From the NCBI GenBank assembly GCA_026983795.1, contig JALSTI010000127.1, positions 1 through 59,518 on the forward strand: 59,518 nucleotides of DNA. Direction: 5' to 3'. The position numbers and the translations under genes are program-made. How positions within the stretch are numbered: position 1 is the first letter of the stretch; each line of letters begins with the position of its first letter. This DNA comes from Melioribacteraceae bacterium (GTDB taxonomy: Bacteria; Bacteroidota; Ignavibacteria; Ignavibacteriales; Melioribacteraceae). Under the pieces are notes generated by a model. It ran no database searches. It was not told the DNA's origin and worked only from the letters and a program-made list of their open reading frames with translations. Shown here piece by piece: positions 1-59,518 of this stretch.

Positions 1-614
1 CCGAATGTTAATTGATAACCGGTTCCCAATCTGAATGCGATAAATCTATTTAAAGGAACGTCCACGTTTAGAGTAGGTGCAAAAGTAAAAAAATTATTTT
101 CAAGATGCTTGTGAATATTGTTAGAATTTCCTCCATTTAAATTATTCCAAACATTAAACCACTCAAAACTTCCTTCATTTTGATAAACATCAATATTGAT
201 TGAGCCGCCGCCGAACAAGCCTCCAATGGATACAGCCAAACCATTAATAAACGGCAAAGTATATTCAATTGTAAAAGCGCCCCCTCCGATAGAATAATTA
301 ACTTCCTTGCGGATTCCTTGAATATTTTTCTTGGAATTTTTTGATCCTCCAAAACCAAAACCGCCGATACGAACATTATCAATTAACATAATATATGCAT
401 ATCCGCCTCCGCCGTAAGTAATTAATCCGTTACCGAAATTATCCACTCCGAAACTTGAAACGGATTTATTCAATTCTTCAAAATCCGGAAACATGACCAT
501 TGGAGTAAAACCGCCGGCTGCTCCGAATTTTGCAATCCATTGCACCGACTCAATACCCTGGGCATTTATACTTGAAACAAATACTATAAATAACAAAAAC
601 AAAAGTTTTCTCAT
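1..614 (-). CDS. Partial CDS running off the left edge: exported Gly-rich outer-membrane/beta-barrel-like protein
   Basis: Reverse-strand translation open from ATG at 614 to the window edge: MRKLLFLLFIVFVSSINAQGIESVQWIAKFGAAGGFTPMVMFPDF...; clear signal peptide; not in the ORF track because it is truncated. Confidence 0.7.
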   Translation of the reverse strand, partial: MRKLLFLLFIVFVSSINAQGIESVQWIAKFGAAGGFTPMVMFPDFEELNKSVSSFGVDNFGNGLITYGGGGYAYIMLIDNVRIGGFGFGGSKNSKKNIQGIRKEVNYSIGGGAFTIEYTLPFINGLAVSIGGLFGGGSINIDVYQNEGSFEWFNVWNNLNGGNSNNIHKHLENNFFTFAPTLNVDVPLNRFIAFRLGTGYQLTF

Positions 615-731
615 GTAAATACAATGTAAAAATTTATAAAAAATTAAAGTTAGTTAATCAAATTTTAATATGAAACACAAAATAACCGAACTTGTTAATA
701 TTTGAAAACTAAAAAACCTATGGCAAATAGA

Positions 732-792
732 AAAAGGCTGCATGATTTCATTTTTTTTACCACAACAAGGACGAAACCATAAACAGCCTTTT
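732..792 (-). terminator. Possible hairpin downstream of ftsZ (AAAAGGCTG / CAGCCTTTT, long loop)
   Basis: 9-bp perfect inverted repeat 732-740 / 784-792 just 3' of ftsZ; loop ~43 nt, so weak. Confidence 0.35.
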
Positions 793-810
793 CATTTATT
801 TACTTTAACC

Positions 811-2085
811 CTAGTCCATCATCATCCGTAAAAAAGAAGAGCTTTCATCCTCATCGTTATCATTCGAATTATTTTTGTTTTCTTTAACATTCACTTTTTC
901 AAACGCATCCAATTGTTCTAATTTAAAACCGCTCTCGGGAATATCTTCATCCGAAGCGAGCAAATTTTTTGAACCTTTAACTCTAAATATAGTTGGTTCG
1001 TCTAAATCAATAGTTTCTTTTTTACCATTATTAGATAACGAGAAACCCGAGAAATACGACTCGGCTTTCTTTTTATGAATTTCCTTTTCCTCTTCAATTT
1101 TCTCATGCACTTTGGATCTTTGTTCGCCAAATCCGGTAGCAATTACTGTATACGAAACATATTCGTTCATATCTTCCCTGTTAACCCAACCAAAAATTAC
1201 ATTAGCTTCTTCGCCCGCAGCTTCATAAATAATTTTATTTCCTTCGTCAATTTCTTGCATTGTTAAATCATCGGACCCGGTAACATTCAACAAAATATTT
1301 TTAGCTCCTTTAATACTCATACCTTCCAGCAGAGGAGAAGAAATAGCTTTTTGTGCGGCTTCTATTGCTCTATTTTCACCCGAAGCAACACCGGCACCCA
1401 TAATTGCTTCTCCGCTTGCATTCATTACAGAACGTACATCGGCAAAGTCCACATTTATAATACCCGGAATTGTAATAATATCCGCTATTCCTCTTGTTGC
1501 TTCATAAAGGACTTCATTCGGTTTATCGAATGCTGTTTTGGCTGAAACCGTGCCGTCCAAAATGTTAAGTAATCTATCGTTCGGAATTACGATTAAACTA
1601 TCTACATTTCTTCTTAACTCATGAATTCCTTCTTCGGCGTTCATCATTCTTTTTTTACCTTCCCATTTAAACGGTTTGGTAACAATTCCAATAACAAGCG
1701 CGCCAACGCTTTTTGCAATAGATGCAATAATTGGGGCTCCGCCCGTACCGGTTCCGCCGCCCATACCGGCGGTTACAAATACCATATCGGTATTTTCTAA
1801 AATTTTTGCGATTTTATCACGGTCTTCTTCAATGGCTTTTCTTCCAACGTTTGGATCTGCGCCGGCGCCTAATCCTCTTGTTACATTTACACCAATTTGA
1901 ATTTTGTGATCAGCATGACTTAAATTTAATACTTGTGCATCGGTATTAATAGCGACGTACTCAACGCCTTTTAAGCCTTTATTCATCATACTTTCGATAG
2001 CATTGCAACCACCGCCGCCAACGCCAACTACTTTTAATTTTGCAGATAGTGGTTCATCTCTGTCGAGGGAAAAGAATTTTGACAT
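811..2085 (-). CDS. ftsZ: Cell division protein FtsZ
   Basis: Tubulin/FtsZ signature GMGGGTGTGGAPIIA; position at the end of the dcw cluster. Confidence 0.98.
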   Translation of the reverse strand: MSKFFSLDRDEPLSAKLKVVGVGGGGCNAIESMMNKGLKGVEYVAINTDAQVLNLSHADHKIQIGVNVTRGLGAGADPNVGRKAIEEDRDKIAKILENTDMVFVTAGMGGGTGTGGAPIIASIAKSVGALVIGIVTKPFKWEGKKRMMNAEEGIHELRRNVDSLIVIPNDRLLNILDGTVSAKTAFDKPNEVLYEATRGIADIITIPGIINVDFADVRSVMNASGEAIMGAGVASGENRAIEAAQKAISSPLLEGMSIKGAKNILLNVTGSDDLTMQEIDEGNKIIYEAAGEEANVIFGWVNREDMNEYVSYTVIATGFGEQRSKVHEKIEEEKEIHKKKAESYFSGFSLSNNGKKETIDLDEPTIFRVKGSKNLLASDEDIPESGFKLEQLDAFEKVNVKENKNNSNDNDEDESSSFLRMMMD

Positions 2086-2108
2086 GTTGTCCTCCTTGTT
2101 GTGGTATT

Positions 2109-3353
2109 TTATAATTCATCAAAAAATTCTTGAACTTTTTTAATTATACTTGAAATATTTAAATTTGATTTAGGTCTTTTAAATTTTGAAGCCACAATAT
2201 TTTCGGAAGAAGTGGAGCCGGGAATTCCTTTTATTAATCCGGCTACAGTTGCAAATTCCGGGCTTTCAATTTCGTTGGAAAGACCGTTTCCCAATTCCAA
2301 AGGAACGCCGATACGGGCCGGCAATCCAAATACTTCTTCCGCCAATTCAGTAGTTCCTCTTAATAAAGAACCTCCGCCGGTTAATACAATTCCGGCTTTA
2401 ATTTTATTTTTAAAATTTATCTGGCGTAATTCATTATCAATAATTGTGAACAATTCTTTCATTCTAACATGAATTATTTGAGTTAAAAGGGAAATCGGAA
2501 TTTTAATTGTTCCACGCGCTCCTACGCCTTTTATATAAATATCTTCATCTTTAATAATCGATTCTTCCGTTGCGTATCCGTATTCTTTTTTTAACTTTTC
2601 CGCTTCTTGAGTAACAATGCCTAAAGATTCCCTTATATCGTTTGTAACCTGGTTTCCCGCCACGCCAATAACTTTAGTATATTTTATGCTTTTTTCGTGG
2701 TAAACCGCAATATCAGTAGTGCCGCCGCCAATATCTATAAGCACAACGCCGAGGTCTTGTTCATTTTCATCTAAAACCGAAACGCTTGAAGCAATCGGTT
2801 GTAAAACATAATTTTGGACGGTAAATCCAGCACGCTCTACGGATTTTTTGATGTTCTGAATAGCCGGAACGGAAGCTAACACCACATGATTTAACGCCTC
2901 CAATCGAGATCCGCTCATTCCAATCGGATTTTCAATTCCCCCTTGGTGATCTATAAAAAATTCCTCAGGAATAATGTGCAATATTTGTCTGTCCGAAGGT
3001 ATCCGTATGGTCTTTACATCGGCTTTAAGCCTGTCAATATCCGCTTGAGTTATCTCCCTATCCGGATTGTTAATAGTAACATAGTTCCTATGTCGTAAAC
3101 TTGTAATATGTTCTCCGGCAACGCCAACATTAACGTTTTTAATTTGAATATCCGCTCTGTTGGAAGCAATTTCCATAGCCTTTTTAATAGCCTCGGCTGT
3201 TTTCCCAATATTTGCAACAAGTCCTCTGTTCAAACCGTCGGAAGCCGCAACGCCAAAGCCCAAAATGGTAAGCTTATTAGCTTCCCGCTCGGCAATTACC
3301 GCTCCTACTTTTGTAGTACCCAAATCGAGTCCGGCTATTATATTTCTTTTCAT
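2109..3353 (-). CDS. ftsA: Cell division protein FtsA
   Basis: Actin-like ATPase motifs (AGLDLGTTKVGAVIAE, VVLIDIGGGTTDIAVY); adjacent to ftsZ. Confidence 0.97.
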   Translation of the reverse strand: MKRNIIAGLDLGTTKVGAVIAEREANKLTILGFGVAASDGLNRGLVANIGKTAEAIKKAMEIASNRADIQIKNVNVGVAGEHITSLRHRNYVTINNPDREITQADIDRLKADVKTIRIPSDRQILHIIPEEFFIDHQGGIENPIGMSGSRLEALNHVVLASVPAIQNIKKSVERAGFTVQNYVLQPIASSVSVLDENEQDLGVVLIDIGGGTTDIAVYHEKSIKYTKVIGVAGNQVTNDIRESLGIVTQEAEKLKKEYGYATEESIIKDEDIYIKGVGARGTIKIPISLLTQIIHVRMKELFTIIDNELRQINFKNKIKAGIVLTGGGSLLRGTTELAEEVFGLPARIGVPLELGNGLSNEIESPEFATVAGLIKGIPGSTSSENIVASKFKRPKSNLNISSIIKKVQEFFDEL

Positions 3354-4126
3354 AAAACGTGTTCCTTGTCTAATCCGTTTTTCTTTTTAGTTCCCAAGTA
3401 AACATGGTTATCAAATCTAAGATCCACGTAAGCAATTAATTTATTGGTCTTTTTTTCGTCAATTGAATTAACGAGGTCACACAGATAAAGTGCTTTTTCA
3501 ACAACGTTTTCAGATCCAACAATAAAAGTACATTCCATATTAGAAAGGGTAATTATAATATCGCCTCCGTTATTCAAATCGATTGTAGAAAGATTTTCAA
3601 ACGTGTTCTGATCGTATAAATAAATAGCATTTATTATTTTTATTGCATTTTTAATTTCTATATTGTTTGTTACTGAATTAAGTTTAATTTTTCCCTTACT
3701 TTGTTCCGGATTAAGAATAACCGGCAAATCTAAATTTGCGGTAAATTGAAAATGAGGTAAAATTTCCAATTTATCGGTAATTAAATATTTTGAATTTTTT
3801 GAGATTAAAATTGCCGAAAAATCTTTTTCTTTAAGTTTAATATGAATATCACCTTTCCCGTCAAGTATAACGTCCGCTTTATTTACGTATGGATGTTTTT
3901 CAATTCTATCTTTTATTACTCTTAAATTCAAATCTTTTAAGTTAGTTAGGTTGTTAAGTCCCGCAAATTTTAAATATTGTTCGGATGTTAAATGATTATT
4001 TCCCTCAATCATTATTGTGTTAATCTGCTTGCCGTTTTTAATATTTATAAAAATTGCACCCACAGTTATAAGAATTAACAAGGCGGCAAAAAACAACGTG
4101 CTATTTAAGTTTCGGCTTTTATTCAT
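3350..4126 (-). CDS. ftsQ: Cell division protein FtsQ/DivIB-like (POTRA + TM); start probably at the internal Met (MNKSRN)
   Basis: Single TM then POTRA-like region; position between murC and ftsA. The ORF-track start at 4165 would overlap murC by 47 bp; Met14 at 4126 reduces this to 8 bp. Confidence 0.85.
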   Translation of the reverse strand: MNKSRNLNSTLFFAALLILITVGAIFINIKNGKQINTIMIEGNNHLTSEQYLKFAGLNNLTNLKDLNLRVIKDRIEKHPYVNKADVILDGKGDIHIKLKEKDFSAILISKNSKYLITDKLEILPHFQFTANLDLPVILNPEQSKGKIKLNSVTNNIEIKNAIKIINAIYLYDQNTFENLSTIDLNNGGDIIITLSNMECTFIVGSENVVEKALYLCDLVNSIDEKKTNKLIAYVDLRFDNHVYLGTKKKNGLDKEHVL

Positions 4127-5504
4127 TTTCTTTTTCTTTATAAATTTCAATAAACTTTTCACCATATTTCCATATATCGCCCGCGCCCATTGTTATTATT
4201 AAATCGCCGGGTTTTTGAACATCAAGTAATAATTGGGGAATTTTCGTTTTATCCGGTTCGTAAATTACATTTTTATGTCCGTAATCTTTAGCTATATCCG
4301 CAATCATTTTTCCCGACACATTTTCTATCGGTTTTTCTCTTGCAGGATAAACATCGGTACAAATAAAAAGATCGGAATTCAGAAATGATCTGCCGAACTC
4401 TTTATAAAAATCTCTTGTTCTTGAATACAAATGAGGTTGAAAAACCACTACCAATCTTCTGTTCCATGCGTTTCTTATTCCGGCAAGCGTTGCATTTATT
4501 TCGGTCGGATGATGCGCATAATCATCAATAACCAAAATGTCATTACTGAATTTCGTTTCGAATCTTCTGTAAACTCCGGTAAAAGATTCCAATGCTTTTT
4601 TAATGGTTTCAAATCCGATTCCCAATTCCTTGCCTATTATTACGGCAACCAATGAATTTTTGATATAATGAACACCGGGCAAGTTCAATGTAATCCGTCC
4701 TAAATTTTCGCCTTTATAATTTACAGTATAAGAACTCTGAAAACCGTTTTGTTCAATATCAGTTGCCCTGATATCCGCTTGCGAGGTTAAGCCGTAGGTG
4801 ATAATCTTTTTATTTATCATCGGGATAATATCTTGTAACGCCGGTTCATCCAGACATAATACAACGAAGCCGAAGAAAGGAACTTTATTAGCAAATTCAA
4901 CAAAAGCCGATTTTATATCGTCCAAATCTTTATAGGTATCCAAATGTTCTTGTTCCAATGTAGTAATTGCAGCAATACTCGGCGTCAGTTTCAGAAAAGT
5001 TCTATCGAATTCATCCGCTTCAACAACAATATACTCTCCGTTTCCCAATCGAGCGTTCGTGCCGCCTAAACCGCTTAATTTTCCTCCTACTATAATAGTC
5101 GGGTCTATACCGCCTTCAGTCAAAACGAGTCCAACCATGGAAGTGGTTGTAGTTTTACCGTGAGTTCCTGCAATACCGATTCCGTATTTCATTCTCATTG
5201 TCTCGGCAAGCATTTCGGAGCGTTTTATTACAGGAATTTTACGCGATAACGCTTCTTTAACTTCCGGATTATCAATATTAACAGCAGAAGAATAAACCAA
5301 CACATCGGCATCATCAAGATTACTAACCGAATGACCTATATAAATTTCGGCGCCCAGGTTTTTTAATCTGTCGGTTATTTCCGATCTGGCTAAATCGGAA
5401 CCTGAAACCTTAAAGCCCTGGTTTAACATTATCTCGGCTAGTCCGCTCATTCCGATACCGCCAATACCTACAAAGTGAATTTTCTTGATTAAATTTCTAA
5501 ACAA
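4119..5504 (-). CDS. murC: UDP-N-acetylmuramate--L-alanine ligase
   Basis: Mur ligase: HFVGIGGIGMSGLAEIM, GTHGKTTTTSM; dcw context. Confidence 0.97.
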   Translation of the reverse strand: MFRNLIKKIHFVGIGGIGMSGLAEIMLNQGFKVSGSDLARSEITDRLKNLGAEIYIGHSVSNLDDADVLVYSSAVNIDNPEVKEALSRKIPVIKRSEMLAETMRMKYGIGIAGTHGKTTTTSMVGLVLTEGGIDPTIIVGGKLSGLGGTNARLGNGEYIVVEADEFDRTFLKLTPSIAAITTLEQEHLDTYKDLDDIKSAFVEFANKVPFFGFVVLCLDEPALQDIIPMINKKIITYGLTSQADIRATDIEQNGFQSSYTVNYKGENLGRITLNLPGVHYIKNSLVAVIIGKELGIGFETIKKALESFTGVYRRFETKFSNDILVIDDYAHHPTEINATLAGIRNAWNRRLVVVFQPHLYSRTRDFYKEFGRSFLNSDLFICTDVYPAREKPIENVSGKMIADIAKDYGHKNVIYEPDKTKIPQLLLDVQKPGDLIITMGAGDIWKYGEKFIEIYKEKENE

Positions 5505-6606
5505 CTGTAATCTCCGCTAATTTTATTACTTCCTCCGCAATTTCCTTTGCTGCATCGGGTTTGGAGAAATTTTTAATATTACTACTTAATTTTTTTAATT
5601 TTGATTCATCATTTAATAAATTCTGTACTTCGGGAAATAATTTTTCATTTAACTCATTATCCGGTATAAGCAATGCAGCTTCATTTTCCAAAAGAGCTTG
5701 AGCATTTTTAAATTGATGATTAGCCGCAACATTTGTAGAGGGGACAAAGATTACCGGAAGTCCTAAATATGAAACCTCGGCTATAGTCGTTGCTCCTGAT
5801 CTGGCAATAACCAAGTCGGCGGCAGAATAAGCACCGATCATATTATCTATAAACGGCAAAACCCTTACGGAATTGCTTTCGAAAGATTTATATTCGTCGA
5901 AATACCCAATACCCGTTTGCCAAATAATTTGTAAATTGTTTTTAACAAATTTGTTTAAATTATTTTTCAGTGCTTCATTTATCGATTTTGCTCCTAAACT
6001 ACCTCCAATTACCAATACAGTCTTCTTATCCGGATCTAAATTAAATTTATTTAATGCTTTGTTTTTTTCTATTAATTCCATTTCCAATCTTACCGGGTTG
6101 CCGGTTACCTTAAGTTTTTTTTGGTCCCTAAAATATTTTTTTGAATTCTCAAAACACAAGTGAATCTGATCTGCTTTTTTTTCCAATATTCTGTTGGTAA
6201 TTCCCGGATAGCTGTTTTGTTCAAGCAAAACAACCTTAGCACCGAGAAAAGAAGCCGCCCATACAACGGGACCGGAAACATAAGCTCCGGAACCAACGGC
6301 AACTTGCGGTTTATATTTTAAGCATATTAAAAGTGACTGCAACATAGACACAATAAGTTTAACAGGGAAAAGAATATTTTTAATTGTGAATTCTCTTGAA
6401 AACCCGCTAATCCAAATTGTATTAAAATCGAAACCGAGTTTGGGCACAATTCTAGCTTCTATTTTATCCTTGGTTCCAACAAACATTATTTTACTTTCCG
6501 GTTTCATTTTTTTAATTTGTTCTGCCACTGCAACAGCGGGGAATAAATGTCCGCCGGTACCTCCGCCGGCAAAAATAAATCTATATACTCCTCTTCTATT
6601 TACCAT
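5497..6606 (-). CDS. murG: UDP-N-acetylglucosamine--MurNAc-(pentapeptide) pyrophosphoryl-undecaprenol GlcNAc transferase; likely start at MVNRRG
   Basis: GGGTGGHLFPAVAVAE and C-terminal glycosyltransferase motif; the ORF-track start at 6642 overlaps ftsW, internal Met at 6606 preferred. Confidence 0.95.
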   Translation of the reverse strand: MVNRRGVYRFIFAGGGTGGHLFPAVAVAEQIKKMKPESKIMFVGTKDKIEARIVPKLGFDFNTIWISGFSREFTIKNILFPVKLIVSMLQSLLICLKYKPQVAVGSGAYVSGPVVWAASFLGAKVVLLEQNSYPGITNRILEKKADQIHLCFENSKKYFRDQKKLKVTGNPVRLEMELIEKNKALNKFNLDPDKKTVLVIGGSLGAKSINEALKNNLNKFVKNNLQIIWQTGIGYFDEYKSFESNSVRVLPFIDNMIGAYSAADLVIARSGATTIAEVSYLGLPVIFVPSTNVAANHQFKNAQALLENEAALLIPDNELNEKLFPEVQNLLNDESKLKKLSSNIKNFSKPDAAKEIAEEVIKLAEITVV

Positions 6607-7672
6607 TAACTTTAACTTTTTTCTTTTGCCCTTGAGTAGCAATATTTATAAGTATTCCCGTGGAAATACAAAATACAATAATTGACGTACCGCCGAAGCT
6701 GACAAAGGGCAAAGTTATGCCGGTAGTTGGTAAAATTCCAATACCGACAGCCGCATGTAAGAACGCACTTGTAACTATCATAAAAGATATACCGAAGGCA
6801 AGCAATTGACCGAATTCATCCTTGGTTCTTTTTGCTATTATCAAACCCACTAAAAAGATAGCCAAGTAAGCGCTCAACACTAAAAAAGCACCTATAAATC
6901 CAAGCTCTTCACCTAAAACGGAAAAAATAAAATCGTTATGAGGTTCGGGTAAAAACAAATCGCTTTGCCTGCTTTCTCCAATACCCAATCCTAAAAATCC
7001 CCCGCTTCCCAGCGCTATTTTGGATTGCAGAACTTGCATATTGATACTTGTGCCGTTCACAAAACTATCTGCATACGTAATTACTCTATGTCTGGAATGA
7101 GGAAAAATCATAATTGCCATTCCCCCAATAATCACAGCGGTTGCAACAATTCCGCTTAGGTGTTTGAATTTAGCTCCGCCAACGAATAAAAGCGTAAACG
7201 AGGTAAATAAAACAATCAAACTTGTGCTTACATTTGGTTGAATCAAAATCAAAAATGCAGTTATAAAAATCCAAAATAACGGATAGACCAATCCTTTTTT
7301 ATAGTTTTCAATATCTTTACCTTTCTTTTGTATCAGCACTGCCAAGTGAATAAGCAAAAGTAATTTGGCTAACTCGGAAGGCTGGAATCGTATAAATTTA
7401 AGATCAATCCACCGGGCGGCTCCTTTAACGCTCGGTGCAAAGAAAACCGTTGACAATAAAAGCGCTATTGCCAATATCATTAGCGGTTTACTCCAATTTT
7501 GATATTGTTTATACGGGAACATCGAAAAGAAAATTAACCCGATTAATGCCGCCGCTACTTTCCAAAGATGCGATATGAATAAGTCCATTCCCTTCGCGCT
7601 AAAAATCAGAAAGCTGCCTAATATTATTAGCGATAACGTAATTGAAATTAAAATTCTTTTTAATTTTTTCAT
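6596..7672 (-). CDS. ftsW: Peptidoglycan polymerase / SEDS family FtsW
   Basis: Multi-TM SEDS protein; QPNVSTSLIV, AVGIGILPTTGITLPFVSFGGTS motif. Confidence 0.95.
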   Translation of the reverse strand: MKKLKRILISITLSLIILGSFLIFSAKGMDLFISHLWKVAAALIGLIFFSMFPYKQYQNWSKPLMILAIALLLSTVFFAPSVKGAARWIDLKFIRFQPSELAKLLLLIHLAVLIQKKGKDIENYKKGLVYPLFWIFITAFLILIQPNVSTSLIVLFTSFTLLFVGGAKFKHLSGIVATAVIIGGMAIMIFPHSRHRVITYADSFVNGTSINMQVLQSKIALGSGGFLGLGIGESRQSDLFLPEPHNDFIFSVLGEELGFIGAFLVLSAYLAIFLVGLIIAKRTKDEFGQLLAFGISFMIVTSAFLHAAVGIGILPTTGITLPFVSFGGTSIIVFCISTGILINIATQGQKKKVKVNGK

Positions 7673-9024
7673 GATAAACTCATAACTGCATTTTTAAATT
7701 TTCTTCCCCTGTCTTCGTAATTTTTGAACATATCAAAACTTGCACATGCGGGCGAAAGTAAAACAACATCGCCTCTTTGAGCGTCATCCCTAGCGGTCTT
7801 AACACATTTCTCCAATGATTCGATAATTTCCACCGGAACTAAATCTTCAAAGAAATTATAAATTTTTTCTGCCGAAGATCCGATTGCATAAATCTTTTTA
7901 ACTTTTTTAATTACCAAATCTTTAATTTCATTGTAGTCGTTTCCTTTATCCTGCCCGCCTAAAATCAACAACACCGGTTCGTCAAAACTTTGTAATGCAT
8001 ACCAAACAGAATTGATGTTAGTAGCTTTTGAATCGTTAATAAACTTAATGCCGTTTAACGTTTTCACCAATTCCAATCTATGTTCCACACCCTTAAATGA
8101 ACTTAAAGCCGTTTTAATAACATCATTTTCTATTTTTAGCAACTTTGCAACGGAAACGACCGACAATGCATTAGACAAATTGTGTTCACCTTTCAAATTC
8201 AAATCCGAGACCTTGCAGACAAGTTCGCTTTCATTGTTTTCGTTTGCAAAGTAAATATTTCCATCCATGCTGTAACTTCCGTAATCGACTTTAGTTTTTG
8301 TCGAAAATTTTAACTTATTTGCCCAGCTGTTTTTAACAATCGATTCAACAACTGCATCATCTTGATTAAATATTAAATAATCTTCTTCATTTTGGTTTTC
8401 AAACAATCTTGCTTTTGATGAAATATAATTATCAAAATTGTTATTATATCTATTTAAATGATCCGGTGTAATATTTAGTAATATTCCGAATTCCGGCTTA
8501 AAATTTTTTATAAAATCCAATTGAAAGCTTGAAACTTCGAGCGCCACATATTCGTTTTGTTGAACATCTAATGCAATTTCCGAAAAAGCTGTACCAATAT
8601 TGCCGGCGGAGTAACATTTTAATCCGGCAGTATTAATCAAATGCGCGCATAGCGATGTGGTTGTTGTTTTACCGTTAGTTCCCGTAATGGCAATTATTTT
8701 ACCTTTGCAAACTTCCGAGGCAAATTCAATCTCGCTTATTACTTCAATCCCCTTTTGTTTTGCCTTAATCAAGACGTCAGCATCGGAAGGAACGCCCGGA
8801 CTTGTAACCATAAAATCGCATTCAAATACTTTTCCGGAATGTTTTCCGGTTTCATATTCAATGTTATTTTTATCAAATTCAGCAATCATGTTTTTCAAAT
8901 TTTTCCTTTCCGATATATCGCTTACAAAAGGTACAGCTCCAATTTTTTTTGCTAATTTAGCAGCTCCCAATCCGCTTCTGACCGCACCAATAACCGTAAT
9001 TCGTTTCCCGGAATAATTTTTCAT
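7669..9024 (-). CDS. murD: UDP-N-acetylmuramoylalanine--D-glutamate ligase
   Basis: ITGTNGKTTTTSLCAHL, NDSKATN motif; dcw context; 4-bp overlap with ftsW. Confidence 0.96.
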   Translation of the reverse strand: MKNYSGKRITVIGAVRSGLGAAKLAKKIGAVPFVSDISERKNLKNMIAEFDKNNIEYETGKHSGKVFECDFMVTSPGVPSDADVLIKAKQKGIEVISEIEFASEVCKGKIIAITGTNGKTTTTSLCAHLINTAGLKCYSAGNIGTAFSEIALDVQQNEYVALEVSSFQLDFIKNFKPEFGILLNITPDHLNRYNNNFDNYISSKARLFENQNEEDYLIFNQDDAVVESIVKNSWANKLKFSTKTKVDYGSYSMDGNIYFANENNESELVCKVSDLNLKGEHNLSNALSVVSVAKLLKIENDVIKTALSSFKGVEHRLELVKTLNGIKFINDSKATNINSVWYALQSFDEPVLLILGGQDKGNDYNEIKDLVIKKVKKIYAIGSSAEKIYNFFEDLVPVEIIESLEKCVKTARDDAQRGDVVLLSPACASFDMFKNYEDRGRKFKNAVMSLS

Positions 9025-10130
9025 CTTATCTTGAATGACGCCAAGCTTATAATTACAAAAATTATTGTTAGTATATAAAAACGAATAACAACTTTAGGCT
9101 CTTCCCAGCCGAGCAATTCAAAATGATGATGGATAGGCGCCATTTTAAAAACTCTTTTACCTTGCCCAAATTTTTTCTTAGTATATTTAAAATACATTCT
9201 TTGAATAATCACCGATAAAGTCTCGACAAAAAATATTCCCCCTAAAATTGGAATCAGTAACTCTTTTTTAATTAAAATTGAAAGAATTCCAAATGAGCCG
9301 CCAAGAGCAAGAGAGCCTGTATCGCCCATAAAAATTTCGGCCGGATAGGTGTTGTACCATAAAAATCCCAATCCGGCGCCAATAAAGGCAGCAATAAAAA
9401 CCGTTAACTCTCCCGAACCGGGTAAATACATTACGTTGAGATAATCTGCATAAATTCTATTTCCGGTTACATAACCGATAATTCCCAGCGCTAACATTAC
9501 AATTAACATTGTACCGACAGCCAATCCGTCCAAACCATCCGTTAAATTAACGGCATTGGACGTAGCGGTAATAATAAAAATGACCATCGGGATGTAGAAG
9601 TAAGAAAAATCCCAATTCAAATTTTTAAAAAACGGAAGAGTTGTTTGTGTTGTATATTTTCCGAATTCCGGTAATAAATAAATCATTATGCCTATAAATA
9701 AACCGAGCAAAATTTGGCCCAATAATTTATATCTGGCAATTAATCCTTTTGAATATTTTTTTACTACTTTCAAATAATCGTCTATAAATCCAACAAACCC
9801 TAACCATATAGTACCAATCAGTACTAAAAGAATATATACACTTTTAATATCGCTCCATAAAAGCACGGGTACAACAACAGAAATTATTAAAATGATTCCG
9901 CCCATTGTCGGCGTTCCGGCTTTACTGAAATGAGTCTTGGGACCAACTTCCCTAATGGTTTCGCCGATTTGTTTTTTCCGCAAGTATGCAATTAATTTTG
10001 GACCAATATAAAAAGCTAAAAACAAAGCTGTAATTGCGGAAAGTGCCGATCTAAACGACAGAAATCTGAACACGTCGAAACCAGGCGGATTCCATGTTTT
10101 ATTTATATAATCAAACAAGTAATAAAACAT
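9021..10130 (-). CDS. mraY: Phospho-N-acetylmuramoyl-pentapeptide-transferase
   Basis: Multi-TM; NAVNLTDGLDGLAVG, EIFMGDTGSLALGG, MAPIHHHFELLGWEEPKVVIRF. Confidence 0.98.
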   Translation of the reverse strand: MFYYLFDYINKTWNPPGFDVFRFLSFRSALSAITALFLAFYIGPKLIAYLRKKQIGETIREVGPKTHFSKAGTPTMGGIILIISVVVPVLLWSDIKSVYILLVLIGTIWLGFVGFIDDYLKVVKKYSKGLIARYKLLGQILLGLFIGIMIYLLPEFGKYTTQTTLPFFKNLNWDFSYFYIPMVIFIITATSNAVNLTDGLDGLAVGTMLIVMLALGIIGYVTGNRIYADYLNVMYLPGSGELTVFIAAFIGAGLGFLWYNTYPAEIFMGDTGSLALGGSFGILSILIKKELLIPILGGIFFVETLSVIIQRMYFKYTKKKFGQGKRVFKMAPIHHHFELLGWEEPKVVIRFYILTIIFVIISLASFKIR

Positions 10131-10133
10131 GAA

Positions 10134-11516
10134 TTATGCTTCCCTTAAAAATATTTTTAAAAATTCTTCCATTTTCATTCCCCGGGAACCTTTAAAAAGA
10201 ATTACCGAATTCACAAAATCATTCCTCTCCAAAAACTTTTTCAACGATTTTCTGGTTCTGAAATGCTTATGAAAAAACGATAATCCGTTCAGTTCATCGT
10301 CTAAATATTTCATAAACTTGCCGATGGTTAAAACCGAATTTATTTTGTTTTTCTTAATTAGTTTCGCTATATCTTTATGCAAGGAAACCGAATCTTTTCC
10401 TAATTCTAACATATCGCCAAGAATCACAATTTTATTTTTATAACTTTTAAAAAGACCAACCACTTCCAATGATTCTTTCATAGATTGCGGATTAGAATTA
10501 TACGTATCGTCAATAACTATTTTATCTTTAATATTTTTAATATTTAATCTTCCTTCAACCGATTTAATTTTTCGTGTGCCTTCAAGTATTTCTTTTTTGG
10601 ATAAACCGAGTTTTAATGCAACGGAAACCGCTGCAAGATAATTTTTAGCATTGGAAATACCTGGCATCGGTAATTCAACTTCAAAGCTTTTTTGTTGTGA
10701 GATTACTAGCAATCTCGTTTTAGCATCATGCGTAAATCCTAAAATTTTGCCTTTAATATCGGGATTGTTTTTAAATCCGAACGAAACCGTGTTTTCATAA
10801 TATTTTGCTTTTTTCTTTAATAGCGGATCATCCGTATTTATAAAAATTGTCCCGTTGTTTTTTAACGATTCGTTGAACAGAGCAATTTTCTCTTTTAAGA
10901 CGCCGTTTCTATCTTTCAAATACTCTAAGTGTGAATCGCCAATATTCGTGAGTAAAGCATAATCGGGCTGCGCTATTTTTGCAGTATATTCAATTTCACC
11001 AAAATGATTTGTGCCGTGTTCAAGAATCAATATTTCATGCTTTTCGTTTGTATTGAAAATGGTTAAAGGAACTCCGATTTGATTGTTATTATTAAGTACT
11101 GTTTTGTTAACCTTAAATCTACCGGAAAGCAGAGTATATAACATTTCCTTAGTTGTAGTTTTACCGTTGCTGCCGGAAATTGAAACAACTTTAGCATTTA
11201 ATTTATTTCTCCAAATATTTGCCAATTGTCCGTAAGCTTTCAACGTATTCTTAACGGTTATAATTGTTTTATCAACATCATCAAACTCATCAAGCCTTTT
11301 CATATTAATAACGACCGAACCGGCGCCTTTTTGTATTGCATCTTTTACAAAACTATGTCCGTCGAAATTTTTTCCTTTAATTGCAACGAAAGTACAATTC
11401 CGCTTAATTATTCTGGAATTAATCGACACATAAGAAGCCGATTTAAAAGCATCGGGATTATAAATAGTAGCCGAATTCAAATTAAACATATCTTCTAGCG
11501 TTATTTTAATTTTCAT
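10134..11516 (-). CDS. murF: UDP-N-acetylmuramoyl-tripeptide--D-alanyl-D-alanine ligase
   Basis: Mur ligase GSNGKTTTKEML, DDTYNSNPQSM motif; dcw context. Confidence 0.95.
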   Translation of the reverse strand: MKIKITLEDMFNLNSATIYNPDAFKSASYVSINSRIIKRNCTFVAIKGKNFDGHSFVKDAIQKGAGSVVINMKRLDEFDDVDKTIITVKNTLKAYGQLANIWRNKLNAKVVSISGSNGKTTTKEMLYTLLSGRFKVNKTVLNNNNQIGVPLTIFNTNEKHEILILEHGTNHFGEIEYTAKIAQPDYALLTNIGDSHLEYLKDRNGVLKEKIALFNESLKNNGTIFINTDDPLLKKKAKYYENTVSFGFKNNPDIKGKILGFTHDAKTRLLVISQQKSFEVELPMPGISNAKNYLAAVSVALKLGLSKKEILEGTRKIKSVEGRLNIKNIKDKIVIDDTYNSNPQSMKESLEVVGLFKSYKNKIVILGDMLELGKDSVSLHKDIAKLIKKNKINSVLTIGKFMKYLDDELNGLSFFHKHFRTRKSLKKFLERNDFVNSVILFKGSRGMKMEEFLKIFLREA

Positions 11517-12978
11517 ACAGATATTTCAGTGCTGTTTCCTTATCGGAAAAATGTTTTCTTTCACCTTTAATTTCCTGGTAATCTTCGTGACCTTTCCCGG
11601 CAATAAGAATAATGGAATTTGCAGGTGAATTTTTAATTGCATCTTTAATTGCTTCTTCACGGTTTTCTTTAACATTTATTTTACTGCTTGACATACCGGT
11701 TAATATATCGTTGATAATTTGCAAAGGGTCTTCGTCTCTGGGATTATCGGAAGTAACAATCACTTCATCGCTAAGCTGCTCGGCAATCTTTCCCATTTCA
11801 GGTCTCTTAAATTTATCCCTGTTACCGCCGCATCCGAAAACAGTAATTACGGGAAGTTTTTCTTTGTTAATATGATGAATCGCTTCAAGAGCTTCTTTCA
11901 AACTACCGGCTGTATGCGAATAATCTATAATTACTTTTTTTGTTTCATTTCCTAAAACTTCAAATCTTCCGGGAACCTGCGGCGTTGTATTGATGCCATT
12001 GATTATCAAATTGATATCAATCCCATTTAAAAACAAAGTTGCAAAAGCGGCAGTGGCGTTATAAGCATTAAACTTTCCTATTAATTTTGTGTTTAAACTA
12101 TATTTTGAATCTAAATAGTTTATATTAAATCTTGTTCCGTTAAAATCATATTCCAAATCGGAAATACTAAAATCGGCGCCGGAGCTTGTACCGTATGTTT
12201 TAATTTCCGCTTTAGTATCTACTATCAGATTTTTCCAATTTTTATCGTCGCTATTTAAGATAGCTGTCGCTTGAGGTTTCAGGTTATCGAAAAGTATTTT
12301 TTTTGCATCAAGATAATTTTCGAAGGTTCCGTGATAATCCATATGATCCGAAGTGATGTTGGTAAAAATCGCATAATCGAAATCCAAATAATCGACCCGG
12401 TTCAGCTTAAGGGAATGGGAAGAAACTTCCATTACGCAATGAGTGCATTTCTCTTCAACCATCTCATTCATAAGTTTATTAATAACATAAGCTTCGGGAG
12501 TAGTTAAACTTGATTTAATTTCTCTATTGCCGATTATGTATTTATTCGTTCCCAACAGACCTGATTTAACTCCAGCCGTTTTTAAAATGTTATGCAAATA
12601 GTAAGATGTAGTAGTTTTTCCTTTTGTGCCGGTAATTCCTATTAATTTTAATTTAGCGGAAGGATTGTTGTAAAAAACTTTGGAAATTTCCGCAATACTT
12701 TTTCTGGAATTTTTAACGACAATTTTTACGACATCATTTTTCACAAACAATTCATCAGGTAGATTAGAGTTTTCTTCAATTACAACTGCGGCAGCACCAT
12801 TAGCCACAGCATCGCTTACGTATAAATGACCGTCGGTTTTAAATCCTTTAACGGCAATAAACATACTACCTTTTTTTATTTCCTTTGAATTAATCGTCAA
12901 GCTTTTTATTTCCTTATTTTCCGCTTCGCCTGCAACTTGAACAATGTTTATTTTGTTTAACAATTCAATCAGTTTCAT
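11506..12978 (-). CDS. murE: UDP-N-acetylmuramoyl-tripeptide synthetase; DNPR motif suggests meso-diaminopimelate addition
   Basis: GTKGKTTTSYYL, VTSDNPRDEDP, GKGHEDYQ. Confidence 0.96.
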   Translation of the reverse strand: MKLIELLNKINIVQVAGEAENKEIKSLTINSKEIKKGSMFIAVKGFKTDGHLYVSDAVANGAAAVVIEENSNLPDELFVKNDVVKIVVKNSRKSIAEISKVFYNNPSAKLKLIGITGTKGKTTTSYYLHNILKTAGVKSGLLGTNKYIIGNREIKSSLTTPEAYVINKLMNEMVEEKCTHCVMEVSSHSLKLNRVDYLDFDYAIFTNITSDHMDYHGTFENYLDAKKILFDNLKPQATAILNSDDKNWKNLIVDTKAEIKTYGTSSGADFSISDLEYDFNGTRFNINYLDSKYSLNTKLIGKFNAYNATAAFATLFLNGIDINLIINGINTTPQVPGRFEVLGNETKKVIIDYSHTAGSLKEALEAIHHINKEKLPVITVFGCGGNRDKFKRPEMGKIAEQLSDEVIVTSDNPRDEDPLQIINDILTGMSSSKINVKENREEAIKDAIKNSPANSIILIAGKGHEDYQEIKGERKHFSDKETALKYLYEN

Positions 12979-15002
12979 TAATTACCTGGAAAAGATTTAA
13001 CTGAATTTTTCGAATTACAAATAATCTTACAAATCATTCCATTAGTTATTCTGGTCCCGGGTTTAATGCTTTGGTTGCGCACTTTCCCTTCCCCTTTAAT
13101 TTCAAACTCAATACCAAGATTAGTCAGAATTGAAATTGCTTCCCGCAACGATTTATTTTTCAGGCTTGGCATTGTAAAACGGTTGCTCATAGTTTTTGTT
13201 TTTGAACCCTCTTTGTATTTACCGAGATCGGAAGTTGTTAGCGCTCCGATTTTCTCATGTTTTTTATTACTTAAAATTTCTTCTGCTATTGAATTTTGAT
13301 TACGGATTATTTTATTTTTCTCATTAATTAAGTTATCGTCGTATTCTAAAATTTTCCTCATAGTTTCGCGAAAAATAGGGGCGGCAACTTGCCCTCCGTA
13401 ACGTCCGATTTCGGGAGAATCGACTAAAACAAAACATAAAAGTTTAGGATTTTTTACTGGCAGAAATCCGATAAACGACGAATTATAATATTTATTTGAA
13501 TACTTACCGTTAATTAATTTTTGTGACGTTCCGGTTTTGCCGCCGACATATACATCCGGCAATTGTGCTTTAACACCGGTACCGTTTTCAACAACGCCTA
13601 GCAGCATTTTTTTAATTTCGCCGGAAGTCTTGTCTCCTATTACTCTTCTTATAACTTCCTTCCCGCCTTTTTTTATAACATTACCTTGCCGGTCAATAAT
13701 TTTCTTAACGACAAAAGGTTTTAACAAATATCCGCCGTTTACTAAAGCGCTGTATGCCGTAACCATTTGCATTGGAGTAACAGAAACCTCGTAACCATGG
13801 GAAATAAATGCTTTTGAAATAGCAGAATAGGAATATGGTTTTTTTAGCAATCCTGCCGTTTCGCCGGGTAAATCCACTTCCGTAATATTACCGAAACCAA
13901 AATCTCTTAAGCCTTTATAGAAATCCCTTGAATTTATTCTTTCGCTTAGTTTAACAATACCCACGTTGCTTGAGTGTTCAAGTATTTCGGATACGGTTAA
14001 TTTTTTAAATTTATGAGTATCCCGTATCCAAGCTCCTTTCAACCTGAACTTTCCGTTTTCGGTATTAATAATTTCCGTAGGTCTAACAAGATGCTTTTCC
14101 AATAAAATTGCCATAACAATCGATTTCATAGTTGATCCGGGTTCATAAGTATCGGTTACAAATCTGTTTCTTCTAACGGACGACCCATATTTGTTATATT
14201 TGCCCGGATCATATTCGGGTATGCTTGTAAGCGCTAAAAGTTCGCCTGTATTGGGATTTATTATTATTCCAATACCCGATTTACCTTTGTATTTTTTTAT
14301 CCCTTTGCTTAATTCTTCCGTTAAAATTTTTTGATAAACTTTATTCAACGTAAGAATTACATCATTTCCGGGAACAGGATTTTCGGAATGATCGTAATCT
14401 ACCGTTACTTTTCTGCCGATAACATCATTTTCAATAAGAATGTAACCGTTTTTGCCGGTAAGGTATTTATTATATTCTTTTTCAATTCCGCCAATTCCAA
14501 CGGATTGTTTGTTTACGGCGCCCAGAACATGCCCGGCTAAAGATTTATACGGATACAATCTTGTAAAATCCTGGACTTTATAAAATCCATCGACGACAAA
14601 ATTTTTAAGTAAGTAAACTTTTTCTTGCGATATTTTTCTTTCCAAACAAATATTTCCTTTTCCTTTCGAAATTTTATTTTTGTAATAACTAGCCGGTTTC
14701 CCAAATATTTCGCTCAATTTTTTGCTTAATTTTATTTTTTTACGTTTATTTCTTTTAGTATTCAACATTCTGCAATCGGCAAACAAGGAATTGTCTTGTC
14801 TTGTATAAGCTAAAATTTCCCCGTTTCTGTCTTTAATTGTTCCGCGCTCGGCTTTAATAGTATAAATTTTATTTTGTTGTTTATCAGCTTGTGATTTATA
14901 TTTATTATGATCGGAAATTTGGATAAAAAACAAGCTTGCGCCAAGTACTATGTACGTTATGAAAATAAAAACCGTAAGAATTAATGCACGCGAATTAATC
15001 AT
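12978..15002 (-). CDS. ftsI: Penicillin-binding protein 3-like transpeptidase (FtsI/Pbp) with C-terminal PASTA domain
   Basis: STMK, SSN and KTGT catalytic motifs; PASTA-like tail (MPSLKNKSLREAISILTNLGIEFEIKGEGKVRNQSIKPG). Confidence 0.94.
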   Translation of the reverse strand: MINSRALILTVFIFITYIVLGASLFFIQISDHNKYKSQADKQQNKIYTIKAERGTIKDRNGEILAYTRQDNSLFADCRMLNTKRNKRKKIKLSKKLSEIFGKPASYYKNKISKGKGNICLERKISQEKVYLLKNFVVDGFYKVQDFTRLYPYKSLAGHVLGAVNKQSVGIGGIEKEYNKYLTGKNGYILIENDVIGRKVTVDYDHSENPVPGNDVILTLNKVYQKILTEELSKGIKKYKGKSGIGIIINPNTGELLALTSIPEYDPGKYNKYGSSVRRNRFVTDTYEPGSTMKSIVMAILLEKHLVRPTEIINTENGKFRLKGAWIRDTHKFKKLTVSEILEHSSNVGIVKLSERINSRDFYKGLRDFGFGNITEVDLPGETAGLLKKPYSYSAISKAFISHGYEVSVTPMQMVTAYSALVNGGYLLKPFVVKKIIDRQGNVIKKGGKEVIRRVIGDKTSGEIKKMLLGVVENGTGVKAQLPDVYVGGKTGTSQKLINGKYSNKYYNSSFIGFLPVKNPKLLCFVLVDSPEIGRYGGQVAAPIFRETMRKILEYDDNLINEKNKIIRNQNSIAEEILSNKKHEKIGALTTSDLGKYKEGSKTKTMSNRFTMPSLKNKSLREAISILTNLGIEFEIKGEGKVRNQSIKPGTRITNGMICKIICNSKNSVKSFPGN

Positions 15003-15321
15003 ATTTATGCTTAATTATATTTTCAATTACTCCAATTTTTGTTTTATCTATATGCAATACATTTTTTTCACCGGCTTTAACCAGTCCCAATCTCTTTTGC
15101 GCTTTAGAAATTATTACATCTTCGGAAGATAATTTTTGTATTTCCACCTTAGAGGATTCCAATTCGTCTTCCAAATTTTTCAGTAAAATTGTTTTATCGC
15201 TTTTCAGAGAATTTAATTTTTTAATTTGATCCAAACTATACACGTGTATAAACAATAGTGGAATTGCGGTAACTATTGCTATAAGCAGCTGTTTTAAAAA
15301 TATCTTATTCTTTTTCTTCAT
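14995..15321 (-). CDS. ftsL: FtsL-like bitopic division protein (TM + coiled coil)
   Basis: Size, N-terminal TM, coiled-coil, position between rsmH and ftsI. Confidence 0.75.
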   Translation of the reverse strand: MKKKNKIFLKQLLIAIVTAIPLLFIHVYSLDQIKKLNSLKSDKTILLKNLEDELESSKVEIQKLSSEDVIISKAQKRLGLVKAGEKNVLHIDKTKIGVIENIIKHKYD

Positions 15322-16238
15322 ATTTTTTCCGCCACTCTCATTTTAGCGCTTCTGGCACGCCTGTTTTCCTGAACTTCTTTTTCAGAAGGCGTTATTGGCT
15401 TACGCGTAATAATATTTAACCTTGCTTTTTTATCGCAAACGCAGACCGGTAATTCGGGCGGACAAACACAATCCAAACTTTCGTATTTGAAAAATTCTTT
15501 TACTATTCTGTCTTCCAATGAATGGTATGAAATAATAACAATTCTGCCGCCTTCTTTTAATAAACCTACAGCTTCTTCCAAAAATAATTTTAGCTTTTCA
15601 ATTTCTTGATTTACGTATATTCTGAACGCTTGAAAAACCTTGGAAATAGTTTTATATGAATTATGTTTGGGAATAACCGATTCAATTACATCGCGCAATT
15701 GAAAAGTTGTTATAATTTCAGAATTTGTTCTTTGTTCTACAATCTTTTTTGAAATAGCTTTTGCTTGGCGGACTTCACCCAAAAATTTCAGAATTTTATA
15801 TAATTCGGTTTGAGATAATTTATTTATCAGTTTGTAGGCTGGTATACCTGCGGATTTATCCATTCGCAGATCTAACGTAGTATCTTTTCGATATGTAAAA
15901 CCGGAGTTTTTTTCATCGAGTTGAACGGACGAAACTCCTAAGTCGGCAAATATTCCATCGTAACCGTTAATAAATTCTATCATAGATATTTTCTTAATAT
16001 CGGTAAAATCTGTATTAAATAATCTTACTCTGAAATCACCGCTAAATAATTCCTTGCAATGCAAAAAAGCAGTTTTGTCTTTGTCGGTGCCGACTAAAAT
16101 GGCATTGCTATTTAGATTTTTTAGTAATTCAGAAGCGTGTCCTCCATAACCAATTGTTGCGTCAAAATAAGTCCCGGACCTGTTAGTAACCAGATAATTA
16201 ATACTTTCAGTCAACATTACCGGAATATGTAAACTCAT
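15318..16238 (-). CDS. rsmH: 16S rRNA (cytosine1402-N4)-methyltransferase
   Basis: HIPVMLTESINYL, DATIGYGGHA, ISYHSLEDRIVKEFF. Confidence 0.97.
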   Translation of the reverse strand: MSLHIPVMLTESINYLVTNRSGTYFDATIGYGGHASELLKNLNSNAILVGTDKDKTAFLHCKELFSGDFRVRLFNTDFTDIKKISMIEFINGYDGIFADLGVSSVQLDEKNSGFTYRKDTTLDLRMDKSAGIPAYKLINKLSQTELYKILKFLGEVRQAKAISKKIVEQRTNSEIITTFQLRDVIESVIPKHNSYKTISKVFQAFRIYVNQEIEKLKLFLEEAVGLLKEGGRIVIISYHSLEDRIVKEFFKYESLDCVCPPELPVCVCDKKARLNIITRKPITPSEKEVQENRRARSAKMRVAEKI

Positions 16239-16684
16239 TCCTTTCGCATTTTCATTACTTCGCGTGCAATTTCTTCGTAAGGCATATGATTTTCTTTTAT
16301 ATATTCATCATAAGTTTCAGGATTCCAAATTTCTATTTTTTTCCCGGCTCCAAGAATAAAAACCTCTTTTTCTATACCGGCAAATTCAATCAAACTTTTA
16401 GGGATAGTTAATCTCGACTGTGAATCCAGTTTATCTTCGGCAGCTTCTTGAAGGAACATTCTTAAAAACATCGCTTCTTTGGGGTCGAATGTATTAAGCT
16501 GATTTAGTTTATGTGCGACCAATTCCTTCCATTGATCCATAGGATAAACATCAATACATTTTTCGGTTCCTCTGGTTAAAACGAAAGCGTCATTTGCCTC
16601 GGGATTGATAAATTTCCTTAATTTAGCAGGAATACTTACCCTACCTTTGGAATCGATTGAATATTTGAAACTACCTAAAAACAT
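16235..16684 (-). CDS. mraZ: Transcriptional regulator MraZ
   Basis: SpoVT/AbrB-like duplicated fold; FLGSFKYSIDSKGRVSIPAKLR and SRLTIPKSLIEFAG; start of dcw cluster. Confidence 0.97.
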   Translation of the reverse strand: MFLGSFKYSIDSKGRVSIPAKLRKFINPEANDAFVLTRGTEKCIDVYPMDQWKELVAHKLNQLNTFDPKEAMFLRMFLQEAAEDKLDSQSRLTIPKSLIEFAGIEKEVFILGAGKKIEIWNPETYDEYIKENHMPYEEIAREVMKMRKE

Positions 16685-16718
16685 AATTTGACATTATTTG
16701 GAATTATTCAACATTTTT

Positions 16719-16762
16719 CCCCACTGAGTTGCAAAATAACTGTTTTTTTTGGGGAAAGTCAA
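16719..16762 (-). promoter_or_regulatory. Candidate mraZ promoter with GGGGAAA-type MraZ-box-like half sites
   Basis: On the minus strand: TTGACT-TTCCCC...TTATTTTG...GTGGGGAAAA, 35-78 nt upstream of the mraZ ATG; opposed CCCC/GGGG half-sites. TTATTTTG is 7/8 to the Bacteroidota -7 element TAnnTTTG. Confidence 0.5.
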
Positions 16763-16831
16763 GTACTTTTAAAAAAATAATTAATAAGAGGCGAAAATGA
16801 ACGGATAGAATGAGTTTTTAAACTGAAGAAA

Positions 16832-17197
16832 CTATAAAATACTGTGCCTTTTCTCTACAACTTTAACAATATTTCTAAATTCCGAATGAAACGGAAGACA
16901 TATTCCCATTTTATATCCTACAACTCTAACCCTTAACTTTTTTCCGGGAATCAGCTTTCGTTGTAATTCTTCGGAGTCGTTTTTTCCAAACAAGCTATTA
17001 TCTTCATTTACAAAGGTTTCATTTTTGGTTAATATCAATCTTCTTGTGTTGCCGGATGAGTTAATTACTTTTACTCTGCCTGTTATTACAATATCCAAAT
17101 CTTTTTCCGTGAGAAACGATTCGAAATATAAAGAACCGACAAAGATAAGCAGAGCAATAATAAATAATCCGAAAATAAATTTAAATCCTGCGCCCAT
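16832..17197 (-). CDS. Small single-TM hypothetical protein
   Basis: N-terminal TM helix then hydrophilic domain; no recognised family. Confidence 0.6.
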   Translation of the reverse strand: MGAGFKFIFGLFIIALLIFVGSLYFESFLTEKDLDIVITGRVKVINSSGNTRRLILTKNETFVNEDNSLFGKNDSEELQRKLIPGKKLRVRVVGYKMGICLPFHSEFRNIVKVVEKRHSIL

Positions 17198-17414
17198 TTT
17201 TTCAATCCTGTCTGTTTAGAAATAATTTTATGTGCAAATATAAACAGATTGTAACAAATAACAATTTTCATCGAAAATTGTATTAATAATGCTGACGGTT
17301 TTTTTTAGCAAAATTCTGTTTATAAAAGAAAATTTTTAAAAACTCATACTTTTTGCTCTATATTAATTTTGTACTACTTGCTAATCTAAAGCAATAGCCA
17401 GGCAAATTGATTTA

Positions 17415-18029
17415 GTGAAAACCATTAAACTAAACTTAGATGAAATTGAGTTAAATTTATTCCCGAAATTATATGATGACTATTTAATTGCAGGAAAATT
17501 ATATCAAAAATTAAAAGATTCTGATTCCGCATTTTCTATTTTCTCCCAAGCCATTAAATCAAACCCCGATGAACCGGCAATATATTTTGAGAGAGGTAAA
17601 TTATATTTTAGCAAGAAATTATACCTTAAGGCACTGGAAGATTTTAATAAAGTTATTTCTTTGGAAAATTCCAATGGATATTTTTATTTTTGGAGGGGTT
17701 TTACGAATATGAAACTCGAGAGGTTTAAACAAGCAAAGGAAGATTATGATAAATCCATTCAATTCATTAACCCAACCGAAACACCTTTTGAAGTACTCAC
17801 GCTTTTTTATTTATTCAGAGGCATAGCAAATTATTTGCTGAATAACCTTATTGGAGCTATCATCGATTATGATTTGGTTATTAAATCGAACCCATCGTTG
17901 CCTGAAACTTATTTTTTAAGAGGATTTGCAAACTTTGAGCTAAACGAATACGAAAAAGCAATTTCCGATTGGAAAAAATCTATATTACTCGGTAAAGACA
18001 ACGCATTAGAATTTATCTTTAATATTTAA
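17415..18029 (+). CDS. TPR-repeat protein (GTG start)
   Basis: Repeated TPR-like units (AIKSNPDEPAIYFERGKLYFSKKLYLKALEDFNKVISLE...). Confidence 0.85.
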   Translation: MKTIKLNLDEIELNLFPKLYDDYLIAGKLYQKLKDSDSAFSIFSQAIKSNPDEPAIYFERGKLYFSKKLYLKALEDFNKVISLENSNGYFYFWRGFTNMKLERFKQAKEDYDKSIQFINPTETPFEVLTLFYLFRGIANYLLNNLIGAIIDYDLVIKSNPSLPETYFLRGFANFELNEYEKAISDWKKSILLGKDNALEFIFNI

Positions 18030-18077
18030 ATTAAAATCATTAATATGCAAATTACACTCGATATTCCCAATTAGCTG

Positions 18078-18150
18078 AGCCATCTAGCGGACTCGAACCG
18101 CTGACCTGCTCATTACGAGTGAGCTGCTCTACCAACTGAGCTAAGATGGC
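18078..18150 (-). tRNA. tRNA-Thr (anticodon CGT)
   Basis: Manual cloverleaf on reverse strand: GCCATCT-TA-GCTC-AGTTGGTA-GAGC-A-GCTCA-CTCGTAA-TGAGC-AGGTC-AGCGG-TTCGAGT-CCGCT-AGATGGC-T; 73 nt, perfect acceptor, anticodon and T stems. Confidence 0.97.
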
Positions 18151-18156
18151 TTGAAA

Positions 18157-18252
18157 TTATCTTAGTTTCTTTTTATGTCTGTTTTTTCTTAATCTTTTCT
18201 TTCTTTTGTGAGTTGCCATTTTATGGCGTTTACGTTTTCTACCGCAAGGCAT
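18157..18252 (-). CDS. 31-aa highly basic protein, AURKAIP1/COX24 (mS38/bS22-like) type
   Basis: Reverse-strand translation MPCGRKRKRHKMATHKRKKRLRKNRHKKKLR*, preceded by AGGAG; absent from the ORF track (too short). Confidence 0.85.
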   Translation of the reverse strand: MPCGRKRKRHKMATHKRKKRLRKNRHKKKLR

Positions 18253-18261
18253 ATAAATCTC

Positions 18262-19011
18262 CTAGTTATTTTTTTCTAATAATTCTTTAGCTTTTTCGGC
18301 TATTCTGGTATTTGGATCAATTTCAATAGCTTTCTTCCACCATTTTCTGGCTCCGGTTTTATTGCCGGAAACGAAATTAACTATCCCAATATTAAAATGC
18401 GCTATCTGATGTTTCGGATTAATCTTTATCGCTTTTTTCATAACGCTTATAGCTTTATCAAAATTTTGGAGCTCAAAATAACAAACACCCATATCAACTA
18501 AAACATCGGCATCATTAGGTTTTTTCTTTAGATAACGTAGATAATAAGTAATTGCTTTATCGTAAAACTTTGAATCGTTTAGTTTGTGTGCTAATGTAAG
18601 CAATACATTCAAGTCATTTGGATTTTTATTGTACTTATCTTCCAAATCCTTTATTTCTTTAAGTGCGTTTAAATCCGCTCCGCCGTGTTGTGCCGGTATA
18701 TTATTTTGCGGAATATTTTTCACCGCGTTTTTTAATTCGGGTGTATCTAATTGTCCCGACAGAACCAACATAATTCCCCCGCCAATAAGTAAAACGACTA
18801 AAATAACAATAACTTTACTCATCGGAAAAATTTTAGCGCCTTTAACATTTGCGGAAGAACGGCGAATTGTTGGGCGTGTTTTGTTTTTTGCGGTTACTTG
18901 TTGATCTTTTTTAATATTTCTTAACTTCGCACCGCAATGCGAACAAAATTTTGCGTCAGCAGGATTTTTCTCACCACATTCAGAACAAAAGACAAATTTA
19001 TTTTTATTCAT
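18262..19011 (-). CDS. Zinc-ribbon + TM + TPR protein
   Basis: N-terminal CSECGEKNPADAKFCSHCGAKL zinc ribbon, TM segment, TPR repeats. Confidence 0.85.
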   Translation of the reverse strand: MNKNKFVFCSECGEKNPADAKFCSHCGAKLRNIKKDQQVTAKNKTRPTIRRSSANVKGAKIFPMSKVIVILVVLLIGGGIMLVLSGQLDTPELKNAVKNIPQNNIPAQHGGADLNALKEIKDLEDKYNKNPNDLNVLLTLAHKLNDSKFYDKAITYYLRYLKKKPNDADVLVDMGVCYFELQNFDKAISVMKKAIKINPKHQIAHFNIGIVNFVSGNKTGARKWWKKAIEIDPNTRIAEKAKELLEKNN

Positions 19012-19051
19012 AAAGTTCTACTTTCTTAAGACTTAAACTAACTTTAATAAC

Positions 19052-19354
19052 CTACAACTCATTATTTTTTTCTTTCATTCCCCTATCAACGGCAGACTTA
19101 AAATCTTTAGAAAATTTAAACACGGGAACATAATGTTCGGGCACAAAAACTTTTTCTCCGGTTCTTGGGTTTCTGGCGTATCTGGCATTTTTTTTCTTTA
19201 CGCGGTAACTTCCAAATCCTCTAATTTCTATTCCTTTGCCATCTCGCAAAGCACTTATTACAGTATTTAAAAAACCTTCGATAATTGCTTCCGTCTCAAT
19301 TTTAGTTAAACCGGTCCCGGCAGCAATCTTTTCAACAATGTCAGCTTTCGTCAT
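19052..19354 (-). CDS. HU/IHF family DNA-binding protein
   Basis: MTKADIVEKIAAGTGLTKIE..., IEIRGFGSYRVKKKNARYARNPRTGEKV. Confidence 0.95.
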   Translation of the reverse strand: MTKADIVEKIAAGTGLTKIETEAIIEGFLNTVISALRDGKGIEIRGFGSYRVKKKNARYARNPRTGEKVFVPEHYVPVFKFSKDFKSAVDRGMKEKNNEL

Positions 19355-19581
19355 TATTGCTCCTAATTAATAAAAAAATTTTTAAAGCTGTAAAAGATAT
19401 GAAAAAATAACGTAAAATCAAACGGTAAGATCCACGTAACTTTAAGTTATACAAAAAGTTACACATACGTTTGGAATAGCCTTCCGGGTTTTTAAAAATT
19501 ATTGCTCAATCGGGATTGCCTGTAAGCATAAGTATCCGGAAATGTGAGGATGAATAAAAACGGAAAATTTCCTAACAAATT

Positions 19582-21249
19582 TTATAATTGTACATCTGCA
19601 CGGGTCGATGCATATTCAAGAACTTCATCAAAATCCTTCAAGTAATTTTCATCCATTTCAACAATTTTACTAAAATCCCTAACCGCATTTTTGAAGTTCT
19701 TCATTTTCAATCCTAAATATCCATGCATTGCAATTGCGTCTTTAAATTCGGGATTTAACTCAACCGACATTTCCAAATCCCGTAAAGCATCTTCAAATTT
19801 TTCGGATTTTCTTAAAATATTTGCTCTTAAAAAATAAAGAATGCTGTTATCCGGTTGGGTTTGAATTGCATCGTTTACAATATTCATAGCGCCGGTTAAA
19901 TCACCAAGTTTATAATGAAGTAAAATTAAATGGAGTTTTGCCGGAAAATAATTGGTGATTGTTAGTGTTTCTTGAAAATCTTCGATTGCTTTTTCATTTA
20001 AACCTATTTGTTCATTGGCTATTCCCCTGTAAAAGAAAGCCATTGAGTTTCTCGGATTATTCTCCAAAATTTTGGTGAAAGAATTAATAGAATTTTCATA
20101 ATCTTCCAATCTTAAATCTATTATTCCTCTTAAATATAAAGCTTTTTCAAAATTTTCATCAATTTTATTTGCTTTTGATAAATAATCCAAAGCATCGTGC
20201 AAATTTCCTTTTTCATATTCCATAAGCGCCAGTAAATAATAATGTTCGGGTTTTTTAATTCCTCTATCTTTAGCCGTATTAATATCCTCAATCATGCTTT
20301 CCGTATCGCCTACTTTTTTATATAATGCAGCGCGAATAAAATAAGCATCGGTAAAATCGGATTTTTGATCTATTACTTTTGTCAAAAAATCGATTGCTTT
20401 TCTGTTTTGATCGAGGGAATTATATATTTCAGCTCTCAACAATTTTGCTTCTATTAATCCGTCGTTGGAAAGTGATATATTCTCCAAGTCCTTAAGAGCT
20501 TCATCGTACATATTTTTAGAATACTGAATAAACGCATGGTTATATTTGGCTATGTTATAGTCAGGGAAAAGTTCCAAAGCTTTTTCGAATAATCCTAAAG
20601 CTTGTTCGCTATCGCCTTTTTTGAAGGTTGCCAGACCTAATAAATTATAAACCTCGGCAGAATTTGAATTCAATTCCAAAGTTTTATTTAAGATTGAAAT
20701 TGCTTCGTCATAATTTCCCAATTTAATTTGGGAACGCGCCGATAAAATGAGAGCGTCATAATTTTCAGGTAAGATTTCCAAGGACATTTGGCAAAACTCC
20801 AAACTTTCCCTGTATTCTTTTTCAATAAATTTAATTTCCGCTTTTAAAAAATAACCTTCGGACTTTTCTTCGCTTTGATAAATAAATTTATCTATGTAAT
20901 CATTTGCTTCGGAAAATTCCCTACGTATCAGTGAAATATTGCTTAAGAAATAATAAACATGAGGAGAAAATTTCGGATTAACTTTCAACAAATTCATTAA
21001 ATCAAATTTAGCATTATCGTAATTTCCGGTATAATACTCACAAATTCCCCTTCCGTAAAGAGCTTTCTCGTTTTTAGCGTCGTATTTAAGAACCGCATTA
21101 TAACGATCGGTTGCCAAGGCATATTCCTCCCGCTCAACTAGATCGGAAGCAGAATTAAGTAGATTTGATATTTCTTTTTTGTGAAATAGCCGTCCAATTC
21201 TTCCCATATCGCCCTCGTAGAAATTGTTTGAATTTATTATATAACTCAA
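19582..21249 (-). CDS. Multi-TPR protein (~555 aa)
   Basis: More than ten tandem TPR-like units across the ORF. Confidence 0.9.
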   Translation of the reverse strand: MSYIINSNNFYEGDMGRIGRLFHKKEISNLLNSASDLVEREEYALATDRYNAVLKYDAKNEKALYGRGICEYYTGNYDNAKFDLMNLLKVNPKFSPHVYYFLSNISLIRREFSEANDYIDKFIYQSEEKSEGYFLKAEIKFIEKEYRESLEFCQMSLEILPENYDALILSARSQIKLGNYDEAISILNKTLELNSNSAEVYNLLGLATFKKGDSEQALGLFEKALELFPDYNIAKYNHAFIQYSKNMYDEALKDLENISLSNDGLIEAKLLRAEIYNSLDQNRKAIDFLTKVIDQKSDFTDAYFIRAALYKKVGDTESMIEDINTAKDRGIKKPEHYYLLALMEYEKGNLHDALDYLSKANKIDENFEKALYLRGIIDLRLEDYENSINSFTKILENNPRNSMAFFYRGIANEQIGLNEKAIEDFQETLTITNYFPAKLHLILLHYKLGDLTGAMNIVNDAIQTQPDNSILYFLRANILRKSEKFEDALRDLEMSVELNPEFKDAIAMHGYLGLKMKNFKNAVRDFSKIVEMDENYLKDFDEVLEYASTRADVQL

Positions 21250-21502
21250 GCTGACCGTTGAATTTTATAAACCGTTAAAACGGTTATGAAATTAAGGTTT
21301 CCGGTGTCCTTAACCCACGACTTAAGTTATGGGTTAATAAGCAAAATTAATAAACAATAACTGTTTAAACGATTTTTTAATAACTAAATTTTGAAACGGT
21401 CAATTTGAGTATATAAAATAATTAAAAAACACTTTTTTAGCCAATATTAACCGTATAAAATTTTATTTTTTTATAAAAAACTTTTTATTACAAAAGATAA
21501 CT

Positions 21503-23500
21503 TTATTTTGACATTGGTAATGTGAATTTGAAGGTACTGCCAATATCAACTTTGCTCTCTGCCCAAATTTTACCGCCGTTTTTCCGGACAAATTCCTTAC
21601 ATAAAATTAATCCCACTCCCGTACCTTTTTCTCCAGAAGTTCCGTCGATAGAATTTGGAGCGTTAAGATCGAATAAATGCTTCAATTTTTCTGCGGGTAT
21701 GCCAACACCGGAATCGCTTACTTCAATTTGCAAATAATTTCCGTCTGTTTTAACATCAATAGTTACTCTCCCGCCTTTGCCGGTAAACTTAACAGCATTT
21801 GAAATCAAATTCCGTAACACAGTTGAAACGGTATTTTCATCCGCATAAGCATAAAAATCACTTTTAATTAAACTTATAATTTCTATATTTTTATTTTTAG
21901 CCGATACGTTTAGCAGCTCTATTGTTTTATTCACAAGCTCTTTCATATTTATTTTTTCCGGCATAATCGGAATAAGTCCCCTTTGCGAAAGCGACCAGCT
22001 TAACAAATTATCCAAAAGATTACTTGAATTTATAGCCGCTTTATTTATTTCGGATAAAGCTGTTTTTCTTTCTTCGTCAGTAAGATTTTCAAAATCGTCC
22101 ATTAACATTTTGGAAAACGACATAATGGAGTTAAACGGATTTTTCAGGTCGTGAGAAATAATTGAAAAAAATTTGTCCTTAGTAACATTTAGATTATGAA
22201 GTTCTTTATTCACTTTCTCTTTTGTTTTATAAGCATATAATAAAGACACGCTTAGCAAAATGAATAACGCCGAAGCGATTAAAAGGAAATCCCTGAAATT
22301 TTTTTCTTTTTCTATTGTCAGGTTTTGAATTTTTTTTTCATTTTTCAAAAGGTTAATTTCGGCATCTTTTTGTTTTGCTTTAACTTTCACTTCCAATTCG
22401 GCAATCCTCTTATTTAACTTTTCCGAAAATAAACTATCTTTATAGTCCAACAATTTGGTAGAATATTCGAATGCCGTTTTATAATCTTTCACAAAAGAAT
22501 AATATTCCCTTGCAGCTGAGAAGCAAGTAATATACAAGGGTAAGGAATTAACTTTTTTTGCCAAAACCAGAGATTTGGAAATTCTTTGTTTAGCTTCACC
22601 CGGATTATTTTTTTTAAGATCGATGCGGGCAATCATGCAATTAGCTCTTATAAAAGTTTCGTTATCGGTTATATTTTTTGCTATTTTCAAGGCTTTGTTC
22701 AAATAGTTCAAACTCTGCTCTAATTTACCTTGTTCCATTAGTACCGAGCCCAAATTTAGTTGTGCGGTTTCAATACTAATAGGGTTACCGAACTTTTCTT
22801 TAATATCCAACGACTGTTTGATATATTTATAAGCATGATCAAGGTCGTTTAATTTTTTATATAGCAAACCGATATTATTCATAGCAACAGCCATACCGTT
22901 ACTATCATTAACCGCTTCTTTTAACTTCAATGAATTGTTAAAATATTTCAGGCTGTTTTTATATTCTCTCAGGTTCCACAATACCGTTCCAATGGAATTG
23001 TCCGCTTTTGCAATACCAAAGGTATCTTTAATTGCAGTATACTTATTCAGGCTTTCATGAAAATTTTGCAAAGCTTCGTAAAATTTTCCACGACTAGAAT
23101 AAACCATTCCGATATTATGCAAAGCGCCGGCAACTCCAAGCGTATCGCCCATTTTTTTTCTTATACCCAAAGATTTCCGATAATAAGCAAGAGCCGAATC
23201 ATATTCGGATTGCGCCCAAAACACGTTACCAATTGCGTTAAGAGCGCTGCCTTCTGTTTTCCGGTCATTAATTTGGCGCGCATAATTTAACGCTTCTTTT
23301 GCAAAGCGCATACTTTCTTTAGGGGATTTTCCCCAATATGCATAAGATAAATCTACTAATGTTGAAGCCTTTACCGAACCGGTTACCGTTTTAAGTTTAA
23401 TTTTTAAACTATCTATAATATTGTGAGTTTGAACGCCGCTGACAACAGCGTTAAAGACAATAAAAAGTGAGGCTAAATAATTAAATACAAGCTTAACCAT
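21503..23500 (-). CDS. TPR-domain sensor histidine kinase
   Basis: Signal peptide, TPR repeats, TM, HisKA (FSIISHDLKNPFNSIMSF), HATPase_c (GVGIPAEKLKHLFDL, GTGVGLILCKEFV). Confidence 0.93.
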   Translation of the reverse strand: MVKLVFNYLASLFIVFNAVVSGVQTHNIIDSLKIKLKTVTGSVKASTLVDLSYAYWGKSPKESMRFAKEALNYARQINDRKTEGSALNAIGNVFWAQSEYDSALAYYRKSLGIRKKMGDTLGVAGALHNIGMVYSSRGKFYEALQNFHESLNKYTAIKDTFGIAKADNSIGTVLWNLREYKNSLKYFNNSLKLKEAVNDSNGMAVAMNNIGLLYKKLNDLDHAYKYIKQSLDIKEKFGNPISIETAQLNLGSVLMEQGKLEQSLNYLNKALKIAKNITDNETFIRANCMIARIDLKKNNPGEAKQRISKSLVLAKKVNSLPLYITCFSAAREYYSFVKDYKTAFEYSTKLLDYKDSLFSEKLNKRIAELEVKVKAKQKDAEINLLKNEKKIQNLTIEKEKNFRDFLLIASALFILLSVSLLYAYKTKEKVNKELHNLNVTKDKFFSIISHDLKNPFNSIMSFSKMLMDDFENLTDEERKTALSEINKAAINSSNLLDNLLSWSLSQRGLIPIMPEKINMKELVNKTIELLNVSAKNKNIEIISLIKSDFYAYADENTVSTVLRNLISNAVKFTGKGGRVTIDVKTDGNYLQIEVSDSGVGIPAEKLKHLFDLNAPNSIDGTSGEKGTGVGLILCKEFVRKNGGKIWAESKVDIGSTFKFTLPMSK

Positions 23501-23508
23501 AACAATCT

Positions 23509-24528
23509 TTATTTTTTGGGCAATCTTTCCAAATAAGAGCTGTTACTTAAAACGGCAAAAGATTCAACTTTCCTTAGTTCGTTTAATGTAAATCTGTTCA
23601 TGTAACTCATTGCGCTTTTCAGACCGTCCGAAATAGCGTTAATTACGTTTTCCACACTACCTTTGTATGGAATCATTGTTTCTTCGCCTTCTATAAATTC
23701 ATTTTTCATTTTTACTCCGAATGAAGCGGACCCTCTGTATTTTTTCCATAATTGATCGTTATATTTAATAACTTCTCCGGGCGCTTCACGAGTTCCGGCT
23801 AATAGTCTGCCTAACATTACGGTATCGGCACCAAGGGCTATGGCTTTTGCAACATCTCCCGGATTTTTGATTCCGCCGTCGGCAATAATATTAATTTTAA
23901 GATTATGTTTTTCTCTGGCAAAAAACACATCCAACAAAGACGAAACTTGTCCTATTCCGATGCCGGTTTGTACGGAAGTGGTACAAACGCTCCCGCCGCC
24001 AATTCCAACGCGCAAAGCATCGGCGCCGGCATTTACCAAATCATTTAATGTTTCCCCGCTTGCAACATTGCCTACAATTATTTTAATATTATACTTTTTT
24101 TTAATTTCTTCTGTTTTTTTAAGTACCGTTTCATTATTGGCGTTTGCCGTATCAATACAAAGTATCCAATTGTTGCCCGCAATTTTTTCTACAACGGATT
24201 CATCTGCGGTTAGACCAATAGAAACCGCTTTAATGCCTTGCGAGCCGGAACCATTGGATAAAACTTTTTCCAACGAAGAGTCGAATCTGTTTACAATTCC
24301 CAAACAACCTAATTCGTCAAGTTTATTAGCCATATCAATTCCGGTTACGGTATCCATAGGACTTGAGACTACGGGCAAATTTAAATTCACCCCCAAAAAT
24401 TCCGTTTTTGTATCAACTTCGGTTCTTGTTACAATCCTGGAAATTTCCCTGGGAACAAGGCTAATATCATCATAAGTAAGTGAAAGATGATAAGAATTCA
24501 ATTCACTTTTTGAGTAGACTTTCATCAT
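23509..24528 (-). CDS. IMP dehydrogenase/GMP reductase family protein without CBS domains; start at MMKVYSK rather than the ORF-track start
   Basis: LTYDDISLVPREIS, LPVVSSPMDTVTG, GGGSVCTTSVQTGIG, EGEETMIPYKGSV; a terminator-like hairpin at 24563-24582 lies inside the longer ORF, arguing for the 24528 start. Confidence 0.88.
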   Translation of the reverse strand: MMKVYSKSELNSYHLSLTYDDISLVPREISRIVTRTEVDTKTEFLGVNLNLPVVSSPMDTVTGIDMANKLDELGCLGIVNRFDSSLEKVLSNGSGSQGIKAVSIGLTADESVVEKIAGNNWILCIDTANANNETVLKKTEEIKKKYNIKIIVGNVASGETLNDLVNAGADALRVGIGGGSVCTTSVQTGIGIGQVSSLLDVFFAREKHNLKINIIADGGIKNPGDVAKAIALGADTVMLGRLLAGTREAPGEVIKYNDQLWKKYRGSASFGVKMKNEFIEGEETMIPYKGSVENVINAISDGLKSAMSYMNRFTLNELRKVESFAVLSNSSYLERLPKK

Positions 24529-24562
24529 TACCCCGTTAATTTGAAAAAGGATTACAAAAAAG

Positions 24563-24582
24563 AGGCGAGATAAATCTCGCCT
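24563..24582 (-). terminator. Rho-independent terminator of the downstream-ending peptidase gene
   Basis: AGGCGAGA-TAAA-TCTCGCCT perfect 8-bp hairpin followed on the minus strand by CTTTTTTG. Confidence 0.8.
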
Positions 24583-24606
24583 AAAAACCAATTCAATTTA
24601 TAATAT

Positions 24607-26511
24607 TTACTTCAGTAATTCTTCCATTTGATCGAGTAACCGGTTCATTTTTTTAACAACGGCTATTACCGGTTCGGGAGAAGTCATATCCACGCCGGCT
24701 TCTTTCAAAACATCTATCGGATATTTTGAGCTTCCTGACTTTAGAAAATTCAAATATTTAGCGATTGCAGGCTGCCCTTCTTTTTTAACTTTTTCCGATA
24801 AAGCTTGAGAAGCGGCAAAACTGGTTGCATATTGATAAACGTAAAAGTCATAATAGAAATGCGGTATCCGAGCCCAAGTATAAGATTCTTCGGTATCTAC
24901 AACCATTTCCGGTCCCCAATACTTTTGATACATTTCTTTGTAAATTTCCGAAAGTTTATCGGGAGTAAGCGGTTCTCCTTTTTCCGTTTTTTCGTTTACC
25001 AACAATTCAAATTCCGCAAACCGTGTTTGCCTGTAAAACGTTGTTGTAATATTCGTTAAGTTTTTTTCAATTAACGCCAATTTTTCCAACTTGTTTTCAG
25101 CGTGATCAATAAGATAATCCAACAAAAGCGCTTCATTCATTGTGGAAGCAACTTCGGCAACAAAAATAGAATAATTGGCATACGGAAACGGCTGATTTTG
25201 TTCGGTGTAGTACGAATGCATATTATGTCCCATTTCATGGGCCAAAGTAAAAACGGCATCTAACTCATCGTCCCAATTTAACAGAACGTAAGGATGAACT
25301 CCGAATGTTGTACCGGAAGAATATGCGCCGCTTCGTTTTCCTTTTGTTTCGAAAACATCAATCCATCTGTTATTAAATGCTGTTTGCAAATTTTTAAGAT
25401 AATCTTCGCCCAACGGTTTAAGAGCTTTTAACACCAATTCCTTTCCTTGTTCATAAGTGTAAACTTTTTTAACGGAGGGAAACAAAGTAACATAGGTATC
25501 GTAAGGATGCAATTCTTTATACTTTAACAATTTCTTTTTTATTTTTGCCCAACGGTGTAAAGGTTCAAGATTTTTATCAACAGACTCTATCAAGTTATAA
25601 TAAACTTTTACGGGAATATTATTTGGGGTTAATGCGGCTTCCAAATTAGATTTATACTTTCTTGCTTTTGCGTAAAAAAGATTTCCTTTCAAATTACCGT
25701 TAAACAAAGACACTAAAGTATTTTTATATTCCATAAACGGTTTATAATATCCTTTATAAACCCGTTTTCTGAAATCTCTATCGGTGGAATACATAGCTGC
25801 GCCGTAACGAGCGTGTGAAATTTTAATTGGATTTCCCTTTTCGTCTTGCACGGTTGGAAATTGAATATCGGCATTATTAAACATTCCGAAAGTTGAGTAA
25901 CTTACATTTGTGACCGGTCCGGCTAAGGCTAGCAGCTCTTCTTCATTAGGCGATAATGTATGTGCTTTGGTTCTTAACATATCATCCAATAAATGTTTGT
26001 AAACTTTCAATCCGTTTAATTCATCAACAAACTTCCATAATTTTTCTTCCGGTATTGCCAGTATTTCAGGTTTTATAAAACTGGAAGCAGCCTGTATTTG
26101 AGATGCGAGCGACATAATTCTATCGAATCTTCCTTGATTTTCCGGATTACCCAAATCCAAATCTTTGGAAAGGGAAGCATACAAATAAAGTTTTCCCAGT
26201 TTAATTTCCGTTTCATCGTCAAACTTCAAGCAGTTTAAAAGTTGCTGCGCCGAGTTTCCGAGCGTATTTTCGAATTGTTTATATTTTTGTGCGGAATTTT
26301 TTACAATTTGGAAATCCTTTTCCCAATCATTTACGGATTTATATATATCTTGTAAATTCCATTTATACTTTGCCTCAATTTGATCCCGAGTAGGCACTTC
26401 TTTTGTTTTCTCTTGTGCAATTGCGTCAATCTGAAAAAGATTGAATCCTGTTGTGAATAAAGCAATCAATGTGATCCCCTTAATAATTTGAAAAATGTTT
26501 ACTATTTTCAT
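24607..26511 (-). CDS. pepF: Oligoendopeptidase F-type M3 metallopeptidase
   Basis: FTLAHEMGHNMHSYY zinc motif; M3 family features; N-terminal hydrophobic segment. Confidence 0.93.
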   Translation of the reverse strand: MKIVNIFQIIKGITLIALFTTGFNLFQIDAIAQEKTKEVPTRDQIEAKYKWNLQDIYKSVNDWEKDFQIVKNSAQKYKQFENTLGNSAQQLLNCLKFDDETEIKLGKLYLYASLSKDLDLGNPENQGRFDRIMSLASQIQAASSFIKPEILAIPEEKLWKFVDELNGLKVYKHLLDDMLRTKAHTLSPNEEELLALAGPVTNVSYSTFGMFNNADIQFPTVQDEKGNPIKISHARYGAAMYSTDRDFRKRVYKGYYKPFMEYKNTLVSLFNGNLKGNLFYAKARKYKSNLEAALTPNNIPVKVYYNLIESVDKNLEPLHRWAKIKKKLLKYKELHPYDTYVTLFPSVKKVYTYEQGKELVLKALKPLGEDYLKNLQTAFNNRWIDVFETKGKRSGAYSSGTTFGVHPYVLLNWDDELDAVFTLAHEMGHNMHSYYTEQNQPFPYANYSIFVAEVASTMNEALLLDYLIDHAENKLEKLALIEKNLTNITTTFYRQTRFAEFELLVNEKTEKGEPLTPDKLSEIYKEMYQKYWGPEMVVDTEESYTWARIPHFYYDFYVYQYATSFAASQALSEKVKKEGQPAIAKYLNFLKSGSSKYPIDVLKEAGVDMTSPEPVIAVVKKMNRLLDQMEELLK

Positions 26512-26584
26512 TTATTTACCTTTTATAATTCAAAAAGAATTTAGATTATTTATAAAATTACAAAATTTTTATTTGAATCACCTT

Positions 26585-29500
26585 TTAACCGGGTTTGAAT
26601 TTTACGACGCAATTTTTTCTATCGGGACTGAAATGGCAATTTTTACAATGAGATAAATCCGGTGCAAATTCTTTTGCCCGTATTTTTGAAACAAAGTCCG
26701 AAACAATTTTACCGAAACTGAAAACTTCTTCTTTACTAAGCGCGGCTGCAACATCTATTCCGGGATGTTTAATAAAAATCAATCGTAATTCAAACAGATT
26801 AACATTTTGGTATAATTTACTAAGAACATAAGCGTAAAATTTTAATTGTGTGAAATATTCTTTTGCTTTATGTTTTATTCTATCCACGGAAATTATGTCG
26901 CTCTTATAGTCGGCAATAATTATTTTATCTTTGTCTATTATTAGTTTATCTATTATGCCATACAGAAAAAAATCTTTTTCTTTGGCATAAACTTCAAATT
27001 CATTATAAAATTTATCGTGTTTTTTCAACCTTGTATAAATTCCGGAAGAATAAAATTTTTTAAGATCGGATAATATATTTTCCCGTAACAATTCCATTTC
27101 GGAATAAGCTATGGATTTCAATTTTAATTCGGAATCGATCAAAGATTCAACTTCATTTTCCAAATAATCCAATTCAACTTGTCTTTGCAGCACTTCGTGA
27201 ATTATTCGTCCTCTTACATCGCTTAATATTTTCAATTCATCGTCTTCTTTTATATTAAATTCGTAAAGATTCTTAAACTCTTTCTGCATTTTAAAAAGTT
27301 TGGAATATCCCAATTCGTAAGTTAATTTATACTTTAACGGGCATTGAGAATAGACGGTTATTTTTGTAGCGGAAATTATTTCGTTTTTCTCACGGTCCGG
27401 AATTTCAGCAGCTTTTATTTCCTTTACATCATAAAGCTTTTCTTCGCCGGAATCCAAATGAAACGTAGAATCAACAGAATGCAATACGGGAATTTCAAGT
27501 TTAATTTCCTTTTCATAAACTTTATATTCCTCATCCGCTTGTTTCATAAATTTGAGAACGGAATTCAACTTAAAACTATTTTCGTCCCAAAATCTTTCTA
27601 ATGCCTTGAATATAATACCAATAAACGTACTATCCGGAAATTTTTGTTTACGTTTAGTTGCCGTTATAAATAAATAATCTTCCGCCCTTGTAATTCCTAC
27701 ATACAAAAGCCGTTTAAATTCGGCTAAATTTTTTCTTTTTTCTATATAATCGGAAAGCCATGTAATTGGCGCAGGACTGTATGGTTCAAAATAATTTCCG
27801 TTAACAGGCACCTTGGTCATAATTCCAAAATGTTTATTGATGAAAACGGATTTAGATTTAGCCGAGTTATCTTGAACTATTTCATGACTTTTGAATAAAA
27901 ATACGGCTTTATATTCCAAACCTTTAGCTTTGTGTAAGGTCATTATATTAACTGCATTTTGATCGCCAGCCAATAATGCCTGCCCTTCGTCTTCTGCTGA
28001 TTCTATGGATGTAGTAAGGAAGTTTACAAAGTCGTATAACGAAGTAAAACTTTGCTGGGAAAATTTATTTGCGACCGAAATCAGTTTATTAAGGTTTGCC
28101 AGTTCCTGGTCGGAATTTATTTTTGAAGCCAATACTGACCAATATCCTGTTTCTCTGAATAATTTTCTAACAAGTTTTGTCAGACTAATTTTTTGTGATA
28201 TGTCAATATTCCGGTCAAACTCAGTTACAATTTTTGAAAAGGAATTTTTTCCTTTTGAATAATTTCTAAGTTTTTCAAAAAAAGAATTTCCGTCACAAAG
28301 TGATATTTCTAAAATTTCCTCGTCCGACAGCGAATAGAACGGGCTTCTGAGCAATCCAACCAAGGCATTATCGTTATTGGGGTTTATTAAAAATGAGAGG
28401 TAATTGTTTAAGTCCAATATAATTTGTTGTTGAAAAAATCCTTTCCCACCGATAATTGCATAAGGGATTTTAAATTTCACGAAACTTTTTTCCAACTCCG
28501 CAAAAGCGGATCTTTTACGGCATAAGACTGCAATTTTTCCAAAGTCCAAATTTTGACGGCGCAATTCTAAAATTTTTTTTGCCACCAGTTCACTTTCTTC
28601 GGGGGAATCTTCACCGGAAATAATAAATTCTATTTTTCCCTCGGGCTTTTCGGGCCGGGCACAAATTAATTCACTGTATTCAACTTCATTGAATTCTTTA
28701 ACCGGATTTGACATTAATAATTTGAACAGTTCATTTGTAAACGCCGCAATGTTAGGAGCCAATCTGAAACTGTGCGGTAAAATTAAAATTTCGCTTTCGT
28801 TTTTATTCTCTTTCAGTTCATCTTTGGTTTTATTAAAAATCTCCAACTCTGCGTTTCTAAACATGTAAATACTTTGTTTCTCGTCTCCCACAATAAACAG
28901 GTTACCGCTTTTCAGATAATTTAAAATGGGCATAAAAATATTGTATTGTATCTCGTTTGTATCCTGATATTCGTCAATCATCACATAACGGAATTTTTGA
29001 CTAAGTTGTTTTCTGATATCTTTATTGGCTATTAATTTTTCAGTGTGAATTAATATGTCTTCAAAATCCAAATAAGCTTTTTCAGTTTTTTTATTCTGAT
29101 AAATTTCTATTAACCTTGCGGAAACCGTTGCAAAATTTTTACCGAACTTCGCCAATTCCGTTTCGACCAATTCCGGTTTACTAATTGCAAACAATCCGCT
29201 TAACGATTTAAACATCAATTCCACATCTTGAATTAAAACGTTCAACCGGTCATTTCTATCCTTACTTGTCAAGTATCCTTGTTTTTTTATACTACCACTT
29301 TTTGTTAATAAAATTTCGGATAATCTTTTCAACTGTAGGATCAGACGGTTAACGGTTTTCTTAACGTTTATTTCCGCAAGCGTTTTTGACGCTTCCAAAG
29401 CAAATTCGTTATTGGGACTTATACTCAACACATAATTATTAATATTTTCAATTTTAATTAAATTTTTATCAATTTCAGGTTTAACTATTTTTAAAAACTG

Positions 29501-30124
29501 TTTTTTGAAATTTTCCTTAAAGAAGTTTGCAATAAATTTTATTTCCTTAGAATAGATTTTATTATAAAGATTCAGGGTGTCCCTTCTTTTATTTATAGCT
29601 GAACGCAATTCTTTAATTAACATATTTTTCGAAATAAAGTAGCGCAACAAATATTTTATTTCGTCTTCCAGCTCTTTTTTATTGTAAAAATTTCTAAACA
29701 GTTCTTCAATACTTAAATCAATTAACTCATTTGTAACCGAATTATCGATAGTTATAAAATTGGCGTCTAAACCGGCAGAAGGTGCGTTTTCTCTAAGGAT
29801 ATCAATACAAAAGGAATGAATAGTTGAAATATTCGCCGAAACCAAACCACGGCGTAACATTTCCAATTTGATTCTTTTTGATTTATCTTTCTCGGTTTTT
29901 AATCGTTCTTCAATTTCATTGGAAATGCGGGAATAAAGTTCGCTTGCCGCTTTATCGGTAAAGGTAATTGCAATGATGTTTTCCAAACCGATATCCAAGC
30001 TGATAAGGGTCTCCAAAAATCTTTTCGTAAAAACAAACGTTTTACCAGAGCCGGCATTTGCCGTTAACGAAATGTGTTTTTCATAATTTAGTGCGGCTTT
30101 TTGATAAGGCGTTAATTCTTTCAT
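26585..30124 (-). CDS. UvrD/RecB(AddA)-like helicase with C-terminal PD-(D/E)XK nuclease and putative Fe-S cysteines
   Basis: Walker A SLTANAGSGKTFVFTKRF, YVMIDEYQDTNEIQ, VGDEKQSIYMFRNA, NIMTLHKAKGLEYKAVFLF; nuclease ADYKSD; C at YSQCPLKY plus CKNCHFSPDRKNC. Confidence 0.93.
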   Translation of the reverse strand: MKELTPYQKAALNYEKHISLTANAGSGKTFVFTKRFLETLISLDIGLENIIAITFTDKAASELYSRISNEIEERLKTEKDKSKRIKLEMLRRGLVSANISTIHSFCIDILRENAPSAGLDANFITIDNSVTNELIDLSIEELFRNFYNKKELEDEIKYLLRYFISKNMLIKELRSAINKRRDTLNLYNKIYSKEIKFIANFFKENFKKQFLKIVKPEIDKNLIKIENINNYVLSISPNNEFALEASKTLAEINVKKTVNRLILQLKRLSEILLTKSGSIKKQGYLTSKDRNDRLNVLIQDVELMFKSLSGLFAISKPELVETELAKFGKNFATVSARLIEIYQNKKTEKAYLDFEDILIHTEKLIANKDIRKQLSQKFRYVMIDEYQDTNEIQYNIFMPILNYLKSGNLFIVGDEKQSIYMFRNAELEIFNKTKDELKENKNESEILILPHSFRLAPNIAAFTNELFKLLMSNPVKEFNEVEYSELICARPEKPEGKIEFIISGEDSPEESELVAKKILELRRQNLDFGKIAVLCRKRSAFAELEKSFVKFKIPYAIIGGKGFFQQQIILDLNNYLSFLINPNNDNALVGLLRSPFYSLSDEEILEISLCDGNSFFEKLRNYSKGKNSFSKIVTEFDRNIDISQKISLTKLVRKLFRETGYWSVLASKINSDQELANLNKLISVANKFSQQSFTSLYDFVNFLTTSIESAEDEGQALLAGDQNAVNIMTLHKAKGLEYKAVFLFKSHEIVQDNSAKSKSVFINKHFGIMTKVPVNGNYFEPYSPAPITWLSDYIEKRKNLAEFKRLLYVGITRAEDYLFITATKRKQKFPDSTFIGIIFKALERFWDENSFKLNSVLKFMKQADEEYKVYEKEIKLEIPVLHSVDSTFHLDSGEEKLYDVKEIKAAEIPDREKNEIISATKITVYSQCPLKYKLTYELGYSKLFKMQKEFKNLYEFNIKEDDELKILSDVRGRIIHEVLQRQVELDYLENEVESLIDSELKLKSIAYSEMELLRENILSDLKKFYSSGIYTRLKKHDKFYNEFEVYAKEKDFFLYGIIDKLIIDKDKIIIADYKSDIISVDRIKHKAKEYFTQLKFYAYVLSKLYQNVNLFELRLIFIKHPGIDVAAALSKEEVFSFGKIVSDFVSKIRAKEFAPDLSHCKNCHFSPDRKNCVVKFKPG

Positions 30125-33100
30125 TTAGATTTTCTGAACCTAATTAAAATTGTTGTTCCCCTATTAGTTGTTTGTTCCACTTGTATTGTTGCGTGAATAA
30201 ATTCCAAGTATTTTTTAGCCAGACTAAGACCAATACCCATTCCTTTATCCTTTGTTGTAAAATTGTAATCAAAAATTTTAGGTAAATTTTCATCCGAAAT
30301 GCCGCAACCGTTATCCTTTATTCTCAAATCGAAATGTTCGGAATCCTCATTCGAATTCAAAGTTATTTCAATTTCAGTTGCGCCGGCTTGTAAAGAATTA
30401 CGGATTAAATTAATCAATGTTCTCTTAAGTTGATCATAATCGGCTTCAATAAAAACGTTCTCCAATTCAGATGCAAAGCTAATACCGGCGCTTTCCTCCA
30501 AAAACAAATCTATTGATTCTTTAATAACCTTTCGTAAGTCAATTCGTTCAATTTTAAGACTTGGCATTTTGGCAAAATTTGAAAATTCGGTTGCAATTTT
30601 ACTTAATGTTTCTATCTGGTTAATTATAGTTCCGGTAACTTTATTGAATATATTTTCAAATTTATGGGAATTATCTTTAAAGGCGGCAATTAATTGCTGT
30701 GTAGCTAATTTCATTGGAGTTAACGGATTTTTTATTTCATGAGCTACTTGTTTTGCCATTTCTTTCCAAGCAGCTTCCCTTTCCACTTCAGCCAATTGCA
30801 ATTGATTACGTTTTAATTCATGCACCATATAATTAAACCCTTTAATCAAATCATCCACTTCTCCACCGGCTTTTTCTTCCAGTTGAATATCCAAATCCCC
30901 GCTTGCAACCGCCACCGTTGCCTGAGTTAATTTCCGTATAGGTTTAGAAATTTGATTAGCAAGAATAGAACTTAATATTAAAACCAATAAAACAGCCAAT
31001 GAATAACTGGCTACAAGAAAGGCATCTACTTCGTTACCAGACATCGGCAAGGAAATATTATTAAACGCATCGCTAACTTGAATAATATAGTATTTATGAT
31101 TTATGTTAGCCAAATAATAAAACGAATTATATTTATACTTTTCAACTGCATCAATGGTTATATAATCTTGAGCTCCCAAATTTTCAATAGTATTAAAAGC
31201 AAAAGGATTTATTAATTTAGGTATGAGACTTATTTCATAAAATAAGCTTTCGGTACTATAAGAAACTTTTTTATTCTTGAAAACCGAAAAATTAATGTTT
31301 AGTTCGCTGGATGCCTTTTCAAAAACTTCATATATATTATCCGCTTCCGGGGTCAAATGATCATTAGTATAAGTTTCTATTGAGTAAGCGCGTTTTCCCA
31401 ATTTATAAAAAACGGCGTCTTTGTTTTTTTGCTCCGTCAAGTTTCTAAAATAAAGCGCTAATAAAATCAAAGGAATAAGCGATACAATCAGAAAAGCAAT
31501 TAATAGTTTGGTTTGTAACGATATTTTTATTTCTTTTTTACGCGAAAGAATATAGACAAAGTAAATTAAAATTATTAGCAGAATGAGGAGAGAATGGAAA
31601 AAGAAAATTTTGAAAAAATTAAATATTTGAAATGACAAATCTTTTTCCCTTATTGCCACGGCAATTTTTTTTGTTTTTTTATTTCTAATAACTTGCGAAA
31701 TATAAATTTTATAATTGGCACCATTTAAATTTATTATTCTGAATGCTTCGTGTTCTTTATTCAATTTTATATTGTCAATTTTATCAACATCGGGGTATGA
31801 AATCCTTATGTCTCCCCAAACATTTTTCAGGGAATCGTTTATAAATTCCAAAATTTTCAATTCACCGGTTTGAACAATTTGTTTTTGATGCAAGGGAGGA
31901 GCTTTTAAAAACTCGGGTGGTTCTGCAAAACCGAAGTTTCCTATATCAAAAATTACCGAAGCTTCCACATAACCGAGCAAAGCGTAATCATTTTTAACGG
32001 GAAAAATTCCTCTGATAATTTTAGCGCCGGAGTTAGGTAAATTTTCCTTAAAAATTGTGATGTCAGATAATACATTTTTTAGATTAGACCAATTGGGTCC
32101 GGGTAATTCACTTATTCTAAAACCGAAACCGCCGAGAAATTTTTTATTGTAATCCAAAAAACCGATTTCGGATATAAACGATTCTTTTTGTAATGAGCTT
32201 TTGCTCCAAATCTTAAACGCCGAGGCATCAAAATTAGTGCTGGGATTGTCAAAGGCTTCAAGTGCTTCTTTTCTTGTAAAATCGTTCAGCAAAGATTCTC
32301 TTACAAGGAATTCAAGCCAACCGTCATTTGGGTTTATTAAGTCCCGTGCATATATTTTTAACGATTCTTTCTCTAATTGGTTATTGTAAAAAATCATTAA
32401 AATGACCGAGAATGCAGATCCGGCGAAAAGTATATATATAAACTTTATAAATTTTTTGTGTTTGGATAAAATATGGAATATTAACAAAAGAAAAGTAAAT
32501 GTTACAAAAAGAATCCTTATTAGTGAATTACCTTGCGGATTGTTTTGCACAAGGTCAAAAAATATTCCGAAAAGTTGAAAAACAAAAAATTGGATTAGTA
32601 AAAATCTGGTCAAATTAAAATTTTTAACGCTTTTGGCAAATACGTAAATAATTAATAAGATTATAAAAGATATCAGTAGAAAGATAAATCCCATCAAAAG
32701 TACGTTTATATACATTAAGCCGGTCGTAACGTTTGGAAATAAAGAATGATCGTTAAAATAAACAAGCGTTGAGTCGAATATAACACTGCGTATGGATGCG
32801 GCAAATCCTCTGTAAGTTAAGAAGAAAATTAACAACAAAGAAATGGTTGTAATAAAATAAAGTTTAACTGATTTATTTACCGTTGTTTTTTTATTACTTA
32901 TTCCGAGTACGAACGTATAAAGTTGTATGACGAAAACCAGGACAAAGATACAAGTCACAAAAAGTTCTACAGGAGATTTAACTATTCCGAAGGCAAACGA
33001 AGAGGAAAAATATGCGGGATTTGAAATGCCCGATGTTTGCCACGATGAAACCAAACCCGAAACATAAACGGTATAGCGAAGTATTACAAGATAACTTAAT

Positions 33101-33930
33101 AATGTAAAATATTTAATCGCTTTATTATTTAATTCTTTCAGTTTTATAAATAAATAAACGCCAAGGAGAAGTAGAACAGTAATTAATAAAACATATTTTA
33201 TATTTTTTAAGTTTTGTCTATAATTATTTAAATTAATATCGAAATTAGGTTTTTTGAATGTAACTAACGCTATTTTATTATTGTTGTTTTCCACAAAAAA
33301 CGAATAATATCTTCCGTCGTTTTTATGCGGATTTTTCCCCGAGTAATTTATTTCGAATTGCGTATTGAACTTTGAGCTTAACAGTCCGGTTAAACTAATT
33401 TTTTGAAAATACTTATTTTGCAATCGATATTCTTTTTCGAGAGGCAACGAAACCGATATATAATAAGCGGTTGAATCATAATCCAAAAGACCGTTATATG
33501 TTAAATAAACAATTAAATTGGATTTGGTAATTGATACGTTATTGATTTTGTTAGAATTGCGGGGATTGAAATTATTAAAAAGTATATTTCGCGTCCAAGC
33601 AAAAACTTCTCCGTTCGAATCGGTAATTACTACGGAAAATTTAGAAAGCGCATGTTGATTTATAAGTGGAATTATTTTTTCTTGCGAACCGTTTTCGTTT
33701 TTAATTATTTTCTTAACCTTATTTAATATAAACTTTAACGAATCGATTTTTTCATTAAAAATATTTTTAACCGACTTTTCGATTAGTTCATTTTTAACAT
33801 TCAGTTCTTTATTCCAATTTTTCTTTTTATTGTTTAGCAATACCGGTTCAAACAATTGGAGAAGAATAATAGCAATAAGTAAAATAAAAACAGGAAGGAT
33901 AAATCTAAGTTGGTTACCGGAAAACCGCAT
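30121..33930 (-). CDS. Large (1269 aa) multi-TM NtrY-like sensor histidine kinase
   Basis: Multiple TMs, HAMP (ATVAVASGDLDIQL), HisKA (QVAHEIKNPLTPMKLATQQLI), HATPase (DNGCGISDENLPKIFDYNFTTKDKGMGIGLSLAKKYLE). Confidence 0.93.
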   Translation of the reverse strand: MRFSGNQLRFILPVFILLIAIILLQLFEPVLLNNKKKNWNKELNVKNELIEKSVKNIFNEKIDSLKFILNKVKKIIKNENGSQEKIIPLINQHALSKFSVVITDSNGEVFAWTRNILFNNFNPRNSNKINNVSITKSNLIVYLTYNGLLDYDSTAYYISVSLPLEKEYRLQNKYFQKISLTGLLSSKFNTQFEINYSGKNPHKNDGRYYSFFVENNNNKIALVTFKKPNFDINLNNYRQNLKNIKYVLLITVLLLLGVYLFIKLKELNNKAIKYFTLLSYLVILRYTVYVSGLVSSWQTSGISNPAYFSSSFAFGIVKSPVELFVTCIFVLVFVIQLYTFVLGISNKKTTVNKSVKLYFITTISLLLIFFLTYRGFAASIRSVIFDSTLVYFNDHSLFPNVTTGLMYINVLLMGFIFLLISFIILLIIYVFAKSVKNFNLTRFLLIQFFVFQLFGIFFDLVQNNPQGNSLIRILFVTFTFLLLIFHILSKHKKFIKFIYILFAGSAFSVILMIFYNNQLEKESLKIYARDLINPNDGWLEFLVRESLLNDFTRKEALEAFDNPSTNFDASAFKIWSKSSLQKESFISEIGFLDYNKKFLGGFGFRISELPGPNWSNLKNVLSDITIFKENLPNSGAKIIRGIFPVKNDYALLGYVEASVIFDIGNFGFAEPPEFLKAPPLHQKQIVQTGELKILEFINDSLKNVWGDIRISYPDVDKIDNIKLNKEHEAFRIINLNGANYKIYISQVIRNKKTKKIAVAIREKDLSFQIFNFFKIFFFHSLLILLIILIYFVYILSRKKEIKISLQTKLLIAFLIVSLIPLILLALYFRNLTEQKNKDAVFYKLGKRAYSIETYTNDHLTPEADNIYEVFEKASSELNINFSVFKNKKVSYSTESLFYEISLIPKLINPFAFNTIENLGAQDYITIDAVEKYKYNSFYYLANINHKYYIIQVSDAFNNISLPMSGNEVDAFLVASYSLAVLLVLILSSILANQISKPIRKLTQATVAVASGDLDIQLEEKAGGEVDDLIKGFNYMVHELKRNQLQLAEVEREAAWKEMAKQVAHEIKNPLTPMKLATQQLIAAFKDNSHKFENIFNKVTGTIINQIETLSKIATEFSNFAKMPSLKIERIDLRKVIKESIDLFLEESAGISFASELENVFIEADYDQLKRTLINLIRNSLQAGATEIEITLNSNEDSEHFDLRIKDNGCGISDENLPKIFDYNFTTKDKGMGIGLSLAKKYLEFIHATIQVEQTTNRGTTILIRFRKSK

Positions 33931-33936
33931 TATAAA

Positions 33937-34383
33937 TTAATTCATTGTTAATTGTGCAATTGTCCATCCACCGTTTATTTTCTTTAGAGAATAAAAGACT
34001 TGTAAATTTCCGCTCAATCCGCTGCTTTTATATTTTGCAGTCCCAGATGCATACGGGAAGTCGGTAGTTTTTTTTGTGGTTAAAATTTTCAATTCAATTA
34101 AATGATATTTTTTGAAAAAATCTTTTAAAACGTAGTAGGCTTGGCTGGGACTAAAATAATCCGATATGCCGGATTTAAGGTTTAATGAAACGTCTGATTT
34201 GATATATTTTGTTATTCTGGAAACATCGCCGTTAAGCAGACCACTATAAACATTAGAAAATATTTTATCCACACCGGTTTTATGCTGTGTTGTCAAAGGC
34301 ATTTTCGAGTCGTGAAATTGCGCATTTACAACTGAAAAACCGGCAACAAATAAAAAAGCAACTATAAAAAACTTTTGTTTCAT
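33937..34383 (-). CDS. Exported small protein, DUF4783-like
   Basis: Signal peptide MKQKFFIVAFLFVAGFSVVNAQ; overall pattern resembling DUF4783 exported proteins of Bacteroidota. Confidence 0.65.
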   Translation of the reverse strand: MKQKFFIVAFLFVAGFSVVNAQFHDSKMPLTTQHKTGVDKIFSNVYSGLLNGDVSRITKYIKSDVSLNLKSGISDYFSPSQAYYVLKDFFKKYHLIELKILTTKKTTDFPYASGTAKYKSSGLSGNLQVFYSLKKINGGWTIAQLTMN

Positions 34384-34427
34384 AATTTTTATCTTTTTAC
34401 TTAATTCAAAATAAACAAAAGAAAATA

Positions 34428-34457
34428 AAAAAGCATACTATAATTTGTATGCTTTTT
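34428..34457 (-). terminator. Rho-independent terminator downstream of the FN3-like lipoprotein gene
   Basis: AAAAAGCATAC-(8 nt)-GTATGCTTTTT perfect hairpin. Confidence 0.8.
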
Positions 34458-34489
34458 ATAAAAATTTAGGAATTTCATTATAAAAACCT

Positions 34490-35344
34490 TTATCGTTTTC
34501 TAACAACTTTTTTATGAATTAAATTCCGGGACTTACTATTTCCTCTTCCGGATTTTAATTGGACTTCACCTTCCATCAATTGATATGCCCAATCAAATAC
34601 CATTTTTTCGGGAGTAATATTATCTATTCTGACTTTTGCGAAATGATTATCCCACGTCCAAATAATATAAGTATGTCCAACAATCGCTTCGGCATATTTA
34701 ATGTTTTCACCTTCTTGAAGCGGTACCCAACCATTTAAAGGAGCTTCCGTTATATCCGATAAGTCGTTTGTTTGACCCATATCTTGAATATCCGTATCGT
34801 CCCATACATCTATGTAATAAACGCCGTTGAAATTTTCAAAAAACATATCCGCGGATGCTTGGTCGGAGCTGGAATCATAAGCTGTTACTAAATATTCGCT
34901 AAAATCGTAACCCGACATATCCGGAAATTTTAAGTAATCGAATATAACTTGGTTTTTCCCTTCAGGTCGTGCAACCCCGTAAACTTCATCATAACTTAAT
35001 TCGCTTTCGTTTCCGTTTACATCATAAGCGGAAACAGCATAATAATACTTAACACCATTTTGAGCGTCGAAATCCACATAAAAATTATCCTTGGTACTTC
35101 CTATTAACGTATACTTTCCATAGTAACTATCGGAATAATAAACATTGTAACCTGCTACATCCCGTTCCGGATTAAAATCCCAATCAATTTCAACTGCATT
35201 ATCTCCAACGTAGGTTTTAATATTTCTGGGAGGCGAAGGCGGCACATTATCGTAATATTGTTTTGTTGTTTCGCAACCGAAGACGGATATTATTAATAAT
35301 AACCCAACTATTACTTTTATCATATTTGTTTTTATCTTTTTCAT
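34490..35344 (-). CDS. Lipoprotein with fibronectin type III-like domain
   Basis: Lipobox IISVFGCETT; PPSPPRNIKTYVGDNAVEIDWDFNPERDVAGYNVYYS FN3-like core. Confidence 0.85.
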   Translation of the reverse strand: MKKIKTNMIKVIVGLLLIISVFGCETTKQYYDNVPPSPPRNIKTYVGDNAVEIDWDFNPERDVAGYNVYYSDSYYGKYTLIGSTKDNFYVDFDAQNGVKYYYAVSAYDVNGNESELSYDEVYGVARPEGKNQVIFDYLKFPDMSGYDFSEYLVTAYDSSSDQASADMFFENFNGVYYIDVWDDTDIQDMGQTNDLSDITEAPLNGWVPLQEGENIKYAEAIVGHTYIIWTWDNHFAKVRIDNITPEKMVFDWAYQLMEGEVQLKSGRGNSKSRNLIHKKVVRKR

Positions 35345-35528
35345 TTTATACCTCCGACATTCTTCATATTAAGAAGCATTACAAAGGGAATGCCAAGTTA
35401 AAAGGTGTGAAAATATTAAAATTTAGGAAGGAAAAAGCAACAGGAGTATTTTTACTGTCTTTTTAAAAATTTGTCTTGTAGTAAATTCTATACACTTACG
35501 CTTTTATTTAAGCAAACAGAATTATCAG

Positions 35529-36824
35529 TTAACCGGTTATATTAAGAAAATTATCATCAATAAACATTTTGCCATTATTTATAACGGCTATTGACTTTCC
35601 TGTCAGTAACCTTTTATCGAAAGGAGTGTTTTTAGATTTTGATTTAAATTTGTTCTTGTCAACAGTCCAAACCATATCCGAATCGAAAATAGTAAGATCG
35701 GCATTTTCATCTTCGGTAATTTGGGGAACGGGAACATTCAAAATTTTCCGCGGATTTACAGATAATTTCTCAACCAATTGCGAAATAGTTAAATGCCCTT
35801 TATGAACCAATTCTGTTATTGCCAAACCCAATTGTGTTTCCAGACCGATTATTCCGTTGGGGGCATTAATAAATTCCAAATCCTTTTCTTCAATTGAGTG
35901 GGGAGCGTGATCGCTTGCAATACAATCGATAGTTCCATCTTTTAAACCTTCTATTATTGCCAATACATCTTCTTTGGAACGCAAAGGCGGATTCATTTTA
36001 AAATTAGTATCAAAGGTTTTAAGCGAATCGTGAGTAAGCGTAAAATGATGAGGCGTAACTTCCGCCGTAACATTTATTCCTTTTTTCTTAGCCTGCCTTA
36101 CCATTTCCACAGAAGCTTTAGTGCTAATATGAGCAATATGAACCCGCGCTCCAACATATTCGGCTAATAGTATATCCCGCATAACTATTAAATCTTCCGA
36201 AACGCTTGGCAAAGGCGGCAATCCCAATTGCGTAGACACAACACTTTCGTTCATTGCTCCGCCAGCTAACGATTCATCTTCGCAATGCTCAATTACAAGT
36301 TTGTCATACATAGATGCATATTCCATTGCTTTACGTAATATTGCAGCGGTTTTAACCGCTACGCCGTCGTCCGAAAATGCCACGGCTCCGGCTTCCACCA
36401 TTTCCGCAATTGGAGCCAGACTCTCCCCTTTTCTTCCTAAAGTAACCGCTCCTATAGAATGAACATTAACCAAATGTCCGTTTGCTTTTTGATTTATAAA
36501 ATTTATCACTTCGGCTGAATCAATAGTTGGATTAGTATTAGGCATACAGGCTAATCCGGTAAAACCACCCGCCGCGGCGGCATTAGCTCCTGTAACAACG
36601 GTTTCTTCGTCTTCTCTGCCGGGTTCCCTTAAATGAACATGCATATCAAAGAGACCGGGAACAATAAATTTATTTTCAAAATCGTATATTTTAGCGCTTG
36701 AATATTCACCGGGTTTTATAGCCCCGATTTTCTTAATTATACCATTATCAATAAGTAAATCCAACTTTTGTTCAATATTTTGAGCAGGATTTATTACAAT
36801 TCCGCCTTTTAAGATGATTTGCAT
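35529..36824 (-). CDS. pyrC: Dihydroorotase
   Basis: GLFDMHVHLREPGREDEETV, MPNTNPTIDS, IASDHAPHSIEEK. Confidence 0.96.
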   Translation of the reverse strand: MQIILKGGIVINPAQNIEQKLDLLIDNGIIKKIGAIKPGEYSSAKIYDFENKFIVPGLFDMHVHLREPGREDEETVVTGANAAAAGGFTGLACMPNTNPTIDSAEVINFINQKANGHLVNVHSIGAVTLGRKGESLAPIAEMVEAGAVAFSDDGVAVKTAAILRKAMEYASMYDKLVIEHCEDESLAGGAMNESVVSTQLGLPPLPSVSEDLIVMRDILLAEYVGARVHIAHISTKASVEMVRQAKKKGINVTAEVTPHHFTLTHDSLKTFDTNFKMNPPLRSKEDVLAIIEGLKDGTIDCIASDHAPHSIEEKDLEFINAPNGIIGLETQLGLAITELVHKGHLTISQLVEKLSVNPRKILNVPVPQITEDENADLTIFDSDMVWTVDKNKFKSKSKNTPFDKRLLTGKSIAVINNGKMFIDDNFLNITG

Positions 36825-36860
36825 AAATATTCCAGATTATATTTAAATTGATCTATTAAT

Positions 36861-37781
36861 TCAATTAGCCGTACCAAGCAAATAAAGCACAGCCATTCTA
36901 ATTGCCACTCCGTTAGTAACCTGATTGAGTATAACTTGATAAGGACCATCGGCAACTTCGGAAGATAATTCAACTCCCCTGTTTATCGGTCCGGGATGAA
37001 GTATAAGTATATCTTTATTATTCCGTTCAATTCGTTCCGCAGTAATTCCAAAATAGTTATGATATTCTCTTAATGAAGGAATCGATATTCCCGCTTCCCT
37101 TTCCAATTGGATTCTAAGAACATTTATTACGTCATGTTCGGCAATTGCTTTATCCACATTATTGTAAATTTTAACTCCTAAACGCTCCAATTCTTTTGGA
37201 ATCATTGTTGCGGGACCGCAAACATTTACAGTAGCTCCCATAGTTTTTAACCCGTAAATATTAGATAAAGCCACGCGGCTGTGAGCAATATCTCCAATTA
37301 TACAAATTCTTAATCCTTCCAAAGAATTCAATTTTTCACGGATTGAATACATATCTAATAAAGCTTGAGTAGGATGTTCGTGCAAACCGTCGCCTGCATT
37401 AATTATATTTGCGTTTGATATCCGGGTTAAGTAATGAGGAACACCGGCTGAACTATGTCTAACAACAATCATATCAACTTTCATTGCTTCAATATTTTTA
37501 ACGGTATCTTTGAATGATTCACCTTTCGAAACGCTGCTTGTACCTTTGGAAAAATTAACTATATCGGCAGATAATCTTTTTTGAGCCAATTCAAACGAGA
37601 TTCTTGTTCTTGTTGAACTTTCGTAAAAAAGATTTACTATAGTTTTACCCTGTAATGTGGGTACTTTCTTAATCGGTCTGTCAAGTACTTCCCGGAATGT
37701 AGTTGCGGTATCTAAAATTAATTGAATATCTTCCTTGGGAACGCCATTTAAACCGAGTAAATGTGGAGTTGATAAAGCCAT
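36861..37781 (-). CDS. pyrB: Aspartate carbamoyltransferase catalytic subunit
   Basis: LFYESSTRTRISFELAQKRL, HPTQALLDMYSI, HPGPINRGVE. Confidence 0.97.
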   Translation of the reverse strand: MALSTPHLLGLNGVPKEDIQLILDTATTFREVLDRPIKKVPTLQGKTIVNLFYESSTRTRISFELAQKRLSADIVNFSKGTSSVSKGESFKDTVKNIEAMKVDMIVVRHSSAGVPHYLTRISNANIINAGDGLHEHPTQALLDMYSIREKLNSLEGLRICIIGDIAHSRVALSNIYGLKTMGATVNVCGPATMIPKELERLGVKIYNNVDKAIAEHDVINVLRIQLEREAGISIPSLREYHNYFGITAERIERNNKDILILHPGPINRGVELSSEVADGPYQVILNQVTNGVAIRMAVLYLLGTAN

Positions 37782-37789
37782 AAAATATC

Positions 37790-38332
37790 CTATTCTGATA
37801 TATCGACTAAATAGACGGCATCCTCACCGTCAATTTCTTTCATTTTAACTTTAATTTCTTCATTAATGGAAGTAGGAATATTTTTCCCCACAAAATCGGC
37901 TTTAATTGGCATTTCGCGGTGACCTCTATCGATTAAAACACAAAGTTGAATTGTTCTTGGTCTTCCCAAATCCATTAAAGCATCCAAAGCGGCTCGTGCG
38001 GTTCTTCCCGAAAACAGTACATCGTCAATAAGTATAATATCTCTGTCATGAATATCAAAAGTGATATTTGTTACCGAAACTTCGGGTTGTTTTAGCCGTG
38101 TCCGGAAATCGTCTCGGTATAAAGTGACATCCAAAATACCCAGTTTAGGTCCGGAACCGTCAATTTCTTTTATTTTATTTTGAATTCTCTTCGCAATAAA
38201 TTCGCCCCGGGTTCTCATACCGATTAAAATTATATTTTCCGAACCTTTATTCCGTTCAAGAATTTCGTGGGAAAGCCTTGTAATAGTCCTTTCCAGTCCT
38301 TTTGCGTCAATTATTTCTGCTTTAATTTTCAT
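37790..38332 (-). CDS. pyrR: PyrR bifunctional regulator / uracil phosphoribosyltransferase
   Basis: PRTase motif DIILIDDVLFSGRTARAALDALMDLGRPRTIQLCVLIDRGHREMPI. Confidence 0.96.
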   Translation of the reverse strand: MKIKAEIIDAKGLERTITRLSHEILERNKGSENIILIGMRTRGEFIAKRIQNKIKEIDGSGPKLGILDVTLYRDDFRTRLKQPEVSVTNITFDIHDRDIILIDDVLFSGRTARAALDALMDLGRPRTIQLCVLIDRGHREMPIKADFVGKNIPTSINEEIKVKMKEIDGEDAVYLVDISE

Positions 38333-38340
38333 AATAATTT

Positions 38341-38377
38341 AAAAAAAATCCTCATTGACTATCGTCGCAGAGGTTTT
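38341..38377 (-). terminator. Terminator-like hairpin immediately upstream of pyrR (candidate attenuator)
   Basis: Minus-strand RNA AAAAACCUC-UGCGACGAUAGUCAAU-GAGGAUUUUUUU; CCUC/GAGG plus inner GAC/GUC and flanking A/U pairs, U7 run ending 8 nt before the pyrR ATG. Confidence 0.55.
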
Positions 38378-38399
38378 TATAATCTTTTTTGTTTTCCAT

Positions 38400-38430
38400 T
38401 CCTTCTTTATCTCGCCGGATAAAATTAAAG
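38400..38430 (-). promoter_or_regulatory. PyrR binding-loop (anti-antiterminator)-like RNA hairpin in the pyrR leader
   Basis: Minus-strand RNA CCUU-UAAU-UUUAUC-[CGGCGA]-GAUAAA-G-AAGG: hexaloop fits CNGNGA, core UCCNGNGAG, flanks CCUUUAA...GAAGGA. Confidence 0.75.
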
Positions 38431-38641
38431 GTTAATTTTAGTTGAACTAAAACTACAAAAAAATAATTTAGATGAAAAGAAAAATATCAAGGATTTTAAA
38501 ATATACAGATGATTATCAGCGAGGCTGTTTCACAAATTTATATTTAGCAAAGAGAAGTTGTAAAACTTTCCAAAAAGTTTAGCATTTTAATGTGCAAAAG
38601 AAGTCCGGTATTTTCAGGTTACTTCAGTCGATTTTTTACAT

Positions 38642-38944
38642 TCAACGTTCGTCGTAATAATATAATTTTTTAACGATGTAAAGTAAATTAATAAGGATAC
38701 CAAAAAGTAATCCGAATGATGCCAAAATAACATCCTTTACGGAAAATGTTAATTCTACATTAAATGCAAGTAAAAAGATGAAAAGTTTGACGAAAATTAT
38801 TATCGTAAAAAGAAAAGCAAAACCGAAAAATCCGCCTCTTAACGGTCCGTAAATAAAAAGTTTTAAATATGTTTTAGACCCTCGATTCTTTAAGAACCGG
38901 CTAATTAGATCATTTGATGTAAAAATATTTTTTACTTCGGTCAT
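38642..38944 (-). CDS. Small two-TM membrane protein (family member A)
   Basis: [16 protein letters not shown]...FSVKDVILASFGLL; alignable to 39766, 40129 and 44546 ORFs. Confidence 0.75.
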   Translation of the reverse strand: MTEVKNIFTSNDLISRFLKNRGSKTYLKLFIYGPLRGGFFGFAFLFTIIIFVKLFIFLLAFNVELTFSVKDVILASFGLLFGILINLLYIVKKLYYYDER

Positions 38945-39153
38945 AGTACATCAATTTTATTTTATTATTCGGGGTTACACAAGCAAAATAATAATTAAAT
39001 ATGACAAAACAAGTAAGTACATAAGACTCAATAAGAATTTAATTTTTCTTATTTTAGTTTTTGACATATAAAGTACAACTTAAAAGTTTTATGGTAACTC
39101 TTTGCAAAATAATAAATTAAATAGAAGGAGTAAAGAAAAAAAATGAATTTTTT

Positions 39154-39528
39154 CTAAATTTTTAAAAATTTATCGACTTTAGAGGAGATTTGTTCAATAT
39201 TTATCGGTTTAAGTAAATATTCGTCAACGCCTAATGAAAATAGTTTATTCATTGTAGCGCTGTCACTTACTGCGGTTAAAGCAATAATTGGAACTTTTAT
39301 TTGAGAATATTGAATTCGGAGAACTTCTAACATTTCCACACCATCCATTACAGGCATTGCAACATCCAGAAATACCAAATCCGGTGAATCATAAAGAATC
39401 GATTCCAATCCCATTTGACCGTTATCGGCGGTTAATACTTCGCAATTGTATAATTTGGTTAATGCGCGATTTAAAAACAACTGTTCGTGTTTATTATCAT
39501 CTATTACAAGAATTTTTGACGTTTCCAT
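39154..39528 (-). CDS. Single-domain response regulator (receiver)
   Basis: ILVIDDNKHEQ, DLVFLDVAMPVMDG, ALTAVSD, YLLKPI. Confidence 0.95.
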   Translation of the reverse strand: METSKILVIDDNKHEQLFLNRALTKLYNCEVLTADNGQMGLESILYDSPDLVFLDVAMPVMDGVEMLEVLRIQYSQIKVPIIALTAVSDSATMNKLFSLGVDEYLLKPINIEQISSKVDKFLKI

Positions 39529-39765
39529 TTAGTTTAACCGCTTTATTCTTATTATTAAATAATGCTAATATTGAAAATGAATATAATATTTTCTCAGAAA
39601 AGAACAAAATTAAAGATTTTTTTTTAAAAAACACTTCATTTTTGATCTATTTTCATATTGATACATTCATTTACTATTAAAAAATGTTTCATTTTGTTTG
39701 CGGTCACAAATATTAACAATTAAGTACTGTTTATTTGTGATAGTTATTTCAAAAAAAAGGTAAAT

Positions 39766-40020
39766 ATGAACACAAACGAATTAAAAATAGCACAAGAGCA
39801 AAAATTTTCATTATCAATATTAAAAAGTATAAAACTAGCATTCAACGACGGACTTTTCTGGTTTGCCATTGTTTTGTTTTTATTAATTGGAATGTATGCA
39901 TTTTCCAACGAAATTCTCGGTAAATCCCTCACTATTGGTTTGAATGAAGTAATTGTAAGTTTGTTAGGGTTTTTCAACATATTCTTTATTAAGTTTACTA
40001 AGAAGTATTTAAGAAGTTAA
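39766..40020 (+). CDS. Small two-TM membrane protein (family member B, most divergent)
   Basis: DGLFWFAIVLFLLIGMYAF...IGLNEVIVSLLGFF; same size and topology as A/C/D. Confidence 0.65.
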   Translation: MNTNELKIAQEQKFSLSILKSIKLAFNDGLFWFAIVLFLLIGMYAFSNEILGKSLTIGLNEVIVSLLGFFNIFFIKFTKKYLRS

Positions 40021-40053
40021 ACTTTATTATTAGGTGAACGGTATTTAGAATTT

Positions 40054-40069
40054 TGTGATTTACATCACA
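40054..40069. promoter_or_regulatory. CRP/FNR-family consensus palindrome TGTGA-TTTACA-TCACA
   Basis: Perfect match to TGTGAN6TCACA; right end 59 bp upstream of the ATG at 40129. Confidence 0.7.
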
Positions 40070-40128
40070 TTATTTCTAAGTTCAATTAAACATATTCAAT
40101 TGTATTTTATTATTATAAGTTAAAAGTT

Positions 40129-40401
40129 ATGGATACTTCACCGTCAAATGAGTTCGGGACTAAAAAAGAAGAATACAAAGGATTTTATTACAAATATTTA
40201 CTCCAACCTTTTATTTCCGGTTTAATGGGATTCGCCCTTTTCTTTTTTGCTATTGTTGTAATTAAATTTTCAAAATCTTTTATTTTCACCGATACTATAT
40301 TCGTGTTCGATATTTCCGATGTAATAATTTCTTCCGGTGGATTTGTTCTGGCATTTCTTTATAAGCTTCTCGATCAGATTAGAGATAAGGAAAATATATA
40401 G
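40129..40401 (+). CDS. Small two-TM membrane protein (family member C)
   Basis: SGLMGFALFFFAIVVIKF...DISDVIISSGGFV. Confidence 0.75.
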   Translation: MDTSPSNEFGTKKEEYKGFYYKYLLQPFISGLMGFALFFFAIVVIKFSKSFIFTDTIFVFDISDVIISSGGFVLAFLYKLLDQIRDKENI

Positions 40402-40526
40402 TAAAAAGTTGTTAAGTTTTCCAAACACATTAATTTTTTTTTAAAAATCCCGATTATTTATTGTTGTATATCACAAGGATATAAATTATTTTCACTTTTT
40501 TAATTTTATAATTTTTATAAAAAGAA

Positions 40527-40748
40527 ATGAAGATTAAAATGAAAGAATATATACGCGGAATTGAAGGAATTTATAAAGTAAAACACAGAACTAAAATCTA
40601 TCAGTACAAAATTGATAGCAATGGCGTTAAAACCGGCGAGTATGTAATTCACGTTATTACCGATACAATTGAAAACGATTCGGATAGAAAAAAAATTAAC
40701 GAATATCTTCAGTTAACCAGCAAAATACTTTCCAATAAAGGTTTGTGA
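40527..40748 (+). CDS. Small hypothetical protein (73 aa)
   Basis: Intact ORF in a co-oriented run; no recognised family. Confidence 0.5.
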   Translation: MKIKMKEYIRGIEGIYKVKHRTKIYQYKIDSNGVKTGEYVIHVITDTIENDSDRKKINEYLQLTSKILSNKGL

Positions 40749-40827
40749 TTCACAATACAAATTCCAGCTCAAGATTTTAACATTCCTGCCGATTATATTT
40801 AGCAAAGTAACTAAAATAGGTCTTGAT

Positions 40828-41301
40828 ATGAATAACGCTATACTAAGAAGCAGGAAAAAAGGATACAATAAAACTTTTAGCATAAGCGATCAACAACTAA
40901 AATTGACCGGCGTATCGCATGTTGACGGACACATTCAACATTCCGATACGGAACCTTTTCAAATTGTTAAAATCTTTCCCAATAATTTTTCAGTTGTTAA
41001 GGTAAATTTACTAAGAGCAACTCTTTCCGAAGCTATTGAATTCAAAAAATTCCTTGAAGTTATTATTAACGAAGGAAGCAATAACATTTTAATTGATATA
41101 AATTCATGCTCTTTTATAGACTCGACTTTTTTTGGAGTTATTGTAGGAGCACTGAAAAAAGTAAATGCCACAGAAGGTAATTTATATTTAATTTACGACG
41201 AAGACAAAAGATTACCCTTGTTTACAGAAACGGGTTTGGCAAAAATATTCACTACATTCAAAAATGAGGAAGAAGCTTATTCTAAATTAGATTTGGGATA
41301 A
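40828..41301 (+). CDS. STAS-domain (anti-sigma factor antagonist-like) protein
   Basis: NILIDINSCSFIDSTFFGVIVGALKKV resembles the STAS phosphorylatable-Ser region. Confidence 0.88.
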   Translation: MNNAILRSRKKGYNKTFSISDQQLKLTGVSHVDGHIQHSDTEPFQIVKIFPNNFSVVKVNLLRATLSEAIEFKKFLEVIINEGSNNILIDINSCSFIDSTFFGVIVGALKKVNATEGNLYLIYDEDKRLPLFTETGLAKIFTTFKNEEEAYSKLDLG

Positions 41302-42230
41302 GATTTGTATTTTTTATCGTATTTTTCGGCCATTCTTTCCCTGTAAAGTTGTCCAATTTCCGCTCCAACAATTAACAAACAAGAAGAATAGAACAACCAA
41401 AACAAAACAACAACAAAAAGAACAAAAGCTCCGTAAACATGGTTGGTCGACAGGAAATCTGTAATATATATTCCGAAAATTTTTCTGGCGGTTTCCCATA
41501 ATATTGTTGACCAAACAGCGCTAACAAACACTACTTTTTTATTCTGTTTTTCATAAGGTACAACATAGTACAGAAGATAAAATAATCCGAACATTATTAA
41601 AACGGAAGTAACGGAAAACAATAAAGATGCAAGTCCGCTAACTTCAAACCTACGGAAGATTTCGAGTTTTTGTGTAAGATCAATTATCAAATTTATCATC
41701 GGAAATATAAAGGTGGAAAGAAGTATCAATAATATCATTAAAAGAACTAAGCCAACATCCCTTAACAAACCGACCCAAATACTTTTTTGTACTTTAACCT
41801 TGTAAATTTTGTTCAAAATAGTTGTCATACTGCTAAAAAACCAGGTTGAGGTAAAAAACAAACCCAAAGCGCCAATGTATCCCGCTAAAGTTTTATATTC
41901 AATTACTTCGGGTAAGCGCGATAATATTACTTTTTTTGTATATTGAGCATATTGCGGATATGGAATTGTTGTGTCAATTAATCTGCTAATTTGATCTTGT
42001 ATTGTTGCAGGAGAAATCACATTACCCAGAATTGAAAAAGTAAGAAGTAGAATTGGCACTAAACTTAACAACAAAGAAAAAGCTATACCACCGCCGGATA
42101 AAAATATGTGATGTTCATCTATTCGTTCAAGAATACCTTTCAGATAATAATCAAAAAATCTTAATATTTTTTTTACCCTTTTAATCGAAAAATACTTCCC
42201 GATAAAACGTAAAATCTTAAACTTACTCAT
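41277..42230 (-). CDS. YihY/virulence-factor BrkB family inner-membrane protein
   Basis: Multi-[44 protein letters not shown]. Confidence 0.92.
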
Positions 42231-44445
42231 TCATTATACGGTCGATTGTATTAAAATAAATATCCGACAATTCCTTTACCGGAACTTTTAAGATATTGTT
42301 AACTTCCAAATTATCACCACCGGTTTTACCTAAAAAGTAAACTGGAGTTTCAAAATTTGCGGTAATTTTTTCGAACGCTTCTTTTTTATCTTCGGAAACA
42401 GAAACAATTATACGGGATTGAGATTCGGAAAATAGTGTAAAATCATATCTGTTATTTATATTAATTTTTATATTCGCTCCAAATTGTTTCCGGGGATTCA
42501 AAATACAACATTCGCTAATTGCTGAAATAATTCCCCCTTCGGAAATATCATGCGCGGAATTTATAATATTTTGTTCTATTAATTTTTCCACCAATTTATG
42601 AAGTTCCCGTTCCGCAGCCAAATTCAATACCGGACAGTTACCGGTAACCAAACCGTGAATTACTTTTAAATATTCACTCCCGCCAATCTCGTTATAATTT
42701 TCGCCTAAGACGTAAATCAAATCATTTTCGTTTTTAAAATAACAAGTCGTAATTTTATTAAGACCGTCTACAATACCAACCATTCCAATTACCGGTGTGG
42801 GATAAACCGATGCGGTAGGACTTTCGTTATAAAAGCTAACGTTTCCACCGGTAACCGGTGTGTCAAAATATCTGCAAGCTTCGTTAATTCCGTTAATTGA
42901 TTCTTTAAAAAGCCAGTACATTTCCGGTTTGTAAGGATTTCCAAAGTTTAAGCAATTAGTTATTGCAAGCGGTTTACCACCGGAACAAACTATATTCCTT
43001 GCCGATTCGGCAACCGCAATTTTAGCACCTTCTTTCGGATTCAGGTAAACATATCTTGCGTTACAATCCGTTTTTGCCGCAATCGCTTTATTATAATCTT
43101 TTATTCTAATAACCGCTGCGTCGCAGCCGGGACCAACAACCGTATTTGTTTGAACCATAGAATCATATTGTTGAAACGCCCATTTTTTTGAAACAATATT
43201 AGGCGAAGAAAAAACTTTTAAAAATGTTCCGGTAATATTTTCCGGTTCGGGCAAAGCAGTAAAATCGAAATTTTTAGTCTCTTTAAGATATTCCGGTTCT
43301 TTGGTATCTCTTGTATAAACCGGAGCTCCGCCGCCGAGGACTAAATCATAAGCCTCAATTTTTGCTTTGCCGGCACCTAATTGTTCAATTTCTATATAAG
43401 GCAAATCTGTTACTTCGCCAATAATTTCACATTTTAAATCCCACTTTTCAAATATTTTTTGAACTTCCTTTTCATGACCCTTTTTAGCAACCACCAACAT
43501 TCTTTCCTGACTTTCGGAAAGCATTATTTCGTAAGCGCTCATTTCTTTTTCTCTTAACGGAACTTTATCTAGATTAATCTTCATACCGGAATTACCTTTT
43601 TCACTCATTTCGGATGTTGAGCAAGCAATTCCCGCAGCGCCCATATCTTGTATTCCAACAATCAATCCTTTTTCAATAACTTCCAGGGTTGCTTCAAGAA
43701 GTAATTTTTCGGTGAACGGATCTCCAACTTGAACCGAAGGACGTTTTGATTCGGATTTTTCGGAAATTTCTTCGGAAGCGAAAGTAGCGCCATGAATTCC
43801 GTCACGTCCGGTATCCGAACCGACAATCATAACCGGATTACCGGCTCCTTTTGCTATGGCAGAAGCAGTTTTATTTATGTCCACTATTCCTATTGCCATT
43901 GCATTTACCAAAGGATTATCTTTGTAAACCTCATCAAAATAAATTTCACCGCCAACGGTCGGAACTCCGAAACAATTTCCGTAATCTGCAATTCCATGAA
44001 CCACTCCTTCAAATAAAAACTTTGTACGGGAATCTTCCAAAGAACCGAATCTAAGTGAATTCAGCGCTGCAACAGGTCGAGCGCCCATTGTAAAAATATC
44101 ACGTAAAATTCCGCCCACACCCGTAGCCGCTCCTTGATACGGTTCGACCGCGGAAGGATGGTTATGACTTTCAATTTTAAAGGCTATTGCTTGTCCGTCG
44201 CCTATATCAACAAGACCGGCATTTTCCTCGCCGGCGCCTACCAACAAATTTTTTCCTGATCTTGGTAAAGTTTTTATTAATGCAATAGAATTTTTATAAC
44301 TGCAATGCTCACTCCACATTACACTGAAAATACCCAACTCGGTAAAATTAGGTTTTCTTCCTAATTTTGATATTATCTTATTATACTCCTCTTCGGTAAG
44401 TCCATGTTCTATTGCCAATTTTAATGTTACTTCCGGCTCTTTCAC
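42223..44445 (-). CDS. purL: Phosphoribosylformylglycinamidine synthase subunit PurL
   Basis: [48 protein letters not shown]; ~740-aa small-type PurL. Confidence 0.97.
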
Positions 44446-44545
44446 TTTTTTCCTTTTTAAGTTAGTTTGTAAATATAAATATTTATTGAAATGATTGAAA
44501 GGAAACGGAATTAAGTTGTTATAACCGGAGAGGCAAAAAATCCGG

Positions 44546-44812
44546 TTAACGGCGCTGAATTTTTCTAATAAAAGAAAATGTGAAAAGAGCTAAAAATCCT
44601 ATGAATGAAATTTTAATATCTGCCAACGATACTTGAAGAAATTCTTGAGAATATAAAATGAATTGTAAAATTTTTATAAAAATTATAATAGTAAATAAAA
44701 ATGCAAATCCAAAAAGACCAAGTTCACAAGGAAAGATTAGAAGATTATAGAATGAGGTTTTAATTTTTCTCAAGATTCCTTCTTGTTCACTTGATAACGA
44801 TTCACTTTTCAT
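44546..44812 (-). CDS. Small two-TM membrane protein (family member D)
   Basis: [17 protein letters not shown]...[13 protein letters not shown]; near-identical core motif to member A. Confidence 0.75.
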
Positions 44813-44844
44813 ATTGTTTTAATTTTCTCTTTTTTAATTCATAA

Positions 44845-46434
44845 TTAGACAATTGATTTTGGGAAAACTATGTAAACTTTAGTTCTTACATCTTTTTCGC
44901 TTTCTATAAAAATTTTGCCGTTTATTTTTGTAATAATTTCATTACATAAAATAAGTCCAAGTCCCGATCCTCTTTCTTTGTTTGTACCATACTTTATAAT
45001 TTGTTCGTCAGGCTTGAACAATCTTTTTAACTCCTCTTCATTCATTCCGATGCCGTGGTCTTCTATTGTTAATTCCACATTATCTTCCTGAAATTTTGCT
45101 TTAATTAAAACCCGGCTTCTGGGATAAGAAAATTTTATTGCGTTATCTAAAATTTCGCGTACTACTTTAGTTAAAATCGACTTATCGACAAATACATTTA
45201 CATGTTCGGGAATCCGGTTTTCCACAATTATATCTTTTGCTTTTGCAATCAAGCTAAGTTCGTTAACCACTTCATCAATTGTGAAAGTTAAATCCATCAT
45301 TTCGGTTTTAGCGCTAACGGAATCGACTTGCGATTTTGTCCAAAGTATTAAATCGTTTAAATTTTCGTAAGCATTTTTAACCGATTTTTGAATTTCCGCC
45401 AAATAAGATTTTTTTTCTTCATTTGAAAAATTATCAAACTCGTCTACCAATAAATCTGAAAATCCCATTAAAGTTGTAAACGGATTTCTCAAATCATGCG
45501 ATAGTATTGAAAATATTTTATCTTTGTTATGATTTCCGGATTCATTTATCTTTTGATGTTTAGCTTTTTCATTTATGCTCTTCACATTAACGATTTCTTC
45601 AATTACGCATATTACTCCGGCAATATTTCCGTTTGAATCATGAAAAATCGATTTATTCACCTTGATATTTTTGTTTTCCGCTCCTTGGCTGTCATTTATT
45701 TCACATTCATAAAATAAATCTTTTCCCGACCGTAAAATTTCCTTATCCGTATTTGCCTCGTGTTCCGCAAGATTTTTTTGGAAAACATCAAAAACCGTTT
45801 TCCCGAATATTTCATCAATCTTTTCGTTAAACATAACCTCAAATTTTTTATTACAACCCAAAAACAGTCCATCCGTGTTTTTGTAAAAAATTGCGTTAGG
45901 AATACTATCGATTAAAGTCCGTAAAAAATCTTTTTGATATTTGGTAATCGGTTCCGCATACAAATCCGTCTTTAACGGAACAAGCAATTCCAATATATGG
46001 TTTACCGAATCGCCGTCATCAGTAATTTTGAACCAATACGCATCAAAGCTCATAGCTCCGGCTTCGGCAGTAAGCAAAGTTTTCTCCAAATGTTTCGATT
46101 TATGAGAGCTGTTCAAAAATTCCTTGAGACTTTCGGATACTTCTTTTTGCTGTGCACTCAGTAATAAATCATTATCGGTTTTGGTTAATATTTCTTCTTC
46201 CTCAAAACCCAAAAGTTCAACTAATTTTTTATTTATCTTTATGGTTTTTCCGTCAGTTTGAAAAACCCTTAATCCAATTGCAGGATTGTTCCATATAATT
46301 TCAAATTCTTGATTCAGATAATTAAAATGGTTTGGCTTATTCTCGGTAAAGTTTCCGGATGAATTTGAGTGTAACTTTAATTTGCCTTCCGCTTCTGTTT
46401 CCGGGTTGATGGAAAAGATATTCTTTTGGTGCAT
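44845..46434 (-). CDS. PAS-domain sensor histidine kinase
   Basis: Two PAS-like regions, HisKA (FSILSHDLRNPFTTLMGF), HATPase (DHGIGMNEEELKRLFKPD, GSGLGLILCNEII). Confidence 0.94.
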   Translation of the reverse strand: MHQKNIFSINPETEAEGKLKLHSNSSGNFTENKPNHFNYLNQEFEIIWNNPAIGLRVFQTDGKTIKINKKLVELLGFEEEEILTKTDNDLLLSAQQKEVSESLKEFLNSSHKSKHLEKTLLTAEAGAMSFDAYWFKITDDGDSVNHILELLVPLKTDLYAEPITKYQKDFLRTLIDSIPNAIFYKNTDGLFLGCNKKFEVMFNEKIDEIFGKTVFDVFQKNLAEHEANTDKEILRSGKDLFYECEINDSQGAENKNIKVNKSIFHDSNGNIAGVICVIEEIVNVKSINEKAKHQKINESGNHNKDKIFSILSHDLRNPFTTLMGFSDLLVDEFDNFSNEEKKSYLAEIQKSVKNAYENLNDLILWTKSQVDSVSAKTEMMDLTFTIDEVVNELSLIAKAKDIIVENRIPEHVNVFVDKSILTKVVREILDNAIKFSYPRSRVLIKAKFQEDNVELTIEDHGIGMNEEELKRLFKPDEQIIKYGTNKERGSGLGLILCNEIITKINGKIFIESEKDVRTKVYIVFPKSIV

Positions 46435-46688
46435 TATCAGTATCCGATAAAAAGTTAAAAATAGCCGACAGTTGATTATCGGATGCGGTATGAAAAATTT
46501 TATTAAATAACCGTAAAAAAAAATTTATATTCAATTATTGTCTCGATTTTTACTAATAAATGTTACAATCTGGGAAGCTTTATAGTATGTTTCCTATAAT
46601 ATCCAATGAAAATCCAACTTAATGAGTTTTATGCCGGGCAATTCTCAAACAACGATTTTTCATCCATGCATGGAAAAACTCTTTGTAC

Positions 46689-46710
46689 GGATGCAACAAA
46701 ATTTGCATCC
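46689..46710. other. Strong intergenic hairpin GGATGCAA-(6 nt)-TTGCATCC
   Basis: 8-bp perfect inverted repeat with a 6-nt loop in a 537-bp intergenic region. Confidence 0.6.
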
Positions 46711-46895
46711 TAATATTTTTATGCTTCCTCTAACTATTTTATTTATAACAAGTTACAGTCACCGCATATAGAACGTCAACTTTTTTTGCTTTCCGCATTT
46801 TTCTCCTTTTTAAGCATGCAACTATAATGTGCTTATTTTGAAACCGAATTAAAGGATTAAGCGGGTAAAAAAATATTTTTATTTGGTACGATTAA

Positions 46896-46911
46896 TGTTA
46901 TCTAAATCACA
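46896..46911. promoter_or_regulatory. CRP/FNR-like site TGTTA-TCTAAA-TCACA (one mismatch)
   Basis: Right end 60 bp upstream of the ATG at 46972. Confidence 0.5.
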
Positions 46912-46971
46912 AAATTAAACGAATTAATTACTTATAATCTTTCTACTCACCGGGCTGCAAGGAGAAAAAAT

Positions 46972-47271
46972 ATGATTGAATTCAAAAACAACAAATCAAG
47001 TGTAGAAGATTTAAGTAACGAAAGTCTGTTTGTTGTAAAAGCTTTTTTGGAACGTACAAAAGGATACTTTTATCATAAAGAAATAAGAAGATTAGAAAGG
47101 ATTGAAAAAAAAGCAATCATATACGATTTGGAAAAATTTAAAGAAGCTAAAGAAAAAAGATACAGGCTGCGCAGAAGTAATGAAGATGACTGGTTCAATA
47201 ATTGGAAAGTTTACAAAGAAATTATCAATGAATTAAACAAAAGGAATTTATTAACGAAAATAGGGAACTAA
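46972..47271 (+). CDS. Small basic hypothetical protein (99 aa)
   Basis: AAGGAG Shine-Dalgarno-like sequence before the ATG; intact ORF upstream of M23 peptidase. Confidence 0.7.
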   Translation: MIEFKNNKSSVEDLSNESLFVVKAFLERTKGYFYHKEIRRLERIEKKAIIYDLEKFKEAKEKRYRLRRSNEDDWFNNWKVYKEIINELNKRNLLTKIGN

Positions 47272-47296
47272 AATTAGTTCAAAATTACTGAAACTG

Positions 47297-48259
47297 ATGA
47301 GTAAGAATTTTTACTACTATTCAAAAAAAGAACTGAAGTTTGTTCAGATTGAGAATTTTTATGTCAAATTCGGCATAACAGTCCTTTCATTAGCTATTCT
47401 TATAACGCTTTCAATATTTTTTACAGTTAATTTTTCCAATAAAGCCAATACCGGCAATTCTACCGAACTAATAGAAAGAAATACGGAATTAAAAACCGAG
47501 TTAACGCGTTTGCTTAATAAATATAATTCCCTTGAGCAAAAAGTTAAAGAAATTGATAACAAAAATAATGAATTGCGTCTAGCGGTTAACCTGCCGGTAA
47601 AAGAAACCGATGATAAAATCGGAGTCGGCGGTTCGTTATTCGAAAACGTAGATCCATTAAATACCAACGAAGAGAAAAAACTTTTGCTCTCTTTAGATAA
47701 TTTAGTCGATAAAATAGAAGCAAAAGTATCAAATGAAATAAACAATTACTCGGAAGTTAAACAAAAACTTACCGTAAACGAAAAACTGTACGAATCAATC
47801 CCGGCAATAAAACCGGTCGAGGCAAAATACGGAGACGGATTCGGGATGCGATTTCATCCGATATTGAAAATACGCAGAATGCATGCCGGCGTTGATTTTT
47901 TAGCTAATACGGGAACACCAGTTTATGCGCCCGGCGCGGGAAAAGTTATTTTTGTAGGCAGAATCGGCGGCTATGGTCTTACCATAAAAATCAAACATGG
48001 ATTCGGTTACACAACATTGTACGGTCATTTATCAAAAGTTAAAGTTAAAAGAAGGCAGTTTGTTAAACGCGGTGATTTGATAGCACTTTCGGGCAACAGC
48101 GGACGGTTGTCCACCGGCCCGCATCTTCATTACGAAGTTCGTTATAAAGGCGTTGCATTAAACCCGCGCTATTTTATTTACGACGATGTAGATCTTTTCG
48201 ATTATTTAGCCGCTCAAAAAAAAGTAAATAAAGAGAACCCGTTAACAAGTATAGACTAA
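47297..48259 (+). CDS. M23-family (LytM) peptidoglycan metallopeptidase, TM + coiled coil
   Basis: FGMRFHPILKIRRMHAGVDFLANTGTPVYAPGAGKV ... GPHLHYEVRYKG. Confidence 0.94.
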   Translation: MSKNFYYYSKKELKFVQIENFYVKFGITVLSLAILITLSIFFTVNFSNKANTGNSTELIERNTELKTELTRLLNKYNSLEQKVKEIDNKNNELRLAVNLPVKETDDKIGVGGSLFENVDPLNTNEEKKLLLSLDNLVDKIEAKVSNEINNYSEVKQKLTVNEKLYESIPAIKPVEAKYGDGFGMRFHPILKIRRMHAGVDFLANTGTPVYAPGAGKVIFVGRIGGYGLTIKIKHGFGYTTLYGHLSKVKVKRRQFVKRGDLIALSGNSGRLSTGPHLHYEVRYKGVALNPRYFIYDDVDLFDYLAAQKKVNKENPLTSID

Positions 48260-49830
48260 CCTTCCGGTTTAACCGGAATTTTACTCATTGCAAACTCTGT
48301 TATGGCAGTAATGGATAATGATGGATTTACACCTGGATTTGAAGAAATCATTGAACCGTCGCATACATACATATTTTTATATCCGAAAACTTTATTGTTT
48401 TTATCGATTACTCCTGAACCGGAATTTTCTCCCATTACGGCGCCGCCCAAAATATGAGCTGTTGTCGGAATCCCGGCTAACGTTTCTGTTAACAATACCA
48501 TCGGTTTACCATTTACAATCTCAGCATATTTCTCTGCTAAAAATTTTGCCTTTGGAATAAACGCAGTTGGAGCATTTCCCTCTTGCATGGAAGAACTTAA
48601 TCCAAAAAGACCTAATTTAAATTTTAACTTTGAATTAATTGTTTGCATGAAGAGTAATATTTGTGTCCGTTTGGACCAATTCCAAACAGTAAAAACTTTA
48701 AAATTTTTAATCGGATGAATCAACAAATCCCGGGCGATTTTCATAACTCTTATAAATACATTTTTACCTTCAACCATCGGCGACATTAAAATTCTCCAAA
48801 AACCGGAATTCGAACCGTAATGTACCGGCTCGAGTGAGGTATTTTCATCCGTCTTTAATATTGAACCTATTGCTACGCCGTCGGAAAAAGACTTGTCTTT
48901 ATCGAATGTAGTAATACCTATTAAACTCTCGGAATTAGTACGGATAAATTTACCAACAACGTCCGATAAATTTGGAAGCGAGGTCTTCTTTAATTTTAAT
49001 AAAAGTTTTACTGTTCCTAAAACTCCACCCGCAAAAATAATTCCTTTTGCAGTATAGTAGCCCTTTGCTTTGAAAAACTTTGTAGATGATCTCCAAAAAA
49101 CTTTATATCCTTCTTCACCGTTATTACCATCAAGCGGTCTAACGTCATAAACCTCCGATTCGGAAAATATTTTTACTCCGTTTTTCTCGGCCAAATAAAG
49201 ATAATTTTTATCCAATGTATTTTTTGAGTTATATCTACAACCCGTCATACATGCGCCGCAAAAGTTACAATCAACTCTTTCCGGGCCTTCGCCGTTGAAA
49301 TATGGATCCGGTTGAGAATTTCCCTTCCCGTTAAAATATACCGCAACGTTTGTTGGAGCGAAATATTCATTTCTTCCTATTTTAAAACCCAGTTTTTGCA
49401 AAGCTTTATCCCCTTCCGATAATTTAGGGTTTTGAGAAGCGCCAAGCATTCGTAAAGCAGTTCTATAATAAGGCATCAGCTCATTTTCCCAATCGGAAAG
49501 ATTTTTCCATGTACCCGAATTAAAAAAATCACTGTTCGGTACCGGCAGGGTATTAGCATAAACAAGCGATCCGCCGCCAACGCCAACGCCGGAAAGAATA
49601 GTAATATGCCGGAAAAAAGTTATTTTAAAAAAACCGTAAAATTTTAACAGAGGCGCCCAAAGCCATTTTTTTAAATTCCAATTCGTTTTGGGAAAATCAC
49701 CGGCGTTAAATCTTTTACCTTTCTCAATTACTAAAACTTTGTATCCTTTTTCTGATAATCTTAATGCAGAAACCGATCCTCCAAAGCCCGAACCGATAAT
49801 TATATAATCGTAGTCAATATTAATTGGGAT
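48256..49830 (-). CDS. GMC-family (cholesterol-oxidase-like) FAD-dependent oxidoreductase; true N-terminus lies upstream of the ORF-track start at 49476
   Basis: In-frame upstream translation INIDYDYIIIGSGFGGSVSALRLSEKGYKVLVIEKGKRFNAGDFPKTNW...SGVGVGGGSLVYANTLP continues into the listed ORF; no stop; no ATG/GTG/TTG in that stretch. Confidence 0.85.
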   Translation of the reverse strand: MPINIDYDYIIIGSGFGGSVSALRLSEKGYKVLVIEKGKRFNAGDFPKTNWNLKKWLWAPLLKFYGFFKITFFRHITILSGVGVGGGSLVYANTLPVPNSDFFNSGTWKNLSDWENELMPYYRTALRMLGASQNPKLSEGDKALQKLGFKIGRNEYFAPTNVAVYFNGKGNSQPDPYFNGEGPERVDCNFCGACMTGCRYNSKNTLDKNYLYLAEKNGVKIFSESEVYDVRPLDGNNGEEGYKVFWRSSTKFFKAKGYYTAKGIIFAGGVLGTVKLLLKLKKTSLPNLSDVVGKFIRTNSESLIGITTFDKDKSFSDGVAIGSILKTDENTSLEPVHYGSNSGFWRILMSPMVEGKNVFIRVMKIARDLLIHPIKNFKVFTVWNWSKRTQILLFMQTINSKLKFKLGLFGLSSSMQEGNAPTAFIPKAKFLAEKYAEIVNGKPMVLLTETLAGIPTTAHILGGAVMGENSGSGVIDKNNKVFGYKNMYVCDGSMISSNPGVNPSLSITAITEFAMSKIPVKPEG

Positions 49831-49994
49831 GCTCCCTTTTTTGCAAGGAATTAAATATTTTATAGTTTAACAATTTGTTTTAGGTGATAAAATTATCCAG
49901 CAAAATTTCGCTGAATTATATTATATTTACTTATATAAAAATAAGAATTTATTAATAAAATCAACATAATCAATAACACTTTTCAGGAGGTACG

Positions 49995-50741
49995 ATGAAA
50001 ATTGCAGTTTGTGTTAATCACGTACCGGATACGGCTACAAAAGTTAAAATCGGAAGCGACGGGAAATCGATTGACCCTGCCGGAGTTACTTATGTAGTAA
50101 ATCCGTACGACGAGTTTGCTATTGAAGAAGCTTTAAAAACCAAAGAACAGTTGGGCGGCGAAGTTGTTGTGATAAGTCTTGGCAGCGATGCAAATAAAGA
50201 GTCAATTCGTAAAGCTCTTGCAATGGGTGCAGATTCTGCCGTTTTGTTAAAAGACAACAATTTCCGCGATTCTTTTGCTGTTGGAAAAGCTCTTGCCGCC
50301 GAAATAAAAAACCAAGGAGCCGAAATAGTATTTTTCGGTAAACAATCTGTTGACTATGACAACTCGGTTACCGGACAAATTACCGCCGAATTACTAGGTT
50401 ATAATTGTGTTACCGTGGTTGTCGATTTAAAAATTGACGGTGAAAAGGTTATAGCCGAGCGGGAAATTGAAGGCGGCAAAGAAGTTGTTGAAACCTCTTT
50501 TCCTGTTATTATTACTGCACAAAAAGGATTGAATGAACCTAGATATGCTTCTCTAAAGGGAATTATGGCGGCTAAAAGAAAAACGATTGAAGAAAAAGAC
50601 GCCGAACCTGCCGATAATTTCACCGAAATTATCGCAATGAAAAAACCGGCGCCTAAACAGCCCGGCAAAATTTTAGGTTCGGATGCAAGCGCCGTTCCCG
50701 AATTAATTCGTTTATTAAGAGAAGAAGCAAAAGTAATTTAA
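49995..50741 (+). CDS. etfB: Electron transfer flavoprotein beta subunit
   Basis: MKIAVCVNHVPDTATKVKI..., YVVNPYDEFAIEEAL; strong SD CAGGAGG. Confidence 0.96.
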   Translation: MKIAVCVNHVPDTATKVKIGSDGKSIDPAGVTYVVNPYDEFAIEEALKTKEQLGGEVVVISLGSDANKESIRKALAMGADSAVLLKDNNFRDSFAVGKALAAEIKNQGAEIVFFGKQSVDYDNSVTGQITAELLGYNCVTVVVDLKIDGEKVIAEREIEGGKEVVETSFPVIITAQKGLNEPRYASLKGIMAAKRKTIEEKDAEPADNFTEIIAMKKPAPKQPGKILGSDASAVPELIRLLREEAKVI

Positions 50742-50752
50742 GGAGATTTAAA

Positions 50753-51724
50753 ATGGCAAATAAAATTTTAGCTGTACTTGAACAAAGAGATGGCAAATTA
50801 AAAAAGGTTTCTTTCGAAGTGGCTAAAACCGCTGCAGATATTGCTACAGAACTGGGCGCAACAGTTGAAGCAGTTGTACTTGGCAACGAAATTGAAAATT
50901 TGGAAAAGGTTGGTAATTACGGCGTAAAAAAAGTATTTCAATTAAAAAATACAGATTTGCAAAACTATTCCACATCTGCTTATACGCAAACATTAAGTAA
51001 TTTCATTGATGAAACCGGGGCAGATATTATCTTTTTCGGAAATACCGCATTAGGAAAAGATTTAGCGCCCCACGTTGCCGTTAAAATAAACGCCGGTTTG
51101 GGAATGGATTGTACACACTTGGAAATTTCCGGCGGTGAAATTATAGCCACACGTCCCGTATATGCGGGAAAAGCCTTGGTGGATATCAAACTCAACGGCG
51201 AAAAGAGAGTGTTTACGCTTAGGCCGAATGTTTTTAATCCCGGTGAACCGTCAAACGAAAGCGCAGAGGTTGAAGCAAAAGAAATACCGGAAGTTAATTT
51301 AAGCTCAAAAGTGATAGAAACTAAAAAATCGGAAGGAAAACTTGATGTTGCCGAAGCATCAATTATTGTGTCCGGCGGACGCGGTATGAAAGGTCCGGAA
51401 CATTTTCATTTGGTTGAAGAGCTGGCCGACTTATTAGGAGCCGCCGTCGGCGCTTCCCGCGCTGTGGTTGATGCCGGATGGCGACCGCATAGCGAACAAG
51501 TGGGACAAACCGGAAAAACCGTTTCGCCCAATCTTTACATTGCATTAGGTATTTCCGGAGCGATTCAACATCTTGCAGGAATGCGATCATCAAAGTATAT
51601 TGTTGCAGTTAATAAAGATCCTGATGCTCCAATTTTCGGCGTTGCCGATTACGGAATAACAGGCGATGTTTTTGAAGTTGTTCCTGCAATGATAGAAGAG
51701 ATTAAAAAACTGAAGCAAGGTTAG
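50753..51724 (+). CDS. etfA: Electron transfer flavoprotein alpha subunit
   Basis: [73 protein letters not shown]. Confidence 0.97.
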
Positions 51725-51736
51725 CATTAAAATTAT

Positions 51737-51761
51737 AAAGCCCAATTCTATATTGGGCTTT
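51737..51761. terminator. Bidirectional terminator between etfA and the convergent exonuclease gene
   Basis: AAAGCCCAAT-TCTAT-ATTGGGCTTT perfect 10-bp hairpin with T tail. Confidence 0.85.
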
Positions 51762-52447
51762 TAAATATTTAAATATTTGTCCCAAATTTTATAAAGTTCG
51801 TAAGTAGCTTTTATATCTTCACCGCAATAAACGGCAATATCTTTAATTCTGCCGGCTTTATATAATTCTTTCACTTCCATTCCCGTCACACCATGCGATT
51901 TAGGCGATTCGATTCCATAAGCGTTACAATAAAAATCCAAATTAAATTTTCTAATATTACCGTACAAAGTAAATTGGTCCAATAAATCGATATGCTTGGT
52001 AAGATTATATCTGTTTTGCAATAAATTTACGGACGGTTTCACTTTCAAAATGGATGACCTCAACATCAAAAACGGAATGTCAAAATTTCTGCCGTTAAAT
52101 GTAATTACCTGGTCAACTTTGGCAACAAAATTCCAGAAAGATTCCAGCAATTCCTTTTCCGAAGCGGACTCGTATTTAATCTTTTTTTCTTCAACGCTCC
52201 ACGATTCGCTCTCTCCTTCCATAAGTACTAACGAACCCTCCGTTTCTACATTTAACATACCTATAGCTACAACTTTTGCAGTGAACGGATAAAGGCTTAA
52301 ATACCTTTTCGATTGGTCGACTTTTTGTTTTTTGATTTGTTCGTCCGTTTCTTTTTCGGCATATCTTAAAATATATTCTTGTTGGGAGGAAGATAAGGTT
52401 TCGAAATCGTAACCCACGGTTTCAATATCGAAAATTAATCTTTTCAC
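51761..52447 (-). CDS. Predicted PolB-like 3'-5' exonuclease (RNase H-like fold)
   Basis: LIFDIETVGYDFETL, ITFNGRNFDIPFLMLR, HIDLLDQ, YCGEDIKATYELYK DEDD-type motifs. Confidence 0.88.
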   Translation of the reverse strand: MKRLIFDIETVGYDFETLSSSQQEYILRYAEKETDEQIKKQKVDQSKRYLSLYPFTAKVVAIGMLNVETEGSLVLMEGESESWSVEEKKIKYESASEKELLESFWNFVAKVDQVITFNGRNFDIPFLMLRSSILKVKPSVNLLQNRYNLTKHIDLLDQFTLYGNIRKFNLDFYCNAYGIESPKSHGVTGMEVKELYKAGRIKDIAVYCGEDIKATYELYKIWDKYLNI

Positions 52448-52534
52448 AATTTTCAGCTAATTATTAAATAATTCAAATATAAATTAGCATATAAAGTTAT
52501 ATATTTCAAGTATTTCTAATTAAATATCATTTTA

Positions 52535-53416
52535 TTACTTTTTTGATCTAATCATTTGTTCTATTTTATCCCACATTTCCGAAGGTACCATTTCCAAAAG
52601 GTTAAATTGGCCTGCACCTTTAAGCCATTCGCCTCCGTCAATTGTTACTACTTCTCCGTTAATGTAAGCCGAGTAATCCGAGATAAGATATGCCGCGAGA
52701 TTTGCCAATTCCTGATGTTCGCCCGCTCTTTTTAACGGAACTTTTTTTGCAAGATCAAACTTTTTGCTTAATTCGCCCGGGAACAATCTTTCCCAAGCAC
52801 CTTTAGTTGGAAATGGTCCCGGCGCTATTGCATTAAATCTAATTCCGTATTTCGCCCATTCGACCGCCAAAGAGCGGGTTAGCGCTAAAACTCCTGCTTT
52901 AGATACTGCGGATGGCACAACATACGCGGAACCGGTCCAAGCATAAGTAGTAACAATATTCAAGACCGCAGCATTTTGTTTTTCTTTTATCCAATATTTT
53001 CCAAATGCAAGTGTTGAATAATAAGTCCCCCGCAAAACAATGTTAACAATAATGTCAAATGCACGATGGGACAATCTTTCGGTAGGACTAATAAAATTTC
53101 CGGCGGCATTATTTACAAGAGCATTAACCTTTCCGAATTTTTGCAAAGATTGATTCAGAAGGTTTTCAACTTGAGCATAATCGGTAACATCACATTTTAC
53201 AGGCAAAACATAATTACCGGATATTTTTTCAATCTCTTCCGCGGTATTTTGCAGAACTTCAAATTTTCTACTTGCAATAACAACTTTAGCGCCTAACTGC
53301 GAAAAATATTTTGCCATTGCTTTTCCCAAACCCGTACCTCCGCCGGTAACCACAATCACTCTATCTTTTAACGAATTTTCTTTTAACATCGGTTGTGCAT
53401 ATGTTTGATTTACCAT
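52535..53416 (-). CDS. SDR-family oxidoreductase (2,4-dienoyl-CoA reductase-like)
   Basis: VIVVTGGGTGLGKAMAKYF, NNAAGNF, AVEWAKYGIRFNAIAPGPFPT; beta-oxidation neighbourhood. Confidence 0.9.
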   Translation of the reverse strand: MVNQTYAQPMLKENSLKDRVIVVTGGGTGLGKAMAKYFSQLGAKVVIASRKFEVLQNTAEEIEKISGNYVLPVKCDVTDYAQVENLLNQSLQKFGKVNALVNNAAGNFISPTERLSHRAFDIIVNIVLRGTYYSTLAFGKYWIKEKQNAAVLNIVTTYAWTGSAYVVPSAVSKAGVLALTRSLAVEWAKYGIRFNAIAPGPFPTKGAWERLFPGELSKKFDLAKKVPLKRAGEHQELANLAAYLISDYSAYINGEVVTIDGGEWLKGAGQFNLLEMVPSEMWDKIEQMIRSKK

Positions 53417-53492
53417 TTCACATCCTTAAATTTTGTTAACAATTAAACAAGTATAATTATAAAAATAAAACGACACAAGGAGCAAAAAACAA

Positions 53493-53519
53493 AAACCCAA
53501 CTATTTAAAAGTTGGGTTT
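53493..53519 (-). terminator. Rho-independent terminator downstream of the acyl-CoA dehydrogenase gene
   Basis: AAACCCAACT-(7 nt)-AGTTGGGTTT; T-rich tail on the minus strand. Confidence 0.85.
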
Positions 53520-53548
53520 GGAAAATTAAAATTCTTATACACGCTTAA

Positions 53549-55348
53549 TTAAAAGCAATATTCGTTTGCCTCTATCATTCTACCGGCAATATTTCTTCTT
53601 AGTACTTTTGTATTAACCGGATCAAATTTCGTAAATCGTTTCATTCCAAGCAACAACATTTTTAATTCATCGCCTTCGGCAAAAGCGGCAATAGCATGTT
53701 TTCCGTTAATATTAATTCTATCCAGAGCGTCGTTAAGAAAAACTCTCGCCATATCGATATACGGTTCCGCTTCCGATTCACCTTTGGAGTTTACAATCTT
53801 CAAAGTTCTTAATAAGGTTGATTCTGCAACATAAATATCAATTAACATATCTGTAATGTTCATAATAATTTCCTGTTCGTCTTCCAGTTTTTGCATAAAT
53901 TTTTGAACTGCCGAACCGGCTATCATTAAAGCGGCTTTTTTAGCATTTTGAATTGCCTTAATTTCTTTACTTAAAACACCTTCGGCACCGTCGCCGAAAG
54001 AAGGAATTGACATTAATTCTTTTTGGATTGCCATTGCGGGACCCATTAAATCGAGTCTGTTTTTCATAGACCGTTTAACCAGCATATCAACAATTAATAA
54101 TCTATTGATTTCGTTTGTACCTTCAAAAATTCTATTGATTCTGGAATCCCTGTATGCCCTTGCAGCCGGATATTCTTCAGAGTAACCGTAACCGCCATGA
54201 ACTTGAACAACTTCATCAACAACATAATCAAGCATTTCGGAACCGAATACTTTCATAATAGAGGATTCTATTGCATATTCTTCTGCAGCTTTAATTAAGG
54301 AATCGCTATAAGACAAGCCTTCATCTTTTAAATTTTCCGTCATTTGATTAATAAGTCCGCTTGTTCTAAAAATTGCGGACTCCGAAGCATAAGTCCTAAC
54401 AGCCATTTCAGCCAATTTATGTTTAATAGCGCCGAAACTCGCAATCGGTCTTCCGAACTGTTTTCTTTCGTTTGCATATTTAACGGCAATCGATAGAAAC
54501 TTCTTTGCTCCGCCTGTTGTCATTACTCCCAATTTAAATCTTCCGATATTCAATATATTAAATGCCACATAGTGTCCTTTGCCGATTTCGCCCAGAATAT
54601 TTTCTTTCGGAACCTTAACATTATCAAGGAATAGCGCGCGTGTTGAAGAGCCTTTTATACCCAACTTATTTTCTTCCTCACCTTTAGTAAAACCTTCGGA
54701 ATCTGTAGGTATAATAAAACAAGTAAATTTATCTCCATCGACTTGAGCAAAGGTAATTAAGATATCGGCAAAGCCGCCGTTTGTAATCCACATTTTTTGT
54801 CCGTTAAGGATATAATAATTTCCATCCTCCGACAGAGAAGCTGTAGTTTTAGCCGAAAGAGCATCTGAACCGGAAGTGGGTTCTGTCAAGCAATAAGCTG
54901 ATTTCCACTCGCCGCTTACCAGTTTAGGCAAATATTTTTTCTTCTGCTCTTCCGTACCGTAATACAAAATCGGCAAAGATCCGATTCCCGTATGTGCGGC
55001 AAACGATACGCCGAAGGAGTGACTGGGTCCCATCTCCATTGCCAGTATTGTATTTGTATTAAAATCCTCGCCTAATCCACCGTACTCTTCCGGAATGGAG
55101 GTACCTAACAAACCTAATTCCCCGGCTTTGTTCAGCAAGCTTATAGTTAATTGATGATCGGAACTTTGTTTATCGATGGCATCCAAATTAGGCATAATTT
55201 CTTTTTCGATAAAATCCCTAACCATTTCCGCCATCATTTTTTGCTCGTCATTTATTTCTTCCGGAGTATAGACATCCTCCGGTTTAGTTTCTTTAACCAG
55301 AAACTCACCTCCTTTAAGCAATACATTTTTCGACAAATCTTTTTCCAT
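53549..55348 (-). CDS. Acyl-CoA dehydrogenase (long form, ~599 aa)
   Basis: YCLTEPTSGSDALSAKTTA, GQKMWITNGGFADI, ERKQFGRPIASFGAIKHKLAEMA, GGYGYSEEYPAARAYRDSRINRIFEGTNEINRLLI. Confidence 0.96.
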   Translation of the reverse strand: MEKDLSKNVLLKGGEFLVKETKPEDVYTPEEINDEQKMMAEMVRDFIEKEIMPNLDAIDKQSSDHQLTISLLNKAGELGLLGTSIPEEYGGLGEDFNTNTILAMEMGPSHSFGVSFAAHTGIGSLPILYYGTEEQKKKYLPKLVSGEWKSAYCLTEPTSGSDALSAKTTASLSEDGNYYILNGQKMWITNGGFADILITFAQVDGDKFTCFIIPTDSEGFTKGEEENKLGIKGSSTRALFLDNVKVPKENILGEIGKGHYVAFNILNIGRFKLGVMTTGGAKKFLSIAVKYANERKQFGRPIASFGAIKHKLAEMAVRTYASESAIFRTSGLINQMTENLKDEGLSYSDSLIKAAEEYAIESSIMKVFGSEMLDYVVDEVVQVHGGYGYSEEYPAARAYRDSRINRIFEGTNEINRLLIVDMLVKRSMKNRLDLMGPAMAIQKELMSIPSFGDGAEGVLSKEIKAIQNAKKAALMIAGSAVQKFMQKLEDEQEIIMNITDMLIDIYVAESTLLRTLKIVNSKGESEAEPYIDMARVFLNDALDRININGKHAIAAFAEGDELKMLLLGMKRFTKFDPVNTKVLRRNIAGRMIEANEYCF

Positions 55349-55375
55349 TTTACTTACCCTCTTGTTTATAAAACT

Positions 55376-56551
55376 TTAAACTAAATTTTCAAAAATTGCA
55401 GCAACTCCCTGCCCGCCGCCAACGCATGCAGTTACCATTCCATATTTTTTATTTCTTCGTTGTAGTTCATTAATAATTTGAACTGTTAATTTAGCGCCCG
55501 TGCAGCCCAGCGGATGCCCCAAAGCAATAGCCCCACCGTTTACGTTTAGTTTTTCCATATCAATTCCTAACTCTCTAACAACCGCTAAGGATTGAGCGGC
55601 GAAGGCTTCGTTCAATTCAATTAAATCAATATCATCCAGCTGTTTATCCCATTTTTTTATTGCTTTGGGAACCGCCGCAATAGGACCAATACCCATTACT
55701 CTGGGATCAACACCGGCAAGGGCAAAAGATGCAAGCCGTGCCAACGGTTTTAAGTTGAGTTCTTTAACCATATCTTCAGACATTACCAAAACGAAAGCGG
55801 CGCCATCTGACATTTGCGAAGAATTACCAGCAGTAACCGTTCCGTTAGCGGCAAACACAGGTTTTAATTTTGCAAGCGCTTCCAAGGAAGTATCCGCACG
55901 CGGACCTTCGTCCGTATCTACTGTATAAGTTTCGGTAACCTTTTTACCATTCTTAACGTGGGTGTATTCAACTTTAATCGGCACAATTTCATCTTTAAAC
56001 TTATTGTTTTTAATTGCATTGATAGCTTTCATATGGGAATTATAAGAAAACTCATCCTGATCTTCGCGGGAAATATTATAATCCCGCGCAACCTCTTCGG
56101 CGGTTAGACCCATACTCATATAGAATTCGGGATGCTGAGTTACAACATTATAGTTAGGCGCTAACTTCCAACCGGTCATTGGAACAAGCGACATTGATTC
56201 AACTCCCCCCGCTATAATGCAGTCCATCATTCCGGCTCTAATTCTGGATACCGCCATTGCAATTGTGTCAACTCCGGATGCGCAAAAACGGTTAACCGTA
56301 ACGCCGGGAACTTCAACGGGTAAAGCTTCGAGCGCTATCATTCTTCCAATTTGCAATCCTTGTTCCGCTTCGGGAAATGCATTACCCACAATAACATCCT
56401 CAATTCTGTGCGGATCTAAATTGGGTACTTGTTTTAATAAATGATGAATTACGTCAACTGCCAAATCATCGGGCCGGGAAAATCTGAATCCTCCTTTTTT
56501 AGCCCTTCCAATGGCAGTACGATAACCGGCAACAATATAAGCTTCTTTCAT
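55376..56551 (-). CDS. fadA: Acetyl-CoA acyltransferase (thiolase)
   Basis: [55 protein letters not shown]. Confidence 0.96.
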
Positions 56552-56576
56552 TTTTACACTTTTGATTATTTAATAA

Positions 56577-58982
56577 TTAATTTCTTAATGGTTTTCCTGT
56601 ATTAAGTATATGCTGTATTCTTTCCAAGGTTTTTCTCTCGCCAATAAGACTTAGAAATGCTTCACGTTCTAAATCCAATAAATACTGTTCCGATACAAAA
56701 GTCGGTTCCGACAAATCACCACCGCTCATAATATAGGCCAATTTTTCGGCTATTTTTTTATCATGTTCCGAAATATAGTTTGCTGTTTTATATGAATAAG
56801 CGCCCAGCATCATTGTGGCAAGGGCTGTTTTTCCCAAAACTTTAATATCCTCTCGCGGAACAGGTTGTGTATAACCACGGTCGGCTAATTCGATTACCGC
56901 TTTTTTAGCTTCTGCAATAACACGGTTCGGGTTAACAATGTAAACATCCAATCCGTTTCTAAAAACTCCCAAATCAAAAGCTTCTCTGGCGGAAGTAGAG
57001 ACTTTTGCTTGAGCAATATTCAAGAATTTATTTTGTAATTCTGGAAATTCAACATTTCCTTCTTGAAAATTATCTGATGCCCGGAGTGTCATTTCCTTTG
57101 TTCCGCCGCCCGCAGGTATAATTCCAACGCCCACTTCAACTAATCCGATGTAAGTTTCAGCCGAAGCGACCACTTTATCGGAGTGCAAACAGACCTCGCA
57201 TCCGCCGCCCAAAGTTAAATTATGAGGTGCGGCAACAACAGGTATGCTGGAATATCGTATATGCATTGTAGTGTTTTGAAATTGACGAACAGCAAAATCA
57301 ATTTCGTCGTATTCCTGTTCGGTTGCAAGCATAAACATCATAGCTAAATTAGCGCCTGCCGAAAAATGCGGACCGTTATTTCCGATAACCAATCCTTTAA
57401 AATCTCTTTCGCAAATCTCTATTGATTTATTAATTCCCTCCAATATTTCGGTGCCGATGCTATTCATCTTCGTTTGGAATTCCAAGTTCAACACACCGTC
57501 GCCAAGATCGTGCAAAGTAGCTCCCGAGTTTTGCCAGACGGGTTTATTTGATCTCAAATTATCCAAGATAATAAAACCGGATCTTCCGGGTATTTCTTTA
57601 TACGATTTTGTTTGGATATCGTAAAACTTTTTAATTCCGTTTTCAATTTGATAGAATGTTTGATTCCCGCCATCCAACATTTCAATAACCCATTGCGCAG
57701 GCTGTATTGACAATCCGTTCATCTCTTTAACAGTTTTTTCAACGCCTAATATATCCCATAATTCAAACGGTCCAAGCTCCCAACCGAATCCGGCTTTAAT
57801 AGCATCGTCAATTTTATACAATTCGTCGGTAATCTCGGGAATACGATTTGAAGAATATTGAAATACCATATAATTTAATTTTTTAATAAATTCGCCGGCT
57901 TTATCTTTAGCAAAATGAAGCATTTTAACTCTCTGTTTCAAATCATCAACAGGTTTGGCTGCCGCTACGGATGCGAATTTAGGTTTGACCGGAGGATTAT
58001 ATTCCAATGTTTCGGTATTAATTTCTAAAATCAGGCGGTTTCCTTCTTTGTCTTTTGTCTTCTTATAAAATCCTTGTCCCGTTTTATCGCCCAGCCATTT
58101 GTTTTCAACCATTTTATTTACATAGTCCGGAATTTTAAATAATTCTCTTGCTTCATCTGCTGGGCAATCGTTATAAATATTATTTGCAACTTTCACAAGG
58201 GTATCAAGACCAACAACGTCGGCAGTCCGGAAAGTAGCCGATTTCGGTTTCCCGGTTAAGGGTCCGGTTAACGTATCAATTTCTTTTACGGTCAAGCCCA
58301 TTTCTTTCATTAATTTAAATACAGCCATAATGCTGAACACGCCAATTCTATTGGCAATAAAAGCGGGTGTATCTTTACAAAGGACCGTTGTTTTTCCTAA
58401 ATATAAATCACCGTAATGCATTAAAAAGTCAACTACTTCAGGTTTAGTTTTGGAAGAAGGAATTATTTCTAGCAGCTGTAAATAACGGGGCGGATTAAAA
58501 AAATGGGCGCCGCAGAAGTTTTCTTGAAAGTCCTCGCTTCTACCTTCCAGCATAGAATGGATAGGAATTCCCGATGTGTTTGTAGTAATGAGCGTATTGT
58601 TTTTCCGATATTTTTCCACTTTCTCGAAAACCGATTTTTTAATCTCAAGATTTTCAACTACCGCTTCAATTATCCAATCAACATTACTTAACCAATCCAG
58701 ATTATCTTCAAAATTTCCGGTAATAATTCTTGATGCAAATGACTTATGATAAATAGGAGACGGTTTAGCTTTGAGAACATTTTTCAAATTCGAGTTAACA
58801 ATCCTATTCCTAACCGCTTTATCCTGCAGCGTTAAACCTTTTTGTTTTTCATCATCGGTTAATTCTCTTGGAACAATATCCAGCAAATAGACTTTACAAC
58901 CGATATTAGCGAAATGAGCAGCGATCCGGGAACCCATTACGCCCGAACCTAAAACGGCAACTTCTTTAATTATTCTCTTCAT
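56577..58982 (-). CDS. 3-hydroxyacyl-CoA dehydrogenase / enoyl-CoA hydratase fusion
   Basis: VAVLGSGVMGSRIAAHFANIG, CGAHFFNPPRYLQLLEII; C-terminal crotonase region GPHFSAGANLAMM, LGGGCEVCLHSDKVVA. Confidence 0.96.
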   Translation of the reverse strand: MKRIIKEVAVLGSGVMGSRIAAHFANIGCKVYLLDIVPRELTDDEKQKGLTLQDKAVRNRIVNSNLKNVLKAKPSPIYHKSFASRIITGNFEDNLDWLSNVDWIIEAVVENLEIKKSVFEKVEKYRKNNTLITTNTSGIPIHSMLEGRSEDFQENFCGAHFFNPPRYLQLLEIIPSSKTKPEVVDFLMHYGDLYLGKTTVLCKDTPAFIANRIGVFSIMAVFKLMKEMGLTVKEIDTLTGPLTGKPKSATFRTADVVGLDTLVKVANNIYNDCPADEARELFKIPDYVNKMVENKWLGDKTGQGFYKKTKDKEGNRLILEINTETLEYNPPVKPKFASVAAAKPVDDLKQRVKMLHFAKDKAGEFIKKLNYMVFQYSSNRIPEITDELYKIDDAIKAGFGWELGPFELWDILGVEKTVKEMNGLSIQPAQWVIEMLDGGNQTFYQIENGIKKFYDIQTKSYKEIPGRSGFIILDNLRSNKPVWQNSGATLHDLGDGVLNLEFQTKMNSIGTEILEGINKSIEICERDFKGLVIGNNGPHFSAGANLAMMFMLATEQEYDEIDFAVRQFQNTTMHIRYSSIPVVAAPHNLTLGGGCEVCLHSDKVVASAETYIGLVEVGVGIIPAGGGTKEMTLRASDNFQEGNVEFPELQNKFLNIAQAKVSTSAREAFDLGVFRNGLDVYIVNPNRVIAEAKKAVIELADRGYTQPVPREDIKVLGKTALATMMLGAYSYKTANYISEHDKKIAEKLAYIMSGGDLSEPTFVSEQYLLDLEREAFLSLIGERKTLERIQHILNTGKPLRN

Positions 58983-59020
58983 TGTGATTCAGCTTTTGTT
59001 AATATTTTATTAATTAAAAT

Positions 59021-59518
59021 TTATCTTATGTTCTTATATTTCGGCGGATCGGAAGGATGATAAATTTCTTCTATCAAATCCGCATATTTTTTAAGTAACA
59101 CTCTTCTTTTCAATTTTAAAGTAGGTGTAAGTTCACCGGTTTCCACCTTCCATCTATCAGTAACCAAAGCAATTTTTTTTACTTTTTGAATTTTACCGAA
59201 ACGTTTATTATACTTTTCAACATCCTGCCAAATTCTTTCTTTAAGAACATCCGAATTTATTAATTCCTCTTCGTTTTTAAATTCCAAACATTTTTTCTTA
59301 CACCATTGTTTAATGAATTCGAAATTAGGAACTATAATAGCCGCGGTAAACCTGCGATTTTCTCCTATAACCATAATCTCTTCGATAAACAAAGACTCTT
59401 TCATTTTATTCTCGATAGGCAAGGGAGTTACATATTTACCTCCCGATGTTTTAAATACTTCTTTTACTCTATCGGTTATTACTAAAAATTTACCGTCAAC
59501 AAATTCGCCAATATCACC
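59021..59518 (-). CDS. Partial long-chain acyl-CoA synthetase (AMP-forming), C-terminal part, runs off the right edge
   Basis: Reverse-strand frame open to the edge: GDIGEFVDGKFLVITDRVKEVFKTSGGKYVTPLPIENKMKES...; TPTLKLKRRVLLKKYADLIEEIY. Confidence 0.9.
   Translation of the reverse strand, partial: GDIGEFVDGKFLVITDRVKEVFKTSGGKYVTPLPIENKMKESLFIEEIMVIGENRRFTAAIIVPNFEFIKQWCKKKCLEFKNEEELINSDVLKERIWQDVEKYNKRFGKIQKVKKIALVTDRWKVETGELTPTLKLKRRVLLKKYADLIEEIYHPSDPPKYKNIR

What the first reader, a model, noticed from the sequence alone, without database searches (positions are those of the whole stretch)
38333..38430. PyrR-type attenuation leader upstream of pyrR-pyrB-pyrC in a non-Firmicute
The minus-strand leader RNA reads AACCUUUAAUUUUAUCCGGCGAGAUAAAGAAGGAAUGG. 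It folds as CCUU / UAAU bulge / UUUAUC-[CGGCGA]-GAUAAA / G / AAGG. The hexaloop is CNGNGA and the core is UCCNGNGAG, flanked by CCUUUAA and GAAGGA, which closely resembles the Bacillus PyrR binding loop as I recall it. About 22 nt further on, a hairpin (CCUC...GAGG, inner GAC/GUC) is followed by a U7 run just before the pyrR start. PyrR RNA-mediated control is best known in Firmicutes, so this suggests it also operates here. I did not find a convincing antiterminator pairing. The U7 run ends only 8 nt before the ATG, so translational control is also possible.
Basis: partly seen in the sequence, partly recalled or inferred. Interest (0 to 1): 0.75.

Follow-up and report, generated by a model that had tools for sequence, protein, structure and literature searches.

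The report
Leader-ORF-coupled PyrR attenuator in Ignavibacteria
The pyrimidine genes of this Ignavibacteria-type bacterium (Bacteroidota side, not a Firmicute) are preceded by a genuine PyrR-binding RNA hairpin, and where Bacillus uses a folding 'antiterminator' RNA this lineage appears to use a tiny leader reading frame whose translation would keep the terminator open.

Summary
Window 38401-38431 (minus) is a PyrR binding loop: Rfam RF00515 matches full length at 37.5 bits (E 0.001), though below its 54-bit cut-off. The 30 best hits in relatives all lie just upstream of pyrR. All 35 genomes searched in the window's family and 21 of 25 others in its order carry it. Nine of ten stem pairs show changes on both sides; the terminator hairpin also covaries. 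A start codon lies 0-10 nt after the loop in 74 of 78 leaders (ATG in 66; shuffles average 14-22, maximum 33). In frame, 0 of 64 ATG-started ORFs stop before reaching the terminator's edge, against 33 and 22 of 64 in the other two frames. In the window this is MENKKDYKNLCDDSQ*, ending inside the terminator. Best model: PyrR-UMP on the loop blocks leader translation and the terminator forms; when PyrR is off, the translating ribosome keeps it open. As I recall, this was proposed in 1997 for Thermus ZO5; I could not read that paper here. Expression and binding are untested.

The parts
38401..38431 (-). PyrR binding loop (anti-antiterminator type hairpin, hexaloop CGGCGA)
   Evidence: Rfam RF00515 37.5 bits; clade model R1 55.3 bits, E 1.3e-7, next best in the genome E 2.6; covariation
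38352..38399 (-). leader ORF, MENKKDYKNLCDDSQ*, start codon 1 nt after the loop's AAGG, stop inside the 3' arm of the terminator
   Evidence: translation; ORF statistics over 78 leaders
38350..38373 (-). terminator hairpin CCUC..GAC-GAUA-GUC..GAGG
   Evidence: fold; covariation across 74 leaders
38341..38348 (-). U8 tract of the intrinsic terminator
   Evidence: sequence
38448..38455 (-). candidate Bacteroidota-type -7 element TAGTTTTA (7 of 8 matches to TAnnTTTG); would start the RNA roughly at 38441, about 10 nt before the loop
   Evidence: the exact motif lies upstream of the loop in 38 of 77 leaders against 6.7 expected; the window itself has one mismatch
37790..38332 (-). pyrR
   Evidence: NCBIfam NF003549 E 1.9e-71; 49% identical to a Bacillus PyrR
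36861..37781 (-). pyrB, aspartate carbamoyltransferase catalytic subunit
   Evidence: NCBIfam NF002032 E 1.2e-119
35529..36824 (-). pyrC, dihydroorotase
   Evidence: NCBIfam TIGR00857 E 1e-130

Best explanation
This is the autoregulatory leader of the pyrRBC operon: a PyrR-controlled transcription attenuator in which translation of a short leader ORF takes the place of the antiterminator. Shown by sequence: a PyrR binding loop near the expected RNA 5' end; a start codon directly after its 3' arm; an open frame that reaches or enters a covarying terminator hairpin; then the pyrR start. Inferred: when UMP is high, PyrR-UMP holds the loop and covers the ribosome-loading region of the leader ORF, so the leader is not translated, the terminator folds and pyrRBC is off. 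When UMP is low, PyrR leaves, a ribosome melts the loop and translates the leader; at its end it sits on or inside the terminator, so RNA polymerase reads through. The peptide sequence is not conserved, so the act of translation, not the product, is what matters. In some members the leader stop overlaps the pyrR start (ATGA), which could add translational coupling.
For: Binding loop. Loop and PyrR travel together: G041 and G043 are order members with neither, and inside the class even PyrR genomes missed by the model have the loop (L232-L235). Leader ORF: ATG within 0-10 nt of the loop in 66/78 (74/78 with GTG/TTG), shuffled mean 14 or 22, maximum 33. Frame 0 never stops 15 nt or more before the terminator (0/64), frames +1 and +2 do so in 33 and 22 of 64; dereplicated set 0/56 against 26 and 19. 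The start position varies (0-10 nt), so ATG is not part of the RNA motif. The same ORF occurs in other families of the class, f13, f24, f14 and most of f19. No antiterminator: the best duplex of the terminator 5' arm with upstream RNA averages -7.9 kcal/mol (shuffled -7.1, terminator -12.5), while six Firmicute control sites reach -11 to -17. None of those six has an ATG 0-10 nt after the loop; two have GTG. Terminator covaries: the pair next to CCTC/GRGG is CG 18, GC 15, TA 11, AT 10 among 74.
Against: No transcript, ribosome profiling or PyrR-RNA binding data. The loop's AAGG is only 1-4 nt from many of the leader ATGs, too close for a normal Shine-Dalgarno, so how the leader initiates is unclear. 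Four of 78 leaders have no start codon within 10 nt (L006, L008, L081, L089) and two have no recognisable terminator (L062, L082). The window itself is below the Rfam gathering score.
Confidence: 0.75

Rival explanations
1. Mainly translational control: the hairpin next to pyrR hides its ribosome-binding site (terminator 3' arm GAGG about 11 nt before the ATG), and leader translation or PyrR decides whether pyrR is translated by coupling; termination is secondary.
For: GRGG lies exactly 11 nt before the pyrR ATG in 43 of about 67 leaders; 12 of 78 leader ORFs end 4 nt past the A of the pyrR ATG, i.e. in ATGA; families f7 and f10 have the loop but no clear terminator next to pyrR.
Against: A run of U directly follows a covarying hairpin in nearly all leaders, the hallmark of an intrinsic terminator. 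In the window the GAGG is 17 nt from the ATG, and Shine-Dalgarno signals are weak in window genes (14 of 42 against 11.5 shuffled).
Confidence: 0.14
2. Classical Bacillus mechanism with an antiterminator that overlaps both the binding loop and the terminator.
For: Same protein, same loop, same terminator arrangement; family f5 of the same class has duplexes up to -18 kcal/mol that would serve as antiterminators (L176).
Against: In the window's order the A-rich spacer (56% A) has no antiterminator pairing beyond shuffled expectation (mean rank 0.38), and the Rfam middle hairpin is absent.
Confidence: 0.06
3. UTP-sensing attenuation of the enterobacterial pyrBI type: RNA polymerase pausing couples it to the leader ribosome, and PyrR acts only as a uracil phosphoribosyltransferase.
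For: A leader ORF running into a terminator is the pyrBI design (established knowledge).
Against: The PyrR loop is conserved with compensatory changes and is lost together with PyrR; the spacer is A-rich, not a U-rich pause tract.
Confidence: 0.04

Closest known systems
Thermus strain ZO5 pyr operon leader (Van de Casteele et al. 1997, J Bacteriol; recalled, not held in the library)
   Same: As I recall: PyrR homologue, pyrR-pyrB-pyrC cluster, proposed attenuation in which a translating ribosome rather than an antiterminator keeps the terminator from forming
   Different: A different phylum and, as I recall, a proposal from one locus; here about 78 leaders of one order plus other families of its class support it statistically
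Bacillus subtilis PyrR attenuators / Rfam RF00515
   Same: Loop with CNGNGA hexaloop, two stems, a U-tailed terminator before pyr genes, PyrR 49% identical to a Bacillus one
   Different: No antiterminator and no middle hairpin; a leader ORF instead; one site per genome, where the B. velezensis control has three
Enterobacterial pyrBI leader-peptide attenuation (general knowledge)
   Same: A leader ORF running into the terminator, so that translation prevents termination
   Different: Here there is a PyrR loop and no U-rich pause region
Mycobacterial PyrR translational repression (general knowledge)
   Same: PyrR loop overlapping a ribosome-loading site
   Different: Here the site blocked would be a leader ORF followed by a terminator

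Membership tests
PyrR binding loop (as in Rfam RF00515) | hairpin with two stems, 5'-side internal bulge and CNGNGA hexaloop | tested here: met
   a few relatives have a 5-nt loop
PyrR binding loop (as in Rfam RF00515) | score at or above Rfam's curated cut-off of 54 bits for the whole 115-position attenuator | tested here: not met
   37.5 bits in the window; 1 of 58 relatives reaches it, at 55.1; the missing score lies largely in the absent middle region
PyrR binding loop (as in Rfam RF00515) | lies upstream of pyr genes in genomes that encode PyrR | tested here: met
   30/30 best loci; PyrR present
PyrR binding loop (as in Rfam RF00515) | UMP-stimulated PyrR binding | not testable with these tools
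   needs a gel shift or filter binding
Bacillus-type PyrR attenuator | antiterminator mutually exclusive with loop and terminator | tested here: not met
   mean -7.9 against shuffled -7.1 kcal/mol; Firmicute controls -11 to -17
Translation-coupled PyrR attenuator (Thermus type) | leader ORF starting at the loop and reaching the terminator | tested here: met
   window ORF
Translation-coupled PyrR attenuator (Thermus type) | leader translation prevents termination | not testable with these tools
   needs reporter or term-seq experiments
pyrBI-type UTP attenuation | U-rich RNA polymerase pause tract in the leader ORF | tested here: not met
   spacer is 56% A, 23% U

The most novel reading that the evidence does not exclude
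A whole bacterial class uses PyrR as a switch on leader translation, and related families have moved between three designs on one conserved binding loop: leader ORF plus terminator (window's order, f13, f24, most f19), antiterminator-like pairing (parts of f5), and loop without a clear terminator next to pyrR (f7, f10), giving a natural series for how protein-controlled attenuators evolve.
Probability: 0.45. Interest if true: 0.6.

Novelty: new member of a known kind. Interest (0 to 1): 0.45.

Why it matters
It extends PyrR RNA control to Ignavibacteria (and, by the same loop upstream of pyrR, to Calditrichota, KSB1, LCP-89 and Zixibacteria MAGs), where Rfam's cut-off misses it in nearly every genome searched. 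It also gives the translation-coupled mode, otherwise recalled as a proposal for Thermus, broad comparative support and clear point-mutation tests. A clade model finds the window's site at E about 1e-7 where the public model gives 0.002, so pyrimidine regulation in these uncultured groups can be annotated.

Tried and rejected
Antiterminator pairing: scanned against shuffles, not above chance in the order. Additional PyrR sites in the genome (a regulon): none; the next R1 hit is at E 2.6. Leader ATG as the true pyrR start: rejected, because most leader ORFs stop before or within the terminator or run out of frame with pyrR. Sigma-70 promoter scan: nothing convincing; the best match is on the other strand. 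The pattern-based terminator scan missed the hairpin, probably because of its internal loop. Exact search for the 16S 3' end in the own assembly found nothing, so the anti-SD was not checked. Literature for PyrR in Bacteroidetes or Ignavibacteria: nothing relevant held; the key Thermus, Bacillus and mycobacterial papers are not held.

Full report
What is there. The genes are pyrR, pyrB and pyrC by curated families. PyrR is closest by sequence to solved PyrR proteins and 49% identical to that of Bacillus velezensis. Nearest named relatives of the pyrR gene are Melioribacteraceae and other Ignavibacteriales MAGs.

The binding loop. A whole-window Rfam scan at curated cut-offs reports only a tRNA. 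A permissive scan of the leader gives PyrR RF00515 at 37.5 bits, E 0.001, over the full model; the model's middle part is mostly skipped, which is probably why it falls short of 54 bits. The same family has a match at E <= 10 in 57 of 58 relatives, over the cut-off in one. A permissive threshold finds chance hits too, but the 30 best loci all sit immediately upstream of a pyrR gene, which chance would not give. In 70 aligned loops the ten pairs are standard in 96.4% of cells, 9 of 10 pairs change on both sides (shuffled mean 3.5), and slid versions drop to 50-59%. A clade model, R1, finds the window at E 1.3e-7 and no second credible site in the genome, and one site per genome in 36 of 39 relatives.

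Range. With R1, 35 of 35 genomes of the window's family and 21 of 25 others of the order have it, plus several other families of the class. In a draw of 398 genomes of the phylum all 43 hits were in the same class. PyrR itself is in 121 of 199 genomes of the phylum, but 14 pyrR upstream regions from other classes showed no loop, while four from the same class that the model had missed all did. Two order members without the loop, G041 and G043, have no PyrR match either. The loop also precedes pyrR in Calditrichota, KSB1, LCP-89 and Zixibacteria MAGs.

The leader ORF. Reading the leaders side by side shows a start codon just after the loop. Among 78 leaders, 66 have ATG within 0-10 nt of AAGG and 74 have ATG, GTG or TTG; shuffled spacers give 14 (mononucleotide) or 22 (dinucleotide) ATGs on average, at most 33. 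Position varies, so this is not a fixed letter of the RNA motif; codon 2 is AAA in 31 of 66. Of 64 ATG-started ORFs with a located terminator, none stops 15 nt or more before it, 18 stop within 14 nt, and 46 stop inside or beyond it. The other two frames of the same DNA stop early in 33 and 22 of 64. Dereplication at 85% similarity gives 0/56 against 26 and 19 (all). The window's ORF is MENKKDYKNLCDDSQ* with its stop inside the terminator's 3' arm. In 12 leaders the stop is the TGA of ATGA at the pyrR start. The peptides are not conserved.

No antiterminator. In six Firmicute sites, from Bacillus, Lactobacillus, Paenibacillus and Listeria records, the terminator's 5' arm pairs with upstream RNA at -11 to -17 kcal/mol, in several cases with the loop's 3' side. 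In the window's order the mean is -7.9 against -7.1 for shuffled RNA, with a terminator of about -12.5. The terminator is real by covariation: the pair next to CCTC/GRGG takes all four Watson-Crick forms (CG 18, GC 15, TA 11, AT 10 of 74; 59 standard against 28.6 expected), and the inner three pairs are fully complementary in 53 of 74.

Mechanism. The simplest reading is that PyrR-UMP on the loop blocks loading of a ribosome on the leader, so the terminator forms; without it, the ribosome reaches the terminator and read-through follows. The parts are shown; the behaviour is inferred. From memory, this is what Van de Casteele and colleagues proposed for Thermus ZO5 in 1997; that paper is not held. 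A 2013 survey of RNA motifs across 24 bacterial groups classed the PyrR motif as moderately distributed (PMC3766115), so non-Firmicute occurrence is not itself new. The lineage, and the comparative support for the translation-coupled form, appear to be.

Variation in the class. Families f13, f24, f14 and most of f19 have the leader ORF; f5 is mixed, some members having long spacers and strong antiterminator-like duplexes (L176, -18.2 kcal/mol, 0 of 60 shuffles as low); f7 has the ORF but no clear terminator; f10 has neither.

Promoter. The exact motif TAnnTTTG occurs upstream of the loop in 38 of 77 leaders (6.7 expected), mostly 15-30 nt before it, placing the RNA 5' end shortly before the loop. 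The window has a one-mismatch copy at 38455-38448.

Verdict. A real PyrR-controlled leader, correctly spotted. A new member of a known kind, with good comparative support and cheap decisive tests.

Noticed in passing
L173, L198-L203, L218, L219 (family f10 of the class): Downstream of the PyrR loop lies a conserved CCTCAC(A) complementary to the loop's own TGTGAGG, with no leader ATG and no clear terminator by pyrR; a possible loop-masking (anti-binding) element of another design.
   Followed up: partly
L165, L166, L167 and L178 (families f24, f14): The PyrR leader begins directly after what reads as the 3' end of a tRNA gene, suggesting co-transcription of pyrRBC with a tRNA.
   Followed up: no
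L096, L101, L105, L107, L108, L110: pyrR follows directly on what looks like a coding sequence resembling the end of cinA, with no PyrR loop, in more distant Bacteroidetes/Ignavibacteria MAGs.
   Followed up: no
L176 and other f5 leaders: Antiterminator-like pairing between the terminator 5' arm and the loop's 3' strand, as in Bacillus, within the same class as the leader-ORF form.
   Followed up: partly
L039, L048, L008, L082: Pentaloop variants (e.g. CGAGA instead of CNGNGA) of the PyrR loop.
   Followed up: no
window 18078-18150: tRNA gene on the minus strand, the only Rfam hit in the window at curated cut-offs.
   Followed up: no
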